Translations under genes and position numbers: made by a program
In this document: in pieces, positions 1 to 64,000 of the stretch
How the letters are laid out: each line of letters begins with the position of its first letter
Position numbering within the stretch: position 1 is the first letter of the stretch
The notes under the pieces: model-generated
Databases searched by the model: none
The model's input: only the letters and a program-made list of their open reading frames with translations
Told to the model about the DNA's origin: nothing
From: Verrucomicrobiota bacterium
GTDB lineage: Bacteria; Verrucomicrobiota; Verrucomicrobiia; Verrucomicrobiales; DEV007
Assembly: GCA_963205275.1 (NCBI GenBank)
Contig: CAUJIH010000051.1
Span: forward strand, 1 to 64,000
Direction: 5' to 3'
Length of the DNA stretch: 64,000 bases

Positions 1-133
1 TTTTGCTACCCTCACCCCAGAGGAAGTTCAAGCCGTCCAAGACAAACTGAATTCTAGACCTCGAAAATGCCTTGATTATCAGACTCCCAATGACATATTT
101 TTTGCTCCAACTCCGATTGCGTTAGCTGCTTGA
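1..133 (+). mobile_element. IS30-type transposase, C-terminal end (partial)
   Basis: An open frame from base 2 to the stop at 131-133 encodes 43 residues cut by the window edge. It contains the stretch LNSRPRKCLDYQTPNDIFF, which matches the conserved C-terminus of IS30-family DDE transposases (consensus roughly N-RPRK-L-TP-E-F). The stop codon lies only 17 bp before the likely GTG start of the next gene, so the right end of the element, including its inverted repeat, must overlap the upstream region or first codons of that gene, or be lost. Whether this is an intact insertion sequence or a remnant cannot be judged from one end. Confidence 0.75.
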
Positions 134-150
134 ATCCGCGAGCTATTTTC

Positions 151-1203
151 GTGAAAGTCGACTTTCTCATCGTTGGCCAGGGATTGGCGGGTTCTCTTCT
201 CGCTTGGCATTTGATTGATGCACACAAAAGAGTTCTCGTGGTGGACCTCGATGAAGCGGTGACTTCCTCCAAGGTAGCGGCGGGGCTGGTGACGCCGCTC
301 ACAGGCTTCCGCTTTTTTCTTCCGGAGGATTTGGATCGTAATCTGAACTACGCACGCCGATTCTATTGGGGCTTAGAAGAACGTTCAGGAATCACCTTCT
401 ATCATCACAGTCGAATCGCACGGCTATTCGCTAATTCTGATGAAGTGGATCAGTGGAAACATCGGATGGAAACGGAGGGGAATCGTTATTCTCCATATCA
501 CGCTCCCCTGACCATCGACCCTGAATTGATCAACGCTCCTCTGGGCGGATTCGAGATGCGTGAGGCTGGATGGCTCGACATCCCCGCCTTTCTCGAATAC
601 ACGCGCCAGTCCCTGCTCGAACGCGCGGCCTATGCCATCGGAAGGGTCGAAGCACGAGACCTGAAGGTAACTCATGCGGAAGTACGCTGGCAAAATGTCA
701 CGTCTGCGGCGGTGATTTTCTGTGAGGGATGGCGGGGGAAAGCCAATCCTTACTTTGACTGGGTGCCACTCACCCCAGTGGCAGGCGATATTCTCGAACT
801 GGAAATTCCGGAGCTGGCATCTGAAACACGGATTCTCAGTAAGTCAGGGTGGCTGATTCCTCTGGGCGACGGGCGATTCCGAGCCGGGTCAACTTATCGC
901 CGCGGGATCGAAGGTTCAGCGCTCACTCCCTCAGGTCAGGAGGAGGTGCTCGGAAAGGTCGCTGACATTGCCAGGCATGCACCTTCATCGATTCTTTCTC
1001 ATCAATGTGCTGTGCGTCCGACCATTCAGCACAGTCAGGTGTTCATGGGGCGTCATGGCTCACTGCCCGGCATCGCATTCTTTAACGGGATGGGGTCCAA
1101 AGGCGTAACTAATGGCCCTTGGTACGCGCATCGCATGGCACGTCATCTTCTCTACGGCGAACCTCTTCCTCCTGAAGCCGATTTGTTTCGGCTTTATCCC
1201 TGA
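151..1203 (+). CDS. mnmL: FAD-dependent oxidase of the DAO family, putative cmnm5U oxidase (MnmL-like)
   Basis: A 350-residue protein of the D-amino-acid oxidase fold. The N-terminus carries a Rossmann dinucleotide motif (DFLIVGQGLAGSLLAWHL) followed by VLVVDLD, typical of FAD binding, and the C-terminus has the FNGMGSKG stretch that closes the FAD site in this family. The GTG at 151 is preferred over a TTG at 130 because the protein then begins just before the Rossmann strand and does not overlap the transposase stop. The next gene, 4 bp downstream, is an MnmM-type methyltransferase. DAO-family enzymes (the MnmC C-terminal domain in Proteobacteria, MnmL/YurR in Bacillus) oxidise the carboxymethylaminomethyl group of tRNA wobble uridine to aminomethyl, the substrate of MnmM. 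The function is therefore inferred from context; a generic glycine or amino-acid oxidase is the alternative. Confidence 0.62.
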   Translation: MKVDFLIVGQGLAGSLLAWHLIDAHKRVLVVDLDEAVTSSKVAAGLVTPLTGFRFFLPEDLDRNLNYARRFYWGLEERSGITFYHHSRIARLFANSDEVDQWKHRMETEGNRYSPYHAPLTIDPELINAPLGGFEMREAGWLDIPAFLEYTRQSLLERAAYAIGRVEARDLKVTHAEVRWQNVTSAAVIFCEGWRGKANPYFDWVPLTPVAGDILELEIPELASETRILSKSGWLIPLGDGRFRAGSTYRRGIEGSALTPSGQEEVLGKVADIARHAPSSILSHQCAVRPTIQHSQVFMGRHGSLPGIAFFNGMGSKGVTNGPWYAHRMARHLLYGEPLPPEADLFRLYP

Positions 1204-1207
1204 CCTC

Positions 1208-1759
1208 ATGCCATTCCCGCGAGTCACAGAGATCGCTCATCAAATCGCCTCGGAATGCCTGTTCCCCGGTGCGAAAAGCATCGATGCCACCGTCGGCAAT
1301 GGGTTTGATACTCTCTTCTTGGCACAGCAAGTCAGCTCATCCGGGCGGGTGGATGGATTCGATATTCAGCCAACTGCCATCACTTCCACCCGTCAGATCA
1401 TCACAAATCATCCGCAGGTCCACTTGCACCAGACGGGACACGAGTTCATGGCGCAAGTCGTGCATCATCCGGTGCAAGTAGTCATGTTTAATCTCGGCTA
1501 TCTTCCCTCCGGCGATCATCAACTCATCACACAGCGTGAGAGCACGATCACAGCCCTGGATGCCGCGTTTTCTCTACTGTCAGTGACAGGACGGATCACC
1601 GTGGTCGTCTATCCCGGTCACTCCGGAGGACTCGAGGAAGCAGAAGCGGTGGAAGAGTGGTTCCGTCGGCATTCTTCACGGAAATTCAGCGTCATTCGCT
1701 ACGCACCTCTCTCCGGTGGAAAGCCCTCGCCTTATCTACTGGCAGGCGAGAAAGGATGA
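1208..1759 (+). CDS. mnmM: tRNA mnm5s2U methyltransferase, MnmM/YtqB family
   Basis: A 183-residue class I SAM-dependent methyltransferase. Motif I reads DATVGNGFDTLFLA and is followed by VDGFDIQPTAI, the SAM ribose-binding acidic region. A central VMFNLGYLPSGDH stretch matches the NLGYLPGGD signature of the YtqB/MnmM family, formerly called rRNA methylase family, and the tail has VVVYPGHSGG. Family members in Bacillus and Streptococcus methylate 5-aminomethyl-2-thiouridine at position 34 of tRNA. The frame stays open upstream into the preceding gene, but the ATG at 1208 begins the family-typical N-terminus. The 4-bp spacing to the FAD oxidase gene points to one transcript and to a two-enzyme route replacing bifunctional MnmC. 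Confidence 0.8.
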   Translation: MPFPRVTEIAHQIASECLFPGAKSIDATVGNGFDTLFLAQQVSSSGRVDGFDIQPTAITSTRQIITNHPQVHLHQTGHEFMAQVVHHPVQVVMFNLGYLPSGDHQLITQRESTITALDAAFSLLSVTGRITVVVYPGHSGGLEEAEAVEEWFRRHSSRKFSVIRYAPLSGGKPSPYLLAGEKG

Positions 1760-1776
1760 TCGGATTGATTCTGGAA

Positions 1777-2589
1777 TCACTCTCTCACCTTCGAAAAGCG
1801 AATTTTCGGGATGGCTGCCAGCAGACTCCTCGCAGCTTCGCTCTGCGGATGTCTGAACAGTTCTTCACTCTCCGCCACCTCGACGATACGTCCCCTGTCC
1901 ATCACAGCGATGCGATCTGCGACATAACGTACGACGGAAAGATCATGCGAAATAAAAATCATCGTAAGATCTAGCTCTCGACGCAGGCGCAGTAGCAAAT
2001 TCAGAATCTGTGACTGGATCGATACGTCGAGTGCTGAAACCGGCTCATCCGCCAGCACCAGCTTCGGCTCCGGTCCCAAAGCACGAGCGATGGCGATCCT
2101 CTGCCGCTGGCCTCCGGAAAATTCGTGCGGATACTTCCGCGAAACACGAGCGTCGAGTCCCACTCTCGCCATCAAATCAAACACCGACTTCTCCAGAGCC
2201 GAGCGATCAGCGCGAAGCTCTGGATGTCGAGTCAGAATCGACTCTCCCAACGCACTAAAAACCGTCATCCGAGGGTTCAGTGAGGCATAGGGATCCTGGA
2301 ATATCATCTGAAAATCGCGACGACGATCACGGATTACCTTTGCTGGTAAATCGGCCAGACGCTCCCCTTCCAACACCACACTTCCAGAAGTCGGCTCTAG
2401 CAACTGCATCACTAAGCGCGACAGGGTAGTCTTCCCGCAGCCGCTCCCTCCCACGAGCCCCAGAATCTCTCCCCTCTCCATTTGCAGAGAGACGTTCTCC
2501 ACCGCCCGAACAGTGACACGGCGAGGGGACAGCCAGCCTTCGCGGCGCACGAAATCACGACTCAGATTCTCCAGCGTGAGATAGGGCAT
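1777..2589 (-). CDS. ABC transporter ATP-binding protein, Opp/Dpp family (orphan)
   Basis: A 270-residue ATPase of the oligopeptide-transporter class (OppF/DppF type). Walker A is GGSGCGKTT, the Q-loop lies in MIFQDPYASLNPRMTV, the signature is FSGGQRQRIAIARAL, Walker B with switch is LVLADEPVSALDVS, and the H-loop is FISHDLSVVRY, so all catalytic motifs are intact. The C-terminus has the family-typical region with LLAAIP. No permease or binding protein gene lies within the window, which makes this an orphan subunit here. It may form an operon with the DUF1232 gene 48 bp upstream. It converges on mnmM with a 17-bp gap. Its substrate cannot be told from sequence. Confidence 0.88.
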   Translation of the reverse strand: MPYLTLENLSRDFVRREGWLSPRRVTVRAVENVSLQMERGEILGLVGGSGCGKTTLSRLVMQLLEPTSGSVVLEGERLADLPAKVIRDRRRDFQMIFQDPYASLNPRMTVFSALGESILTRHPELRADRSALEKSVFDLMARVGLDARVSRKYPHEFSGGQRQRIAIARALGPEPKLVLADEPVSALDVSIQSQILNLLLRLRRELDLTMIFISHDLSVVRYVADRIAVMDRGRIVEVAESEELFRHPQSEAARSLLAAIPKIRFSKVRE

Positions 2590-2637
2590 AGCCAGCTAAT
2601 TCGAGATAAGAGAGATACGAATCGAAGCTCCTTTATC

Positions 2638-2934
2638 TCATTCATCCGAGTCGATGATCTCGGCATCGAAGACATCACGCTTCTTTGGCTTCCGTCCAAA
2701 AAGTCCTCCGATATCCACTCCGAAATAAGCGAGACAACTGATTAAGATCGCTACCGCAGCAGCCTCGTCTAGGTTTCCGATCACCGGAATATTATCGGGA
2801 ATTAACTCGAAGACCCCCGCTGTCGGATTCAGTAAATAAATCCCACTGACGAGTCCGAAAGCTGCCACAATCGCTCCGCCAATGAAGGTGCGCTTTTTCT
2901 CCTTTCCCTCAATTCCCGACTTTTGATCTTTCAT
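2638..2934 (-). CDS. DUF1232 (YkvA-type) small membrane protein
   Basis: A 98-residue protein with two hydrophobic stretches, residues 17-37 and about 60-75. The segment PDNIPVIGNLDEAAAVAILISCLAYFGVDI matches the DUF1232 core (PDFIPVIGYLDDA), found in small membrane proteins of unknown function. The N-terminus is highly charged (KDQKSGIEGKEKKR). The tail KPKKRDVFDAEIIDSDE is also charged and is presumably cytoplasmic. It is followed on the same strand by the Opp-type ATPase gene, which may be co-transcribed. No function can be assigned. Confidence 0.75.
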   Translation of the reverse strand: MKDQKSGIEGKEKKRTFIGGAIVAAFGLVSGIYLLNPTAGVFELIPDNIPVIGNLDEAAAVAILISCLAYFGVDIGGLFGRKPKKRDVFDAEIIDSDE

Positions 2935-3110
2935 CAGAGAATTGTATCTCAGGGAACGCGGAACGCACGATCAAAAACAATGATCGTTGCAAAAGATTAA
3001 CTCAGCCGAGCAGCGAGTAAGGCACTTCCCGTGATGCCATACTACGAACACATCCATTGGAGTCACAAGCTCCGAATGTTAATCAAGCTGACCGACGTAT
3101 CGAGAGAACA

Positions 3111-3138
3111 AAAAAGCCGGAGAATTCTATCTCCGGCT
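3111..3138 (-). terminator. rho-independent terminator of the 11779-3171 gene train
   Basis: On the minus strand an 8-bp GC-rich stem (AGCCGGAG pairing with CTCCGGCT, 8-nt loop) is followed directly by a run of six T. It lies about 33 bp downstream of the stop codon of the cytochrome gene at 3171 and is a textbook intrinsic terminator. Confidence 0.85.
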
Positions 3139-3170
3139 CTTCGATGTTCTGGATTGGATCACTCAGAGAA

Positions 3171-3665
3171 TTAAGGAGCGGTCAGGACCGAGCCTGGCGC
3201 TCTCTCCTTCCCATCCCACTCTGGGACAGTCAACGGATCGGGATCCTCTGTCCAAGTTCCGAAATCAGCTCCCTGTTCGATCCATTTGGCGAAGAGCGCC
3301 TTTTCCGCATCCGTCCACTGAGGAGCTTTGCCCTCCGGCGGATAGTGGTCATCATCCTCGAGCGGGAGCTGGGTTACGATTAGCATGCGACTTTCTAAGG
3401 GCTTCCCTGGGACGATGAACTTCTTCCCGTCCTCGGTCTCTCCTGCCATCAGATCGGCCTTGTTCGTGAATACATGCCCGCCCTTGGGCTTTACCTTGCG
3501 CCCTGGACGTTCCGGATTCTCATGTACGGGGCGATGACAATCATTGCAACTCGCCTTGATCATGGGATAAATCTGTTTCTCAAAGTTGATCTTGTCATCG
3601 GCCCGGCTGACTGCGGTTCCGAAGAAAAGACCGCAAGCAGCGGCAAATAGGATGGATTTTCGCAT
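3171..3665 (-). CDS. secreted monoheme c-type cytochrome (planctomycete type)
   Basis: A 164-residue exported protein. Residues 1-22 form a signal peptide (MRKSILFAAACGLFFGTAVSRA). A single heme-attachment motif CNDCH sits near residue 40 in the context IYPMIKASCNDCH, the usual beginning of cytochrome domains abundant in Planctomycetes and Verrucomicrobia. Downstream, GKPLESRMLIV, PPEGKAPQWTDAEKALFAKWIEQGA follows the typical end of such domains. It probably shuttles electrons in the periplasm. The gene lies 105 bp downstream of a diheme cytochrome gene on the same strand and is followed by a strong terminator. Partner and redox role are unknown. Confidence 0.85.
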   Translation of the reverse strand: MRKSILFAAACGLFFGTAVSRADDKINFEKQIYPMIKASCNDCHRPVHENPERPGRKVKPKGGHVFTNKADLMAGETEDGKKFIVPGKPLESRMLIVTQLPLEDDDHYPPEGKAPQWTDAEKALFAKWIEQGADFGTWTEDPDPLTVPEWDGKERAPGSVLTAP

Positions 3666-3770
3666 AATTCAATGAGTCGGTGAGACGGACTCGCGTTCAG
3701 TATATGCAAACTATCGCTAACTTCAAATCACAATTCCGTCCATCGTATCACGTCGATACGTGAGCAGGGA

Positions 3771-4544
3771 TTAGCGCTCACGAGCAGGGCGCGGGTCATC
3801 CCCCGCCGCTAACGCCCCCAGATAATCGACGAACATCTCGATATCGTCATCGCTCATGCGACGTGCCTGTTCGACCATTTTATTGCCATACATGTCACTG
3901 GAGTCGGCCCCACGCCACCCCTCACGATAGTTTTTTAGCTGCCTGAGGAGATAGCTCCGATTCAGTGTGATGAGAGAGGCACTGTGAAAAGCGATTTCTC
4001 CGCGTCCGTTGTACCGATGGCACTCCATGCACTCGTTCGCGTAGCGATACCGAGCCTTCTCCAGATCGAACTTCTCTACATCCGGTGCCTCTGTGAAACG
4101 CTCCGGGAGAGTCGTCACATATTCGGCGACAGATTTTACCACTTGTTCATCAAGCCCCAGCGTAATCGCACGCATCGTTACGCCAGGAACGTCCTCCGGG
4201 TGCATCCCGCGCATTCCAGCCTTAAATTTCTCCAACTGCTCGATGATGTACCAGGCGGGTAGCCCTCCGATCGATGGGGTATTCAATTCCTCTTTTCCCT
4301 CTCCGTGTTCTCCGTGACAAGCGAAGCACACCTGCGCATAAAGCTGCTTCCCCATGGCGAGATCGCCGCCCCCCCCCCCCGGCACTGCTCCCGTATGTTT
4401 TACAGCAACTCCCTCTTTTCTCTCGGACAAGGGATTCGTGGCAGATTGCTCGGTAAGGGGTTTCGTCTCCTGATCCGAGGCATAACAATAAGCGAAAATG
4501 GCGGTCACTGAGACCGCTATTAGAAATGAGTGGCGAAATTTCAT
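3771..4544 (-). CDS. secreted diheme cytochrome c with a 12-G homopolymer tract
   Basis: A 257-residue periplasmic cytochrome. Residues 1-22 look like a signal peptide (MKFRHSFLIAVSVTAIFAYCYA). Two cytochrome c553-type domains follow: heme motif CFACH (HGEHGEG after it) in the first and CMECH in the second. Both have the AMGKQLYAQVC or ARYRYANEC lead-in and later Met-containing segments (GMHPEDV, MYGNKM) that may give axial ligands. The linker between signal peptide and first domain contains PGGGGG encoded by an uninterrupted run of 12 G on the coding strand (C at 4369-4380). Insertion or loss of a base there would abolish the mature protein. The start lies 23 bp after the DUF4340 gene, suggesting co-transcription. 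Confidence 0.88.
   Translation of the reverse strand: MKFRHSFLIAVSVTAIFAYCYASDQETKPLTEQSATNPLSERKEGVAVKHTGAVPGGGGGDLAMGKQLYAQVCFACHGEHGEGKEELNTPSIGGLPAWYIIEQLEKFKAGMRGMHPEDVPGVTMRAITLGLDEQVVKSVAEYVTTLPERFTEAPDVEKFDLEKARYRYANECMECHRYNGRGEIAFHSASLITLNRSYLLRQLKNYREGWRGADSSDMYGNKMVEQARRMSDDDIEMFVDYLGALAAGDDPRPARER
4369..4380. repeat. 12-bp mononucleotide (C/G) tract within a cytochrome gene
   Basis: Twelve consecutive C on the plus strand lie inside the cytochrome reading frame, just after the signal-peptide region. No other homopolymer of comparable length was noticed in the window. Poly-G/C tracts of this length are prone to slipped-strand mispairing and are also prone to sequencing error. Confidence 0.95.
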
Positions 4545-4567
4545 TGCGGAAACTTTATGCAGTCATT

Positions 4568-6496
4568 TTACCGATTTGGCAAATGCGGAGTCGTGACTGG
4601 ACGAATCAACTCCCGATAGATTTCATGATCCAGAATAAAAACATCAGGAGAACTCGAGCCTTCCGAGAAGGCGGACTTTTCCGTAATCCGTCCAAAATAA
4701 AGACTCTCTCCTGCGGCGGCGATCTCTAGGACGTGGGTCGTCTCCATCGCCTGTCGAGTCGCAGGATCCATATCTGATGTCACGACTTGAAACACCACAG
4801 AAGGCGTCCGAAGTGCCTCATAGGCAGCCCCCAGCGATAGGTACCACCCCCGCGCCGTCAGTGCTCCCAGTCGATCTGCTAACCGACGCGCAGCCACCGG
4901 ATCGAGACTCGGCGTAACATCGACACCATTCCGCGAAGCTTTCCATTGATCCAGTCGATAGTCGTAATCTAGGCGCAATTGTTCCTTTTGGGGCATTTCC
5001 CGAGAGATTGAGCGCAAATGGATCGGATTAAACGTAAGAATCGAGAGAGATTTCCATTTCACCGGATGCGTCGGCACGAGATTCAGAAAAGTGGGATCTA
5101 ACTGATACACATGGGGTTCTCCAGAGAAATTCGCATAGACCAATCCTTCTTGCCCATCCTTCCACCCCAAATCTAGAGTGCGCGTCAGCTTCCGCTCTGG
5201 GGATGTCGTCCCGTCGGGTTTCGTCTCTCCAGGCAGAGTTAGTTGGAAGGAGATTCGTCGCTGAGGAGGCACTAGCCCATATTCCGATAGATCTGACGCC
5301 TGATCGGATACAAATTGCTGAATCACCGCCTCATTCATCGTCGCGAGCAGAGCCGATACCTCGGCGGAATTGGCGGGAAGAAGCTTGCCACCCAACGCAA
5401 CTCGCCACGACACGTCATTCCCGCTGCGCACGCCACGCAGATCCACCAAGGGATCCACGCGACTCTGAATTCGAATCGAATCGACGAATTGCATCGGCAA
5501 TCGCGCCAGACTTCGGTCTCGGAGATCATTGACTGATTTCGGGAGCTGGTCGAGGCAGTCGCTGTGCAGGTGATACGCCACAGGGCGGTCAGAACTATGT
5601 GCCTCCACGATAGGTCGCCCATCTTCCGCCTTGCCGTCTTTCTTCAGAAATAGGGTGAGCGGATGATCAACTCCGACAATCCGGAATTGCAGAACCGCTG
5701 CATCCGCAGGCACAGGATTCGGGATCTTTACCTCTGCCTTGGTCGCGGTGAGAGCTTCTTCAATTCGCAAACTTCCGATCATGGCCAGAAGCTGGTCCAT
5801 TCGATCCTTGTCAGCCCAGCTCACCAGCGGTGCCGAAATCGCCCAATCTTGCGCCGGTGGGGTCACACGTCTCTGAACAGAGATTTCCCCTGACGCCGTC
5901 CGTAGCACTACCTGCACGATCGATTCGATCGGCACAGGAAGAAGCCGTCGATCACGCAGAGTTTCCATCGGCTTCTCTACCCAAGGACGTGGATTCCCAT
6001 CGACGACGAAACTGCCAGCCGACGATCCGGATCGTCGCGCATAGATCGACCCCGTGCGGGGAGACTCGGCACCCAGAGTGATCAATTCATCTACAGATTC
6101 CCCGTGTGCCGTCTTCTCTCCAAATAAGTGCAGATGAATCGCTGAACCGTCATTCAATCCGAAAGCTGCGTCCTCGTCACCCCCTTCGGCTTTGTCCAGA
6201 GATTCCACAATGCCTAGATGGTTGAGTCGATCAAGCAATCCCAATACCGCCGCTGAATCAGCCCGATCTTCCTCCGGAAGCAGAAAAAACCACTGTTCGT
6301 CGCGCTTTTCCAATTCAGCCTTGCCTAGGGCAGACTCGATTTCGATTCGATGAATCTCTGTCGGTTCAAAGCGCACCAAGACATTCGCCAGATCAGCAGC
6401 TCGTCGGCCAGAGACTGGACGCTCGTTGACGCGCTGAATCACGGCTGCCAGCACGAGCGAAATCGCTCCCAATAGGATGGTGGTAAGCAGTCTCAT
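4568..6496 (-). CDS. DUF4340 domain protein, partner of a GldFG-type exporter
   Basis: A 642-residue protein with one N-terminal hydrophobic segment (MRLLTTILLGAISLVLAAVI, residues 1-20) and a large, presumably periplasmic remainder. The N-terminal part (EIHRIEIESALGKAELEKRDEQWFF ... ADSAAVLGLLDRLNHL) has the DUF4340 signature, and similar segments recur later (ISVQRRVTPPAQDWAIS; IRSISREMPQ...YDYRLDQWKAS), suggesting repeated beta-rich domains. The ATG at 6496 is chosen because it starts the membrane anchor and lies 4 bp after the stop of the GldG-like gene. DUF4340 proteins are known to be encoded beside ABC-2 permease and GldG genes. Molecular function is undetermined. Confidence 0.82.
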   Translation of the reverse strand: MRLLTTILLGAISLVLAAVIQRVNERPVSGRRAADLANVLVRFEPTEIHRIEIESALGKAELEKRDEQWFFLLPEEDRADSAAVLGLLDRLNHLGIVESLDKAEGGDEDAAFGLNDGSAIHLHLFGEKTAHGESVDELITLGAESPRTGSIYARRSGSSAGSFVVDGNPRPWVEKPMETLRDRRLLPVPIESIVQVVLRTASGEISVQRRVTPPAQDWAISAPLVSWADKDRMDQLLAMIGSLRIEEALTATKAEVKIPNPVPADAAVLQFRIVGVDHPLTLFLKKDGKAEDGRPIVEAHSSDRPVAYHLHSDCLDQLPKSVNDLRDRSLARLPMQFVDSIRIQSRVDPLVDLRGVRSGNDVSWRVALGGKLLPANSAEVSALLATMNEAVIQQFVSDQASDLSEYGLVPPQRRISFQLTLPGETKPDGTTSPERKLTRTLDLGWKDGQEGLVYANFSGEPHVYQLDPTFLNLVPTHPVKWKSLSILTFNPIHLRSISREMPQKEQLRLDYDYRLDQWKASRNGVDVTPSLDPVAARRLADRLGALTARGWYLSLGAAYEALRTPSVVFQVVTSDMDPATRQAMETTHVLEIAAAGESLYFGRITEKSAFSEGSSSPDVFILDHEIYRELIRPVTTPHLPNR

Positions 6497-6500
6497 GAAA

Positions 6501-8009
6501 TTAATGTCGTCGGCGCAGCCAGACGACGGCACCAATCAAAAGGGCAACTCCCGGGAGGATGAAGATCGCCAAAGTCTGCACAGCAGCCAACTGATCCCGT
6601 GAAACACTCAAAGTAAAGACAGTCGGATGACGTGGCGAGATTCCGACGAGAGCCTCGCGATTCATCACCCAATTGAGCGACGACATAGTAAAATCTGCCG
6701 CCACCTGAGAGGTATGACCGTCCGGAGAAATCAGATTGGCATTCCCGACCACCACTAAGCGGGACGATCCCTGCTGCAACGCAGCATCCCCTAGCATGCC
6801 CTTTTCTACAGCGGCAGCTGTATAAACGGGATCGGGCTGACCGTGATCCAATCCTGGATTATAGGATACATCAGCATCCTGAAAGTCCGTTTCTCCCCAG
6901 AACCCAGAGGCCGCGATCATGAGCGGCATCGGATGAATATTTTCCGAAATCAGCAAATCATCTCCCGCCAGCACATCGATCGATTCTGTCTGACCCTGCA
7001 AAACGAGCGAAAGCGCCGCTCGATCCCGAGTGGGACCCGTGCCAGGCATAAACGAGACAGGTACATCAAAAGTCTTTCTCGCCGCCACGCCTGGGATGCT
7101 GACGACGCTGAGCACGCGATCCCCTCTGGGTGCGACCCCATGCTCACGCAGGAGAGAGTTCATCCGGGGTGTACGCGCCGTAGGATCGAGGAAAATCACC
7201 AAGCCTCCCCGACGTTCTTCCCAGAATGAACGGACGAGACCGAGTTCCCGCTCCGAGAGATCCACGGAGTTCCCTGGAAAAAACAACACGTCAGCATCCT
7301 CCGGAATCGCCTCGCGCCCCTCCAGCAGTAACCCCTCCATCCGTGCATTCTGAGCATTCGCCAAAGGCTGAATCTGCTCAGCGATACGCACGAGTTCCTC
7401 CGCACGCCGCCCACCCGTCACGACATAGATTTTCCGCTGCCGCCGCTCCGTCACCTCCAGAATCGCAGAGGTCAACGCCTCCTCACCGACAAACTCACTG
7501 ACGAGACCAGTCGCAGCATCTCGCTTCACCAGATCCTCCACCGGCAGAAGACGCACCCGTTCATTCTCCCCGATGACCACCACTTGATCTCCGCTAAACT
7601 CGATCCCATAGCGATCTCTCAATTCGCTCAGCCGCGTCCGACTGCGACTCAGATCGAGCGACTCCACCGAGACCTGATCTCCACCCAATCTGTCATATTC
7701 CTCCAGTAATCCCTGCACCTCTCCGTGAAGCTCAGAACTCGCCAAGAAGGCCATCACAATATGGACTTTCGCCCCCAGTCCCTTCAGCACCTGCTCAGTG
7801 GTATCAGAGACACTAAAGCGCCGATTCCGAGTCATATCCCAAGCCGTGTGGCGACGGCAGCTCAGATAATTCACCTGAAGAAATACTGTAAAAATCAGTG
7901 CGAGCTGAATCGCGACCATCAGCGCAATCCGTCCTCGCTCCACATTCCGGCGAAAGTACCCCCAGGGAACACGGGATTTGTTGTCAGATTGTGGCTCACG
8001 GAAAGGCAT
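6501..8009 (-). CDS. GldG-family ABC-exporter auxiliary protein
   Basis: A 502-residue protein with one membrane segment near the N-terminus (about residues 28-48, IALMVAIQLALIFTVFLQVNYL) and a second at the C-terminus (LAIFILPGVALLIGAVVWLRRR). The region between them begins with WDMTRNRRFSVSDTTEQVL, the hallmark of GldG/ABC-transporter auxiliary proteins, followed by a DUF-type sugar-binding-like fold (VDVLFFPGNSVDLSERELGLVRSFWEERRGGLVIFLDP). In Bacteroidetes GldA, GldF and GldG form a complex needed for gliding; outside that phylum homologues occur with ABC-2 exporters of unknown cargo. Here it sits between the permease (30 bp) and the DUF4340 gene (4 bp). Confidence 0.85.
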   Translation of the reverse strand: MPFREPQSDNKSRVPWGYFRRNVERGRIALMVAIQLALIFTVFLQVNYLSCRRHTAWDMTRNRRFSVSDTTEQVLKGLGAKVHIVMAFLASSELHGEVQGLLEEYDRLGGDQVSVESLDLSRSRTRLSELRDRYGIEFSGDQVVVIGENERVRLLPVEDLVKRDAATGLVSEFVGEEALTSAILEVTERRQRKIYVVTGGRRAEELVRIAEQIQPLANAQNARMEGLLLEGREAIPEDADVLFFPGNSVDLSERELGLVRSFWEERRGGLVIFLDPTARTPRMNSLLREHGVAPRGDRVLSVVSIPGVAARKTFDVPVSFMPGTGPTRDRAALSLVLQGQTESIDVLAGDDLLISENIHPMPLMIAASGFWGETDFQDADVSYNPGLDHGQPDPVYTAAAVEKGMLGDAALQQGSSRLVVVGNANLISPDGHTSQVAADFTMSSLNWVMNREALVGISPRHPTVFTLSVSRDQLAAVQTLAIFILPGVALLIGAVVWLRRRH

Positions 8010-8039
8010 CGGATCAGGGGATAAAACGGAGTCGCAGAG

Positions 8040-8795
8040 TCAGGAGCGCCATTTTCGGGATTCGAGAACATGATGCGTACACGCCAACAGCACCACGCTA
8101 AAGCTGATGTAGTAAAATACCGGACGACTATCGATCAGCCCCTCGGTCAGAAATTCCATGTGCCTTACGGTAGAGAAGTAGTTGATGAACTCAGACCACA
8201 TCGAATCCGGAATGATGCCAAAATTCTGAAGGAATCCAAGAAAGTAATGCAGCATCACCATCGCGAAGGTCATCATCGCGGCGACCAGCGCATTCGCCGT
8301 CAGAGAAGAGGCGAAAATTCCGATGGATAGATGAAAAACTCCCACCAGAAAGAGTCCGACCGCACTACCGATCACCGCCCCGCTGTGAAAAGCCCCGGCT
8401 TCTCCCGTTATCAAATAGAATGCGGGAAAGAACAAGAAGAGCGGCAGTAAAATCGCAGCATAAGCGACGATGGACGCAGCATACTTGGCTAGAAGAACCT
8501 CAGAGGTCCTTACGGGAGCAGTGAATAGCCCCTCAATCGTTCCCATCTTTCGCTCCTCCGCAAACAGACGCATCGTGATCAGCGGGAAGAGCACCAGATA
8601 CCCCATCCAGAACCACCCCGAACCGAGCAAATTGTGGATCAGACTACCTGGACTCGCATGAGTCTGCATCGCCCGGACCATGCCGACGAAAAGCCAGCCA
8701 TTCAGAAACGTGAACAAAGCGATCACGACATACGCTGTGGACGAAAAGAAGAATGATCGCAGTTCCTTAAAAAATAAAACCTGGAAAGCGTGCAT
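8040..8795 (-). CDS. ABC-2 type permease, GldF-like
   Basis: A 251-residue integral membrane protein with about six hydrophobic segments. It starts MHAFQVLFFKELRSFFFSSTAYVVIALFTFLNGW, matching the ABC-2 permease N-terminus (F-KEL-SFF-SP-AY). Further family features are LFPLITMRLFAEERKMGTIEGLFTAPVRTSEVLLAKY, the coupling-helix region of GldF/NosY-type permeases, and FFLGFLQ... in the later part. It pairs with the ATPase 42 bp upstream and the GldG-like protein 30 bp downstream to make a complete exporter module. Confidence 0.9.
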   Translation of the reverse strand: MHAFQVLFFKELRSFFFSSTAYVVIALFTFLNGWLFVGMVRAMQTHASPGSLIHNLLGSGWFWMGYLVLFPLITMRLFAEERKMGTIEGLFTAPVRTSEVLLAKYAASIVAYAAILLPLFLFFPAFYLITGEAGAFHSGAVIGSAVGLFLVGVFHLSIGIFASSLTANALVAAMMTFAMVMLHYFLGFLQNFGIIPDSMWSEFINYFSTVRHMEFLTEGLIDSRPVFYYISFSVVLLACTHHVLESRKWRS

Positions 8796-8837
8796 GAGAA
8801 TCAGGATCGATCAAATAGAAGCAAGGGCAATAACGAC

Positions 8838-9791
8838 TCAGTCAGCGGAAGCAGTCTCGCTCTGCTCATTGGTCAGCAAATCAACGAAGGCATCCTCCAA
8901 GGACGGACGGCGCATCTCCAGTTGCCTGACTCTCCACCCACACTCTGTCGCCAGAGCAAAAACAGGCTCTCTCACATCGCACTCAGCATTCGAAGTGAGT
9001 TGAAATCGAGTCCATCCATCGTCAGTCTCACTCGATGTGACTTCACTCACCCCCGGAATCGTCCTCAGTTTTCCCAACGCTCCAGAATCTGCAATTGCCT
9101 CTAAACTCACCTGACCGGGCCGATGCAATCGGCGAATCAGGGTGGATGGAGAATCGGACGCCTTGATCTTTCCCTGATTAATGATGATCACACGATTACA
9201 AGTCATTTCAACCTCGTTCAGGATGTGGGTTGATATGAGAATCGTGTGCTTCTCCCCCAATTCCTTCACCAAATCGCGAGCCTGCCTGATCTGGGATGGG
9301 TCTAGCCCATTCGTTGGTTCATCTAAGATGAGCAACTCCGGCTTGTGAACCAGTGCATCTGCCAAGCCCACGCGCTGGCGATAGCCCTTGGACAGAGTTC
9401 CGATCATTTTCCTCTCGACACCCTGCAGACTGCATGTGTCCATCGCCTCCGCCACCGCCGAGATACTCTCCCGATAGCGCATTCCCTTCAAGCGTGCCCG
9501 AAAGCAAAGATACTCTCGAACTCTCATCTCCGGATATAGAGGCACGTTCTCTGGCATGTATCCGATGACCTGCCGAACTTTCAGCGAATCCCTCGCGATA
9601 TCAAAACCCGCCACCGTCGCCGTCCCGTCGCTGGCCGAGAGAAAGCAAGTGAGCATCCGAAGCGTCGTGCTCTTCCCCGCCCCATTCGGGCCGAGAAAGC
9701 CGACGATCTCCCCCTTCTCGACCTCGAAAGAAATGCGATCCACAGCAGTGCGCCCGGAGTAGCGTTTCGTCAGCGATTTTGCCTGGATCAT
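8838..9791 (-). CDS. ABC transporter ATP-binding protein, GldA-like
   Basis: A 317-residue ATPase. Walker A is GPNGAGKSTT, the signature is LSKGYRQRVGLADAL, Walker B with switch is LLILDEPTNGLDP, and the H-loop is ISTHIL, all intact. A C-terminal extension of about 90 residues (VSLEAIADSGALGKLRTIPGV...) is typical of GldA/CcmA-type exporter ATPases. The frame runs open upstream into rodA, but the ATG at 9791 begins MIQAKSLTKRYSG, the standard N-terminus, so this start is chosen; it lies 23 bp after rodA. Confidence 0.92.
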   Translation of the reverse strand: MIQAKSLTKRYSGRTAVDRISFEVEKGEIVGFLGPNGAGKSTTLRMLTCFLSASDGTATVAGFDIARDSLKVRQVIGYMPENVPLYPEMRVREYLCFRARLKGMRYRESISAVAEAMDTCSLQGVERKMIGTLSKGYRQRVGLADALVHKPELLILDEPTNGLDPSQIRQARDLVKELGEKHTILISTHILNEVEMTCNRVIIINQGKIKASDSPSTLIRRLHRPGQVSLEAIADSGALGKLRTIPGVSEVTSSETDDGWTRFQLTSNAECDVREPVFALATECGWRVRQLEMRRPSLEDAFVDLLTNEQSETASAD

Positions 9792-9814
9792 GATATTGAT
9801 CAAAAAGTGGCCCT

Positions 9815-10996
9815 TTAATCGAGGTGTTCCACGTGGAGACGGCTTCGCTCTACGATCGCCTCCCGATCTCCGCGATGCACCCAAACACTCTCGACCATTC
9901 CCAGAAGAAACAAAATCACCACGGTGAAGGTTCCTCCATAACTGATCAACGGCAATGGGATTCCGGTAATCGGCATCAGAAGAAGATTCATCCCCACATT
10001 CTGATAAACGTGCGCAAAGAGCAATCCCACCACCCCGACCACTAGCAACCTTCCTAAAGTATCTCTGCTGTAAAACCCAATATACAGACACTGCAGAAGG
10101 AGCAGGAGAAAAGCCCCCAGCATCATCAACCCACCTCGAAAACCCCAGATTTCAGCGAGCACAGGAAAAATAAAGTCATTGATCGCCGTTTCCGGCGTGA
10201 TGAACCCCTTGTGATTCACCGTATCCAGATTCTTGAAGCCCTTTCCTCCCCAGCCGCCGCTGCCGATCGCGATCAGGTTGTTATAGGCGTTGTACGCATC
10301 ATTCTGCGTATCCACCTTTTTCCCCTGTAGCATTTCGATCTGCGTCGTGATTCGCTTCTTCTGGTAGTCCTTCAGTCCGAAAAAATAGGCGAACGGTAGG
10401 AACATCGTCACGCAAAGAATGATCACCAGCAAATACCGCAAAGGAATATTACCCATCAAAACCATCGCCGCCAGCACGGGAATCCACACGATCGATGATC
10501 CGAAGTCACCCTGACGGAGAACGAAGAAAAACGGAACCGCCGCCACTGCTCCGATCACGAGCAAGCGAGAGAAGGGACTCCGAAAAATTGGATAACGCTT
10601 GTGAATCGAACTCATGATCACCGACAGAAACAGCACCCCAGCAGCCAGTGCCAACTGAGATGGCTGGATCTGAATGATTCCCAGATTCAGCCAGGCTCGC
10701 GTGCCATTCACCTCAGTTCCGAAAAACGTCGTGTAAACGACCATCCCCGTCGTCGCGAGATACAGGAGAAATCCAAAGCGCCGAATCCACTTGTAATCGA
10801 TCATACTCGCAGTGAGGAAGGCGACCAGTCCCAGCAGAAGAAAGAGCACATGATTTCTCCATCGACCGATCAGGCTCAGATCTTCCCGCATCCACGAGGC
10901 GCTGTAGATCGCAAACGCCCCGAAGATCGACAGCCCCACGATATTCGCGATGAGCAGCCAGTTCAGTCCGAGAAATTTGCGAAACAGAGGAGTCAT
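9815..10996 (-). CDS. rodA: RodA, SEDS-family peptidoglycan glycosyltransferase
   Basis: A 393-residue polytopic protein of the SEDS family, which polymerises lipid II in the elongation complex. Recognisable parts are the N-terminal helix NIVGLSIFGAFAIYSAS, YKWIRRFGFLLYLAT, GTRAWLNLGIIQIQPSQLA (the GA-RW--L---QPSE region), an extracytoplasmic loop with GSGGWGGKGF, FIFPVLAEIWGF with the family-conserved E-GF, and NVGMNLLLMPITGIPLPLISYGGT with GIPLPFISYGG typical of RodA. Length is normal. It lies 12 bp downstream of a degenerate ABC ATPase gene and 23 bp upstream of the GldA-like gene, so cell-wall elongation and the exporter-like module appear to share a transcript. Confidence 0.93.
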   Translation of the reverse strand: MTPLFRKFLGLNWLLIANIVGLSIFGAFAIYSASWMREDLSLIGRWRNHVLFLLLGLVAFLTASMIDYKWIRRFGFLLYLATTGMVVYTTFFGTEVNGTRAWLNLGIIQIQPSQLALAAGVLFLSVIMSSIHKRYPIFRSPFSRLLVIGAVAAVPFFFVLRQGDFGSSIVWIPVLAAMVLMGNIPLRYLLVIILCVTMFLPFAYFFGLKDYQKKRITTQIEMLQGKKVDTQNDAYNAYNNLIAIGSGGWGGKGFKNLDTVNHKGFITPETAINDFIFPVLAEIWGFRGGLMMLGAFLLLLLQCLYIGFYSRDTLGRLLVVGVVGLLFAHVYQNVGMNLLLMPITGIPLPLISYGGTFTVVILFLLGMVESVWVHRGDREAIVERSRLHVEHLD

Positions 10997-11008
10997 AGTG
11001 AAAGTGGC

Positions 11009-11779
11009 TCAGGAACAGGAACTTACGAGACGCCTGGAAAACTCATGCTCTGGAGAAGAGAGAATTTTCGATTTTAAGCCGAATTCGACAAGTCGCCCCT
11101 GATGGACTACACCGATAGCATCGCCCAAACTGGCTGCAACCGCAAGATCGTCGGTCAAAACTAGCAAACTCAAAGGATACGACTCACGGATCGAATGGAG
11201 GCATCCGACTAATTCGGCGGACTGCACCGCATCGAGTCCCTCCGTGACACCCTGGCATACGAGCAGAGAAGGCTGCGGCAGCAAGGCTCTCGCCAGCGCC
11301 ACCTTCTGACGCTCCCCGGCACTCAACTCGCTCGGGTAGAGCGACTGCACATCCTCGGAGAGACGACAATCCGAGATGATTCTCTCGGACAACTCTCTGA
11401 ATTCAATCGCAGGGCGACGGCGATACCAAACCTGACGCACTTCCTCAAAAATCTGTTTCACTGTCAGATGCTCAGGGATCTGTCCCGCAGACGTGGGAAA
11501 TACCGCCTGCAAGCGACGCCAGCGATCTCGATTCTCTTTTTTTTGAATATGAATCGTCTGCATCCCTTCAAAGCGGACAGAACCGGCTTCCGCACGCTCA
11601 CAGCCCAAAATCATCAGTGCGAGAGCCATGAGCGATTCCCTGTCTTTAGAAACGAGAGCAACGCTCTGCCCGTCCTCCATCGAGAAGGACACGCCATCGA
11701 TTTGATTACGGCGCGTAGCGTTTCCCTCTCCTACTACCGTACGCGTAAGCGTCAGATCTTCGACTTCCAAAAGCTTCAT
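11009..11779 (-). CDS. degenerate ABC ATPase-like protein lacking catalytic motifs
   Basis: A 256-residue protein that aligns along its length with Opp/Dpp-type ABC ATPases. The signature is kept (LSAGERQKVALARAL, residues 152-166), but the other motifs are lost. The Walker A position reads VALVSKDRESL (residues 40-50) with no GKS/T, the Q-loop glutamine is a proline (VFPTSAG), Walker B reads LLVCQGVTEGLD (172-183) without the DE pair, and the H-loop reads LTDDL. It probably cannot hydrolyse ATP and may act as a structural or regulatory subunit. The ATG at 11779 gives the usual ABC N-terminus (MKLLEVEDLTL); an in-frame upstream start at 11839 would add 20 residues. It lies 12 bp before rodA. 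Confidence 0.75.
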   Translation of the reverse strand: MKLLEVEDLTLTRTVVGEGNATRRNQIDGVSFSMEDGQSVALVSKDRESLMALALMILGCERAEAGSVRFEGMQTIHIQKKENRDRWRRLQAVFPTSAGQIPEHLTVKQIFEEVRQVWYRRRPAIEFRELSERIISDCRLSEDVQSLYPSELSAGERQKVALARALLPQPSLLVCQGVTEGLDAVQSAELVGCLHSIRESYPLSLLVLTDDLAVAASLGDAIGVVHQGRLVEFGLKSKILSSPEHEFSRRLVSSCS

Positions 11780-11880
11780 CAATCTACGCTCAGGAGGTAA
11801 GAAAATTTTTGTGGAAGGGGATTCAAATTCATCTCCCAAATATTAATCAATTTAAATAATTTTGGAAGCAGGAAAATCGT

Positions 11881-11913
11881 TTTATATAAAGCAAAAACAC
11901 TAAAAAATTACAA
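11881..11913 (-). promoter_or_regulatory. candidate promoter for the ABC-like/rodA/exporter gene train
   Basis: In the very AT-rich divergent region between the degenerate ABC gene and the NlpC gene, the minus strand has TTGTAA (11913-11908) and, 17-19 bases later, TTTATATAAA (11890-11881), resembling -35 and -10 elements of a housekeeping promoter. It is about 100 bp upstream of the start at 11779. Spacing depends on which hexamer is used as -10. Confidence 0.35.
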
Positions 11914-11975
11914 TTATTAGATTGAATTTTTAAAAATTTCTTTCCTTTTTGTTAATTCATTTTAGATTTTTAGAA

Positions 11976-12848
11976 ATGCGTTCTATTCTTTCTGCTTTCT
12001 CAACGCCCCTTGTCCTTCTTTCATTGCTTTCTGTTTCCGCTCAGGCGGCGGAACCGAAGCTCCGGGAGCGTTCGTTTCGTCCCCTTGTTCCAATTAAGGC
12101 TGTGATTCAGGGCGCAGAGGGCGAAACTCGCACACAAAGCATCAAGATTACCATTCCTCCACCCGCGATTCCACAAGACGGCAAGGTATCATCTCCGGCC
12201 TCCTCTCTCCCGACGGAGCAAAACACTCCGTCCCCTAGCTCCTCTGCCGCTGAGATCAGTCTTCCCGAGAGAAAGAATAACAGTGAATCCGATCAGGCAG
12301 CAAAAGAAATCGGGGCTTCCAAGACGCCTACATCCCTCGTCAAAGAGACTCCAAAAGCTTCTGGTGCCCCCACGCTCAGCCAGCTTCGTGCGGAAGCTCA
12401 CGCTCTGGCAGGAAAGAAATTGCATTACGTCTTCGGTGCCGACAATCCCGATTCCGGATCGCTCGATTGCTCCTCAACAGTCCAGTATCTCCTGACAAAA
12501 GTTGGCATCAAAGATGTTCCCCGCACCTCCTATGATCAATACGACTGGCTCAAGCGCAAAAAGCTGCTCGACGACGTCTACGGCAAAGCAGCTCCGTCGA
12601 AACTTCTCAAAAAGCTCTCTCCCGGCGATCTGATTTTCTGGGGAGGCACCTGGAACTCAGGACATAGAGTATCTCACGTCATGCTCTACATGGGGTATGA
12701 TCCCAAAGCAGATAAACACTATGTATTCGGTGCCCGAAGTCGGACCTCCACGGGACTGACCGGAAGCGGCGTCGATATTTTTGAACTCGATACCGAACGC
12801 GGACGCCTGATTGCGCACGGAAAAATTCCTGGGCTCCTCTACGAGTGA
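11976..12848 (+). CDS. secreted NlpC/P60-family peptidoglycan endopeptidase
   Basis: A 290-residue protein. Residues 1-24 form a signal peptide ending SAQAA. A Ser/Pro/Thr-rich low-complexity linker spans about residues 55-135, and an NlpC/P60 cysteine-peptidase domain occupies about residues 140-290. The catalytic Cys is Cys165 in the LDCSSTVQYLL context, and the catalytic His is His234 in HRVSHVMLYMGYD, preceded by LSPGDLIFWGG, the usual LxPGDLVFF motif; His248 may be the third residue. These enzymes cut gamma-D-Glu-diamino acid bonds in peptide stems. The ATG at 11976 starts the signal peptide; an in-frame start at 11949 would add nine residues. A hairpin follows at 12924. Confidence 0.88.
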   Translation: MRSILSAFSTPLVLLSLLSVSAQAAEPKLRERSFRPLVPIKAVIQGAEGETRTQSIKITIPPPAIPQDGKVSSPASSLPTEQNTPSPSSSAAEISLPERKNNSESDQAAKEIGASKTPTSLVKETPKASGAPTLSQLRAEAHALAGKKLHYVFGADNPDSGSLDCSSTVQYLLTKVGIKDVPRTSYDQYDWLKRKKLLDDVYGKAAPSKLLKKLSPGDLIFWGGTWNSGHRVSHVMLYMGYDPKADKHYVFGARSRTSTGLTGSGVDIFELDTERGRLIAHGKIPGLLYE

Positions 12849-12923
12849 TCGCATTCGTGCTCTGACAACTCTTCTGTTGAGTGTCCCAATGTCCGCTTCG
12901 CACGATAGAGGAAACACTCCAAA

Positions 12924-12950
12924 CATCCCGATTGAATTTCGGGATGGAAT
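12924..12950 (+). terminator. probable terminator of the NlpC/P60 gene
   Basis: An 8-bp perfect stem (CATCCCGA with TCGGGATG, 7-nt loop) begins 76 bp after the NlpC stop and is followed by a moderately T-rich stretch (TTTGCACAATTTT), so it is a plausible but imperfect intrinsic terminator. Confidence 0.45.
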
Positions 12951-13011
12951 TTGCACAATTTTGAGATTGTATTATTTTAGGAATTATTAGACACCTAAAG
13001 TAAATTCCAGC

Positions 13012-13617
13012 ATGACCGATCCGCTCACCGACCTGAACCTTGAACTTGCCTGTGCTGTAGGCTCCTACGAGAATGCGATCGAAGCGATTACAGAGGGTGC
13101 GGACGTAGAGTGTAAATCGGGAGCACCTCTATTCCTTTCGATTCAGAACCGCCATCGACAACTGATCGCCTTTCTCCTCGATCACGGGGCGGATCCATCT
13201 CCCTTTCTGTCAAAAAAGCGACTGAAAGAGATCCATTCGCGTGAAGATCTGATTGAAGAACTCATCGCCTGCGTTCCCTACAATCCACGCGACATCAAAC
13301 TGGATGAACTTCAGGAAATCGATTCAGCCATTCGAACCGACGGCGTAGAGTTTCTCGTCGCAGAGATGGACTGGGATCACGCAACTCGCTTTAGAGACTC
13401 TCTTAACGCGATCGGAGCGAGCTCCACGCATCGATGCATCGCTGAATTTCTACAATGGGCACGGAGTGAAAGCGGCGGATCGACAGCGATTCCCTCCTTC
13501 CTACGGTGCAACGATGACGTCGTCAGCGAGTATCGCTCCCGTTACCTCAGCACGGGCGAGAATTTGATCGCTCTGGCAAATGATTTCCTCAATGTTGGAG
13601 ACGAGGAATGCGACTGA
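13012..13617 (+). CDS. ankyrin-repeat-like protein
   Basis: A 201-residue cytoplasmic protein without a signal peptide. The N-terminal third resembles ankyrin repeats: LELACAVGSYENAIEAITEGADVECKSGAPLFLSIQNRHRQLIAFLLDHGADPS, with the LLDHGADP hairpin ending. The rest (residues 70-201) is charged and alpha-helical in character, with no family I recognise. Ankyrin repeats mediate protein binding. Its stop codon directly abuts, with no base between, the stop codon of the convergent RNase D gene. Confidence 0.7.
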   Translation: MTDPLTDLNLELACAVGSYENAIEAITEGADVECKSGAPLFLSIQNRHRQLIAFLLDHGADPSPFLSKKRLKEIHSREDLIEELIACVPYNPRDIKLDELQEIDSAIRTDGVEFLVAEMDWDHATRFRDSLNAIGASSTHRCIAEFLQWARSESGGSTAIPSFLRCNDDVVSEYRSRYLSTGENLIALANDFLNVGDEECD

Positions 13618-14742
13618 TTACAGTTCCGAACTCATCAGAGACTGCTGCCATTGCATCAACAGCCCTTCCTTCTGCTCGGAAGGGAGATTCGTAGCCGCCA
13701 GCTTCTCCAAAGTTCGTCTGGGGGCGATCAGAGTCGGGTCCAATCCCAACTCTACGCCTAACTGATCCCGATGCTTTCGGAGCTTTTCAAACTTCTTCTC
13801 GTCGATCTCCAGACGCTCCTCCTCGGAGCGACGATGCTTCAGCGGATACTGGTCTGGAGAAATGTCGCGAATCGAAGAAATGATCTCGCGCAGCCGATGA
13901 ACTGAAGGAGGCCGAAGATAGCACGGTGGAGTGACAGTCCCCTTCCCTTCCAGTTCTTCCGTCATGGCAAGAATTTCCCGATTTCCGAGGAACTTGAACG
14001 CTGGTCGATTGAGACGACGGCATTCTTCATCTCGCCAATGCCAAATATGCTTCAAAAAGTGCATACCTCGACGCGATAATCTGCCAGAGCCGCTAATTCT
14101 CCAAAGCTCATCCTCCGACTTTCCCTCTCTTGACTGCACGGATTGCTTCAGAGATTCACAGCTCTCCGTGAACCACGCCATCCTGTCGTGCTCTCTCAGT
14201 CGAGAAAGAAATCGCCCGCCCATGTCCAGCAGATAACGCACATCATTGTAGGCATAATCTCGCATTTTTTGGCTAAGCGGACGCTTGCTCCAATCCGCCT
14301 TCTGAGACTGTTTCGACACCTTGAGTTGATACTCTTCCAACAGCAGATCAGCAAGTCCAAAACGGGGTACCCCCAAAAGACGAGCCGCGATCTGTGTGTC
14401 AAACAGCGTCTGTGGGATCCAGTCCAGAGATCGACTCAAAAGCGACAAGTCGTAGTCGCCTCCGTGCATCCAGACCACATCGAATCGATCCACAAAGCGA
14501 GTGAACTCCAGTAAAGCCTCGCGATCAATCAACAAGGGATCAATAATCACGAGGGCATTCGGCATCGAAAATTGGACCAAGCACAGCTTTGTCTCGTAAG
14601 AGTACATGCTGTCGGCCTCGGTGTCGATCGAACAAGCGTGAAAGTCAGCCCCTGATCTTCCTGCCGTTTCAATGAACTCGATCAGCGACTCTACATCCTC
14701 AATGTAGAACTCCCGGATCGCTCCGAAGTCAACTCCGGACAT
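13618..14742 (-). CDS. rnd: ribonuclease D (DEDDy 3'-5' exonuclease with HRDC domain)
   Basis: A 374-residue protein. The exonuclease domain has Exo I SIDTEADSMYSYETKLCLVQF, Exo II VVWMHGGDYDLSLL and Exo III MRDYAYNDVRYLLDM, giving the DEDD residues and the Tyr of the DEDDy subclass. An HRDC-like helical domain lies around residues 200-290. Known members trim tRNA and other structured RNA 3' ends. An ATG at 14757 is possible, but the GGGAGAG sequence lying 7 bases before the ATG at 14742 is a good ribosome-binding site, so 14742 is preferred. It is third in coaE-rho-rnd, 26 bp after rho. Confidence 0.9.
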   Translation of the reverse strand: MSGVDFGAIREFYIEDVESLIEFIETAGRSGADFHACSIDTEADSMYSYETKLCLVQFSMPNALVIIDPLLIDREALLEFTRFVDRFDVVWMHGGDYDLSLLSRSLDWIPQTLFDTQIAARLLGVPRFGLADLLLEEYQLKVSKQSQKADWSKRPLSQKMRDYAYNDVRYLLDMGGRFLSRLREHDRMAWFTESCESLKQSVQSREGKSEDELWRISGSGRLSRRGMHFLKHIWHWRDEECRRLNRPAFKFLGNREILAMTEELEGKGTVTPPCYLRPPSVHRLREIISSIRDISPDQYPLKHRRSEEERLEIDEKKFEKLRKHRDQLGVELGLDPTLIAPRRTLEKLAATNLPSEQKEGLLMQWQQSLMSSEL

Positions 14743-14768
14743 CTTGCTCTCTCCCATTCAGCGCGTGT

Positions 14769-16166
14769 TCAATGAAGTCCACGAAGGAGCAGCTCGGTAT
14801 TGGTCCGGGTGGAACGAATCCCCTTTAACAGCGTCAGCATCGCTTCAGCAGCTGGTCGCTGCACCAGCTGACGCCGGATGGATGTTATTCGATGAAATTC
14901 ATCCGGATGATAAAGCAGGTCGTCCTTTCGCGTCCCACTCTTCTGGAGATTGATCGCTGGAAAAATTCTCGATTCCGCTAACTCTCGATCCAGTACAATC
15001 TCCATGTTCCCGGTTCCTTTGAATTCCTCGAAGATGACATCATCCATGCGGCTATCTGTCTCGATCAAACAAGTCGCTAGAATCGTCAGACTTCCTCCTC
15101 CATCGACATTCCTAGCCGCACCGAAAAATCGGCGAGAGCGTTCGAGCGCCTTCGGAGAAATCCCTCCACTGCCGATCGGTCCCCCTTCCGGTTCTCGTCG
15201 CTTCTTTTGACGTCCCTTTTGAGCACCACCTCCACCACCAGAACGCCCGGATTGTAGCGTCGAGTTATGAGCTCGGGCCAAGCGCGTAAGGCTGTCGAGC
15301 AGCACCACCACATCCTTCCCCATCTCAACCAGTCGCTTCGCTCGGTGCAGAACGATATCCGCGATCCTCGTGTGACGCTCCGACGGCTCGTCGAAGGTAG
15401 AGCTGTAAATCGCTGCATCCACAGTCTCACGAAAATCGGTTACCTCTTCCGGCCGCTCGTCGAGAAGCAAAACGATCAGTTCTACCTCTGGATTATTTTT
15501 CCGGATCGATACCGCGATATTCTTGAGCAAAATCGTCTTTCCGCCTCTCGGTGGTGCCACGATTAACCCTCTCTGCCCTTTTCCCAAGGGCGCAACCAAA
15601 TCAAGCACCCGAGGTGAAAGCAGAGGAGAATCGAGGCTCTCGAGAATAAAGCGCTCCGATGGAAACATCGCCCTCAGATCCTCAAAGTTCGTCGGTGCCT
15701 TCCATTCATTTACAGGGACTCCCTCGATCTCTGTAATCTTAGAAACCGATAAAAACTTCTCCCGCTCCCTCGGAGATGTTACCTGACAACGCACCCGTTG
15801 CCCCGCTCGGAGAGAAAGCGAGCGAATGAATCCGGATGGAACAAAAATATCGTCCATATTCGGAGCGAAACTGAAATCCGGCCACCGAAGAAATCCAACA
15901 GAATCGCCGGTAATCTCCAAGACCCCATCCGCATTCATCTCCGTTCCATGCATCCCGCAATAGCGCAGGATCTCAAATACGAGCTGATGCCTAGAACGAA
16001 CTCCAAGATTGCGCAGACCGTAGGACTGAGCGATCAAGTGCAACTCCGCGATCAACTTTTTCTGAAATTGATTGATATCGACAGATTCTGGAACTGGAGT
16101 GGCCGTCACCGGCAAATCGGGTTTATCGATGTCAGAGTCTGTATCTTTTATTGTACTGGCTTCCAT
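14769..16166 (-). CDS. rho: transcription termination factor Rho with a basic insertion
   Basis: A 465-residue hexameric RNA helicase that ends transcription. The N-terminal RNA-binding domain (about residues 30-150) includes GVLEITGDSVGFLRWPDF and DIFVPSGFIRSLSLRAGQ. The ATPase core has Walker A APPRGGKT, Walker B VVVLLDSLTRLARAHN, RRFFGAARNVDGGGSLTILAT and FKGTGNMEIVLDR. In the Q-loop region, where most Rho proteins have a short SGKxLTGGVD-type loop, this protein has about 25 extra residues rich in Gly, Lys and Arg (GRSGGGGGAQKGRQKKRR onward, about residues 303-333, coding bases near 15165-15255). It lies 10 bp after coaE and 26 bp before rnd. Confidence 0.95.
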   Translation of the reverse strand: MEASTIKDTDSDIDKPDLPVTATPVPESVDINQFQKKLIAELHLIAQSYGLRNLGVRSRHQLVFEILRYCGMHGTEMNADGVLEITGDSVGFLRWPDFSFAPNMDDIFVPSGFIRSLSLRAGQRVRCQVTSPREREKFLSVSKITEIEGVPVNEWKAPTNFEDLRAMFPSERFILESLDSPLLSPRVLDLVAPLGKGQRGLIVAPPRGGKTILLKNIAVSIRKNNPEVELIVLLLDERPEEVTDFRETVDAAIYSSTFDEPSERHTRIADIVLHRAKRLVEMGKDVVVLLDSLTRLARAHNSTLQSGRSGGGGGAQKGRQKKRREPEGGPIGSGGISPKALERSRRFFGAARNVDGGGSLTILATCLIETDSRMDDVIFEEFKGTGNMEIVLDRELAESRIFPAINLQKSGTRKDDLLYHPDEFHRITSIRRQLVQRPAAEAMLTLLKGIRSTRTNTELLLRGLH

Positions 16167-16176
16167 TACTGGGTCT

Positions 16177-16788
16177 CTAAGCTGAAGGAAGAAATCTTTG
16201 GGCTAGCTGTTTCGTCTGCTCATCTAACACAGACAAATCACCGTCATTCCATACGACGAGATCGGCCTGCGCTATCTTTCTTTCTATTGGAAATTGTGAA
16301 TCCAGAATCTTCATCGCCAGAGGCTCGGATAATCTCCGTCCGACAGTGAGTCTTCTCAATTGAACGTCTCTGGAGGCAGCAACCACCAGATCCGCATCTC
16401 TTGCGATGGGAAAATCTACCTCATAGAGGAGAGGAACCTCTACCAGCAAGATCCGCACGCTTCCAGAAAGTGCATCGATGTGTTCCTTCATGTGACGGAG
16501 CACCAGCGGATGCAGCAACCCTTCTACTTTCAGTCGAAATTCAGAATTATCAAATAAGAGTTCTCGAAATGCACTCCGATTTACACTTCCGTCCATAGTG
16601 GGCGGCAAATCAAACTCCGCTGCCAATCGGGTAAGTTCCACGAGAACTTCGGGATCACTCCACACCTGGCGGACTGCCTCGTCGCTGCTAAAGCACGAAA
16701 CTGCCCCCTCTTTTACATAGGCCAAAAAGCTCCGACAGAAATGCGATTTCCCGCAGGCGACTCCTCCCGTAACAGCGAGCGTGCGCAT
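16177..16788 (-). CDS. coaE: dephospho-CoA kinase
   Basis: A 203-residue P-loop kinase catalysing the last step of coenzyme A synthesis. The N-terminus is MRTLAVTGGVACGKSHF with the P-loop GGVACGKS, followed by FSSDEAVRQVW, the family's D-adenosine-binding segment (D-A...). The later part has LLHPLVLRHMKEHI and LLVEVPLLYEVDF, which match the VDVPLLFE motif, and RDVQLRRLTVGRRLS in the lid region. Length is normal. It is the first gene of coaE-rho-rnd, and a terminator of the upstream pilus cluster separates it from the secretin gene. Confidence 0.93.
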   Translation of the reverse strand: MRTLAVTGGVACGKSHFCRSFLAYVKEGAVSCFSSDEAVRQVWSDPEVLVELTRLAAEFDLPPTMDGSVNRSAFRELLFDNSEFRLKVEGLLHPLVLRHMKEHIDALSGSVRILLVEVPLLYEVDFPIARDADLVVAASRDVQLRRLTVGRRLSEPLAMKILDSQFPIERKIAQADLVVWNDGDLSVLDEQTKQLAQRFLPSA

Positions 16789-16808
16789 GGAGTCTATTCT
16801 TTACAAAC

Positions 16809-16840
16809 AGAGAACGCAGTCTCGTGGACTGCGTTCTCCG
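16809..16840 (-). terminator. intrinsic terminator after the secretin gene
   Basis: A perfect 12-bp stem (16810-16821 with 16827-16838, 5-nt loop) lies 32 bp downstream of the secretin stop and 20 bp before coaE. On the minus strand it is followed by a T-containing stretch (TGTTTGT). It ends the pilus-like operon. Confidence 0.75.
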
Positions 16841-16869
16841 AACTTTTCATTCTGTTGCGGCTCTTCCCT

Positions 16870-19512
16870 TTACTTCTGGAAGGGAACCGGACCAGGGGCG
16901 AAGGATGCTGGTGCCGTAACCGGCGGACGCGGAACAGGCTCTGGTAGAGGCTCATCCTTGAGACGCCCATTGATTGGCATCCCTGCAGGATCAATCAGTC
17001 GTGCCGTCACAAAGATCGTGAGATTTCTCTTCAGATGCTGCTCCACGCTTGAGCGGAAGAGGCGTCCCGCGATAGGGATATCGCCCAGGAATGGAATCTT
17101 ATCCTCCACATCCTGAATGTCTTCGCGAATCAATCCACCGAGAGCGACAGTCTGACCATCCCAGATCGTTACCTGCGTCGATACCTTCCGCGTATTAAAG
17201 ACAGGCATCTCGATTCGGTTTTCCGTGATCGTCACCTTTTCATTCAATCCGAGAGCGTTCGTCATCGAGGACTGAATTGGGCTTCCATAGTTGATAAATC
17301 CGTCGAACTCGACAACTTCTGGAGAAAGATTCAGATCGATCGTGAACTCATCGGCTCCCAGTTGAGGATCCACTTCAAGCGTCACACCTGTATTTCGCGT
17401 TTCGAATGCAGTCGGAGTAGCAGGAGTCACGGGAAAGATGTTCCCCATGATTGTAGCACCGCCACCGCCACCGCCAAACTGGTTGGGAATTTCCGGTGGG
17501 TCATACTCAGTGGGATAGATAAATTCACGAATAATCTCGATTTTTGCTCTCTGTCCGCTGCGGGCCAGCACCGAAGGAGCTGAAAGCATGTCCACACCCT
17601 TTTTCTGGCTGAGCGCACGAATCATCACCTGAAACTGAGGGTCAGTAAACACACCGGCGATCCCAAATACCGCCGGAGCCATCAACGAACCTTCGCTGGT
17701 AGCAATCCCCTGAGCAGACTTAATCAATGCATCAATCGAGTTATGATCGATCGCCTGGGCACCCGAACGAAGCCCCGCCGTCAGGTTATTGAAACCTACG
17801 GGAGTTGCAGAACCAGGATTCACGAAACTATAGTTCGCCGAACTACCAGCACCAACCTGATTCCCCACAGTCCCACCAGCACCAAAGACGCGGGGAGTTG
17901 ATCCGAAATTAAAGGGTCCAAGCATCCAGTCGAAACCCAATTCATCACTATCAGTCTGAGTGACCTCCACAAAGCGCGAGGTGATATAAATCTGCTTCTG
18001 CACGTCCTTTGCAAGAGATTCAATATAGGCCTCGATCAACTCCATCTGGGCCTGAGTATTCGTCACAATCAATCGAGAACTGGCAGGACTATAGATTGCG
18101 CTAGCACCCGGGCCAAACGTAATCCCTGCTGCGGTCAGAATCTCCTTTGGTCCTCTCCTTCCAGGAAGCGGAGCTCCTCCACTGCTGTCTTTCGAGTCAA
18201 ACGGATTCGAGGAGGCGGGGGCCGCGCCGCCAGCATCGCCAGAACCACCTGAAGTCAGGAAGGTCGGAGGTACCGTATACGAATTCGTGTGCAACTCGTC
18301 GACCGGCTCAGTCAACGGAATCACCCTGACTGCATATGGCTCAACTTTATACTTTAGTCCCGCCTGAGATGTCGTATAGCGCAGCGCCTCCGCGAGTGGA
18401 ATGCTTGTCAGTCGAAGATTAATGCGCTTATCAGCAGCCCCACCCGCTCCTCCACCAATTCCAGCCATAGGAGCAGCAGCGGAATCGAACGCTGCCCCGC
18501 CGCCCGCCGGGGCGACCGGAGCCGCGACAGGCGCAGCAGAAGACGAGCCGGCATCGAGAATAATATTGATCCCCTTCTTGGTTGGGTCGGACTCTTTCAC
18601 ATCGAGTTCGACACTCTTTTGACTCAGGAATTCCAAAGCATCTGCCAGAGGGGTGTCAGCGAACTCGACACTCGGCAGGATGATCGTTTTCAACTTATCT
18701 TCAGTGCGACGTATTTCCATTGTGCTGGAATCCGTCGGGATATCGATCATCGCTCCACTCTCCAAAGTATCTGGCACTGGAGTCTCCCAACCTGACGCGA
18801 TCTCACGCAGCATTTTGGACCGAGTGTGATTATAAGCCTGATCGTAATAATCCAGCTTATGTTGTTCATTCTTCTCCATCCCTCGGCGCGCAGCAGTATT
18901 GTAGGGATCATCGTTTAATGCCTTGTTGTACTCGCGATCAGCACGATCATAATCCCCTAGATCCATGTATCCACGAGCGGTCTTCAAGGCCAACTTCACA
19001 CGACGCACGCGCTCCAGATAGGAAGGGGTAAGCGCGGGCGAATAGTAATCTGGATCGTTCAGTCTTTCTAGGAGCCGTTTTGCATCGACATTATCGGGAT
19101 CAACGCTCGGCTGAAGCACTTCTTCCACCAAGGCAATCGACTCAGGATACCGACCTTCCTCAGCACGCTGCGTCGCCAAGAGCACGCTCGCTCGAGAAAA
19201 TTGCTTGATATAAGCTCGACGACGAGGCTCTGTCATCGGGGCATCAGGCAGGAGATCCAGCGCCGCACGATACTGATCAATCGCTCCCTGGTAATCTCCG
19301 TCGGCCATCAACTGAGAGCCACGCAATGCAGCTTCGTCAGCCTTTTTCACATTCTCCTGCAGGCGAATCACATAGTTCGTAGCGATCGCGGGGACTCCGC
19401 TACCACTTCCTCCATAGCCACCTGATCCGGCCAATACCGGAAGAGTCATCAGCGGCACGGCCGATGCCAAAATTCCTCCGGCAGCAATGGTTTTCAATCC
19501 TCTTATTTTCAT
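16870..19512 (-). CDS. Amuc_1098-family secretin of a pilus-like system
   Basis: An 880-residue outer-membrane channel protein. Residues 1-28 form a signal peptide. Tetratricopeptide-like repeats span about residues 55-215 (DGDYQGAIDQYRAALDL, GDYDRADREYNKALNDDPYNTAARRG). An STN/N0-type domain follows (about 280-400, ALEFLSQKSVELDV...INIIL; IPLAEALRYTTSQAGLKYKVEPYAV), interrupted by a Gly/Ala/Pro-rich stretch. The secretin core occupies about residues 470-850 with SRLIVTNTQAQMELIEAYIESL, LSAPSVLARSGQRAKIEI and VTIWDGQTVALGGLIREDIQ, plus PFLGDIPIAGRLFRSS. Its neighbours are the other four pilus-like proteins, matching Amuc_1098-1102 of Akkermansia. Confidence 0.9.
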   Translation of the reverse strand: MKIRGLKTIAAGGILASAVPLMTLPVLAGSGGYGGSGSGVPAIATNYVIRLQENVKKADEAALRGSQLMADGDYQGAIDQYRAALDLLPDAPMTEPRRRAYIKQFSRASVLLATQRAEEGRYPESIALVEEVLQPSVDPDNVDAKRLLERLNDPDYYSPALTPSYLERVRRVKLALKTARGYMDLGDYDRADREYNKALNDDPYNTAARRGMEKNEQHKLDYYDQAYNHTRSKMLREIASGWETPVPDTLESGAMIDIPTDSSTMEIRRTEDKLKTIILPSVEFADTPLADALEFLSQKSVELDVKESDPTKKGINIILDAGSSSAAPVAAPVAPAGGGAAFDSAAAPMAGIGGGAGGAADKRINLRLTSIPLAEALRYTTSQAGLKYKVEPYAVRVIPLTEPVDELHTNSYTVPPTFLTSGGSGDAGGAAPASSNPFDSKDSSGGAPLPGRRGPKEILTAAGITFGPGASAIYSPASSRLIVTNTQAQMELIEAYIESLAKDVQKQIYITSRFVEVTQTDSDELGFDWMLGPFNFGSTPRVFGAGGTVGNQVGAGSSANYSFVNPGSATPVGFNNLTAGLRSGAQAIDHNSIDALIKSAQGIATSEGSLMAPAVFGIAGVFTDPQFQVMIRALSQKKGVDMLSAPSVLARSGQRAKIEIIREFIYPTEYDPPEIPNQFGGGGGGATIMGNIFPVTPATPTAFETRNTGVTLEVDPQLGADEFTIDLNLSPEVVEFDGFINYGSPIQSSMTNALGLNEKVTITENRIEMPVFNTRKVSTQVTIWDGQTVALGGLIREDIQDVEDKIPFLGDIPIAGRLFRSSVEQHLKRNLTIFVTARLIDPAGMPINGRLKDEPLPEPVPRPPVTAPASFAPGPVPFQK

Positions 19513-19595
19513 AAATTCGTCTCACTCGTGCGTCTTTTGGCTAAAATGGCAGAACGCGGGCCATCTAAACCCAAAAACGCCCCGCTTGTCAACTA

Positions 19596-20564
19596 TTACT
19601 TCTTGGAAATTTGAATGGTTTTTTCGCTTTCTGTTCCAGTTTGATAAGAAATTTCTACTGAGTTTTCCTCGACTTTTACTACTCGATACTTCGTGTCAGG
19701 ATCGATCACAAGATTGAATGTATCTCCCTCCTTCACATACTGTTTAAAAGAGGGGTCCAATTCGAATTGCATCTCCGCAAAATATGTCGGGATCACCGTA
19801 TTGGCATTTCTAACTAATTCGACTACCTCATTCTTAGGTAGATATGTAATTTTCAACACAGAGGCATCGACTTCGATGCCGCTCGTCGGATTCTTCGCCG
19901 ATCTCTCCTCGTATCCATCCAGACGAAACTGAGCATCCTTTGAAGTTTCGCCAATCTTCAGGTAGAAATTTTCTCCTTTGGGCCATTTCGTCGTCGGGAG
20001 TCGATTGATCTGGAATCGATCTGCATCGGGCTTCGCCGCGAAGCGAAGAGTATAACTCTCCTGCTGGCGCGAGGCAAAAATCAGCTTTCCGGCGTATGGA
20101 GGATGGGATTTAGGATCGATCGGACTGGTCTTGGCATTCCACTCCGTCAGGTTATCGAAACCATCGGAATCCGTATCCTGAGCAAGCACTCCAGAATTTA
20201 GGAAATCTAAGCCATTTTCTCGCAGCCAGGCATTACTCACCGGGGGACGCAGCAGTGGATCCTCCAAGCTCATATCAATCAGGCGACCTCCCGCCTCGAC
20301 GATTGGCACAGATACGAAGAGAGGCAGTGATTTCGCAGGCTCACCTTTTTTCGGATTTGACCAAGTCTGAGTCTTCTCCACAAAAGATGTGGCCACCTTC
20401 GTCATATCCTCCTGTGTCGCAGGAAGATCATCGTTTGGAGCGATCTGCCGCAGTGTGAAATTCTCTGGAAAGCGATTTGTTTCCATTGCGAAAATTACGG
20501 CTACCCCAATCGCGATCATCCCCGCGAGAAGCAGAATCATTTTGTCCCAACTCTCCTTGTTCAT
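19596..20564 (-). CDS. Amuc_1099-family pilus-like protein
   Basis: A 322-residue bitopic protein. One transmembrane helix near the N-terminus (residues 8-27, MILLLAGMIAIGVAVIFAME) is followed by a periplasmic domain. The middle part includes DTDSDGFDNLTEWNAKTSPIDPKSHPP, a calcium-binding thrombospondin type 3-like or dockerin-like motif, and the C-terminus ends in beta-strand-rich VKEGDTFNLVIDPDTKYRVVKVEENSVEISY, reminiscent of a PilP-type beta domain. The start overlaps the stop of the Amuc_1100-like gene by 4 bp. Family assignment rests on position in the cluster and this architecture. Confidence 0.8.
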   Translation of the reverse strand: MNKESWDKMILLLAGMIAIGVAVIFAMETNRFPENFTLRQIAPNDDLPATQEDMTKVATSFVEKTQTWSNPKKGEPAKSLPLFVSVPIVEAGGRLIDMSLEDPLLRPPVSNAWLRENGLDFLNSGVLAQDTDSDGFDNLTEWNAKTSPIDPKSHPPYAGKLIFASRQQESYTLRFAAKPDADRFQINRLPTTKWPKGENFYLKIGETSKDAQFRLDGYEERSAKNPTSGIEVDASVLKITYLPKNEVVELVRNANTVIPTYFAEMQFELDPSFKQYVKEGDTFNLVIDPDTKYRVVKVEENSVEISYQTGTESEKTIQISKK

Positions 20565-21568
20565 TTACCCTCCTTCTTTCCTTGTGCCGACGAGGTCTCT
20601 TCCGAACTCTCGCCCCTAGTATTATCAAAACGAGTAATATCCACCACTAAGTAGACATTCAGCTTCTCGAGCCCCATCAGAACCCGAGCGTCCAAGTCCG
20701 CCTTAATGAACCCCGCCGCCTTCGCCTTGGCAGCAACCTCCTCTTCCGAAGCCGTTCCCTGCCCCCATTCAGCAAGCATCTCCGGCGTGGCGACTTGTTT
20801 TGTGTTCGGATCCTCATAGCGCGTGGTTGCCACATCTCCACCAGCCGTTTGCTTTCTGGCACCCTCAAGGGAACTATTTTGCACCTTCATCACGCGAACA
20901 ATGTAGAAAAATTCGCGATCATTCGCCAGCTCATTGATAAATTTTTGCAAGGAGTCATAGGACCCAGTGAAGCGATAGCGAACCGGATATTTATGGACAG
21001 TGCCTGTCTCTCCTTCCTTCGGGCCTGCAGATTCGCCAAAAATTGGGTCTCTCTGGAACTCAGAAAGCTTTTCAGCACCACATGTCAATAGTTTCTGCAG
21101 CATGTGATCGATCGCCTCTAACTCGTAGTCGAGGATCGGGACGAGATCCTGCCCCGGCATCGTATTCGCATAGCTGTCGAAGCCCAACTGAAAATCGCTG
21201 GACGATTCGATCTCCATTTTCGCCAGAGTTGCCGCCTTACGGAACTCTTCCACTTTAGTTTTCACACGCACCTGAAAATCTGTATTCCTCAACTCTGTAT
21301 TGAGCGGGCGCTGAAAGGAATTCAAAGTCTGTGACAGTGCCGTCACAGAGGTCTTGTACGAATCGACTCTCGCACTAAGGCCCTTGGAATTTTCATCGTT
21401 CGGATAAGGAGCTTTACGCTCCATGCTTTCCACCGTGCTGACCTTGGCATCCCAAGAATCCAGAGCATCTCGATACTTCCCGTAACTGGAGGCCGCGTAA
21501 TAACCTCCTCCTCCCAATGCCAATACAGCAATCACGCCATATGTTGATAACCAAGCTTTCGAACTCAT
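20561..21568 (-). CDS. Amuc_1100-family pilus-like protein
   Basis: A 335-residue protein with one N-terminal transmembrane helix (residues 9-27) and a periplasmic part with a helical region (SYGKYRDALDSWDAKVSTVESMERK) then a PilO-like ferredoxin fold (about 110-300; LVPILDYELEAIDHMLQKLLTCGAEKLSEF; YRFTGSYDSLQKFINELANDREFFYIVRVMKVQ). A. muciniphila Amuc_1100, of similar size and gene order, is an outer-membrane-associated protein reported to signal through TLR2. That immune activity cannot be assumed here, because the family occurs in environmental Verrucomicrobia too. It probably pairs with the PilM/PilN-like fusion upstream as PilO does. Confidence 0.85.
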   Translation of the reverse strand: MSSKAWLSTYGVIAVLALGGGGYYAASSYGKYRDALDSWDAKVSTVESMERKAPYPNDENSKGLSARVDSYKTSVTALSQTLNSFQRPLNTELRNTDFQVRVKTKVEEFRKAATLAKMEIESSSDFQLGFDSYANTMPGQDLVPILDYELEAIDHMLQKLLTCGAEKLSEFQRDPIFGESAGPKEGETGTVHKYPVRYRFTGSYDSLQKFINELANDREFFYIVRVMKVQNSSLEGARKQTAGGDVATTRYEDPNTKQVATPEMLAEWGQGTASEEEVAAKAKAAGFIKADLDARVLMGLEKLNVYLVVDITRFDNTRGESSEETSSAQGKKEGK

Positions 21569-21587
21569 AATTGATCAAATCTTCCCT

Positions 21588-23339
21588 TTATTTCGTATAT
21601 CGAACCCTGTTCGCTTCGGGAAGAGGGAGAATCATTTTAAAAGTGTAAGCGAAGCGGTCAGCAGAAGTCCCCGCATCCACCGTCACTGCCTCGCTAATAT
21701 CAAGATCCTTGAGAGCGAAGAAATTCTCTCCGTCTGTTTCGGCATCGCTCTTCAGTCGCTGAAAATACTCATACACAACCTTTGATCCGTGGGGATTTTC
21801 TCGCCAGAGCCCCTGAAGCTGAAATGCGTCAATGGACGATTCGGCCCCAGCGGCTGACGTAGCATCGGGACGATTCCCTGCCACACTATCTTCAACAACT
21901 GATTGTCCACCTGAAAGAGGCTCCAGAAGAGTCATGAAAAGAACATCATTTTCCATCTTCCGCCCCAGATAGTTAAAGAGCCGCACCCAGTAGGCTCGAT
22001 GACGAATCGCTTCAATGTACGGATTGAGATCACCGTCAATGCTGCTAATCTCTTTCTCCAAGGAAACGATCTTCTTGTCGAACCCCGCCAATGTTTCGGC
22101 TTTTTTATTAATCTCTTCAGCGTGATTTTCTGCGACGACTGCTCCATTCGAGAAATAGAATCCCATCGCACAAAGCAAGGCAGTCAAGAGGACAAGAGCA
22201 GCCACGAGGTTAAACTTGCGCGAATCCAGATCGCGGCGTTTGACCACAGACTCAGGGAGAAGATCGATCTGCACCGGAACCGCACCACTTCCAGCGAGTG
22301 CGCACCCAACCAAGTCTCCGAACATGTGCCCCTTCGTCAACACAGTGTCCATTGTCGCTCCATTGGCAACTGTCACATTTCGGAAAGGATTAAAGTAATC
22401 GACCGGGAGATTGAGCTTCTCTGCAAAGAATTCGCGAATAAACGGAAGACTGGCAGTCGCTCCACTGAGTAGCACGGACGTGGGAGCAGAGCCGCCTTGT
22501 TGACTCCGATAGAAATTGATCGTTCGCATTACCTCGGAATGGAGGCGCGTCAGAGACTGGCGAACCACTTTCGACATGGCAGCAATTTCCGGATCTTCGT
22601 GATCGGCATACGGCCCACCGAGCGCAACAAATCCATCGAGTACTTTGCGAGCGTCCGCCGTAGCGAAATTCATCCCGAACTCCTTCGCGATGGTGCGCGA
22701 TAGGTCAGAGCCCCCGATTTTGACCGTCCGAATGAAGAGCTTATTCCCCTCCATAAAGATCATATCGGTCATCCGAGCACCGATATCGACGAGAAGAGTC
22801 GCCTCTTGCTTGAGATCGGGGTAATTAAACCGAAGCGCATTGAAGAGAGCCACCGGGGACATCGCCGCACCTTCCGAACGAAGGCCAGAGTCAGAGACCA
22901 GAGCGTCTAGTTCGCCCAATTCATCGGCCTTCACAGCAGCCAAAACGACCTCCATCTCCACGTCATCTTGGTTTCCCATCAGTTGATAACCCCAGACGAC
23001 CTCATTGATCGGATAGGGCACCTGCTGTGCGGCTTCGAATTCTACAATCTGATCTACCTGTGATCCATCCAGTGCCGGAAGACTGGCGAATTTAATCAAC
23101 ACAGGGAGAGAGGAAATGACATAGCGCGAAGACTCGCCCTTCACTTTGAGAGCATTCACGATCTGTCGAATCGCCTGCCCTGCCTGGGCATTCCGAGCGT
23201 CTTCCTCACTCGGATCGCCAACCAGATCCTTCCGCTCAACTCGCTCGAGTTTTAATCCCCCTCCTGAAGTCTTGGAGAAGATGGCTCCGGTCACTTGCTG
23301 AGACCCCAAACTCAGGGCAAAAATTCGATTCTTCGCCAT
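21588..23339 (-). CDS. Amuc_1101-family PilM-like ATPase fused to a PilN-like segment
   Basis: A 583-residue protein. Residues 1-345 form an actin-like PilM ATPase: start MAKNRIFALSLGSQQVTGAIF, TLLVDIGARMTDMIFMEGNKLFIRTVKIGGSDLSRTIAKEF (phosphate-2 region) and VLLSGATASLPFIREFFAEKLNLPV (adenosine-binding region). A transmembrane helix at about residues 372-392 follows, then a coiled coil (AENHAEEINKKAETLAGFDKKIVSLEKEISSI) and a periplasmic domain like PilN. In most type IV pilus systems PilM and PilN are separate, so this is a fusion spanning both sides of the inner membrane. It lies 19 bp before the Amuc_1100-like gene. Confidence 0.85.
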   Translation of the reverse strand: MAKNRIFALSLGSQQVTGAIFSKTSGGGLKLERVERKDLVGDPSEEDARNAQAGQAIRQIVNALKVKGESSRYVISSLPVLIKFASLPALDGSQVDQIVEFEAAQQVPYPINEVVWGYQLMGNQDDVEMEVVLAAVKADELGELDALVSDSGLRSEGAAMSPVALFNALRFNYPDLKQEATLLVDIGARMTDMIFMEGNKLFIRTVKIGGSDLSRTIAKEFGMNFATADARKVLDGFVALGGPYADHEDPEIAAMSKVVRQSLTRLHSEVMRTINFYRSQQGGSAPTSVLLSGATASLPFIREFFAEKLNLPVDYFNPFRNVTVANGATMDTVLTKGHMFGDLVGCALAGSGAVPVQIDLLPESVVKRRDLDSRKFNLVAALVLLTALLCAMGFYFSNGAVVAENHAEEINKKAETLAGFDKKIVSLEKEISSIDGDLNPYIEAIRHRAYWVRLFNYLGRKMENDVLFMTLLEPLSGGQSVVEDSVAGNRPDATSAAGAESSIDAFQLQGLWRENPHGSKVVYEYFQRLKSDAETDGENFFALKDLDISEAVTVDAGTSADRFAYTFKMILPLPEANRVRYTK

Positions 23340-23385
23340 AATGCGACTCTATTGCTAAAAAATTCGGATAAACTCAATGATCGCT

Positions 23386-23997
23386 TTACTTCGCCGGACG
23401 CTCAACATCCGCGTAACGGTCGATCCACAGGAGGGCAAAAGGAGTCTCTGCCTTGCCCAGAACTCCGGGCGTAACGCCAGTAGCCTCCCAGAACTTGCTA
23501 TTGGTCGTAGAAACGCCCCCTACGATGACACCGTTATAGACCACCTCGACTCCAATTCCCTTCACATTACTGCTCTGGAAACGACGAAAGTCTCCCGTGA
23601 GATCGCCCAGCGTAGAGGGCGAGATGTAAGCGCTGGAAAATGTCTTCTCTCCCGTCGGCACGTTGACGTGCTTGACATCTCCGGTAAGAGTTTTCGGGGT
23701 TCCATCCTTGTCGACGAGGCCCACGTAGTAGCGAAAGAGGAGTTCCTTAATCACCGCCTTACGAGGTCCCTTCACCTCAAATGGAATCTCGATTTCCAGC
23801 CAGTCACGCGGATTGGGAATATTTTTTGTCTTTACATCGCCCGCCTGAAAGTTCGGAGTCTTCTGCGTGTCATAGGACGGGCTATCGACTTTCACGTCAC
23901 CCATCTGTAATTGAATTACCTGTTGGGCCTCGACACTAGAGGCAGTGAAGAACGAAGCTGTAGCGATTAAAAGCAGAACAGAGAGGGATCGGATCAT
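23386..23997 (-). CDS. Amuc_1102-family pilus-like protein
   Basis: A 203-residue secreted protein with a signal peptide of about 24 residues (MIRSLSVLLLIATASFFTASSVEA). The mature part is beta-strand-rich (IQLQMGDVKVDSPSY; RDWLEIEIPFEVKGPRKAVIKELLFRYYVGL; GIGVEVVYNGVIVGGVSTTNSKFW) and ends with a conserved VLGKAETPFALLWIDRYADVERP. It is the first gene of the five-gene pilus-like operon, 46 bp upstream of the PilM-like gene, and holds the same place as Amuc_1102 in Akkermansia. Its biochemical role is unknown. Confidence 0.82.
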   Translation of the reverse strand: MIRSLSVLLLIATASFFTASSVEAQQVIQLQMGDVKVDSPSYDTQKTPNFQAGDVKTKNIPNPRDWLEIEIPFEVKGPRKAVIKELLFRYYVGLVDKDGTPKTLTGDVKHVNVPTGEKTFSSAYISPSTLGDLTGDFRRFQSSNVKGIGVEVVYNGVIVGGVSTTNSKFWEATGVTPGVLGKAETPFALLWIDRYADVERPAK

Positions 23998-24088
23998 GGG
24001 GATGAGGTCGTTAATTTGGAATTTTGGAACAATCTAGTGCATCCTGCCAAGGAAAACACCAAGTGGAAAGAAAATTTTGCGCAAATCG

Positions 24089-25063
24089 CTAAATTTTGTC
24101 GAGAGTAATTTTTTCTTTAAAATATTTTATCGTATTTGCGATTCCTTCTTCGAACGAAACCTGAGGCTCCCAACTCAATTTTTCACGAGCGCGACTGATA
24201 TCAGGCCTGCGAACCTTGGGATCATCTACCGGAAGTGTACGGAACTCGATCATTGGCGCTCCAGGGATCAATTTTTGAATTTTTTCAGCCAGTTGGAGAA
24301 CAGTCATTTCACTAGGGTTTCCAATATTCACTGGCTCATGACAATCGCTCTGAGAAAGTCGATAGATGCCTTCGATCAGATCGGAGACGTAGCAGAAACT
24401 TCTCGACTGACTCCCGTCTCCAAAGACGGTGAGCGGCCTACCGGCGAGAGCCTCACCGACGAAGGCTGGAATCACCCTGCCGTCCTTCAGTCGCATCCTA
24501 GGACCGTAGGTATTGAAAATTCTCACGATCTTCGTATCGAGTCCATGAGCACGATGATACGCCATCGTCATCGCCTCGGAAAAGCGTTTCGCCTCATCAT
24601 ACACCCCGCGCGGGCCGATGGGATTCACATTGCCCCAGTAGTCTTCCCGCTGAGGATGCACCAAGGGATCTCCGTACACCTCCGAAGTCGATGCCAGAAG
24701 AAATGTGGCATTCTTCGCTCGGGCCAGTCCCAGCGCATTGTGCGTGCCGAGGGAACCCACTTTCAACGTCTGGATCGGAAACTCCAGATAGTCGAACGGG
24801 CTGGCGGGAGAGGCGAAATGGAAGACGTAATCAAGCGACCCGGCATAGTCGATGTATTTCGACACGTCTTGCTCGATGAATTCCACATCCGGGTTGTTGC
24901 GAAGATGCTCGATATTATCCACGGACCCGGTAATCAGGTTATCCATTACTACGACTCTGTGCCCGGCGGCAAGAAGTCGATCTGCCAAGTGTGAGCCAAG
25001 AAATCCCGTGCCTCCCGTGATGAGCGAGACAGGTTTATGAGGGCGTGTGGCAGATTCTGGCAT
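24089..25063 (-). CDS. UDP-glucuronate decarboxylase (UDP-xylose synthase)
   Basis: A 324-residue extended SDR enzyme. The NAD-binding motif is [10 protein letters not shown], the catalytic Ser is in [11 protein letters not shown], and the Tyr-Lys pair is in [12 protein letters not shown]. The stretch [19 protein letters not shown] is diagnostic of UDP-xylose synthases (EC 4.1.1.35), which convert UDP-glucuronate to UDP-xylose for surface polysaccharide. Other family landmarks are [13 protein letters not shown] and [18 protein letters not shown]. Length is normal. A terminator between it and the pilus operon was not found; 91 bp separate them. Confidence 0.9.
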
Positions 25064-25220
25064 AATTTCGATAACGATTCGATTGAACGAGGGAGTTCAC
25101 CCCATCCTAGCAAAAGGTCAACCTGTTTGCGTGAAAAGAACGACTTCCATCCGAGGATCCGCCCTACGAGCGTCCTCGCTCACTCGCTATTTGATGAATC
25201 GCACGTCGCTACGAAAAACG

Positions 25221-26030
25221 TCACTTTCTCTGCTTGGCAGCCGATTTTACCTGAGGAGCAGGCTTCGCTTGTGGAGCTGCCTTTCCGGTCGGAGTTATCA
25301 ATAAAATCAACGCAGAGCGACCCGTATCTTGAGAACCGATTTTGCCTTTTCCTGCTTGAGCGGAAGCAATCGCTGCGGCAGGAACGCCACCCTGTACGAG
25401 AAACGCTTTCAGAAAGCGGGCGCGATTCTCAGCAATCTCTAAATTCGCCTCAGGATACTTGCTATCGTTGGCGGAAGCTGTGATCGAAAACTGGGCTCCT
25501 TTATCCTTTTTAATCTGCTCCTGAACCCATACCAGCGCTTTCTGTCTCGCTTCATAATTGACGGCAGAGTTCTGAACGTAAGCAATGTGAAAACTCTTCG
25601 TCGACGAAGGAGCAGGTTCCTGCTTCTTGATTACAGCGGGCGCTGGGACTGGCTTCTGAGGAACCTTTTTGGGCTCGATTGTTTTCACCTCACGCACCGG
25701 AGCAGCCTTCGGGCCAGGCGCTTCTTCCCTTTTAGACGTTTTCGCCTCGTTTGCGCCGCGATCCGCTCGCTTCTTTAATTCCTCATTAGCTTTCGCTAGA
25801 TCCCGCTTCGTCCGAGTCAACTCACTCTCCACGCGACCGACCCTCCCTTTCTGTTCGGCAAGTTCGCGATGAGCCTCATGCAGACTATTCCGAAGTCGGC
25901 TGATTTCCTTTTGATCGGCCTCCCTCATTGATTGCTGATCGGCCCGAAGACTCGACACGGGCGAGAAGGCGACAATCAAGGCAACAGTTAAGGCGCAACA
26001 CGTAAAAACGCGAGATATCAAATACTTCAT
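25221..26030 (-). CDS. exported coiled-coil protein with OmpA-like C-terminus
   Basis: A 269-residue protein. The ATG at 26030 begins a signal peptide (MKYLISRVFTCCALTVALIVAFSPVSSLRA); an upstream open frame to 26150 lacks such a start. Residues about 30-90 form a charged coiled coil (EADQKEISRLRNSLHEAHRELAEQKGRVGRVESELTRTKRDL), then a Lys/Pro/Ala-rich linker. The last 130 residues resemble an OmpA/MotB peptidoglycan-binding domain in outline (FSITASANDSKYPEANLEIAENRARFLKAFLVQGGVPAAAI), where the N-RA--V---L---GV pattern is visible but the two key Asp/Arg positions are only partly clear. It may tether the envelope. Confidence 0.6.
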   Translation of the reverse strand: MKYLISRVFTCCALTVALIVAFSPVSSLRADQQSMREADQKEISRLRNSLHEAHRELAEQKGRVGRVESELTRTKRDLAKANEELKKRADRGANEAKTSKREEAPGPKAAPVREVKTIEPKKVPQKPVPAPAVIKKQEPAPSSTKSFHIAYVQNSAVNYEARQKALVWVQEQIKKDKGAQFSITASANDSKYPEANLEIAENRARFLKAFLVQGGVPAAAIASAQAGKGKIGSQDTGRSALILLITPTGKAAPQAKPAPQVKSAAKQRK

Positions 26031-26130
26031 GCGGAAATAATGAGAGGAGAAACGTGCACATGGCAAGAAAAATTGCATTGCTAGCGAGACTTCCTCTTGC
26101 AGGATGGGCGGCGAGAAGGAAGTCTGTTCC

Positions 26131-26592
26131 ATGCCGGAAGCGAAGCTCACTCATATCCGTCCCGACGGTAGCGCAATCATGGTCGATGTATCGGGGAAAC
26201 CCATCCAGCGGCGCACAGCAGTCGCCGTCGGAGAAATCACCCTCTCAGCCGATACCCTGAATGCGATCCTAAACGGTCAACTCCCGAAAGGTGATGTGCT
26301 GGCAGTCGCCCGCATCGCTGGCATTCAGGCAGCGAAACGGACTTCAGAGCTAATTCCACTTTGCCACCCTCTGCCGATCACCAAGGTAACGGTAGATTTT
26401 ACACCTCAGCCTCACGGAATATCCATCCAGACCACTGTAAGAACTGATGCAAAAACAGGAGTGGAAATGGAGGCACTCACTGCCGTATCGGTCGCGGCAC
26501 TCACGATCTACGACATGTGCAAAGCCATCGACCACGCAATGGTCATCGGGCCGATTCGTCTTCAAGAAAAGACGAAGGAAATGATCGACTGA
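26131..26592 (+). CDS. moaC: cyclic pyranopterin monophosphate synthase MoaC
   Basis: A 153-residue enzyme of molybdenum cofactor synthesis that converts 3',8-cH2GTP to cyclic pyranopterin monophosphate. Family marks are [19 protein letters not shown] at the N-terminus, [28 protein letters not shown] (catalytic segment with LCHPL), [24 protein letters not shown] and [10 protein letters not shown]. The ATG at 26131 gives the usual length; an in-frame ATG at 26104 would add nine residues. No other cofactor gene is nearby. A perfect 16-bp tandem duplication covers the stop codon (26583-26598 and 26599-26614). Confidence 0.95.
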
Positions 26593-26614
26593 AAGCCAGA
26601 TCGACTGAAAGCCA
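26583..26614. repeat. tandem 16-bp duplication at the moaC stop codon
   Basis: The same 16 bases occur twice in a row (26583-26598, 26599-26614), with the moaC stop inside the first copy. It is probably a recent replication-slippage event that leaves the protein unchanged. Confidence 0.95.
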
Positions 26615-26634
26615 ACAACGAGTCAGCCCTGCTT

Positions 26635-27495
26635 TTACCTCGGCCAAGCGACCGCCTTCTGGCTGGAAGAACCGAGCCCCTCGATTCCCAACTCGACCAC
26701 GTCACCCGCCTGAAGATATTGCGGTGGCTTGAAACCCAGCCCCACCCCTGGAGGCGTACCGGTGGAGACGATATCGCCCGGCTCCAGAGTCATGAACTGA
26801 CTGATATAACTGACCAGATTCGCACAGCCGAAAATCAAGTTCGACGAGTTGCTGTTCTGCTTCATGACGCCGTTCACGCTTAACCACATTTTGAGATTTT
26901 CCGGGTTCTCGATCTCGTCTGGAGTCACCAGAAATGGCCCGATCGGGGCGAAAGTATCACAGCTCTTTCCTTTTACCCATTGACCACCTCTCTCCAGTTG
27001 ATACGCCCGCTCGCTATAATCATTGTGCAACATATAACCAGCGATGTGTTTCAGCGCATCTTCCTCGCTGACATAGCTGGCCCGCTCTCCGATCACAAAC
27101 GCGAGTTCCACTTCCCAGTCCGTTTTCTCACTCCCTTTCGGGATGATCACGGGATCGTCAGGGCCACAGATCGCGCTCGTCGCTTTAAAAAACAGAATGG
27201 GTTCTTCCGGAATCGGCATCCCCGATTCGGCAGCGTGGTCCGAGTAATTCAGGCCGATACAAATCAGCTTGCCGGGGCGACAGATCGCGGGGCCGAGGCG
27301 CGTGCCTTCCGGAATGCGGGGAGCCGAATCGCGATTCAGTTTCAGCCAGTCAGCCAAGCGCACCAGATGAGCAGGATCAGCAAAAAATTCATTATTCCAG
27401 TCCATCCCGAACCCGCTCGCGTCGATACGCGAACCGTCCTCGAGCTGTAAACCGGGTCTTTCAGAGTCCTGTGAACCAAAACGGAGTAGTTTCAT
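26635..27495 (-). CDS. fumarylacetoacetate hydrolase family protein
   Basis: A 286-residue enzyme of the FAH superfamily. The C-terminal catalytic domain begins LICIGLNYSDHAAESG, and metal-binding acidic residues lie in DWEVELAFVIG (Glu-x-Glu). Further on are GYMLHNDYSERAYQLERGGQWVKGKSCDTFAPIGPFLV and GDIVSTGTPPGVGLGFKPP, all typical of the family. Members act on 2-oxo acids, for example isomerases or decarboxylases in aromatic degradation, acylpyruvases or oxaloacetate decarboxylases. The substrate is not identifiable. The ATG at 27495 is chosen over GTG/ATG at 27516 because MKLLRFG is the normal start. It converges with moaC. Confidence 0.88.
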   Translation of the reverse strand: MKLLRFGSQDSERPGLQLEDGSRIDASGFGMDWNNEFFADPAHLVRLADWLKLNRDSAPRIPEGTRLGPAICRPGKLICIGLNYSDHAAESGMPIPEEPILFFKATSAICGPDDPVIIPKGSEKTDWEVELAFVIGERASYVSEEDALKHIAGYMLHNDYSERAYQLERGGQWVKGKSCDTFAPIGPFLVTPDEIENPENLKMWLSVNGVMKQNSNSSNLIFGCANLVSYISQFMTLEPGDIVSTGTPPGVGLGFKPPQYLQAGDVVELGIEGLGSSSQKAVAWPR

Positions 27496-27561
27496 CGCCG
27501 CGACCTTAACGCCCATCTTCGGGGTTCGTCAAATCAGCGAATGAATCTCCTGGCGAATTTA

Positions 27562-28785
27562 TCACCGCAAGGTCAATCCTGCGTCTGGTGAGCGCGATGG
27601 AACACGCTTCCAGATTTCCGGTGAAAAATAATCTAGCCCAAATCGATCCGGTCGAGCTGTGGTAAAGAACATCCCGTCGTGATCGAACACCTGTTCTGGA
27701 TGGTAGTAAGAAGCGACACTCTCAACCTCCGCCAAATCTTCGAGACCGACCTTCTTTTGTAAAGTGGTCTCGAGAAGATACTGCCTTTCCCCCACTTTTA
27801 CGACGACCCACGCGTGCTGACCGATATTTCCGTTCCAGCCGATGGCGACTCGCGCCTGAAAGCCGGCTGTAGTCAGCATATCCGCCAATAAGATGGACGT
27901 GTCCTCGCAGTCGCCCGCAGCCTCAGCCCAGGTCTCTCCTGAACTCTTCCAGATCTCATCCGCTTGCGGCGATCCCGGCACCTTGCGATCCTGATCGAGT
28001 TGGTAGCGGCAGTGTTCGGCCATCTTTCTCCAAATCGCGAGAATCTGAGTCTTCATCTCACCATCTGTCGAAAAACCTCCCGGAGGAGAGAATCCTTCGA
28101 AGAAGTCATTCGCTCTCCGCATCCGTCCGTCAGTCCCCACGGCGAGTATCTCGAACGGCAAGTCGCAGTGCGGGCAGGAAAGGATGAGAGTGCGCGAATC
28201 TCTATCCAACTCCAGCGCATGAACCTTGTCGCAATGGGGGCAGCGATTGTAAAAACGCCCCCCCGCTTCGTTCAGTGTCTTGAGAGAATACTCCGGAATG
28301 CGACGCGACATTACCGCCAGAGCTCCGAGCTGACGCCCCGAGCGAAACACCGCTGTATTGACCGAGTCAAAATCAGGATTTGCGATAGCAGTCCATCCGG
28401 AAATTCTTTCCATCAGATTCTCACGACTCCCGGAGACTACCAGATTTGCCGCCAGATACTGAGCGCCAGGAAAACGCGACTGCAAGACATCGAAAACATC
28501 ATCGAGCGATAAATCCTGAGGCGCTGAAATCGATGAGATCCAGTTTCCAAGAAATCCCTGAATCGCCTCGTCACCCTTGATCTCACTGAGGCCAGAACCC
28601 GACCGCATTCGATTGATCCCCACCATGACATCAGATCGGAATCCCCTCTGATACGCCGCATCGGGCGGTGGAATCGGGAACAGCCGCTCCCACACACCCA
28701 GAGGATCGACTTGCTGCAAGCCTAGCAGCACAGCCGTCCCGGTGGCGAGAGATACGCCAAGGATGCCCAAGAGGGTTTTTACCAT
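27562..28785 (-). CDS. transglutaminase-like protein with internal zinc-ribbon
   Basis: A 407-residue protein with an N-terminal membrane anchor or signal (MVKTLLGILGVSLATGTAVLLGL). A zinc-ribbon-like insert at about residues 181-208 has CPHCDKVHA and CPHCDLPFE. The C-terminal third is a transglutaminase-like cysteine-peptidase domain: catalytic Cys293 in GDCEDTSILLADML, then His324 in GQHAWVVVKVG and LLETT where an Asp is common in other families. Such proteins often serve as peptidases, amidases or cross-linking factors. An in-frame GTG at 28812 would extend it by nine residues. No clear partner gene. Confidence 0.8.
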   Translation of the reverse strand: MVKTLLGILGVSLATGTAVLLGLQQVDPLGVWERLFPIPPPDAAYQRGFRSDVMVGINRMRSGSGLSEIKGDEAIQGFLGNWISSISAPQDLSLDDVFDVLQSRFPGAQYLAANLVVSGSRENLMERISGWTAIANPDFDSVNTAVFRSGRQLGALAVMSRRIPEYSLKTLNEAGGRFYNRCPHCDKVHALELDRDSRTLILSCPHCDLPFEILAVGTDGRMRRANDFFEGFSPPGGFSTDGEMKTQILAIWRKMAEHCRYQLDQDRKVPGSPQADEIWKSSGETWAEAAGDCEDTSILLADMLTTAGFQARVAIGWNGNIGQHAWVVVKVGERQYLLETTLQKKVGLEDLAEVESVASYYHPEQVFDHDGMFFTTARPDRFGLDYFSPEIWKRVPSRSPDAGLTLR

Positions 28786-28812
28786 TTCACTTCGATCCGA
28801 TTCATCATTCAC

Positions 28813-29055
28813 GCGAGAGCAAGCCCTTGCATGATTCTATTTATTATGGAAATTATAAATCACTTCGCACAAGTTTCATAAATTATTTTAAAATTTTCGG
28901 AATGTGAACTGAAATATTAAAAAACATTGAACTCTCTTAGTTTTGATTCTCGTTTTTGGAATTCCGTGGATTCTCGCTGGGCTGAATCATCTGAATTTCG
29001 CCGTAAATCCGGAAGTTTTTTCTCTTTCTGAACGAGATGAACGGCTTTATCAGTT
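28813..29055. other. AT-rich intergenic region
   Basis: About 240 bp between two divergent genes, with strongly AT-rich first half (28840-28930). No convincing promoter pair with proper spacing, no hairpin of note and no ORF were found. Confidence 0.5.
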
Positions 29056-29061
29056 GTGAGT

Positions 29062-29523
29062 ATGAGTGATTCAAAAAACGAAAACATCATCGAAGCTCTC
29101 AAGGCCGCGTATGCGATGGAACTTGAAACCGTGCAGAACTACATCGCTGCCTCCGTGAATCTAGACGGGCTTCGGTCTGACATTGTAAAAAAAGCCCTCG
29201 CTGCTGATGTGACTGAAGAGTTGGGACACGCCCAACTGCTGGCCAATCGAATCAAGACCATCGGCGGGCTCGTCCCTGGCAGCTTCGCTCTCGAAAATTG
29301 TCAGGAGAGTTTGCAACCTCTCGCAGACACTACGGATCTCTTGGGGGTGATCAACGGAGTCATCGAAGCCGAGAAATCGGCCATTGCCCAATACAATAAA
29401 ATTATCAAGCTCTGTGAGGGTGTGGACTATGTGACTCAAGACCTCGCGATCACGCTTCTTTCGGGTGAGGAGGATCATCTGCGAGAATTCATCGGATTCC
29501 TGAAGGAGCTGGATAAGCGCTGA
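29062..29523 (+). CDS. ferritin-like (bacterioferritin/Dps-type) four-helix protein
   Basis: A 153-residue protein with four long helices. Iron-site-like motifs are visible: AMELETVQNYIAAS (Glu), EELGHAQLLANRI (ExxH), EAEKSAIAQY (Glu) and GEEDHLREFIGF (ExxH), the pattern of ferritin-like di-iron carboxylate proteins. This form is close to the bacterioferritin-comigratory or DUF892/ferritin-like families rather than classical ferritin. It may store iron or bind it for oxidative-stress defence. ATG at 29062 is chosen over a GTG six bases earlier. It is 73 bp before the SGNH gene. Confidence 0.8.
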   Translation: MSDSKNENIIEALKAAYAMELETVQNYIAASVNLDGLRSDIVKKALAADVTEELGHAQLLANRIKTIGGLVPGSFALENCQESLQPLADTTDLLGVINGVIEAEKSAIAQYNKIIKLCEGVDYVTQDLAITLLSGEEDHLREFIGFLKELDKR

Positions 29524-29596
29524 TGTCCCGAGCAAAGATCTCACGGACCGATTTTACGGACGAATCGCTGACAGACTTCTCTACCTTCGGTATCCC

Positions 29597-30607
29597 ATGA
29601 AGTTCCATTGCTTACTCGCGCTCGGCCTCGCAGGGATTTCTACCGGTCTCTTCGCCGCTGAGACTCCACTGTTCCAATCGAATGATCGAGTCGCCTTCGT
29701 CGGAGGAACATATATCGAGAGGGATCGGCACTTCGGATCGTTGGAGACTGTACTTCAGCTTGCCGTCGGGCCGGAAATTAAAGGCTTAACTTTTCGCAAT
29801 CTGGGCTGGAGCGGAGACTCGGTCTTTTCTGACTCGCGTTCCTATTTTGGACCTCCCCAAGAAGGTCGTCAGCGATTGGAGAAGAATCTAGCAGAGATTC
29901 ATCCGAGCGTGATATTCCTCTGGTATGGATCGGAAGTCGCGATCTCCGTCGGAAAATCTTGGACTGGTGAGACAGTCCCAGGGGATAAAATGGCGGGACA
30001 CGAGAGCTTCGATTCAGATCTGGCCTTCTTCATCAGCGGATATGGAGCATTGATTGATCTGGCCCGCTCCGCCGCAGAAGAGGCTCTGCGCGAGATCATC
30101 CTCGTATCCCCTCCTCCATTTGAGAATCTGGGGGCACCTCTGCCCGATCAGACCGAGAATAATCAGCGTCTGGCTCGCGTCCGTGATGCCATCCGGAATC
30201 TCGCAACCCAAAAGAAAACACGGTTCGTCGATCTGTTCGCCGCACTGGGCGGAGATACATCCAATCTGAAGAAGACCGATCCTCCGCTGACGGATGATGG
30301 CATTCACTACACTCAGGCCGGGCACGATATTATCGCCAAGGCTCTATCCAAGCAGCTCGGGTACCCAGAACTGCCGCTCTCGCTAGCCGATTCTCTCGCC
30401 AGCGCCGGACTCCGATCTGCGATCATCGAAAAGGATCGCCTCTTTTTTCATCGCTGGCGTCCGGCCAACGAGACTTATCTTTTCCTGTTCCGAAAACACG
30501 AGCAAGGGCAGAACGCTCAAGAGATTCCCCAATTCGACCCACTGATCGATTCCCAGCAGAAAAAGATCGATACGGCGAAATCTCTCGTATTCTCCGAAAA
30601 GCCGTGA
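29597..30607 (+). CDS. secreted SGNH-hydrolase-like protein with atypical block I
   Basis: A 336-residue protein with a signal peptide (MKFHCLLALGLAGISTGLFAA). The fold resembles SGNH/GDSL hydrolases: block V DGIHYTQAGHDIIA keeps Asp and His, and NLGWSGDSV is a block-II-like segment. Block I, normally GDS with the catalytic Ser, reads FVGGTYIER, and block III lacks the usual Asn (WYGSEVA). It may therefore be a binding or altered-mechanism member, as in many planctomycete homologues whose block I reads GNTLIER. It is directly upstream of the PVC heme protein gene (52 bp), the usual arrangement in the superphylum. Confidence 0.78.
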   Translation: MKFHCLLALGLAGISTGLFAAETPLFQSNDRVAFVGGTYIERDRHFGSLETVLQLAVGPEIKGLTFRNLGWSGDSVFSDSRSYFGPPQEGRQRLEKNLAEIHPSVIFLWYGSEVAISVGKSWTGETVPGDKMAGHESFDSDLAFFISGYGALIDLARSAAEEALREIILVSPPPFENLGAPLPDQTENNQRLARVRDAIRNLATQKKTRFVDLFAALGGDTSNLKKTDPPLTDDGIHYTQAGHDIIAKALSKQLGYPELPLSLADSLASAGLRSAIIEKDRLFFHRWRPANETYLFLFRKHEQGQNAQEIPQFDPLIDSQQKKIDTAKSLVFSEKP

Positions 30608-30659
30608 GGACACACCGAGCCGAAATCGCATTCCCCTTTGCACGATGACCATTTGCACG

Positions 30660-33600
30660 ATGATTCTCAGAATTCTTTTCACTCTTGTTCTGATTGCTGC
30701 TCTTCCGGCCCTCGCACAAAACGGGCTAAAGGATATTCCCGACACGAAGATTGAAGCGGAACTTCAGGCCTTCAAAACGATTGATGGAGCAAAAATTCAG
30801 CTTTTTGCGAGTGAACCCGCCATCGTCAATCCCACACAGATGAACTGGGACTCTCAGGGACGACTCTGGGTCGTGTGCAGCGGTATGTATCCCCATATCG
30901 TACCGGGGGCAAAAGAAGAAGATAAAGTCGTGATCCTCGAGGACACCGATGGGGATGGAGTCGCCGACCGCCATACAGATTTCGCGAAGGATCTCTATAT
31001 CCCCACTTCCGTCGCACCTGGCGACGGCGGAGCCTATGTCGCCAACTCTACAGAAGTACTGTTTTTAAGAGACACCGACAGTGACGGAGTCGCCGATGAG
31101 AGACGCATCGCGCTCTCTGGGTTTGGGACCGAGGACACGCACCATCTCGTCCACACATTTCGTTGGGGACCGGAGGGCATGCTCTGGATGAATCAATCGA
31201 TCTACATTCACACCCACCTAGATACGCCCTACGGCATCCGCAGACTGCTCGGCGGTGGCATGTGGCACTATCGCCCCGAGACGCGCCGGGCGGAGGTCTT
31301 TATGAAAGGGCTGATCAATCCCTGGGGACACGCCTTTGATCAGTGGGGACAGAGTTTCATGACAGACGGAGCCGGAGGCGAAGGAATCAACTTCGTATTT
31401 CCTCGCAGCGTATTCGCCACATCTCCCGGAGCTTCCCGGATCCTGCACGGACTCAATCCCGGCCAGCCAAAACACTGCGGGCTGGAGTTTTTAACCGGTC
31501 AGCACGTATCTCCTGCGCTTCGCGGGATGCTCGCCGCCTGTGACTTTCGTGGGAATCGCGTGAACTTGTTCCAACTGGCGGATCGCGGGAGTTCCTACAC
31601 ATCCACTCAACAGCCCGATCTGGTATCCTCCACGCACGGAGCGTTCCGCCCGATTGATGTCAAAATGGGGCCTGACGGAGCGATCTACATCGCCGACTGG
31701 TACAATCCTATCATCCAGCACGGGGAAGTGGACTTCCGCGACCCTCGTCGCGATCACACCCATGGACGCATCTGGCGCATTACCTTCGAAGGCCGTGCTC
31801 TCGACAAAAAACCCGAGATCGCGAAAGCGACGGAGTCGGAACTGGCCCACCTCCTCCATTCCGACTCAGGCTGGGTGCGCAATGCGGCGACTGTGGAACT
31901 ACGCTCTCGCCCAGCGGAAGCAGTCATCGCGGCTTTGACGAAGTCTTCTCCGGAAGCGGGAGAGGATGCCGACCTCTTCACTCTGAGAAAAGTCTGGGCT
32001 GGACAGGCGATCAATCACTTCGATTCCGACGCGAGCGCCAAGCTATGTCAGTCGCAGAATCCAAAGATCCGTGCAGCCGCCCTACGCGCTCTCTATTATG
32101 ACGCAGCAGATTTGCCCGTCGCTTTTGAATGCGCGAGTCGGGCAGTCGATGATCCCAATCTCCAAGTTCGACTCTGGGCGGTGAGTGTTCTCGCCCAGTG
32201 CACATCTCCGGATACGGTCAAAATCGCTCTGAAGGCACTCGGCGGGATCGAGGTCGATGAAGAACTCGATTTTGCGATCTGGTCCATCTGTCGCGAGCAT
32301 GCGGCTCGCTGGCGAGATGCGGCAAGCAATGGAAACCCCTTTGCTACACCTCAGCAGCTTCTCTATGCCGTTCGAGCGCTCAACGAGCCTCTGGCGATTC
32401 CCCAAATCCTGAGCGCGATGGAATCCGGAAAGCTATCCACGGACGCGGATATCGCCTCTATCGCTGAATGGATCGCCAAGGTGGGCAGCTCGGATGATCT
32501 AGGACACCTTCTGAACTACGCGCTCAACGACGGAACCACCCAAGCGCAACAAGCCTCACTGCTGAAATCACTCGACGACGCCGTGAGACTTCGCAAGCTC
32601 CAGCCCTCCGGCGATTTGGCACGCATTGTACCACTACTTCGCTCATCCAATCCCGTTCTCTTCAGCAGTTCCGCCTTCCTTGCCGGTCATTGGAAGCTGG
32701 AGGCTGCGCGAGAAGAACTGGTCCAGGCTTTTCGCGACGCTCCCAAAGATGCAGAACGCGCCAGAGCTGCCCTCGATGGACTGATCGCGTTAGGCGGTCC
32801 TGACAGCATTCAGCTTTTTGGCACGATAGGAACGAATCAAAAGGCTCCTTGGCTCGTGCGCTCCCTTGCCGTCATCGGGATGACACGACTGGCGATGAAT
32901 CGCGGAGCGAAGCTCGCTGTGACGGTTCTGGCGGATTCTCCTGACGGTCGTGATCCCTTCGGCATCTACGATCTGATTCTTTCCTCTAAAAACGGTCCCC
33001 CCGCTCTGACTGCGGCACTCGATGGGGCCACTCTCCCGGAAGCAATCGCCCTGACTGGAGTCAATAAGGCGAAGGCCTCGCCCTCTCAACCAGCAGGACT
33101 GATCGCCGCTCTCGATAAAGCAGGGAATCTCCAGCCGATGAAGGCCGCGCTCACGCCAGAGGAAATGGAGGCCATGATGAAACAGATCGCTCAGGAAGGC
33201 GACCCACAGCAGGGTGAGAGCATCTACCGACGCCCTGCGCTTCAATGCACCGTGTGTCACGCCATCGGCGGAATCGGTGGACACATCGGCCCCGATCTCG
33301 TTTCCATCGGTGCCAGCGCTCCTGTCGATTATCTCATCGACTCCCTGCTGGAACCGAGCAAGAAAATCAAGGAAGGCTATCATACCGTTTTCATCACTCT
33401 GAAAAACGGCACATCGGTCGCCGGAGCGATTGCACGAGAAGACACAGCCGAAATCGCGATCCGGGACGCCGCCGGAAAAGAGAATCGCATTCTGAAGAGC
33501 GATGTAGCGAAACAGGAAATCAGTCCGGTCTCCATGATGCCTCCGGGCCTGACTGCCAGCCTGCGACAGGATGAATTCGTTCATCTTATCCGTTTCCTCT

Positions 33601-34115
33601 CGGAGCTGGGTAAGGACGGACCTTACAAAATGTCGTCTCGTCGATTTGTGCGCCAGTGGCAGGCGCTCCATCCCCATCCCTCGACGCGGGATCGCATCGG
33701 CCACTACGGCACCCTGATCTTCGCCCAATCGATCTCCGACTACCTCTGGACACCGTTTTACGCGACAGTCGCCGGGACACTTCCCTTCCCCGAGCTGCCC
33801 GATATGGCGGGACGCGGACGAGGCCCCGAGTCTGCCTACGGCGCACTGAGAACTTTTCTGAATGCGCAATCGCCCGGTACTTTTCGGGTCCAAATCACGG
33901 GCGACCTAGCCGCTCTCAATCTATTCCTGAACGAAGATCAAATCGATCTGCCCAAAGAAGGGAAAGAAGCGATCATCACCCTGAGTCGAAAGGAAGCAGG
34001 TCGTTTCAAACTCACCCTAGTCGGCCAAAAAGTCTCTGCCCTCAGCAATGTCTCCATTGAACTACTGGAGGATGCGTCAAAGCTTGAGCTTGTCAGCGAA
34101 AGCGATTTTAAGTAA
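30660..34115 (+). CDS. giant PVC-type heme-binding protein with propeller and HEAT domains
   Basis: A 1151-residue secreted protein. The signal peptide is MILRILFTLVLIAALPALAQ. Residues about 25-370 form a beta-propeller of the membrane-bound dehydrogenase type (VYPPSHxW-like PTQMNWDSQGRLWVVCSG; GDGVADRHTDF, GEDPHHLV-like FGTEDTHHLVHTFRWGPEGMLWMNQS). HEAT-like helices cover about 390-780. A PVC-type heme-binding domain spans about 840-980, with heme motif CTVCH at residues 863-867 and GPDLVSIGASAPVDYLIDSLLEPSKKIKEGYHTVFITLKNG. An unassigned domain (about 990-1151) ends the protein. Family members are presumed periplasmic oxidoreductases for carbohydrates or other substrates. Confidence 0.88.
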   Translation: MILRILFTLVLIAALPALAQNGLKDIPDTKIEAELQAFKTIDGAKIQLFASEPAIVNPTQMNWDSQGRLWVVCSGMYPHIVPGAKEEDKVVILEDTDGDGVADRHTDFAKDLYIPTSVAPGDGGAYVANSTEVLFLRDTDSDGVADERRIALSGFGTEDTHHLVHTFRWGPEGMLWMNQSIYIHTHLDTPYGIRRLLGGGMWHYRPETRRAEVFMKGLINPWGHAFDQWGQSFMTDGAGGEGINFVFPRSVFATSPGASRILHGLNPGQPKHCGLEFLTGQHVSPALRGMLAACDFRGNRVNLFQLADRGSSYTSTQQPDLVSSTHGAFRPIDVKMGPDGAIYIADWYNPIIQHGEVDFRDPRRDHTHGRIWRITFEGRALDKKPEIAKATESELAHLLHSDSGWVRNAATVELRSRPAEAVIAALTKSSPEAGEDADLFTLRKVWAGQAINHFDSDASAKLCQSQNPKIRAAALRALYYDAADLPVAFECASRAVDDPNLQVRLWAVSVLAQCTSPDTVKIALKALGGIEVDEELDFAIWSICREHAARWRDAASNGNPFATPQQLLYAVRALNEPLAIPQILSAMESGKLSTDADIASIAEWIAKVGSSDDLGHLLNYALNDGTTQAQQASLLKSLDDAVRLRKLQPSGDLARIVPLLRSSNPVLFSSSAFLAGHWKLEAAREELVQAFRDAPKDAERARAALDGLIALGGPDSIQLFGTIGTNQKAPWLVRSLAVIGMTRLAMNRGAKLAVTVLADSPDGRDPFGIYDLILSSKNGPPALTAALDGATLPEAIALTGVNKAKASPSQPAGLIAALDKAGNLQPMKAALTPEEMEAMMKQIAQEGDPQQGESIYRRPALQCTVCHAIGGIGGHIGPDLVSIGASAPVDYLIDSLLEPSKKIKEGYHTVFITLKNGTSVAGAIAREDTAEIAIRDAAGKENRILKSDVAKQEISPVSMMPPGLTASLRQDEFVHLIRFLSELGKDGPYKMSSRRFVRQWQALHPHPSTRDRIGHYGTLIFAQSISDYLWTPFYATVAGTLPFPELPDMAGRGRGPESAYGALRTFLNAQSPGTFRVQITGDLAALNLFLNEDQIDLPKEGKEAIITLSRKEAGRFKLTLVGQKVSALSNVSIELLEDASKLELVSESDFK

Positions 34116-34146
34116 ATCATCGTCAATTCTCACCTCTTCTGAAACC

Positions 34147-35340
34147 ATGAAAAAAATCACCTGGATTCTGCCCGCATTCCTGCTGATCGCATTTTCTACC
34201 GTCCTAATCGCTCAAAAAAAATCGTCGAAGCTGAAATGGCGGGTTCAGCAACTCGTACAGGATCACAACGAAGGACTGGCCATCGGAGACATCGACGGCG
34301 ACGGAAAAACGGACATCACCGCTGGGGAATTTTGGTACTCCGCACCCGATTTTAAACCACATCCCCTGCGAAAACTCACCCCCTTCGGAATCGATTATTT
34401 GCAAAACAGTTCCGAACACCTCTTCGACGTGGACGGCGACGGTGACCTCGACGTTCTCGCCATCGCTTTTACCGAGCCACAACTCGCATGGTTTGAGAAT
34501 CCAGGAAAGGGAAACTACGGCTCCGATGGCTGGAAGGAACACCTGCTGGTCGATACAGAACTGAAGGCCAATGAAGCTGCATTTCTACACGACATCGACG
34601 GCGATGGAGTTCCGGAATGGATCACCAATTCTTGGGTCAAAACGAATCCGATCACGATCTACCGTCTGATCCGAGGAAAAGATGGCAAGATCACAGCTGA
34701 GAAGCACATTGCAGCGGAGTCCGGCAATAGCCACGGCATGGGCTTCGGCGATATCAATGGAGACGGCCTGCAGGACATCGTGATCGGCACGGGCTGGTAT
34801 GAGTGTCCGAAGGCAGGTCCCTTCTCCGGTCCCTGGACTGCCCACCTAGATTTCGATCTGCCCCATGCTAGTTGCCCTGTCATCATCACGGATCTCAATG
34901 GCGATGGACGCAACGACATCATCTGGGGGAGCGGCCACAACTACGGAGTCTTCTGGGAAGAGCAACAGGCCCCCCAGGCCGACGGCACCACCACTTGGCG
35001 ACGTCATCTCATCGACGACAAATTCTCACAAGCACATGCAGTCGCATGGGTGGACATCGATCAGGATGGAAAGCCAGAACTGATCACAGGAAAGCGCTAC
35101 TACGCCCACTCCGGAAAAGATCCAGGAGCCAACGACAAGATCACCGTTCAGTATTATCAATGGAATCAGGAAGCCGGAACTTGGACGAAGAATCTCATCA
35201 GCGATGCACCCGCCGGGGCTGGACCGGGGATCGGCCTGCAAATCCGCGTCGCTGATCTCGACGGCAACGGATGGCCCGACATCGCCGTCCCTGGAAAGAG
35301 CGGCACTCATATCCTCTGGAATTTGGGCTGGAATCAATAG
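34147..35340 (+). CDS. secreted FG-GAP/VCBS repeat beta-propeller protein
   Basis: A 397-residue protein with a signal peptide (MKKITWILPAFLLIAFSTVLIAQ). At least seven FG-GAP-like repeats contain calcium-binding D-x-D-x-D-G loops: DIDGDGKTDITAGEFWY, DVDGDGDLDVLAIAF, DIDGDGVPEWITNSW, DINGDGLQDIVIGTGWY, DLNGDGRNDIIWGSG, DIDQDGKPELITGKRYY and DLDGNGWPDIAVPG, forming a seven-bladed propeller. These are extracellular, often sugar-binding, proteins common in PVC bacteria. Start at 34147 fits the signal peptide. It follows the PVC heme gene by 31 bp. Confidence 0.88.
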   Translation: MKKITWILPAFLLIAFSTVLIAQKKSSKLKWRVQQLVQDHNEGLAIGDIDGDGKTDITAGEFWYSAPDFKPHPLRKLTPFGIDYLQNSSEHLFDVDGDGDLDVLAIAFTEPQLAWFENPGKGNYGSDGWKEHLLVDTELKANEAAFLHDIDGDGVPEWITNSWVKTNPITIYRLIRGKDGKITAEKHIAAESGNSHGMGFGDINGDGLQDIVIGTGWYECPKAGPFSGPWTAHLDFDLPHASCPVIITDLNGDGRNDIIWGSGHNYGVFWEEQQAPQADGTTTWRRHLIDDKFSQAHAVAWVDIDQDGKPELITGKRYYAHSGKDPGANDKITVQYYQWNQEAGTWTKNLISDAPAGAGPGIGLQIRVADLDGNGWPDIAVPGKSGTHILWNLGWNQ

Positions 35341-35363
35341 GGTTGAGTCGTAAACTCGACCCT
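35339..35363 (+). other. hairpin between the FG-GAP gene and the CxxC gene
   Basis: A 10-bp stem with one G-T pair and a 5-nt loop starts in the FG-GAP stop codon and ends five bases before the ATG at 35369. It has no T tract, so it is not a classical terminator. It may limit translation of the next gene. Confidence 0.35.
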
Positions 35364-35368
35364 GTCCG

Positions 35369-35917
35369 ATGGATCAGAAAGACACAAAATCCGCCGAAGG
35401 CCCCGAAGGAGAACCCATTCCTGAATTGCTTCATTCTGTCTATGAAGAGCGACCTTTTCGCACCTGCACCCGATGCGGAGAATCTCTAAGCGAGTTCGAG
35501 AGCGGATACCGAATTTCCAAAGAATTTCGCAAAGGCGAAGTGGTGCTCGAATACGCGATCTGTCATCCATGCCTAGAGCGGATGCTGGAAGAATCCTCAG
35601 TGGAGTCTAAGCAAAACCTCGCTCGCTTTCACGAAGTGCATTTTAAAGGGCCGCTCGGCTTCGATCAGTGTGCCTTTTGTGAAAAAATAAAATCTGCGGT
35701 GAGAGATGACGAATACGCCATCGCCGGGATGTGTCTCGGGACTCGCCTCATGGAGCAAGCCATGGTCTGTGTCGAATGCGCCGAAGCCATGCACGCCGTT
35801 CTTTCAGAGCATACCACGCGTATCTGGCGACGTTTTCGTGAAGAGAACTTCCCCGGCGTCCCCGTCGATTTCGAACCTTTTCCCGGCGAGAGCCTCACTC
35901 ACGAGAAGGCGCTCTGA
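35369..35917 (+). CDS. unknown protein with four CxxC-type metal-binding pairs
   Basis: A 182-residue cytoplasmic protein without a signal peptide. Four cysteine pairs are visible: CTRCGE (near residue 33), CHPCLE (residue 66), CAFCEK (residue 98) and CVECAE (residue 130), spaced about 32 residues apart, which suggests two zinc-binding modules each using two pairs. The N-terminus is acidic (QKDTKSAEGPEGEPIPE). I do not recognise a family. The gene follows the FG-GAP gene by 28 bp, but its different predicted location suggests a separate function. Confidence 0.7.
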   Translation: MDQKDTKSAEGPEGEPIPELLHSVYEERPFRTCTRCGESLSEFESGYRISKEFRKGEVVLEYAICHPCLERMLEESSVESKQNLARFHEVHFKGPLGFDQCAFCEKIKSAVRDDEYAIAGMCLGTRLMEQAMVCVECAEAMHAVLSEHTTRIWRRFREENFPGVPVDFEPFPGESLTHEKAL

Positions 35918-35920
35918 GTC

Positions 35921-36835
35921 TCAGCGAATCAGTTCCAGGCCAGTGTGAAAGGAGCCATCCGAGCCTCTTTCCACCGCGAATGCACGATCCGTCAGGACCA
36001 CCAAGTCTCCTGTGGCGAAATCCGTCAATTCACCTTGCTCCGTCTGCGCTCGGCTTACACCCGTCAGAATGATCTGGCCCGATGTCGGATCGATCCGCAG
36101 ACTCTCGGCCTCCACAGTGCAGGCAGGAGTTGTTCGCTCGACACGCACCCGACTCGCCATCAGCGTCGCCTCGTTCGCGATCACTTTCGAGCCAGGCGTC
36201 GGTAGATGCACCGAGGCAGCCTCGATGCGGAAGCCTCCGTGCTCGACCAGAACATCGCCCTCGTAGATTAACCCATTCGGCATCGCTCGACTGCGATTCG
36301 CCGTGATGCGGAAGTCCTCGATTCTGACATCCGGCAAGCGCATCTTCTTTAGGGAAACAGAGGCGATATTCGGGACGAAAGGGAAAGCCGGTATTTCAGA
36401 AACGTCCTGATTCTTCAAAACTTTTGTCAGCCCAACTTCGGGACTGGTATGACTCAGAGTGGACGGCATCACCTGCACGACGAAACGAAACTCATCCGCT
36501 TGCCTCTGCCCCGGCTGATATCCAGTCTTCAATGTCATTAGTAGAGTCAGAGACAACGCGATCACCGCAGCTGCGGCAATCCACGGAGACAGGGAAAAAT
36601 GTCTCTTTGTAGCGGAGGCCACCACGAATGGAGTGATCTGAGAAGTTCTCGACTCATCCACCTGCGACACCTGCGACACCTGCGACACCTGCGAAATCTC
36701 GCGAGTAACGCGCAGGATCAGCTCCTCATCATCCTTGCTGCCGAGCCGTGCGTGTTCGCGCAGCACCGCATCCATCCAGCGTGCATCCACGGATTCGGGA
36801 GCGAAGTCGTCAGAGAACTCGGGAGTGATGCTCAT
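35921..36835 (-). CDS. membrane-anchored partner of the ECF sigma factor, with LptA-like outer domain
   Basis: A 304-residue protein. A short cytoplasmic part (residues 1-85) with acidic clusters precedes a membrane segment (about 100-120, WIAAAAVIALSLTLLMTL). The C-terminal part (about 170-304) reads as beta-strands in repeated form (DVRIEDFRITANRSRAMPNGLIYEGDVLVEHGGFRIEAASVHLPTPGS; ASRVRVERTTPACTVEAESLRIDPTSGQIILTGVSRAQTEQG), resembling the LptA/OstA jellyroll. A run of SQV repeated four times lies just before the membrane segment. The ATG overlaps the sigma-factor stop by 4 bp, the standard arrangement for anti-sigma factors, but the anti-sigma function is inferred. Confidence 0.65.
   Translation of the reverse strand: MSITPEFSDDFAPESVDARWMDAVLREHARLGSKDDEELILRVTREISQVSQVSQVSQVDESRTSQITPFVVASATKRHFSLSPWIAAAAVIALSLTLLMTLKTGYQPGQRQADEFRFVVQVMPSTLSHTSPEVGLTKVLKNQDVSEIPAFPFVPNIASVSLKKMRLPDVRIEDFRITANRSRAMPNGLIYEGDVLVEHGGFRIEAASVHLPTPGSKVIANEATLMASRVRVERTTPACTVEAESLRIDPTSGQIILTGVSRAQTEQGELTDFATGDLVVLTDRAFAVERGSDGSFHTGLELIR
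36661..36696. repeat. 9-bp in-frame microsatellite (four copies)
   Basis: The unit CCTGCGACA occurs three times exactly and a fourth time with an altered end, in frame within the anti-sigma-like gene. It encodes SQVSQVSQVSQV just before the membrane segment. Unit number can change without a frameshift. Confidence 0.95.
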
Positions 36836-37434
36836 GATACAGGCAGATTCGTTGAGTTCGATCTTTTCCGATCCAGACACTGCTTCAGCAGAATGCGTGC
36901 TCTTTCCAGCCGCTTGCGAATCGCCGCAGGGGCGACTCCCAGATGAGCCGCTACCTCATCACCATTACGGCCCTCGTAGTAATACGCCTGCACAGTCTCC
37001 TGCAGGAGCGGTGGGAGCAGGCACAAGCAGTCGTCAAGTTCAGCGAAGAGATCCGATCCTCCTTCCGCCCGTCGAGACTGCCAGGCCGTAATATCCTCAT
37101 CCAGTCTCGATAACTCGTGATCCCCCAGATCGTAACGTCGATTCCTGCGCAGCCACTCACGCCACTTGTTGCGGACGATTCCTCGCATCCACGTGGCGAA
37201 ATCCCGCGTTTCATCAAAAGTTCCTCGCTTTTGATAGGCTGTGATAAAAGCCTCCTGCACGATGTCTCGTGCTGTCGCAGAGTTTTTCGTCAGTGCCAGC
37301 GCATAAACCAACAGATCTCGGTGATGAGCGCGCACCAGTTCGCTAAACTGCTCTGGAGAGGCCATCGATTCGCCAGGAGCAGAGATGGCAGGAACAGAGA
37401 TGACTGGAAAAGGAACTGTGGCTTCAGAAGACAT
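36832..37434 (-). CDS. ECF-type RNA polymerase sigma factor
   Basis: A 200-residue sigma factor. Region 2 includes LVRAHHRDLLVYALALTKNSATARDIVQEAFITAYQKRGTF and DFATWMRGIVRNKWREWLRRN. Region 4 includes LPPLLQETVQAYYYEGRNGDEVAAHLGVAPAAIRKRLERARILL. The gap between them is short, as in ECF proteins. The frame is open far upstream, to 37536. The ATG at 37434 is chosen because it leaves a divergent promoter gap with the gene starting at 37550; a shorter start at the MASPEQF codon (37365) is also possible. Its partner gene overlaps its end by 4 bp. Confidence 0.88.
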   Translation of the reverse strand: MSSEATVPFPVISVPAISAPGESMASPEQFSELVRAHHRDLLVYALALTKNSATARDIVQEAFITAYQKRGTFDETRDFATWMRGIVRNKWREWLRRNRRYDLGDHELSRLDEDITAWQSRRAEGGSDLFAELDDCLCLLPPLLQETVQAYYYEGRNGDEVAAHLGVAPAAIRKRLERARILLKQCLDRKRSNSTNLPVS

Positions 37435-37549
37435 TCGTCTCACAGGAAGATTGCAGAAACACTCCGATTCTGTGACATTTTCTTTCTTTCGACAAGAGAA
37501 ACCCATCATCTTGCGTTGCAAAATACCCGTCCTCACTGAAAACTCCCTC

Positions 37550-38302
37550 GTGAACTCCGGGCGCTATCAATGGATCTTCTCCCTCCTCGGACCGGCTGCG
37601 GTGCTGGCGCTGCTCGCCGGGATGATCGTTTGGTCGAGCCGCCAATCGTCAACGCAACCGTTGAACCAGAACAAGACAACCGCTGTACAGAAATCGGCTC
37701 AGAAAGAAGCGGAGCCAGTTCGCAGTTCTCAGATCGACATCGCGAAACTCTCTCCCGGCGGAACCCTTCCCGATTGGACATCTGAAGCGGGAGAATTTCT
37801 CCTAGTCGAGAAAAACGGGCGCACAGTACTGGAGTTGCCCTCTAACCCGATGCTAGAGGGGCGGCTTGCCTGGTCGAAGCTCATTACCAGTCGCGGCACG
37901 ATTCGGGCGACGATGTTCGGCGAGCGCTCGCGTCGAAATTCTCCCCGATTTTCCCTAGGCGCCGCCTCAAAGACGAACTTCTGGCTGCGTGTCGTTCCTT
38001 TGGAAAAGGCCGTCAAAATCGTGGGAGCAAAAGAAGCCGTCCTCGCTTCAGTCTCTTGGGAATGGGATTCGACTCGTCCAGTTTCCCTAGAACTCCGACT
38101 GCTGCCTCCCGATTCCGGTGATAGCCAGAAGGGTAGCACTCTGGAGGGACGAGTCTGGCAGGGCGGCGATACGCCTCCAGATCAAGCTCTCGTCAGTGCC
38201 CACTTGGGTGGCGAACTCAGCTTCGTCCGCGCTCTTGCAGGAGTGGCTCCCTACGCACTGAAGCCTGTTTACATTGAGAAGCTCGAAGTCTTTGCTGAGT
38301 GA
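37550..38302 (+). CDS. membrane-anchored protein with LamG/DUF1080-like domain
   Basis: A 250-residue protein with one N-terminal membrane helix (about residues 7-27, IFSLLGPAAVLALLAGMIVW). A beta-rich outer part (about 70-250) has LPDWTSEAGEFLLVEKNGRTVLELPSN, GTIRATMFGER, NFWLRVVPLEK and YIEKLEVFAE, suggesting a concanavalin/LamG-like jellyroll similar in outline to the C-terminus of the PQQ-propeller protein at 38459 (...KKVYVDNIIVTP). The GTG at 37550 is chosen; the frame stays open to 37385 with starts that would overlap the divergent sigma gene. Function unknown. Confidence 0.55.
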   Translation: MNSGRYQWIFSLLGPAAVLALLAGMIVWSSRQSSTQPLNQNKTTAVQKSAQKEAEPVRSSQIDIAKLSPGGTLPDWTSEAGEFLLVEKNGRTVLELPSNPMLEGRLAWSKLITSRGTIRATMFGERSRRNSPRFSLGAASKTNFWLRVVPLEKAVKIVGAKEAVLASVSWEWDSTRPVSLELRLLPPDSGDSQKGSTLEGRVWQGGDTPPDQALVSAHLGGELSFVRALAGVAPYALKPVYIEKLEVFAE

Positions 38303-38458
38303 ATTCCATGGCTTAGCTCCTTCGGATGCAGTTCGCCAGCCTGTCCCACACCGCTCAGTTCTTCCATTTTTCCCATACGCGCATACGCTCCTTAAAACAC
38401 AATTTTCCATTTGGTACTAGCGAATCCCCCGCTACAGTGCATCCACGCGACCCCCATT

Positions 38459-40735
38459 ATGAAAGCGAGTTTTCTTCTGTTCTCCCTCTCTGTAGTAACA
38501 GCAGCATCCCTCTGCGCTGAGGACCGTCTCGGTCCCGGTGACTGGCCGAACTGGCGAGGACCACTCCAGACCGGAGAGAGCCTAGAGAGTTATCAGGGCT
38601 ACGAGTTTAATCCCGAGCCAGTCTGGACTGATGACATCGCCTCACAGGGAACTCCCGTCATCTATAACGGCCGAATCTACTCATGGGGCTATCGCGGAAA
38701 AGGCCCGGATCTCGTGGAAGTCGTCCAAGCTCGTGAGGAAAAAACCGGAAAAGTAATCTGGGAGCACACCACGCACGACTTCCTGTCTGATACGGTCTAT
38801 GATCGATATACGATCGGAGCTGTGACCGTTGATACAGAAACGGAAAATGTGATCTCCGCCACAGCTAACGGAGTCGTCCGCTGCGCCAGCAAGGAAGGAA
38901 AAATTCTCTGGGAAGTCTCTCTGATGGAGCGTTTTGGCCGTCTCACCTTCCCCAATGCCCGTGCTGGGGCACCCGTGATCGATGGCAATCTCGTGATCCT
39001 CCACGCCGTGACCAGTTACTGGGGTGCCGACGGCCCGGCGAAGGATCGCTACTTAGCCTTCGACAAGAAAACAGGGGAACTTGCCTGGTCTTCCACTCCC
39101 GGAGTGGGCGCTCCCTTTCTGAAAGATTCTTCCTTTAGCACGCCTGTTCTGGAGACACGTCAGGGAAAGCGTGTCTTCTATGCCGGGAACGGATGCGGAA
39201 ATATCGTCTGCGTCGATGCGAAGGACGGCACCCCGATCTGGCGCTTCCAGGCGACCGTCGGCGGCATTAATTCCTCACCCCTGATTTTCGGCGACACGAT
39301 CTACGCCATCCACGGCACCGAGAATCTCGATTCCACCGAGACCGGACGCGCTTTCGCGATTAAAATTCCCGACCTCAATAACGTCGGCGGTACGGTCGAT
39401 CCAGAGCAAGGCGGCGCACCGAAACTCCCTGAGAGCGCCGAAATCTGGCGTCAGCCTTTCGAGATGTTCACGAGTTCTCCCACCACTCATAATGGAAAAA
39501 TTTATCAAATGCTGCGCGTCGGAGAACTTGCGTGCATGGAGGCCACTAGCGGGAAAGTGCTCTGGACGGAAAAGCTGGCGAACTCTCAACTCCACGCCTC
39601 TCCTGTCTATGCAGACGGCCGCCTCTACATCTCCACCTATCCCGGGAATTTCTTCGTCATCAATGTGAGCGGAGAAAAGCCTGTGATCGAACAGAAGATC
39701 AAGCTGGATGGGAATGGAATCGGTTCCGCATCGATCTGTAACGGTCGCGTCTACGTCCATACGACCCATAAACTCTACGCTTTCGAGATCAAAAATCAGG
39801 GTATTGCCTATGGCGAAGTCCCTGCGACTCCTAAGCCCGAAATCGGGGCCCCTGCCAAACTGGTCGCCATCCCAGCGGACGTGCTGCTCGTAGGTGGGCA
39901 GTCTGCTCCCATCCGTGTTTTTGTCGCGGACGCCAATGGCAATATCATTCGCCAGCTCGGCGACGATGAGAAAACCACTTGGGAGACCTTCATTCCTCCC
40001 ACAGCCAAGGTGAAAGCGACGATGGACGCCACCTTTACAGGCAACACCATCTCTGCAGCGGATGATGCCGCAGACTCGGCAGGCGCATGGAAAGTGACGG
40101 CTGATGGCCTCGTCGGATTCATCCGGGGCCGAGTCGCTCCTAAAATCCCATTCACTGCCGATCTAGAAAATACGAAGTTAGGGCCGGAAGGTTTCGGCTT
40201 TCCGCCGCTCTCTTGGATCGGAGCGCGTCTGAAATTCGATGTTCGCGAGCTTGACGGAAGCAAGGTCTTGGCGAAAACCTTGGATCGCATCCTCTTTCAG
40301 CGCTCCATGACCTTCATCGGTTCTCCCGATTCCTCCAATTACACCGTTCAGGCGGACGTGATGACAGATGGGAATCGGCGTCTCAAGTCAACCGTTGGCG
40401 TCATCAATCAGCGTTATATCATCGATCTAGTCGGCAATTCCAATGAGATCGAAATCATTTCAAACCCGGAGCGAGTCTGGCACAAGGTGCCCTTTCCTGT
40501 TCAGGCCAATCAATGGTACACCCTGAAAACTCGTGTCGATATTGCCGCGGACGGTAGCGGAGTCGTGCGCGGCAAGGCTTGGCCCAAAGGCGAGACAGAA
40601 CCCGAAGCCTGGACCATCGAATATCATCACAAGGAAGCTCACAAAAACGGCTGTCCCGGCATCTTCGGATTCTCGCCTCAGAGCATGAAGAAGGTGTACG
40701 TCGATAACATCATCGTGACTCCTAACGAACCCTGA
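38459..40735 (+). CDS. secreted PQQ-like beta-propeller protein with LamG-like C-terminal domain
   Basis: A 758-residue protein. The signal peptide is MKASFLLFSLSVVTAASLCA. Residues about 25-460 form a PQQ-like propeller (DWPNWRGPLQTG; VWTDDIASQGTPVIYNGRIYSWGY; tryptophan-docking-like motifs such as GKVIWEHTT, GKILWEVSL and GKVLWTEKL). A middle region (about 470-560) contains VLLVGGQSAPIRVFVADANG, an Ig-like domain. The C-terminal domain (about 570-758) resembles a LamG/DUF1080 jellyroll. Such proteins are frequent in Planctomycetes and Verrucomicrobia and are likely periplasmic. A shorter PQQ-like gene follows 33 bp later. Confidence 0.85.
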   Translation: MKASFLLFSLSVVTAASLCAEDRLGPGDWPNWRGPLQTGESLESYQGYEFNPEPVWTDDIASQGTPVIYNGRIYSWGYRGKGPDLVEVVQAREEKTGKVIWEHTTHDFLSDTVYDRYTIGAVTVDTETENVISATANGVVRCASKEGKILWEVSLMERFGRLTFPNARAGAPVIDGNLVILHAVTSYWGADGPAKDRYLAFDKKTGELAWSSTPGVGAPFLKDSSFSTPVLETRQGKRVFYAGNGCGNIVCVDAKDGTPIWRFQATVGGINSSPLIFGDTIYAIHGTENLDSTETGRAFAIKIPDLNNVGGTVDPEQGGAPKLPESAEIWRQPFEMFTSSPTTHNGKIYQMLRVGELACMEATSGKVLWTEKLANSQLHASPVYADGRLYISTYPGNFFVINVSGEKPVIEQKIKLDGNGIGSASICNGRVYVHTTHKLYAFEIKNQGIAYGEVPATPKPEIGAPAKLVAIPADVLLVGGQSAPIRVFVADANGNIIRQLGDDEKTTWETFIPPTAKVKATMDATFTGNTISAADDAADSAGAWKVTADGLVGFIRGRVAPKIPFTADLENTKLGPEGFGFPPLSWIGARLKFDVRELDGSKVLAKTLDRILFQRSMTFIGSPDSSNYTVQADVMTDGNRRLKSTVGVINQRYIIDLVGNSNEIEIISNPERVWHKVPFPVQANQWYTLKTRVDIAADGSGVVRGKAWPKGETEPEAWTIEYHHKEAHKNGCPGIFGFSPQSMKKVYVDNIIVTPNEP

Positions 40736-40768
40736 TCCTTTCTTTCATCTATCTTCTTTTCTCTCACT

Positions 40769-42349
40769 ATGAAAAAGGCTATCCTTCACACCCTTTCACT
40801 GGCCCTCCTCGCCTCCTTTCCCATTCAGGGGAATCTCGCTGTCGCCGCAGATGACGGAGGAGGAGACTGGCCCACTTGGGGGCGCACAGCCGACCGCAAC
40901 ATGGAATCTCCGGCCAAAGGAATTTCTCTGGACATTGATCCAGGAAAGCTCGATCCGGAAGGTAAGGTGACTGATGCCAAAGGTCTCAAATGGTATGCGG
41001 CACTTGGCTCTCAGGCTTACGGCAGTCCCACCATCGCAGACGGGCGAGTTTTTGTCGGAACCAATAATGAAAAGCCACGCGATCCTTCGATCAAAGGAGA
41101 CCACAGCGTCGCGATGGCCTTTGATGAAAAAACTGGCAAGTTCCTTTGGCAACTCGCCGTTCCGAAGCTCGACGCTGGTAAAATCAACGACTGGGAGTAT
41201 CTCGGCATCGCTTCCTCCATCGCCGTCGAAGGAAAATACGGCTACTTCGTGACCAACCGCTGCGAAATTATCTGCGTCGACCTCATGGGCATGGCTGATG
41301 GCAACGACGGACCGTTCAAGGATGAGGCGAAGTACCTCGCCGGAGGCCTCGAAAAGGTCAACTCGATCGATCCCATGCCCATCAACGAAGAATTCGCTGA
41401 CATCGTCTGGGGATACGACATGCGCACAGAACTCGGTGTTTTCCCCCACAACATCACCTCCAGCACCGTGACGATCACAGACAAATACATCTTCGTCGCC
41501 ACATCGAACGGTGTGGACTGGTCGCATATCAATATCCCGAATCCCCAGGCCCCTTCCTTCGTCGCAGTGGACAAGAAGACAGGGAAACTGGCAGCAGAAG
41601 AAGCTGAAGGCATCAGTGAACACATCATGCACTGTAACTGGTCTTCCTCTTCCTACGGAGTTCTCAACGGCAAGGAAACCGTCGTCTTCGGCGGAGGCGA
41701 TGGGATCGTCTATGGATTCGATGCCAACGAGTTTGTGACGGAAAAGGACGGAGACGAAGAGTTTCACCTGATGAAGGCACTCTGGAAAGTGGATGTCTGC
41801 CCGAAGGAATACCGCTTTGACAAAGAAGGCAATCCGATCAAGTACGCAACCTACCCTGGACCATCGGAGACGATTGGATCTCCTGTGATCTACAATGGCA
41901 AAGTGTATGTCGCGATCGGTCAGGATCCCGAGCACGGCGAAGGGATCGGTGCCTTCACCTGCATCGACCCGACTAAAGGCACGGGACAGGACGCCATCGT
42001 GTGGCAGTTCAAAGAAATCTCTCGCAGCATCTCGACTCCATCGATTGTCGACGGACTCGTGTACATCTCTGATTACTCCGGACGAGTGTTCTGCCTGGAT
42101 GCCGAAACCGGAGAAAAATACTGGATGCACGATACTCTCTCCCACATCTGGAGTTCGACGCTCTACGTGGATGGGAAAGTCCTGATTGGAAATGAGGACG
42201 GTGAGCTCGTCATCCTGAAGGCTGGGAAAGAACTGGAAGAGCTGGGAGCTATCGAATTCCCCTCCCCCATCTACTCATCCTGTGCGGTGGCCAACGGGAC
42301 GCTCTACGTCATGACACAGTCTCATCTGTACGCCTTCGGCAAGCCGTGA
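40769..42349 (+). CDS. secreted PQQ-like beta-propeller protein
   Basis: A 526-residue protein with a signal peptide (MKKAILHTLSLALLASFPIQGNLAVA). The rest is a single propeller that begins DWPTWGRTADRNMESP and carries PQQ-type blades: GSPTIADGRVFVGTNNEK, GKFLWQLAVP, VYVAIGQDPEHGEG, DGLVYISDYSGRVFCLDAETGEKYW and VDGKVLIGNEDGELVIL. It may bind quinone or act as a scaffold; enzymatic activity is not shown. It shares a transcript with the upstream PQQ protein and ends at the hairpin at 42412. Confidence 0.87.
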   Translation: MKKAILHTLSLALLASFPIQGNLAVAADDGGGDWPTWGRTADRNMESPAKGISLDIDPGKLDPEGKVTDAKGLKWYAALGSQAYGSPTIADGRVFVGTNNEKPRDPSIKGDHSVAMAFDEKTGKFLWQLAVPKLDAGKINDWEYLGIASSIAVEGKYGYFVTNRCEIICVDLMGMADGNDGPFKDEAKYLAGGLEKVNSIDPMPINEEFADIVWGYDMRTELGVFPHNITSSTVTITDKYIFVATSNGVDWSHINIPNPQAPSFVAVDKKTGKLAAEEAEGISEHIMHCNWSSSSYGVLNGKETVVFGGGDGIVYGFDANEFVTEKDGDEEFHLMKALWKVDVCPKEYRFDKEGNPIKYATYPGPSETIGSPVIYNGKVYVAIGQDPEHGEGIGAFTCIDPTKGTGQDAIVWQFKEISRSISTPSIVDGLVYISDYSGRVFCLDAETGEKYWMHDTLSHIWSSTLYVDGKVLIGNEDGELVILKAGKELEELGAIEFPSPIYSSCAVANGTLYVMTQSHLYAFGKP

Positions 42350-42411
42350 ATCTGACGGTACTTTGCTGCCCCTTCCGCACCTCGCCGACTTCTCCCCTTT
42401 GACTTCCTCAC

Positions 42412-42448
42412 TCCACCGATGAGCGTGAGTCTTCCATTGGTGGATTTT
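42412..42448 (+). terminator. terminator of the PQQ-protein operon
   Basis: A 10-bp stem (42412-42421 with 42435-42444, one G-T pair, 13-nt loop) followed by TTTT and a second T run lies 63 bp after the stop codon. Confidence 0.5.
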
Positions 42449-42483
42449 CTCGCTTTTTGCGTCATCTTCTTGATTTCAATTCC

Positions 42484-43548
42484 ATGACATCTGACCAAGC
42501 CAAAGCACAACTCGATGAACGCGTCCGTGAAATGATGGCGTGGCATTTCAGCGAGGACACCGGCTGCCCCTTCTGGCTCGACTGGAAGAAATCTGTCGAC
42601 TGGGATCCTCGTGAGGAAGTAAAGACCTACGAAGACATCGTGAAGTTCCCCCACTTCCAGGACGAGTGGCTCCGCGATGAGAAGAACGAACGCTTCGTGC
42701 CCAAAGCCTACCAGGGCCGCCCCTTCAATATCTTCGAGACCGGCGGCACCACCGGTTTGCCGAAACAGCGCATCGGATGGGACGATTACAAGCACGACTA
42801 CGAGCAATTTTCTCATCAGCTCAACGACGAATTCTTCCCCAAAGGGGCGAACTGGATCATGGTCGGCCCCACCGGCCCTCGGCGTCTGCGCCTCGCCATC
42901 GAGCATCTGGCGAACTACCGAGGCGGCAGTTGCTATCACGTGGATTGCGACCCGCGCTGGGTGAAGAAAGTGATCGCTCGCAAGGCATACGACGAAGCAG
43001 AGCGCTACCAGGCGCACGTCATGGAACAGGCGGTCGAGATTATTAAGCATCGTGACATTCAGTGTATTTTCACGACTCCCCGACTCCTCGCCTCCATCGG
43101 GGAACGAATCTCTATCGCTGGGCGCGGAATTAAAGGCTGTTTCTGCGGTGGCACGTCCATGACGCCGGAATACGTCCGCTTTCTTCAGGAAGAGGTGCTC
43201 GAGGACAAAGCTCAATTCGTCCCCACCTACGGGAACACTCTGATGGGACTGGCGGTCAGCGTTCCGGAGGAACTGAAGGCCAATGGCTACAGCGTCACCT
43301 ACTACGCGCCTCAGCCTCGGGCCGTTCTTCGCATCGTCGATCCCGAGAGAACTGAGATCACCAAGGAATACGGCGAATACGGACGGGTGGAGTTGACCAC
43401 TTTGACCCACGAGTTTTTCATGCCACGCTTCCTTGAGCGCGATGAAGCGATTCGTCGGAAACCACACGCGAAACACCCTTGGGATGGAGTCGGCGACGTG
43501 CGTCCCTTTGGCGCTCTCACTTCTAAAGTGATCGAGGGCGTGTATTGA
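42484..43548 (+). CDS. adenylate-forming enzyme, phenylacetate-CoA ligase/LuxE-like
   Basis: A 354-residue protein of the ANL superfamily. The phosphate-binding loop FETGGTTGLPKQ is clear, followed by WIMVGPTGPRRLRLAIEHL, CFCGGTSMTPEYVRFLQEE and FVPTYGNTLMGLAVSVP, which match the substrate and nucleotide regions of the phenylacetate-CoA ligase branch. The C-terminal lid domain seems short or missing, since the protein ends soon after GVGDVRPFGALTSKVIEGVY. The start at 42484 is chosen over 42457 because it gives the usual N-terminus. The substrate and partner are unknown; no carrier gene is seen. Confidence 0.7.
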   Translation: MTSDQAKAQLDERVREMMAWHFSEDTGCPFWLDWKKSVDWDPREEVKTYEDIVKFPHFQDEWLRDEKNERFVPKAYQGRPFNIFETGGTTGLPKQRIGWDDYKHDYEQFSHQLNDEFFPKGANWIMVGPTGPRRLRLAIEHLANYRGGSCYHVDCDPRWVKKVIARKAYDEAERYQAHVMEQAVEIIKHRDIQCIFTTPRLLASIGERISIAGRGIKGCFCGGTSMTPEYVRFLQEEVLEDKAQFVPTYGNTLMGLAVSVPEELKANGYSVTYYAPQPRAVLRIVDPERTEITKEYGEYGRVELTTLTHEFFMPRFLERDEAIRRKPHAKHPWDGVGDVRPFGALTSKVIEGVY

Positions 43549-43570
43549 TCTGGGGAGTCTTCGTTCGGGA

Positions 43571-43650
43571 CTTGTGACCCACGCAGGCGGGACGCCTGTG
43601 GCACTGTGGGATCAGGCAGGATGCCCGTCCCCACTTTGTCCCCACTTTGA
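43571..43650. repeat. hairpin-rich intergenic element next to the RM island
   Basis: Between the ligase gene and hsdR lies a GC-rich segment. It has a hairpin (CAGGCG/CGCCTG, 43584-43598) and two adjacent exact copies of an 11-bp unit (43627-43637 and 43638-43648). It resembles dispersed intergenic repeats of PVC genomes, but I see no second full copy here. Confidence 0.5.
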
Positions 43651-43663
43651 GCAGTGATCTAGC

Positions 43664-46600
43664 TCACAGGCTGCCACCCACCCCTTTGAATTTCTCCACA
43701 AAGGCGGCGATTTTCTGAAACACGCTCTGCTTTTTCGTCAGATACTGCGGGTTGAGCGGACTCATTTTCGGCAAAATCTCGTTCAGCTCGGTCCCGTTTT
43801 CGCTGGCATACTCGCGCTTGAGCGAGTGGGCGAGGTAGCGCTTTGCGGCGTCTTCATTCAGCGCCTCGGCGGCGATGATTTCCCGCGCCTCGCGCTGCTG
43901 TTCCGCTTGTGCAAAGGTGAAAAAGGCCTCGATCACGCTCGCCTTGTCGCGGAGCTGATCCAGATCGACCTGATGGATGAAATCCACCAGCAGGCTCTCC
44001 TTCGCACGATTCCCCACACTGGCGCGTATCATCCGGCGCACGTCCTCGATCAAAGTGTTCCGGTCCACCTTCTTCTGGTTTTTCTCGAACAGCAGCTCCA
44101 GAATATAATCCAGATTGATCTCCTGGGACTTCAGCAGATCGATCTCGAACACCACATCATCCCAGTCCACCTTGGATTTCTGCCGCTCCTTCGCCCCCTT
44201 GTCCCTGTGCTGCCACTCGCGGATGTCGTTGTAGGTGGAGCGGTAGTCCTGCACCGCGCGCTCCGGCAGGACCGCCGTGGCCTTCAGCGCTTCCAGTTCC
44301 CCCTCGCTCAGATACCGTTCGGCTACAAACGATTCCACCGCCGCCGGGCTTTCCTTGTCCACCTTTTGCCAGCTTTGCAGATGGGTGAACTCATCGAAAT
44401 TCTGCAGTGCGTTCTCGAGGCGCAGATACTCGCCGAAGAGCTTGGCAAAGGCCTTTTTGTCCGCCTCCTTTTCAATCGCCGCCGGATCGGGAAAACGCTC
44501 TTGCAGCTCCGCCACCACTTCCACATAGCCGCGCCGGGCCTGGCCAGTCACCAGCTCGGTGAAGCCCTCCATGTATTCCTTGTAGCTCCGCTCCAGCACC
44601 ACATTGCGCGTGTTGGCATCGCCGAATAGGGTGATCGCGTCTATCGTCGCCTGCTCCAAATCGCGGAAGGTGATGATGTTGCCGAAGGTCTTGGTGGCAT
44701 CGTAGATCCGATTGGTGCGCGAGTAGGCTTGGATCAGCCCGTGGTAGCGCAGGTTCTTGTCCACGAACAAGGTGTTGAGCGTCGGCGCATCGAAGCCGGT
44801 GAGGAACATCCCCACCACGATCAGCAAGTCCACTTCCTGATTTTTCACCCGCTTCGCCAGATCGCGGTAGTAGTTTTGGAAGCCCTGGCTATCGATGCCG
44901 AAGTTGGTTTTGAAAAGCGCATTGTAGTCGTCGATGGCCGCACTGAGAAACTCCTTCGCGCTGCTGTTCAGTGCCGAAACCTCAAAACTCTCATCCAAAA
45001 TGTCGCCGATGGCGTCCTGTTCCTCATTGGCGGCGAAGGAAAAGATGGTCGCCACCCGGAGCGGCTTTTCGCTCTCTTTTTGCAGTGTCTGAAAACTCTC
45101 GTAGTAGAGCTTGGCCGCATCCACGCTGCTCACAGCGAACATCGCGTTGAAGCCCTTGTTGCTGACCAGCCGGTGCGTTTTCTGCCGGTAGTTGCGCAGG
45201 ATGTACTGCGTGATCTCCTGGATACGATCCGGGTGCAGCAGGGCTTCGCGGTTCTCGGCGGCGCTGAGCACTTTCTCATCCTGCTCTGCCTCGAATTTTT
45301 TGAAACGAGGGCGCACGTCGTTGTAGTCCACCTTGAATTTCAGCACTTTTTCATCGCGGATGGCATCGGTGATGACGTAGGAATGTAGCTCGCGGCCAAA
45401 CACGCTGGCCGTGGTCTCGGCACCGCTCGCGTTCTGCGGGAAAATCGGCGTGCCGGTGAAGCCGAATTGATAAAAGGAACGAAACCGCTTTTGCAGGTTC
45501 TTCTGCGCCTCGCCAAACTGGCTGCGGTGGCACTCGTCGAAGATGAACACTACCTGCTGGCGATACACGGGCAAATCCGCCTCCGCCTTGATCAGGTTGT
45601 TCAGCTTCTGGATGGTGGTGACGATAATTTTGTGGTCGTTCTTCTCCAGATTCCGCTTCAGTCCGGCGGTGCTGTCCGATCCATTCACGCTGTCGGGGGA
45701 AAAGCGCTGGTATTCCTTCATCGTCTGGTAGTCCAGGTCCTTGCGGTCCACCACGAAGAATACCTTGTCGATGAAGGCCAATTCCGTGGCCAGACGCGCC
45801 GCCTTGAAGCTGGTCAGCGTCTTGCCCGATCCGGTGGTGTGCCAGATGTAGCCGCCGCTCTCCGCCTTGCTCCAGTTCTTCGCCTCGTGCGAGCTGACGA
45901 TCTTTTGCAAAATGCGCTCAGTGGCGGCGATTTGGTAGGGCCGCATCACCAGCAGGGTATCGCTCACGTCGAAAACAGAATAGTGCAGCAGCACCTTGAG
46001 CAGTGTGCGCTTCTCGAAGAAGGTGGCGGTGAAGTCCTTCAGGTCTTTGATCAGGCCATTGTCCTTGGTGGCCCAGTTCATGGTGAAGTCGAAGCTGTTC
46101 TTGTCCCGCTTGGTGGTGTTGGCGAAATAGCGGGTGTCGGTGCCGTTGGAGATGACGAAGAGCTGGAGGAATTTGTAGAGCGAGGTTTCGCTGTTGAAGC
46201 TTTCCTTGCTGTAGCGGTGGACTTGGTTGAAGGCCTCGCGGATCGCCACCCCGCGCTTCTTCAGCTCGATCTGCACCAGCGGCAGGCCGTTCACCAGAAT
46301 CGTCACGTCGTAGCGATTGGCTGCTGATCCAGTTTGCTCGAATTGGCGGATGACCTGGCAGGTATTGCGCAGGACGTTCTTGTGATCCAGCAGGTAGATG
46401 TTCTGGATGCGGCCATCGTCGAAGATGAAATCGTGGATGAAGTCATCGTGCACCTTGCGCGTCTTCTCCACCAGGTTGTCGCTCGGGCAGTCGAGGTAGC
46501 CTTCCACAAAGCGCGTCCACTCGGCATCGGTGAAGGTGAGGTCATTGAGTGCCTGGAGCTGGGTACGGACGTTGGCCAGCAGCTTGGCGGGCGTGTTCAG

Positions 46601-46759
46601 ATCGGGGGCAAAGGCGTAGCCCAGGTTCTGCAAGTCCTCCACCAACTCGCGCTCCAGCGCGTCCTCGCTCTGATACGAGTCCTGCATCTTCCAATCCGCG
46701 ATGTATTGGTCGAGGATGATGAAGCGGTTGGTCTCGGCGATGGTCTTGTAATCAGGCAT
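43664..46759 (-). CDS. hsdR: type I restriction enzyme, R subunit (HsdR)
   Basis: A 1031-residue motor and nuclease subunit. The N-terminal HSDR_N nuclease region has [28 protein letters not shown], with the ELKK part of the PD-(D/E)xK core. Helicase motifs are Walker [25 protein letters not shown]-like [15 protein letters not shown] and FGFTGTPI, and [10 protein letters not shown] in motif VI. The protein is of EcoR124-like size and order. The ATG at 46759 is chosen because the open frame upstream of it translates a repeat. It closes the RM operon, 62 bp after the GxxExxY gene. Confidence 0.92.
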
Positions 46760-46773
46760 GATAACGAAAAATA

Positions 46774-46805
46774 GGAACCACAAAAGGCACAGAAGGCACA
46801 GAAGG
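46774..46805. repeat. A-rich intergenic repeat, copy 1 (upstream of hsdR)
   Basis: Plus-strand GGAACCACAAAAGGCACA followed by two further GAAGGCACA-like units. It shares the GGAACCACAAAAGGCACA core with copies near 47266 and 48520, which lie in the opposite orientation. Confidence 0.85.
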
Positions 46806-46820
46806 GCTTTGTTGAGTCAA

Positions 46821-47186
46821 TTAGAGAATGTATTTCCTGACCTCGAACTTGGGTGCGCCGAAGTTCATGAGCATGCCGTGTTTGATGCCTGAGGTTTTGA
46901 GGTAGGAGAGAAGTTGGGCTACATGATTGTCGTCCAGAGCGCGAGCAGCCTTGAGTTCGACGATCAGCTGATTATCCACCCATAAGTCAGCATAATACTC
47001 GCCCACAACCGCGTCATCCTCGTCGTGAACGCTCATGGGATGCTGCTGAATCACTTGAATCCCCTTCTTCCTCAACCGGTTTGCCAGGGCGTTTTCGTAA
47101 ACCTTTTCCAGATATCCGTTTTTGAAGTAAACATGGGTCTCATATCCGGTCTGACGGACGAGATTAGCCAAATCAGTAATGCTCAT
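46821..47186 (-). CDS. GxxExxY family protein (PD-(D/E)xK nuclease-like)
   Basis: A 121-residue protein. The motif NGYLEKVYENAL in the first half matches GxxExxY, and a later EYYADLWVDNQLIVELKAAR gives the D-x(n)-ELK pattern of PD-(D/E)xK nuclease folds, with HVAQLLSYLKTSGIKHGMLMNFG at the end. The ATG at 47186 is chosen; an upstream in-frame start overlaps a repeat. Family members often sit inside or next to type I RM operons with unknown role, here between hsdS and hsdR. Confidence 0.85.
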   Translation of the reverse strand: MSITDLANLVRQTGYETHVYFKNGYLEKVYENALANRLRKKGIQVIQQHPMSVHDEDDAVVGEYYADLWVDNQLIVELKAARALDDNHVAQLLSYLKTSGIKHGMLMNFGAPKFEVRKYIL

Positions 47187-47202
47187 TTTATGATAGATAT
47201 TT

Positions 47203-47236
47203 TTTAACCACAGAACACACAAAAGTCACAAAATTT
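47203..47236. repeat. A-rich intergenic repeat, diverged copy (upstream of GxxExxY)
   Basis: A run of AACCACAGAACACACAAAAGTCACAA type, related to the 46774 copy in spacing and composition but diverged, in the same (plus-strand) orientation. Confidence 0.6.
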
Positions 47237-47261
47237 TGAATCAACGGATACTCTCTCTTCC

Positions 47262-48425
47262 TTATTTTTGTGATTTTTGTGCCTTTTGTGGTTCCTTTTT
47301 TGGAAAGTTGAAGAGGAGGTCGCGGTAGTGCTCGTATTGCTTCCGCCGTAGCTCAATTTCCCTCGGCAAGCCCTCGCTCAGCGAGTGCGTCAGCGTATCG
47401 AACTTGTCCAAGATGGCGACGATGCGCTCTTGCTCGGTGAGTGAGGGGATGGGGATTTTAAGAGATAAAAGTCGTCCAACAGCTAGGCCAGGCTGGGCCG
47501 ATTTCGAAGCATATTGATTCAATTTCATCGTTGTTAGTATATGAAAAGCCCAATCAATATTAATTCCCTCATTTGCTTCAACAACGACTGCATGTTCAGT
47601 CGCATAGAATGGACCTTTGATCCTTTGCACATTTCCACAAAGAGCTCCTTGCCTGCCGATTAGCACATAAGCACCATCATGACTCATCCTTTTAACAAAT
47701 CCGCGTATTCCATTACCGCCAAAGCATGGAAACGTATGCTGCATATCTACAGAGTCCTGAATCTTGTCTGACGAAATATGATGGCCTGCTTTCATTTGAA
47801 ATGTCTCCCCCAAGGTCTTCCACTCCACTTCGTCTTCCTCAAAGGTGAGCAACTGGTCGCGATAGTATTCGTATTGCTTTTGTCGCGCGGTCAGCTCGGT
47901 GGTCAGCTCGGTGGTCAGCTCGGTGAAAGCGTCCAGAATGCGGACGATCTCGCCTTGAATTTCAAGCGACCTCTTCGGATCTTCCGGGCAGGGAATGGGG
48001 ATTTCAAGCTGCTCAATGACGTTGGCGTCCAATGTTGGAATACCGGCGACTCGAACTCGAGATCGCAACTGATGCTGATATCCGATCAGTGCAAAATATA
48101 AAAACCTGTCATTTAGTATCTGGCTCTGCTCGAGACAAAAACAACCATCCGAAGACCAGAAATCCTGAGCACAAAACCCCACAGTGCCAGCTGAAGCACC
48201 AACGTTAATGATCATAACGCTGTTGGCTGGGCGATTACTGTCAGAATAATAACCAAGAGGATCCAACCCACCATGGTATACAGGAAAGGCAGCAACCTCA
48301 CTTAGCTGGCTCTTGGTCAACCGCTTGCCACGCAAAACCTTACTCACCTCCCCCAACGCCCGCCACTCCACCGTCGCGCCATCCAGCAGCTTCTCCAAAA
48401 AATTCGATTCGTGTAACTTTGCCAT
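47262..48425 (-). CDS. hsdS: type I RM specificity subunit (HsdS) with 12-bp spacer repeats
   Basis: A 387-residue DNA-recognition subunit with two target recognition domains (about residues 15-165 and 190-350), each followed by a conserved helical segment (ILDAFTELTTELTTELTARQKQYEYYRDQLL; ILDKFDTLTHSLSEGL...ELRRKQYEHYRDLLF). The second helix region is the usual HsdS repeat. Three exact 12-bp units at 47889-47924 encode TELT three times at residues 168-179. The ATG at 48425 is chosen because it starts the conserved N-terminus; upstream in-frame codons cover a repeat. Its last eleven residues (KEPQKAQKSQK) are encoded by an intergenic-type repeat. Confidence 0.92.
   Translation of the reverse strand: MAKLHESNFLEKLLDGATVEWRALGEVSKVLRGKRLTKSQLSEVAAFPVYHGGLDPLGYYSDSNRPANSVMIINVGASAGTVGFCAQDFWSSDGCFCLEQSQILNDRFLYFALIGYQHQLRSRVRVAGIPTLDANVIEQLEIPIPCPEDPKRSLEIQGEIVRILDAFTELTTELTTELTARQKQYEYYRDQLLTFEEDEVEWKTLGETFQMKAGHHISSDKIQDSVDMQHTFPCFGGNGIRGFVKRMSHDGAYVLIGRQGALCGNVQRIKGPFYATEHAVVVEANEGINIDWAFHILTTMKLNQYASKSAQPGLAVGRLLSLKIPIPSLTEQERIVAILDKFDTLTHSLSEGLPREIELRRKQYEHYRDLLFNFPKKEPQKAQKSQK
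47266..47295. repeat. A-rich repeat, copy encoding the HsdS C-terminal tail
   Basis: The minus strand reads GGAACCACAAAAGGCACA then AAAATCACAAAA, so it is the reverse orientation of the 46774 copy. It lies inside the 3' end of hsdS and supplies the EPQKAQKSQ residues before the stop at 47262. Confidence 0.85.
47889..47924. repeat. three exact 12-bp tandem repeats in hsdS
   Basis: The unit GGTCAGCTCGGT (plus strand) occurs three times with no spacer or mismatch. Each unit encodes TELT in the helix linking the two target-recognition domains. Confidence 0.97.
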
Positions 48426-48487
48426 CGCTTCGCTCTGCCCTTCGGGCTGCCTACGGCAGGCTGTCTCACTTCGTTCGACTGTGTTCA
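48423..48487. repeat. mini-hairpin element at the hsdS start
   Basis: Around the hsdS start, GCCCTTCGGGC (hairpin with 3-nt loop) is immediately followed by TGCCTACGGCA (second hairpin) and then a further CTTCGTTCG region. Translated on the minus strand it reads RSETACRRQPEGQSEA, a familiar product of small dispersed palindromic elements. Confidence 0.7.
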
Positions 48488-48516
48488 TTCGTGGTTCCTC
48501 CAATTTTCACCCAAGT

Positions 48517-49569
48517 TCATTCTGTGCCTTTTGTGCCTTTTGTGGTTCCCTCATCCCCCTCCGCCGTCTGCCCCAGTTGTTTCACCGACTTGTCAAAATC
48601 CGAAACGATGCGCTGCGTTTTGTTAAAAAAATCGTATTCTGATCCGGCCTTTTGGTCCGCCTGCTGCTTGGAGATTTTCCCTTTGCCCTCCAAAATCCGG
48701 AATTTTCTGAAGGCAAGAAATTCGTTCACACTTCTGGAGAAATCCTCCATCGTAAAAGCGTTTTCGCTTTCGATCAGGTCTTCGATATAGTCGAAGAAGC
48801 CAGTGACGGCACGCTCCAAGCGACGGATCTCTTTCTCGGATAGGTAGTTTTTAGCCAACGTGACATCCGATTTGAGAATACGCCCATCGGGGGCATTTTT
48901 CCACGTGCTCAGACCCATGTTTTCCTTGCCGTGGTCGGCCTTGGTGTGAATAATTTCGGCGGCGGTTTGCCCGGCAATGGCGTAGTGGAACTTGTTTTGT
49001 ACCATCGCGTAGAAATCATGGGTCAGCGGCGAGTGGCGATCATAGTCCAGACTGCACTCGGCGAAGATATCAGTGATTTGCTGCCAGATACGCCGCTCGC
49101 TGGCCCGGATCGAGCGCACCCGTTCGAGAAGCTCGCGGAAGTAGTCTTTGCCGAAGGCATTGTCGCCTTGCTTGAGACGTTCGTCATCCAGTAGAAAGCC
49201 CTTCTGGATGAACTCCTTGAGAGTCTTTGTGGCCCAGATACGGAACTGTGTGGCCTTGATGGAGTTGACACGGTAGCCGACTGAGATGGCGGCATCGAGG
49301 TTGTAGTAATTCGTTGGGTTTGTTTGAGTTTTGCCGGGAATGGCCCCGTGCGGAGTGGTTGTTTCCAAATTGGAAACAACCACTTTTTCATCCAGCTCAC
49401 CTTCCCTAAAGATGTTCTTCAGGTGCTTGCTGATGGCGGGCACCTGCACGCCGAACAAGCTGGCCAGCGCTTTTTGCGTGAGCCAGAGGGTTTCGTCTCT
49501 GACGACGACATCCACCCGGACATCCTCCTGTGGCGTGCTGTAGATGAGAAATTGCAGCTCTTTACTCAT
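48517..49569 (-). CDS. RhuM-family protein in the type I RM operon
   Basis: A 350-residue protein of the RhuM (virulence protein) family. Its first 130 residues hold a winged-helix DNA-binding region ([49 protein letters not shown]) and the conserved [42 protein letters not shown] Fic/DOC-related helical part follows ([37 protein letters not shown]). It begins 4 bp inside the end of hsdM and lies before hsdS. Its C-terminus ([10 protein letters not shown]) is encoded by a repeat. The role in restriction is not established. Confidence 0.88.
48520..48548. repeat. A-rich repeat, copy encoding the RhuM C-terminal tail
   Basis: The minus strand reads GGAACCACAAAAGGCACA then AAAGGCACAG, the same element as at 47266. 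It lies in frame within the 3' end of the RhuM gene and gives [10 protein letters not shown]. Confidence 0.85.
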
Positions 49570-51122
49570 GATCCCACCTCCTCTCCTTCGATTTCCGCCA
49601 CGATGGCGTCGATGTCGGCCCGCAGCTTGTCGATCTTGGCGACGGTGGTTTTCATCTCGGCGTTGAGCTCGGCAATGTCGATGACCTCGCGATTCTCCTT
49701 GGTCTCGACGTAGGTGCTGACGGAGAGGTTGTATTCTTTTTCGGCGACGGTGGCGTGGTCGACGGAGGCGGCGAGGTGCGGAACGTTTTCCTTACTGTCG
49801 AAGACCGCCATGATGCGCTCGATGTACTCGTCCAGCAGGATGTTGTTGTTGGTCTCTTTTTTGAATAGCCCGCTGGCATCGATGAACTGGGTCCGGGTGT
49901 CGGTCTTGTGCTTGGAGAGCACGAGGATATTGACAGCGATGGTGGTGCCGAAGAAGAGATTCGGGGCGAGGGAAATGACGCTCTCGACGTAATTGTTATC
50001 GATCAGGTATTGGCGGATTTTCTGCTCCGCTCCGCCACGGTAGAAGATGCCGGGGAAGCAGACGATGGCGGCGCGGCCTTTCGCGGACAGGTGGCTGAGG
50101 GCGTGGAGGACGAAGGCAAAATCGGCCTTGGACTTGGGGGCGAGCACCCCGGCGGGGGCGAAGCGGTCGTCGTTGATGAGGGTGGGATCGTCGCTGCCGA
50201 TCCATTTGACCGAGTAGGGTGGATTGGAGACGATGGCATCGAAGGGTTTTTCGTCGTCGTGCTGGGGATCGAGGAGGGTGTCGCCGAGCTGGATGTCGAA
50301 CTTGTGGTAGTTCACGTTGTGCAGGAACATGTTCATCCGCGCCAGGTTGTAGGTGGTGTGGTTGATTTCCTGGCCGAAGAATCCCTCTTCGATGATGTGG
50401 TCGTCGAATTGCTTTTTCGCCTGCAAGAGGAGGGAGCCGGAGCCGCAGGCGGGGTCGTAGATTTTGTTGATGCTGGCTTGGCCGTGGATGGCCAGGCGGG
50501 CGATGAGGCGGGAGACGCTCTGCGGGGTGAAGAACTCGCCACCGGATTTTCCGGCATTGGCGGCGTAGTTGGAGATGAGGAACTCGTAGGCATCGCCGAA
50601 GAGATCGATCTGGTTGCCCGAGAAGTCGCCGAAGTCGAGCCCGCCGACACCGGCGAGGACGGCGGCGAGGCGGGAGTTCTTGGCTTTCACGGTGTTTCCG
50701 AGCCGATTGCTGGTGGTGTCGAAGTCGGCGAAGAGGCCCTTGATGTCCTTTTCCGAGGGGTAGCCGCTGGCGGAGGCCTCGATGGCGGAAAAGACGGCGG
50801 CGAGGTCGGTATTTAGGCTCTCGTTGCTGTGCGCGGTGGCGAGCAGGTTGCAGAAGAGCTGGCTGGGGTAGATGAAGTAGCCCTTGGTGCGGGTGGCATC
50901 GTCTTTGATTTCCGGGCTGATCACGCTATCGGACAGGTCAGCGTAGTGGATGCTCTCGTCACCGCCTTCCATGTAGCTGGCAAAATTTTCACTGATGAAG
51001 CGGTAGAACAGGGCACCGAGGACGTATTGCTTGAAGTCCCATCCATCGATGGAACCGCGGACGTCATTGGCGATTTGCCAGATGCTGCGTTGGAGTTCGG
51101 CGCGTTGGGCGGTGGCGGTCAT
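49566..51122 (-). CDS. hsdM: type I RM methyltransferase subunit (HsdM)
   Basis: A 518-residue N6-adenine methyltransferase. The N-terminal helical domain begins [38 protein letters not shown]. The SAM motif is [15 protein letters not shown] then [19 protein letters not shown], and the catalytic NPPY occurs in [14 protein letters not shown]. The C-terminal part carries a helical coiled segment ([25 protein letters not shown]) that contacts HsdS. It is first in the operon, 215 bp from a divergent metal-efflux operon. Its GC content is visibly higher than flanking genes. Confidence 0.94.
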
Positions 51123-51336
51123 GGTGTGGGAAAGGGGTTTAGATGGCGATGCGCTCGTGCGAGAGGGCAGAGCGATTCATTCGGGAATCTAAATGAAATC
51201 GAAAAAAGGGCGAACTTGAAACTGAAATGGTGGGAAATGAACAAACTCCTAGTATTTGATCGAAGCTAGTTCTTACTCTCATTCGTGAGATTGCTTGATT
51301 TTCAGAAAACCTGTGCAAGGATACGACTCATAGAGA
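51123..51336. other. divergent intergenic region between hsdM and the metal-efflux operon
   Basis: About 214 bp holding the promoters of two divergent operons. A small inverted repeat (TCTCA-TTCG-TGAGA, 51277-51290) is present; no clear regulator box or well-spaced promoter was recognised. Confidence 0.4.
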
Positions 51337-51729
51337 ATGGCTTCACGGATCCACAGCACCTCGTTAAAGAAGCTCGCCGTTCTATTTTTCGGCGTGTGTC
51401 TTCTGTGCGTTCAAGTGCTGCCGATGCCTCTCTCGGCTGAGAGTTGTGATATCGAGTCCACGGCGACAAGCTGCTGCGAGCCAACTCAAGCCTGTCCCTG
51501 TGCCCTAGATGCACCGGCGTCTTCGGAATCGGCTCCCCTGCCTGCGGCTCCTGCGAGTTCGACGGTGATCGTGAAAGCACCCATGGAGTGTGTGAGCGAT
51601 CTCTTCCTGACACTCTCCGCACCGTCTGTCTCGGAGGATTCGGCGAGTCTGCGTTCTCAGCTTGATTCGCCCGTCACTGCCTATCAGGGCGTTTCCCTCG
51701 CAGTGGCGTTCTGTTCTTTCGTCATCTGA
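51337..51729 (+). CDS. small Cys-rich secreted protein heading the metal-efflux operon
   Basis: A 130-residue protein. The N-terminus is a signal peptide (KKLAVLFFGVCLLCVQVLPMPLSA). The mature part starts with a Cys cluster, SCDIESTATSCCEPTQACPCALDAP (six Cys), followed by an Ala/Ser/Pro stretch. No family is recognised, but a small Cys-rich exported protein directly before a TolC-RND operon suggests a periplasmic metal-binding role. The gap to the TolC-family gene is 119 bp. Confidence 0.65.
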   Translation: MASRIHSTSLKKLAVLFFGVCLLCVQVLPMPLSAESCDIESTATSCCEPTQACPCALDAPASSESAPLPAAPASSTVIVKAPMECVSDLFLTLSAPSVSEDSASLRSQLDSPVTAYQGVSLAVAFCSFVI

Positions 51730-51848
51730 TCCGTCGCACCTCACTGGTGTACTGTGCCCTGACGCTCTCCTCAAATTTCAGAGGATTTCTGTCGAGTGTA
51801 TTGGAATACAGGAATACATGCTTTCCTTGGAATCGGATCTGATGACTA

Positions 51849-53108
51849 ATGAATCGACTTTTTATCTTCCCTCTCTCTTTTCTTCTACTGACTACATCTG
51901 CTCTGTTCGGGGCGGAATCGGACAGAACCCTCTCCACTTCATTCCTTGCTAGACTGCGGGCTGAGGCGGCTCGTACGCATCCTGCGGTGAAGGCTGAAAA
52001 ACTTCGTGCCCAGGCCACGGCGACAGAGGCCCAGCGCCCCCGTCTCTGGGAAGATCCAGTGGCAGGACTCGCGGTGATGGGCGGGCCGAGAATGATGAGA
52101 CACGATGACGGCGATCTCATGTTCAATGTCTCGCAGACGCTACCAAAGCCGGGAGTGTTCGCTGCTCGGAAGGATCAGCTCGAAGCACTCGCTCTCGCCG
52201 GGCAGGAGGTCACGGGAGAAGCGCGGCTGAAAGTCGGGGCGGAGGCGGTCAAGGCGGCGGTCGAACTGGCTCTGGCAGACGCATCACTCTCGCTCCAAAG
52301 CGCCCAAGTGGACTGGCTGAAGAAAATGGCTACCACAGCTCGCGAGAATGCAGCGTCCCCGGATGCCAGCAGCGCTGATGCTCTGAGATTGGAGGCAGAA
52401 GTCGCGAAGGAGGTCGCGGTGGTGGAGGCGATTCAACGCAGTCGAAAGGAGTTCGCTCAGCGGCTGAATCTCTCTCTCGGACGTTCTCTGGACGAGACTT
52501 GGACCAAGCTGCAACTCCCCGATGCTCCCCGCCCCATACCCTTGGCCAGTGCCGAGATCGCACGCCTACCGAAAGCGAATCCCCGGATGCGCTCTCTGAA
52601 GGCGAAGGCGGACGCTGCAGGAGCAGAAACGCGCCTGACCACAGCCGAGCGCAAACCGACGCTGTCCATCGATGCCGACTCCTCACTTTACTCCGGCACA
52701 GGTGATCTGAGAGAAACCACCGTAGGGGTGAAAATCAGCCTGCCCTGGTTTAACGATCCCGTCTATCGAGCAAAAACTGACGCGGCTGCCTCACGCGAAC
52801 TGGCAGCGGAGCAGGACGTCGAGGCGCTGGGACGCGAACTGGCATCCCGTGTGACTTCACTGGTCACGGAGGCGACCAACTCCGCCGCTCAAGCAAAAGC
52901 CTATAGCGGAGAAATCACGAAAAAGTCTCGCGAAGCGGTCGAGGCAGTGGAAGCCGCTTGGATCAGTTCGAAGGCGAGCCTGACAGACCTGCTGGACACA
53001 TCGCGAGCGCTGTTCGCTGTGCGACTGGAGCAACAAAGACTGCTGGCAGCTCAAATCATCGCCCTAGAGGAGCTTCACGTCCTCGTTCCCGAGGAGTCGA
53101 ATCCTTAA
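51849..53108 (+). CDS. TolC-family outer membrane efflux protein (CusC-like)
   Basis: A 419-residue protein with a signal peptide (MNRLFIFPLSFLLLTTSALFGA). It has the long helical repeats of OEP proteins in two copies: LRAEAARTHPAVKAEKLRAQATATEAQR with LWEDPVAGLAVMGGP, and IARLPKANPRMRSLKAKADAAGAETRLTTAERKPTLSIDADSSLYSG with VGVKISLPWFND, matching repeats of TolC family proteins. It is the outer channel of the RND system encoded downstream, 47 bp before the adaptor gene. Confidence 0.87.
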   Translation: MNRLFIFPLSFLLLTTSALFGAESDRTLSTSFLARLRAEAARTHPAVKAEKLRAQATATEAQRPRLWEDPVAGLAVMGGPRMMRHDDGDLMFNVSQTLPKPGVFAARKDQLEALALAGQEVTGEARLKVGAEAVKAAVELALADASLSLQSAQVDWLKKMATTARENAASPDASSADALRLEAEVAKEVAVVEAIQRSRKEFAQRLNLSLGRSLDETWTKLQLPDAPRPIPLASAEIARLPKANPRMRSLKAKADAAGAETRLTTAERKPTLSIDADSSLYSGTGDLRETTVGVKISLPWFNDPVYRAKTDAAASRELAAEQDVEALGRELASRVTSLVTEATNSAAQAKAYSGEITKKSREAVEAVEAAWISSKASLTDLLDTSRALFAVRLEQQRLLAAQIIALEELHVLVPEESNP

Positions 53109-53155
53109 ATCTCAATGAATCATTCAAATCTTTCAATCCACTGATTTTTAAAGTA

Positions 53156-54868
53156 ATGAAAACTATTTTTACGATCCTAACGACTGCGATAGTCGCAGCG
53201 ACGGCTACCTGGCTGGGGCTGCGCAGCGATACCCACGATCACTCGCACCATCCAGATCACGCTGGCTCACAGATTCTTTATTATCAGAGTGCGATGCACC
53301 CTTGGATCAAGAGTGACAAGCCGGGACGCTGTACGATCTGCGGAATGGAACTGACACCCGTCTATGCGGGGGAACAGGGCCTAGAGGCATCTGAGGAAGG
53401 CAATCTGGTGACTCTCAGCCGCACTCAGGTACAGGTGCTCAATCCTGGAACTTCACTGGTAAAAATGGCTCCTCTCGTCCGGAATCTGAGCGTCGCAGGA
53501 ACCATCACCAATGACAGCACCCGCATCGCCGTCCTGTCCGCCTACACGGATTTCAGAATCGACAAGCTACACGTCAACTACGTCGGAGCTGAGGTGAAGG
53601 CAGGCCAGCCTCTAGCGGAAATTTATTCTCCAACCATTCTCCAGGCGACACGCGAGTATCGCCAGCTCAGCGGCGACTTGCGGGAGAAGGCGGCACTCCG
53701 TCTGAAGCAGTTCGGTCTGACAGATGCACAGATTCGATCCATTCCAGAGCAGCCCGAGGACACGCTCGTTACGCAAATCTTGGCACCTCTAGGGGGGACG
53801 GTCGTAGTGCGGAATATTCGGGAGGGGCAGTATGTCTCCTCTGGACAGGCACTGTTCGAAATCGCCGATTTCTCCCGTATGTGGTTCCTTTTCGATGCCT
53901 ACGAGCAGGATCTGCCCTGGATTCGCATCGGACAGGAAGTCGTGATCACTGCCCCGTCGCTGCCGGGGCATCAGTTTTCTGGAAAGGTGGTCTTCATCAA
54001 TCCGAACGTGAATTCTCTGACTCGTTCCATTCCCGTGCGCGTCGAGCTGGACAACCCGGCGGATGAGACGGGTCATCGCCTGCTGCTCAACGGACTCTAT
54101 GCGGATGCGCACATAGCGATGGAGACACTGCGCCCGGTGCTGGCTGCTCCTCGATCTGCAGTGTTGCAAACCGGCTCTCGCGCCGTCGCCTATATCGACC
54201 ATGGAGAGGGCATGTATGAGCAGGCGGCGCTGACGCTGGGTCTGCGGGGTGACCGCGATGTCGAAATCCTGGCTGGACTCAGTGAAAACGACCGCGTCGT
54301 CACCGAAGGGAATCTGCTGATCGACGGGCAGGCGGAGATGAATCGAGCGTTCGCCACACCGGAAAGCCATGCACCGGAGCACGCCCCGTCACAAAATCTC
54401 AGCGAAGGACAGAAGGCAGCAGTCTCGACCTTTCTCGCTACCGTCGATGCGATGGGCCAGGCGCTGTCAGCAGATGATCTCAAAAAATTCAATGCCGTGA
54501 GTGAATCAGCGATGGATCAAACGGCAGCTTTCCTCGATGCAGCAAAAAATCTGACGAGGGAATTCCACATGGGCGAGGAAGAAAGGGAAAAGCTGGATCA
54601 GGCGAGCCATTTTCACGGCTTCGATGATCTCCATTCGGCACGGACGGCGTTCCATTCTTTCTCCATGGCGACCGTGGCCGTGCTCGATGCGCTGCATCAT
54701 GTGATTCCTATCCCAGATGCTCAGGTTTTCCAATGTCCCATGGTCGACGACGCCCTGCCCGGAGTCGATCCGAAGGCCTTCTGGGTGCAGCTCGGCGACC
54801 GCCAGCTCGCGAATCCGTATTTCGGCGCAGAGATGCTGCGGTGTGGATCAAAGGTGGCGGACAGGTGA
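53156..54868 (+). CDS. heavy-metal RND efflux adaptor (CusB-like) with extra metal domains
   Basis: A 570-residue periplasmic adaptor. A signal or anchor segment (MKTIFTILTTAIVAATATWLGL) leads into a His-rich stretch (DTHDHSHHPDHAG). A heavy-metal-binding domain follows: YYQSAMHPWIKSDKPGRCTICGMELTPVY. The adaptor body includes TDFRIDKLHVNYVGAEVKAGQPLAEIYSPTI, ILAPLGGTVVVRNIREGQYVSSGQALFEIAD and FSGKVVFINPNVNSLTRSIPVRVEL. The C-terminal 170 residues form a DUF3347-like helical part ending QVFQCPMVDDALPG...NPYFGAEMLRCG, a second metal-binding signature. The ATG at 53156 begins the signal; the upstream open frame overlaps the TolC gene. Confidence 0.9.
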   Translation: MKTIFTILTTAIVAATATWLGLRSDTHDHSHHPDHAGSQILYYQSAMHPWIKSDKPGRCTICGMELTPVYAGEQGLEASEEGNLVTLSRTQVQVLNPGTSLVKMAPLVRNLSVAGTITNDSTRIAVLSAYTDFRIDKLHVNYVGAEVKAGQPLAEIYSPTILQATREYRQLSGDLREKAALRLKQFGLTDAQIRSIPEQPEDTLVTQILAPLGGTVVVRNIREGQYVSSGQALFEIADFSRMWFLFDAYEQDLPWIRIGQEVVITAPSLPGHQFSGKVVFINPNVNSLTRSIPVRVELDNPADETGHRLLLNGLYADAHIAMETLRPVLAAPRSAVLQTGSRAVAYIDHGEGMYEQAALTLGLRGDRDVEILAGLSENDRVVTEGNLLIDGQAEMNRAFATPESHAPEHAPSQNLSEGQKAAVSTFLATVDAMGQALSADDLKKFNAVSESAMDQTAAFLDAAKNLTREFHMGEEEREKLDQASHFHGFDDLHSARTAFHSFSMATVAVLDALHHVIPIPDAQVFQCPMVDDALPGVDPKAFWVQLGDRQLANPYFGAEMLRCGSKVADR

Positions 54869-54915
54869 TCTCAGAATCGCACTGACTCATTCACTCTCAT
54901 CGATAAACTCGCCCC

Positions 54916-57900
54916 ATGATTTCCGCCCTCATCAGATGGTCTCTGAAGAATCGCTTTCTCGTGCTCTGCGCGACGCTCGTGCTCGTCGGACTCGGGATTC
55001 GAGCAGTGTATGAGACTCCCGTCGATGCGATCCCGGATCTCACGGAAAATCAGGTGCTGGTGACGGCTGAGTGGTCGGGCCGCAGTCCGCAGGAGGTGGA
55101 AGATCAGATTACTTTTCCGCTTTCTTCTGGACTACAGGGCCTCACGGGAGTCAAGGAAGTCCGCGCCTCCTCCATGGTCGGGTTTTCTCTGGTCACCATC
55201 ATTTTCCATGACAAGATCGACCTCTACTTCGCTCGCGCTCGCGTACTGGAACGGCTGAATTATCTGCAAAAGCAGATGCCGGAGGGCGTGACTCCTCAAC
55301 TCGGTCCCGATGCCACGGGATTGGGCTGGGTCTATCAATACTATCTCCACGTCGATCCTGACCGATCACCGAACGGGGGCTACGATCTGGCTCAACTCCG
55401 CTCGCTCCAGGACTGGAAGATCCGCTATGATCTGGCCGCCGTTCCCGGCGTGGCGGAGGTCGCATCCATCGGGGGGTTCGTGAAGCAATACCAAATCGAA
55501 CTGTCTTCCACCAAACTCCGCCGAGCGGGAGTGACGCTCAATGAGGTGATCGCCGCCGTCCAGGATTCCAATCTCAATGTCGGCGGCAAAACCATCGAGG
55601 AGAATGGCGCGGAATTTCTCGTGCGCGGAGTGGGTTTAGTCACGGATGCAGAAGACCTGGAGCTGATTACCGTGAAGGCGGTTAAAGGAACTCCGATTTT
55701 TCTGAAAGATCTGGCGACGATCCAGATCGGCGGTGATTACCGACGAGGTACGCTCGATGTCAACGGACAGGAAGTCGTAGGCGGCACTGTCGTCATGCGA
55801 TCAGGGGAAAATGCTCGTGCTGTCATACAAAGGGTGAAGGAAAAAATCGCCGCCATCGCCTCCAGCCTCCCACCCGGAGTAGAGATTCGCCCCTTCTACG
55901 ACCGATCCACGCTGATTGATAAAAATATCTCCACCCTGAAACACGCCTTGGTCGAAGAAATCATCTTGGTCACTCTGGCTCACATCCTATTTCTCTGGCA
56001 CTTCCGCTCCATTCTGATCGTCACGATTCCGCTCCCGGCATCCATCCTAGTCTCCTTCCTGCTCATGCATCAGTTCGGGATTACGTCGAACATCATGTCT
56101 CTGACTGGGATCGCGATCGCCATCGGCGTGCTGGTTGATGCAGCCATCGTGGTGACGGAAAACGTGATTCGACACTCCGAACTACGTGAGAAGGAGCTCG
56201 GACGTCCACTCACCGCTTCTGAGCGCTGGGACACGACCCTAGAGGCTTCGACTCAAGTCGGCCGTCCGATTTTCTTCGCCATGGCCATCATCCTGCTGGC
56301 CTTTCTCCCTGTTTTCGCCCTAACTGGACAGGAGGGAAAGCTCTTTCATCCTCTGGCTTTCACCAAAACATTCGCCATGATTGGAGCCACGCTCTTCGGG
56401 GTGACTCTCGTTCCAGTTCTCTGCTCCTGGCTCATTCGCGGGCCGTACCACGACGAGCACAGCAACCTGATCATGCGCGGGCTGATGGCCCTCTATGATC
56501 CTGTGCTCGCCTGGTCCCTGCGCCATCCTCGAACTGTCGTGAGCACAGCGATGGCCTTGCTGACCTTTACTCTGCTGCTGGCTTTCGGACTGCCGCGAGG
56601 CGCTCTTTCCGCAATAGAAAATCGTGGTTGGCACCGAACCGCCGCCCTGTTTCACGGATTCGGACGCGAGTTCATGCCGCCGCTCAATGAGGGTGCGCTG
56701 CTGGAAATGCCAGTTCTCCTCCCCAAGACGGGACTCAAGGAAATCCAGCGGGTGATGGCCTGGCAGGACGAAGTCATGTCTCAAGTCCCCGAGATCGAAC
56801 TCGTCGCGGGAAAACTGGGGCGCTTCGAGACCGCTACCGACCCCGCTCCCACGGAGATGATCGAGACCACCATCACGCTGAAGCCCGAATACATCCCCGA
56901 CGGTCGATTCCGCATGAAACGCAATCCTGCTTGGCGGCCAGGCATGACCGTCGAAAAGCTGAAAGCCGAGTTGACCGAAAAAATGAAGGCCGTCCCCGGT
57001 TACGTGCCCGCCTTCCTCCAGCCGATCGAGAACCGTATTCTCATGCTCTACACCGGCATTCGCGCCCAGGTAGGGGTCAAAATCTACGGCAACAATCTGC
57101 AGGAGATTCAGAAGCAGGCGTATAAAGTCGAGCATCTGATCCAGCAGACTCCCGGTGCGACCGGAGTCTCCCCCTCTCGCGATCAGGGAAAACCGTATCT
57201 CAATATCGCCGTAGATCGTCGTGCGATGGCTCGCTACGGACTCAATGCACGAGAGGTTCTCGACGCCGTCGAGACTGCGATCGGAGGCAAAAATGTCACC
57301 ACCACCATCGAAGGTCGCCAGCGATTCCCTATCCAGATCCGAATCCAGCGATCTGAGCGCGACGATATCGAAGAACTCTCTCGCATCCTCATCGCCACTC
57401 GTCCCGGCATCGCGGCGGCTCAGGATGAAACGGCTACTGATTCAGTATCACAGGGAAGTGAAGTTTCCTATATCCCTCTGGGCATGGTGGCGAAAATCAC
57501 CCGCGACATCGGGGCCAATGAGATCGCCTCTGAGAACGGGCGCTTGCGCTCCTACGTACAGGCGAACGTCGAAGGCCGCGACCTCGGTTCTTTCGTTCAG
57601 GATATCGAGGCGGCGCTGCCCAAGCTCGAATGGGGCGACATGACCTACCAGCTCACTGGCGACTATGAAAACCAGCGTCGCTTTGCCGAGACCATGTATT
57701 GGGTGATGCCACTGGTGCTTCTGATTATCTTCGTTCTGCTCTACATCACATTTCACAGCCTGGGCGAGGCCGCTCATGTCATTCTGGCGGTACCCTTTGC
57801 GCTGAGTGGCGGAATCCTCCTACAGAAGTTCCTCGGATACCACTTCAACGGAGCCGTCTGGGTCGGCTATATCGCCCTCTTCGGCACGGCGGTGCAGACG

Positions 57901-58278
57901 GGAGTCGTCATGGTCGTTTATCTGGAGGAGGCTGTGGCCCAATACAAGAAGAAGCTCGGCGCAGCTTTCAATCTCGATCACCTGATCCAAGCCATCACCG
58001 AAGGGGCAAAGCTGCGCTTGCGTCCCAAAGTCATGACCGTAGCCACCACCGTCGCCAGTCTGCTGCCGATTCTCTGGAGTCACCGCCAAGGAGCTGAAAT
58101 CATGAAGCCTTTAGCCACTCCAGTGATCGGCGGGATGCTGTCCAGTCTCCTCCACATTCTCATCGTCACACCTGTGATTTTCTTATGGATTCATGGACGG
58201 AAGCTGCAACGAGAAAGCGATACCACTCTCGCCTATTCCGAGTCAGAGCCCTCTAGCGCCGACTCCTCCTGCCCGTAA
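54916..58278 (+). CDS. cusA: heavy-metal efflux RND pump, CusA/CzcA family
   Basis: A 1120-residue inner-membrane transporter. It starts MISALIRWSLKNRFLVL and has VDAIPDLTENQVLVTAEWSGRSPQEVEDQITFPLSSGLQGL at the N-terminus, the CusA/CzcA signature. Two sets of transmembrane helices are visible; the proton-relay aspartate sits in GVLVDAAIVVTENV in helix 4. The adaptor's CxxC-Met metal domains and DUF3347 favour copper or silver as substrate over zinc, cobalt or cadmium, but specificity is not proven. The tail overlaps the end of the convergent LAB_N gene by 46 bp. Confidence 0.9.
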   Translation: MISALIRWSLKNRFLVLCATLVLVGLGIRAVYETPVDAIPDLTENQVLVTAEWSGRSPQEVEDQITFPLSSGLQGLTGVKEVRASSMVGFSLVTIIFHDKIDLYFARARVLERLNYLQKQMPEGVTPQLGPDATGLGWVYQYYLHVDPDRSPNGGYDLAQLRSLQDWKIRYDLAAVPGVAEVASIGGFVKQYQIELSSTKLRRAGVTLNEVIAAVQDSNLNVGGKTIEENGAEFLVRGVGLVTDAEDLELITVKAVKGTPIFLKDLATIQIGGDYRRGTLDVNGQEVVGGTVVMRSGENARAVIQRVKEKIAAIASSLPPGVEIRPFYDRSTLIDKNISTLKHALVEEIILVTLAHILFLWHFRSILIVTIPLPASILVSFLLMHQFGITSNIMSLTGIAIAIGVLVDAAIVVTENVIRHSELREKELGRPLTASERWDTTLEASTQVGRPIFFAMAIILLAFLPVFALTGQEGKLFHPLAFTKTFAMIGATLFGVTLVPVLCSWLIRGPYHDEHSNLIMRGLMALYDPVLAWSLRHPRTVVSTAMALLTFTLLLAFGLPRGALSAIENRGWHRTAALFHGFGREFMPPLNEGALLEMPVLLPKTGLKEIQRVMAWQDEVMSQVPEIELVAGKLGRFETATDPAPTEMIETTITLKPEYIPDGRFRMKRNPAWRPGMTVEKLKAELTEKMKAVPGYVPAFLQPIENRILMLYTGIRAQVGVKIYGNNLQEIQKQAYKVEHLIQQTPGATGVSPSRDQGKPYLNIAVDRRAMARYGLNAREVLDAVETAIGGKNVTTTIEGRQRFPIQIRIQRSERDDIEELSRILIATRPGIAAAQDETATDSVSQGSEVSYIPLGMVAKITRDIGANEIASENGRLRSYVQANVEGRDLGSFVQDIEAALPKLEWGDMTYQLTGDYENQRRFAETMYWVMPLVLLIIFVLLYITFHSLGEAAHVILAVPFALSGGILLQKFLGYHFNGAVWVGYIALFGTAVQTGVVMVVYLEEAVAQYKKKLGAAFNLDHLIQAITEGAKLRLRPKVMTVATTVASLLPILWSHRQGAEIMKPLATPVIGGMLSSLLHILIVTPVIFLWIHGRKLQRESDTTLAYSESEPSSADSSCP

Positions 58279-58832
58279 ATGAACCACAAATTGCGGATGT
58301 AGATAAACCAGCCCGTACTCTGGCCCAAGAACCCAACGATATCCTTTCGCCAAACGAAATACGTCATCAGCATGGAGGCCCCGAGCAGGCTCAGCCACCA
58401 GAAGACAGGAGGCACGACGGAGCTTTTCGCCTTCTCACTCGCCCGCCACTGGACCAGCATCCGAGCCGTGAAAACCGCCTGCCCCGCGAACCCAAAAACC
58501 ACCCAGAGCACTCCCGTCATCGAAGTCACGTCGAAGAGGCGATAGATCCAGGGCAAATCGCGCTTGCGGGCATAGACTTCGGAAAAAAACTCATCAGCTC
58601 TCATCCCAATTTCGTTCCGGGTTCCCGAAAAATGCGCTCGCAACTCTCCCTCGGAATCCGGTGTCACCTCAATGGTCACGATGCGGTCAGACAGATTGAA
58701 AGGAGGCTGATGAGGACGCCCTGGGGCACCTACGTGACCGAGCGCAAGAAGAAGGCTCCATACGGCGGCGGGCAGCACCAGAATCATGGCCCCCGTCACC
58801 ATGAGACGGCGTCGGTTAAAAAATTGCTTCAT
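58233..58832 (-). CDS. lipid-A-disaccharide synthase N-terminal domain membrane protein
   Basis: A 199-residue protein. The N-terminal helix (LMVTGAMILVLPAAVWSLLLALG) is followed by a soluble segment (about 35-90). The C-terminal 110 residues match the LAB_N domain: VLWVVFGFAGQAVFTARMLVQWRASEKAKSSVVPPVFWWLSLLGASMLMTYFVWRKDIVGFLGQSTGWFIYIRNLWFI, a small membrane domain also found at the N-terminus of some LpxB proteins. The ATG at 58832 overlaps the DUF4199 stop by 4 bp. Its 3' end overlaps the cusA end. Confidence 0.82.
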   Translation of the reverse strand: MKQFFNRRRLMVTGAMILVLPAAVWSLLLALGHVGAPGRPHQPPFNLSDRIVTIEVTPDSEGELRAHFSGTRNEIGMRADEFFSEVYARKRDLPWIYRLFDVTSMTGVLWVVFGFAGQAVFTARMLVQWRASEKAKSSVVPPVFWWLSLLGASMLMTYFVWRKDIVGFLGQSTGWFIYIRNLWFIYGQEESALEGSDSE

Positions 58833-59332
58833 CGCTGATGGCGCCAATAGAACAATCCGGAAGTAAAAGCCGCAACAAAAACTCCCTCGATTAACATCGC
58901 CATCCCTGCCTGAATCACTGAGGAGCGCAGTCCGAAGGCAGACCGAGCCAGATCAGCCATCTGATCCGCGTCCGACGGTGCCGAACCTGTCTCTGCGGAA
59001 TACGAGCGAAACAGCTCAGCCATGTGATCTGGCCAGCCAGGATTGAGAGCTAGGAGATACATGGCTTGCCCCCCGGCAATCACGAGGGCGGCGATAACTG
59101 CGATCATCGCTCCTGAACGAAAGCGCTCGACGAATCCGAGTTCCGGCTCCCGTCGGAAAAGCACAGACATCGCCACGAGAAAACCGATCAGATTCAGGAT
59201 CAGGGCGAATCCCATGGCAAACTGAATCAGCGAGAGCCCTCCCGCGTGAAGTCCCATCGCCCATGAGGCGACGAGCCATCCCACGGCGATGCCTCCGATG
59301 ATGAGTCCCCATTTCCACTCCAACTGATTCAT
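58829..59332 (-). CDS. DUF4199 membrane protein
   Basis: A 167-residue protein with four hydrophobic helices. It starts MNQLEWKWGLIIGGIAVGWLVASWAMGLH and has ALILNLIGFLVAMSVLFRRE, SGAMIAVIAALVIAGGQAMYLLALNP and IEGVFVAAFTSGLFYWRHQR, matching DUF4199 in size and helix order. Function is unknown. It overlaps the next gene by 4 bp (translational coupling) and has a 14-bp palindrome about 55 bp before its start. Confidence 0.78.
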   Translation of the reverse strand: MNQLEWKWGLIIGGIAVGWLVASWAMGLHAGGLSLIQFAMGFALILNLIGFLVAMSVLFRREPELGFVERFRSGAMIAVIAALVIAGGQAMYLLALNPGWPDHMAELFRSYSAETGSAPSDADQMADLARSAFGLRSSVIQAGMAMLIEGVFVAAFTSGLFYWRHQR

Positions 59333-59386
59333 AGGAAGAAAATTTTTCAGTGTAGCACAGGCATTCCTGTCTGTGGTGAAAAGTTC

Positions 59387-59400
59387 TCGAGTATACTCGA
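59387..59400. promoter_or_regulatory. perfect 14-bp palindrome upstream of the DUF4199 gene
   Basis: TCGAGTATACTCGA is identical to its own reverse complement. It lies 55-68 bp before the start of the DUF4199 gene, a normal position for a repressor operator. No cognate regulator is seen in the window. Confidence 0.45.
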
Positions 59401-59502
59401 AACCCTGTCGGAAAACGCTCTTTGCTCGATATCCGTGTGTTTTTCACTTCAGCGTCCTCTTCGAGCTTTCAGCACCACGGCTCACTCAGGGATTTCGCGG
59501 GT

Positions 59503-59531
59503 CTTGACATGCCCCAGCTCTCGATCAATTA
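59503..59531 (+). promoter_or_regulatory. candidate promoter of an intergenic transcript
   Basis: A perfect TTGACA at 59503-59508 is followed by an A/T-rich region (CAATTACGG) at the right distance for a -10 box, but no close match to TATAAT exists. Its relevance comes from the terminator downstream at 59677. Confidence 0.25.
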
Positions 59532-59702
59532 CGGTAATTTTGAAATGGAAATGGAATCAGTTTTCTATGCATAAAAAATTCTCAATTTTTCTCTTGCACA
59601 ATCGCTCATTCTGGTGAAAACTACCCACCTGATCGTCCGATCAGGCTTTCGCCGCTTTATTAACATCTCGACTCTTAAAAACGAACCTGTGCGTTCGTTT
59701 TT
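59532..59702 (+). ncRNA. candidate small RNA between promoter-like and terminator sequences
   Basis: Between a TTGACA-type element and a strong terminator lies about 170 bp without a usable ORF. It contains a hairpin at 59628-59645 (7-bp stem, 4-nt loop) in addition to the terminator. No known RNA family is recognised. Transcription is not shown. Confidence 0.3.
59677..59702. terminator. strong intrinsic terminator (bidirectional)
   Basis: A perfect 10-bp stem AAAAACGAAC/GTTCGTTTTT with a 6-nt loop. It provides a T run for transcripts from either side. No protein-coding gene ends nearby on the plus strand. Confidence 0.7.
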
Positions 59703-59954
59703 CGTGCTGCATAGATGAGAGATTTACAATTCAAAATGGAGTGTTCTGATCACTCGTGTTCTGGGACTTGGGACACGTCGGATTCTCGATAGGAACGCCG
59801 AGGAGAGAACGCGCTCTTCCGAAAACAACTGAACCGATCTGATCTTCGCCGAACGGCGAGATGCGCGTTTGTACGGCGCTTGCCGCTTTCAAGCCAAATC
59901 GCGTTTCTCGCTGCCTTGAGGCGCGGATCACTCGCAAAGCTGAAATCGAGAAAT
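59703..59954. other. intergenic region with small hairpins
   Basis: About 250 bp between the terminator and the 48-codon ORF. It holds short inverted repeats, for example TCGCCGAACGGCGA at 59846-59859, but no recognised RNA family and no convincing ORF. Confidence 0.4.
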
Positions 59955-60101
59955 ATGAGCAACGCTACCCAAGTCCTCGCCCCCAAAACTGCGGATCAGA
60001 AGTCCGCGAAATCCGCTCCACAGCGCCGTGAACCGGCGTTCCGTCTGCGCCTAGTGGCGTTCGTGGAGAGATCTGTTTTCTCCGCTCGTCCGGAGAAGTA
60101 A
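59955..60101 (+). CDS. possible small basic protein (48 residues)
   Basis: ATG at 59955 to TAA at 60101 encodes 48 residues rich in Lys and Arg: MSNATQVLAPKTADQKSAK then SAPQRREPAFRLRLVAFVER. There is no hydrophobic segment. An intrinsic terminator-like hairpin lies 32 bp after the stop, which supports an expressed transcription unit. No family is recognised, and no strong ribosome-binding site is seen. Confidence 0.4.
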   Translation: MSNATQVLAPKTADQKSAKSAPQRREPAFRLRLVAFVERSVFSARPEK

Positions 60102-60132
60102 GGCATGGGCGAAAAGTCGCAAAATTTTTCGT

Positions 60133-60170
60133 CAGGGGCAGAGAAGGAGGGTATCCTGCCCCTGATTTTC
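60133..60170 (+). terminator. terminator-like hairpin before the ATPase gene
   Basis: An 8-bp stem CAGGGGCA/TGCCCCTG (60133-60140 with 60157-60164, 16-nt loop) is followed by ATTTTCCGTTT. It separates the small ORF from the downstream ATPase gene. Confidence 0.5.
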
Positions 60171-60198
60171 CGTTTGCCCTCCATCCCACTCCACTCAC

Positions 60199-62313
60199 AT
60201 GAACGCCCTGATCGACAGCCTGAATGAACTCAGCCAACCGGGTGACTGGCTTCGCTTCGTCTTTTCAAAAAATCCTGAGAATGAGATCTGTTTCGATATC
60301 GAGGGAGGTAGCGAGGAAGCTGCCGCCCTGTTTGCTCGAGTGTCTGCTCTTCTCCAGATTCACCGCTCCTTCGGGATCGAGTTTCAGAACTTATCTGCCA
60401 AGAACGATTCCGAGCACGAGCACGTCCCGATCTCTTGGCTTTCCGTCCGACCGCAATCCCAAGAGTTTTCGCCCGGAACTTCCGCTCGTTTAGGCTTTGG
60501 CAGCGATCTGGAGCAAAGTTATGTGCCAATTGTCGCTCCCGCCTTTTCAATCACTCAAGGGCGGGAGCTCGCGCAGAGTCCGCTCATGGTACCTTTCACG
60601 GATCGGGCTGTATCGCGTGTTGAAATTGAGTTTGTACGCTGGGAACTCGCCGATTCCTCGAGGCCAATGCTTCAACAATTGCTCGATTGCGGCGAAGAGA
60701 ACACGGAATGGAGCGCGTGGGAGCGATCTAGCCCGACGAGACGTTTTTTTGAACTTTGGCTCCTCCACGGAATCGGGTGGGAAATCAGCCTTCGGGTCGG
60801 TCTGAAGGAAAAGGCAGATTCGCAGGTGCTTGCACTCGTGGGGCTGGCTGGTCAGCAATTTTTTCGTACCCCTTGCCGAGTCGAGGCTTCTGATCAGAGC
60901 GAGACTATTGATTCACTGGCTTCCGAGAAGATCGATCTTGCTTTTCGCTTTCCCGTCGGATGGGGATGGCCGGATATTTTTCCGGGAACCGACGATTTCG
61001 GTAGGATTCACGGACGACGAAAATACCAAGCGGTCGCGCCAAGACTTCCTCGCCAGGGAATCCATATCGGTCGTGTCGATGATTCTGAGGTCCGCCTGCC
61101 CGACGCCACGCGCGACCGGCATACTTACGTCATCGGCGCTACGGGCACGGGAAAAAGCACCCTCCTGAAACGCCTCATCTGCGAAGATATGCGCGCTGGA
61201 CAATCTGTCGTCCTGCTCGATCCGCACGGCGATCTTTACAACGAGATTCTGAGAGAGGTTCCCGAGAATCGCCTGAGCGAACTCTTTATCATCGATCCGA
61301 GGAACCCAGCAAATCCACCCGCCTACAATTTCCTCAAGATTCCCCGTGATGGATTTTTTCGTCGTCGCGCCGAGTTTCTCATCGGTGAATTACTCCACTT
61401 CTTCTACGAGCAATGGGCGGGAGCGCCGGTCTTCGGCCCCATGTTCGAAATGTATTTTCGGAATATCTTGCTTCTCTTGCTTCTTGGGGATCCCTCCACA
61501 AAACGGGATCGCAAACCCTCTCCGCAAAGTGCATTGCGTGCTTCATCGGGAGAAACGAAAGAACCCGCCGAGACTCCTCCGATCACCCTGATGAGCTTCG
61601 AACGAGTCTTGACCGATGAGGAGTTTCGGAAGCAGCTTCTTAGGAACGTTACCGACGAGCCATTGAAACGTTTCTGGGAAGAGATGGCGACGAAGGTGGA
61701 GCGCGATGCGTCCCTCAATAACATCGCTCCCTACATCACTTCGAAGATAAACGTCTTTACAGGAGGAGGCTTCCTCACGGAAATGATCAGCCAGAACGAT
61801 GACGCAGTGCGCCTAGAGGAGCGAATGGATCAAGGATGCATCTTTCTGGTGAATTTGGACAAGGGAATCCTCGGAGCCGATGCGAGTCGTCTGTTGGGTT
61901 CGATGCTGACCATGCAACTCTTCGCCGCCGGACTGAAGCGAAGTGGCCAACGACGTGACGAGCGTCGTCCTGTCAACATCTACATCGACGAGTTCCAGAA
62001 CTTCGTCTCGGATCACAGTGCCTCAATGCTCTCCGAGGCGAGAAAGTTCGGGCTGCGCCTCCATCTCGCCAATCAAACCCTCTCCCAGCTTTCCTCCCCG
62101 AGTAGACACGAGAACATCCTCGATTCGGTGCTCGGGAATGTCGGCAATCTCATCTTCTTCCGACTCGGGGTGACGGATGCGGAGCGTTTGCAAGCTCACT
62201 TCACGCCCTTCACAAGCCGCCAGATGATCGAACTAAAAAACTACCACGCCCTGGCACGCCTGCTCACCGACGAAGGTCCACTTCAGCCATTCATTTTTGA
62301 AACCTTACCTTGA
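60199..62313 (+). CDS. orphan TraG/HerA-like DNA-translocase ATPase
   Basis: A 704-residue protein. The first 300 residues are of unknown type. The ATPase domain has Walker A GATGTGKST (residues 313-321, preceded by DRHTYVI) with SVVLLDPHGDLYNEIL after it, and Walker B VNIYIDEFQNFVS (about residue 590). The C-terminal part has ARKFGLRLHLANQTLSQL, NVGNLIFFRLGVTDAERL, as in TraG/TraD-type or HerA/FtsK-like proteins. Such proteins occur in conjugation or as lone translocases. No relaxase, T4SS or nuclease gene is nearby, so its role is unknown. The ATG at 60199 starts directly after the terminator-like hairpin. Confidence 0.75.
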   Translation: MNALIDSLNELSQPGDWLRFVFSKNPENEICFDIEGGSEEAAALFARVSALLQIHRSFGIEFQNLSAKNDSEHEHVPISWLSVRPQSQEFSPGTSARLGFGSDLEQSYVPIVAPAFSITQGRELAQSPLMVPFTDRAVSRVEIEFVRWELADSSRPMLQQLLDCGEENTEWSAWERSSPTRRFFELWLLHGIGWEISLRVGLKEKADSQVLALVGLAGQQFFRTPCRVEASDQSETIDSLASEKIDLAFRFPVGWGWPDIFPGTDDFGRIHGRRKYQAVAPRLPRQGIHIGRVDDSEVRLPDATRDRHTYVIGATGTGKSTLLKRLICEDMRAGQSVVLLDPHGDLYNEILREVPENRLSELFIIDPRNPANPPAYNFLKIPRDGFFRRRAEFLIGELLHFFYEQWAGAPVFGPMFEMYFRNILLLLLLGDPSTKRDRKPSPQSALRASSGETKEPAETPPITLMSFERVLTDEEFRKQLLRNVTDEPLKRFWEEMATKVERDASLNNIAPYITSKINVFTGGGFLTEMISQNDDAVRLEERMDQGCIFLVNLDKGILGADASRLLGSMLTMQLFAAGLKRSGQRRDERRPVNIYIDEFQNFVSDHSASMLSEARKFGLRLHLANQTLSQLSSPSRHENILDSVLGNVGNLIFFRLGVTDAERLQAHFTPFTSRQMIELKNYHALARLLTDEGPLQPFIFETLP

Positions 62314-62487
62314 AGGGACGGTGATCGCAGATGTTCGGGAGCGCCTCGTGGAGATCTTCCTTTCCACACAGGAACGGAAATCGCTTTTTCTGGCAGGGCA
62401 TACGCATCGGTAGAATGGGAAATGGAGTGGATAGAAAGTAAAAAATAGACCTGCATGAATTGCGATGCATCTCATCTCCCCAAAGAC
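62314..62487. other. intergenic region between convergent genes
   Basis: About 174 bp between two converging genes. Nothing convincing was seen apart from a small TGCAT-ATGCA inverted repeat near 62452-62469. Confidence 0.4.
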
Positions 62488-63915
62488 TCAGGCCATCCAG
62501 TCGCGAATCACGCTCCCATAAACGTCCGTCAGACGATAATCCCGTCCTGCATAGTGGTAAGTGAGTTTCTGATGATCAAATCCCAGCAGATGAAGAATCG
62601 TGGCGTGAAGATCGTGGACGTGGACGGGATTTTCCTGTGCTTTGAAACCGAAGTCGTCCGTGCTGCCGAATCGGTAGCCGCCTTTGACTCCCCCGCCAGC
62701 CAGCCACATCGAGAAGCCGTGGTGATTATGATCGCGCCCCAGCTTCGTATTCGGCCCATTCGCTCCAGGCGTCGGAAGCTCCACCGTAGGAGTGCGCCCG
62801 AATTCCCCACCCCAGAGGACGAGCGTATCCTCTAAGAGTCCGCGCTGTTTCAGATCGATCAGGAGTGCGGCGATGGGCTGATCGGCTTGTTTTCCCAATT
62901 CCCCGTGCGCTTTCGCAATCTCGTTGTGACTGTCCCAAGGCTGTCCGGCTCCGTGCCAGACCTGTACGAAGCGCACGCCGCGCTCGATCAGACGCCGAGC
63001 GACCAGCATCTGACGCCCGTGCAGGGTGTCGCCATAGAGTTCGCGAACGTGAGCAGGCTCAAGTTCCACGTTGAAGACATCCGTCGCCTCCATTTGCATC
63101 TTGTAGGCCAGTTCCAGCGAGTGAATCCGGGCCTCTGCGTCGGCATCGTAGTCATTCGCACTTCCTTCATCCTCCCGATTCATCGCCTGGACCAGATCGA
63201 TCTGGCGGCGCTGGAGATCTAGGCTCATACGAGGATTGCGGATGTCGGGAATCAGTTTCGAAATCTGCGTGTTCTTCGTATCAATGTGAGCCCCCTGAAA
63301 AGCTCCGGGGAGAAAGGCCGAGCGCCAGTTTTGCGTCTCCACGATGGGGACTCCGCCAGGACAGAGGGAGACGAAGGCCGGCAGATTGGCATTTTCTGTC
63401 CCTAGACCATAGCTCACCCAGCTCCCGACGCTGGGGCGCACCAGATTGATTCGCTCAGCTCCAGTGTTCATCAGCATCAGCGATGGCTCATGGTTCGGCA
63501 CATTGGCATACATGGAATTGACGATGCAGAGATCGTCAGCCAGCTCGGCCAGTTTTGGAAAGAGATCGCTGATCCAAAGCCCGCTCTCCCCGCGTTGGCG
63601 AAAGGGAAAGGGAGATTTCATCAGCGTGCCGGTCTTTCGCTCGGTGCGCAGTTGCTCGCCAGGCATTTCCTTGCCGTCGTATTTCTCCAACATCGGCCTG
63701 TAGTCGAAGCTATCGACGTGCGACGGACCTCCGTTCGCGAAAATATGGATGACGCGCTTCGCCCGTGCGGGGAAATGCGTCTTTCTCGGAGCCAAAGGGT
63801 TTGGGCCGTTGGAACCCGCTCCCTGCAATTCCGAAAGCAGCGGAGCTAGCCCTAAGGCACCCATTCCCATCCCAGCACGGTGAAGAAAAGAACGACGAGA
63901 GTAAGGAGCTTTCAT
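62488..63915 (-). CDS. DUF1501 protein (Tat-exported, sulfatase-like)
   Basis: A 475-residue protein. The N-terminus has a twin-arginine signal: KAPYSRRSFLHRAGMGMGALGLAPLL with the SRRSFL motif. The rest matches DUF1501, an alkaline-phosphatase/sulfatase-like family widespread in Planctomycetes and Verrucomicrobia: VIHIFANGGPSHVDSFDYRPMLEKYDGKEMPGE, WISDLFPKLAELADDLCIVNSMYANVPNHEPSLMLMNTG, PSVGSWVSYGLGTENANLPAFVSL and LWGGEFGRTP with GRDHNHHGFSMWLAGGGVKGGYRFGSTDDFG. It normally travels with a DUF1553 protein whose gene is usually just upstream. The ATG at 63915 is chosen; one at 63924 adds three residues. Confidence 0.9.
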   Translation of the reverse strand: MKAPYSRRSFLHRAGMGMGALGLAPLLSELQGAGSNGPNPLAPRKTHFPARAKRVIHIFANGGPSHVDSFDYRPMLEKYDGKEMPGEQLRTERKTGTLMKSPFPFRQRGESGLWISDLFPKLAELADDLCIVNSMYANVPNHEPSLMLMNTGAERINLVRPSVGSWVSYGLGTENANLPAFVSLCPGGVPIVETQNWRSAFLPGAFQGAHIDTKNTQISKLIPDIRNPRMSLDLQRRQIDLVQAMNREDEGSANDYDADAEARIHSLELAYKMQMEATDVFNVELEPAHVRELYGDTLHGRQMLVARRLIERGVRFVQVWHGAGQPWDSHNEIAKAHGELGKQADQPIAALLIDLKQRGLLEDTLVLWGGEFGRTPTVELPTPGANGPNTKLGRDHNHHGFSMWLAGGGVKGGYRFGSTDDFGFKAQENPVHVHDLHATILHLLGFDHQKLTYHYAGRDYRLTDVYGSVIRDWMA

Positions 63916-63981
63916 TGATTTCATGGAAAAAAACGGATCAGACAGGGTAGAATCGCAGACTCAAGAGGGTTTAATCAGGAC

Positions 63982-64000
63982 TTAATCGATGAAAAGGAAG
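63982..64000 (-). CDS. possible C-terminal end of a DUF1553 protein (partial)
   Basis: On the minus strand the last bases of the window read FLFID then stop (TAA at 63984-63982). DUF1553 proteins commonly end in NEFLFID or similar, and their genes usually precede DUF1501 genes with a small gap, as here (66 bp). Five residues are too few for certainty. Confidence 0.35.

Follow-up and report, generated by a model that had tools for sequence, protein, structure and literature searches.

Do five consecutive minus-strand genes in a 64,000-nt stretch of a Verrucomicrobiales genome (lineage DEV007; the stretch is hereafter called the window) represent the Amuc_1098-1102 cluster known from Akkermansia, and what machine would they build with no pilin or pilus motor gene close by? 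The Akkermansia cluster Amuc_1098-1102 has been described before, with Amuc_1099-1102 designated MUL2 (Ottman 2017, PMC5332112; ISME J 2026, PMC13174399). The features of the locus are as follows.

14769-16166 (-): rho, transcription termination factor, conserved neighbour (Pfam Rho_RNA_bind, 1.6e-16)
16177-16788 (-): coaE, dephospho-CoA kinase, conserved neighbour outside the machine (Pfam, 1.1e-27)
16789-16869 (-): intrinsic terminator between the secretin gene and coaE, 13-bp stem, tail TGTTTGT
16870-19512 (-): Amuc_1098 orthologue, 880 aa, TPR and secretin domains, putative PilQ role (NF042912, Secretin Pfam)
19513-19595 (-): spacer between the 1099 and 1098 genes with a TTGACA element and a hairpin (comparison of loci; fold z = -2.7)
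19596-20564 (-): Amuc_1099 orthologue, 322 aa, transmembrane helix, EF-hand-type loop and C-terminal beta-domains (NF042425)
20561-21568 (-): Amuc_1100 orthologue, 335 aa, PilO/GspM-like bitopic protein (NF038287)
21588-23339 (-): Amuc_1101 (MUL2B) orthologue, 583 aa (NF045709, Pfam PilM_2)
23386-23997 (-): Amuc_1102 (MUL2A) orthologue, 203 aa, signal peptide and secreted beta-domain (NF042424, PDB 7dsz)
24089-25063 (-): upstream NAD-dependent nucleotide-sugar epimerase/dehydratase, UDP-xylose-synthase-like (Pfam Epimerase, 7e-50)

Identity and genomic place of the operon

All five open reading frames are present on the minus strand (23997-16870), in the order 1102-1101-1100-1099-1098, and each matches its own NCBIfam equivalog model, as expected from the original prediction that the genes correspond in order to the Akkermansia families. 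Four of the five proteins score above the curated cut-offs, namely the orthologues of Amuc_1098 (Amuc_1098_fam, 2.1e-295, 982 bits, cut-off 750), Amuc_1099 (Amuc_1099_fam, 2.6e-57, 194.8 bits, cut-off 50), Amuc_1100 (Amuc_1100_fam, 2e-54, 185.2 bits, cut-off 180), and Amuc_1102 (Amuc_1102_rel, 1.3e-39, 135.8 bits, cut-off 55). The Amuc_1101 orthologue falls under its cut-off (Amuc_1101_fam, 6.5e-177, 590 bits against 650) with a match over its full length. Models of ordinary type II secretion and type IV pilus proteins (GspD, PilQ, and PilM) score far lower. The Amuc_1102 orthologue, whose family alignment comprises 62 sequences, also matches the crystal structure of Amuc_1102 by sequence (PDB 7dsz, E = 8e-24). 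The family models, the gene order on one strand, and the downstream coaE-rho pair place the locus within Amuc_1098-1102/MUL2. The original observation is confirmed, and the interpretation attached to it is partly supported.

A survey of one genome per species (84,980 species) recovered 80 related loci, 63 of which carry all five genes in the same order, and nearly all of the incomplete loci are interrupted by a contig end. In most loci with enough sequence, coaE, rho, and rnd follow downstream, with exceptions mainly in Chthoniobacterales. The genomic context had been considered different from that of Akkermansia, but an Akkermansia genome (locus L116), whose Amuc_1100 is nearly identical to that of PDB 6lad, has the arrangement rho-coaE-1098-1099-1100-1101-1102, and relatives share it; the context is therefore the standard one. 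MUL2 has likewise been reported as conserved in Akkermansiaceae and often present in other Verrucomicrobiales families, and it is drawn with the same dephospho-CoA kinase and rho flanks (ISME J 2026, PMC13174399). Although all five families, their order, their strand, and the coaE-rho flank are shared with the Akkermansia cluster, the genome of the window belongs to another family of the same order, and its secretin is 39% identical to the Akkermansia copy. The locus is thus an ordinary one, previously described, phylum-wide, and at its usual place. One locus (L068, 8155-11001) has the secretin gene alone, and the roughly 8 kb upstream of it lack the 1099-1102 genes.

The upstream epimerase gene is a further difference from Akkermansia, as none was found in the L116 stretch searched. 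Such a gene lies upstream in 33 of the 80 loci, across both Verrucomicrobiales and Chthoniobacterales. The neighbouring surface-sugar gene noted in the original prediction is a conserved epimerase, but its assignment to UDP-xylose synthesis is unconfirmed, because every NCBIfam match falls below cut-off.

The transcription unit has two features that had been read from the letters and were borne out. The Amuc_1100 and Amuc_1099 genes overlap by ATGA (20564-20561), as seen directly in the sequence, and an intrinsic terminator directly follows the secretin gene. The 13-bp stem of this terminator is followed by a U-rich tail and has a folding energy of -28.2 kcal/mol (z = -4.2), with no shuffled sequence equally stable. 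Hairpins with T-runs occupy the same site between the secretin gene and coaE in nearly all of 12 relatives examined. A simple terminator scan gave no excess over shuffled sequences and missed the real secretin terminator, which was revealed by folding.

A probable alignment platform for a type IV pilus-like machine

In our view the locus most probably encodes the trans-envelope alignment platform for a type IV pilus-like machine (probability of about 0.78). The central component would be the Amuc_1101 orthologue, which consists of a cytoplasmic PilM domain, one transmembrane helix, and a periplasmic part with a PilN-like coiled coil and a ferredoxin-like domain. The PilM domain is recognized by Pfam PilM_2 (3.9e-26) and has its best structural matches by sequence in PilM of Myxococcus (3.8e-30) and Thermus. 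A profile of the C-terminal half matches Myxococcus PilN (E = 1.4e-6), so that the proposed PilM/PilN fusion is sustained by sequence and ties the protein to the type IVa alignment complex through both halves. Among fold matches to the predicted structure (pLDDT 87), PilO and XcpY rank first, though they are not significant on their own. At the inner membrane, this PilM-PilN fusion would be joined by Amuc_1100, acting as PilO. The crystal structures of Amuc_1100 (PDB 6lad, 6kny, and 6laf) were found by sequence, with a profile match to 6kny/6lad at 1e-42, and Amuc_1100 has been described as having two alpha-beta-beta motifs that resemble proteins of type IV pili and of type II secretion (PMC13119276). 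In the whole genome, the Pfam PilO model gave a single match, a weak one (E = 0.31), which fell on the Amuc_1100 orthologue.

Amuc_1099 may take the place of PilP and link the inner membrane to the secretin. No PilP homology was found by sequence or by fold search, the whole-chain fold search being a weak test, and the predicted structure (pLDDT 91) returned only low-scoring and unrelated fold matches; the PilP role is accordingly drawn from operon position. The family profiles were also compared with E. coli HofO, HofP, and HofN, each as one sequence, which holds too little information for the comparison to be of use. The protein contains an EF-hand-type loop (D130-x-D132-x-D134-G-F-x4-E141, residues 130-141, at about 20142-20177 of the window, minus strand), in which D130, D132, D134, and E141 are invariant in all 64 sequences. 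The model TSP3_bac recognizes this loop in 32 of the 64 family members, and the loop is a candidate calcium-type loop judging from its residue pattern.

The Amuc_1098 orthologue could form the outer-membrane channel in the manner of PilQ, and the name PilQ has been given to Amuc_1098 (PMC10688800). The earlier reading of a TPR-plus-secretin protein holds, as both domains are found by Pfam (Secretin, 1.2e-33), and the protein is a member of the secretin superfamily. GspD and PilQ structures match it about equally well, and the GspD model scores 144.8 bits (cut-off 351) versus 108.9 bits for the PilQ model. Amuc_1102 may be a secreted accessory or surface subunit.

This arrangement resembles the type IVa PilMNOPQ systems of Myxococcus and Pseudomonas, and hofMNOPQ of E. 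coli, in its M-N-O-P-Q order and in the homology of PilM, PilN, and the secretin. It differs in that PilM and PilN are fused, the secretin carries TPRs at its N terminus, Amuc_1099 contains a calcium-type loop and lacks detectable homology to PilP, and Amuc_1102 is an extra secreted protein. A locus studied for its host effects in Akkermansia is hereby tied to the pilMNOPQ alignment complex, and it belongs to the general envelope machinery of the phylum rather than being a gut- or mucin-specific invention.

Unlinked pilus genes and alternative machines

Alignment-complex operons of type IV pili are usually unlinked from the pilB, pilC, and pilin genes, and hofMNOPQ in E. coli stands alone in this way. 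It is correct that no pilin, PilB, or PilC gene lies near the operon, and all such matches in the genome are on other contigs. Contig 69 (L018, 1787-7184, minus strand) carries two adjacent PilB/GspE-type ATPase genes, with one PilC/GspF-type gene and a pilin gene after them, and contig 100 carries a pair of PilT/PilU-family ATPases, both above cut-off. Other GspE/GspF-like genes and many pilin-like genes are also present in the genome. The two PilB-like ATPases are below the cut-offs of both the PilB and GspE models and were assigned to PilB by neighbourhood and best score; therefore, they could instead serve type II secretion. The doubling of the PilB/GspE-type ATPase on contig 69 is unusual in itself. 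Given the usual separation of these genes and their presence elsewhere in the genome, the missing neighbours are no argument against a pilus, and the suggestion that the system may not make a normal pilus does not follow from them.

The Amuc_1101 orthologue is the sole PilM_2-family gene found genome-wide, in an assembly with about 4% of the genome missing. Of 195 genomes sampled across Verrucomicrobiota, 188 have a match to the Amuc_1101 family, in many cases a distant one, and 187 have PilT. Six of the eight genomes without PilT also lack a strong Amuc_1101 match, and 16 of the 195 carry PilT but show no strong match to Amuc_1101. The co-occurrence is significant by Fisher's test uncorrected for kinship (p = 2.5e-5), and because of kinship the six shared absences amount to about two independent losses. 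The unlinked pilus genes, the sole PilM_2 gene, and the co-occurrence with PilT make a platform serving a retractable, type IV pilus-like fibre the simplest reading. We infer that PilB, the PilT/U motors, PilC, and the pilins encoded elsewhere work with the Amuc_1098-1102 platform. By analogy with Akkermansia, and judging by published work on relatives, the fibre would take hold of complex glycans and pull them in as it extends and retracts. An attachment model for MUL2 in Akkermansia and related aquatic forms is set out in the ISME J 2026 article (PMC13174399).

The same platform and secretin could instead constitute a pilus-free import or secretion channel across the envelope, which would move glycans or proteins without a fibre. 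The operon has neither pilin nor motor, and two genomes with the Amuc_1101 family (G116 and G136) have no PilT match at E < 1e-70, both of which fit such a channel. However, the PilM proteins of known systems bind to the motor complexes of the pilus, the genome encodes PilC, pilins, PilB-like ATPases, and two ATPases of the retraction type with no second PilM_2 gene to serve them, and PilT and Amuc_1101 occur together across the phylum, which makes the channel unlikely. Still less probable is a type II secretion system that would have Amuc_1098-1101 as its equivalents of GspD, C, M, and L and export glycan-degrading enzymes: shared membership of the secretin superfamily, the slightly higher score to GspD than to PilQ models, GspL/GspM-like folds, weak T2SSM_b matches in 6 of 60 Amuc_1100 family members (best 4.2e-4), and several GspE/GspF-like genes in the genome speak for it, but Amuc_1101 has a true PilM domain rather than a GspL-type cytoplasmic domain together with its PilN match, the Amuc-family scores are far higher, the GspD match is below cut-off with no type II secretion match for the other four genes in a search for GspL, GspC, GspM, and GspD, and other, distant secretins of the genome on contigs 70, 6, 82, and 90 could serve such systems.

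The second secretin and the 1099-1098 spacer

The main point of interest beyond the alignment platform is a near-universal and little-noticed second secretin of the Amuc_1098 family. In the genome of the window it is an 848-aa protein encoded on contig 87 (L017, 7954-10500, minus strand; about G000:C87:21953-24499), which scores 800 bits against the Amuc_1098 family model (cut-off 750). It is 41% identical to the operon copy, about as similar as the Akkermansia operon copy given above. No 1099-1102 genes lie alongside it, and no conserved neighbourhood was found beyond close relatives. At least two Amuc_1098-family secretins are encoded by 72 of 76 Verrucomicrobiales genomes, including Akkermansia-like ones.

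In a tree of 78 secretin sequences (a quick search with SH-aLRT supports only), most second copies cluster together, 26 sequences of four families in a group separate from the operon copies (SH-aLRT 99). The second copies of the Akkermansia family lie elsewhere on long branches near the base of the tree, and the deep nodes are unsure because of long branches. Several Chthoniobacterales loci (L069, L070, L075, L083, L085, L086, L088, L096, L104, and others) have two tandem secretin genes directly behind 1099, each forming a clade (99-100) within a group of their own, which apparently reflects an independent duplication. Since the Chthoniobacterales copies group apart from the second copies of Verrucomicrobiales, the secretin pair arose at least twice. 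An identification of the contig 87 secretin with a Chthoniobacterales tandem copy was not borne out, as the proximal and distal copies both fall within one Chthoniobacterales clade in the tree, separate from the group of second copies in Verrucomicrobiales. In the family to which the window belongs, one genome (G204) has three Amuc_1098-family secretins, two in tandem within the operon (L126, 5826-10973) and one elsewhere (see also L138).

It is a speculative and rather doubtful possibility that Verrucomicrobiales run two specialized Amuc_1098-family secretins off one PilM-based platform and that Chthoniobacterales arrived at such a pair anew through tandem duplication. If so, one channel could serve the pilus and the other glycan uptake or a different filament, and this division of labour would account for how polymers are pulled into the periplasm. 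Both the second secretin and the invariant calcium-type loop of Amuc_1099 are amenable to testing, and neither is mentioned in the papers on the locus that were consulted here.

The spacer preceding the operon secretin gene may also have a regulatory role. In 21 of 69 loci, all of them close relatives, a TTGACA element lies no more than 40 nt from the 1099 stop codon, against 0-2 loci at the other junctions. From this distribution, the element is a candidate internal promoter or a regulatory site (operator) for the secretin gene. In other families, the same spacer carries different conserved motifs.
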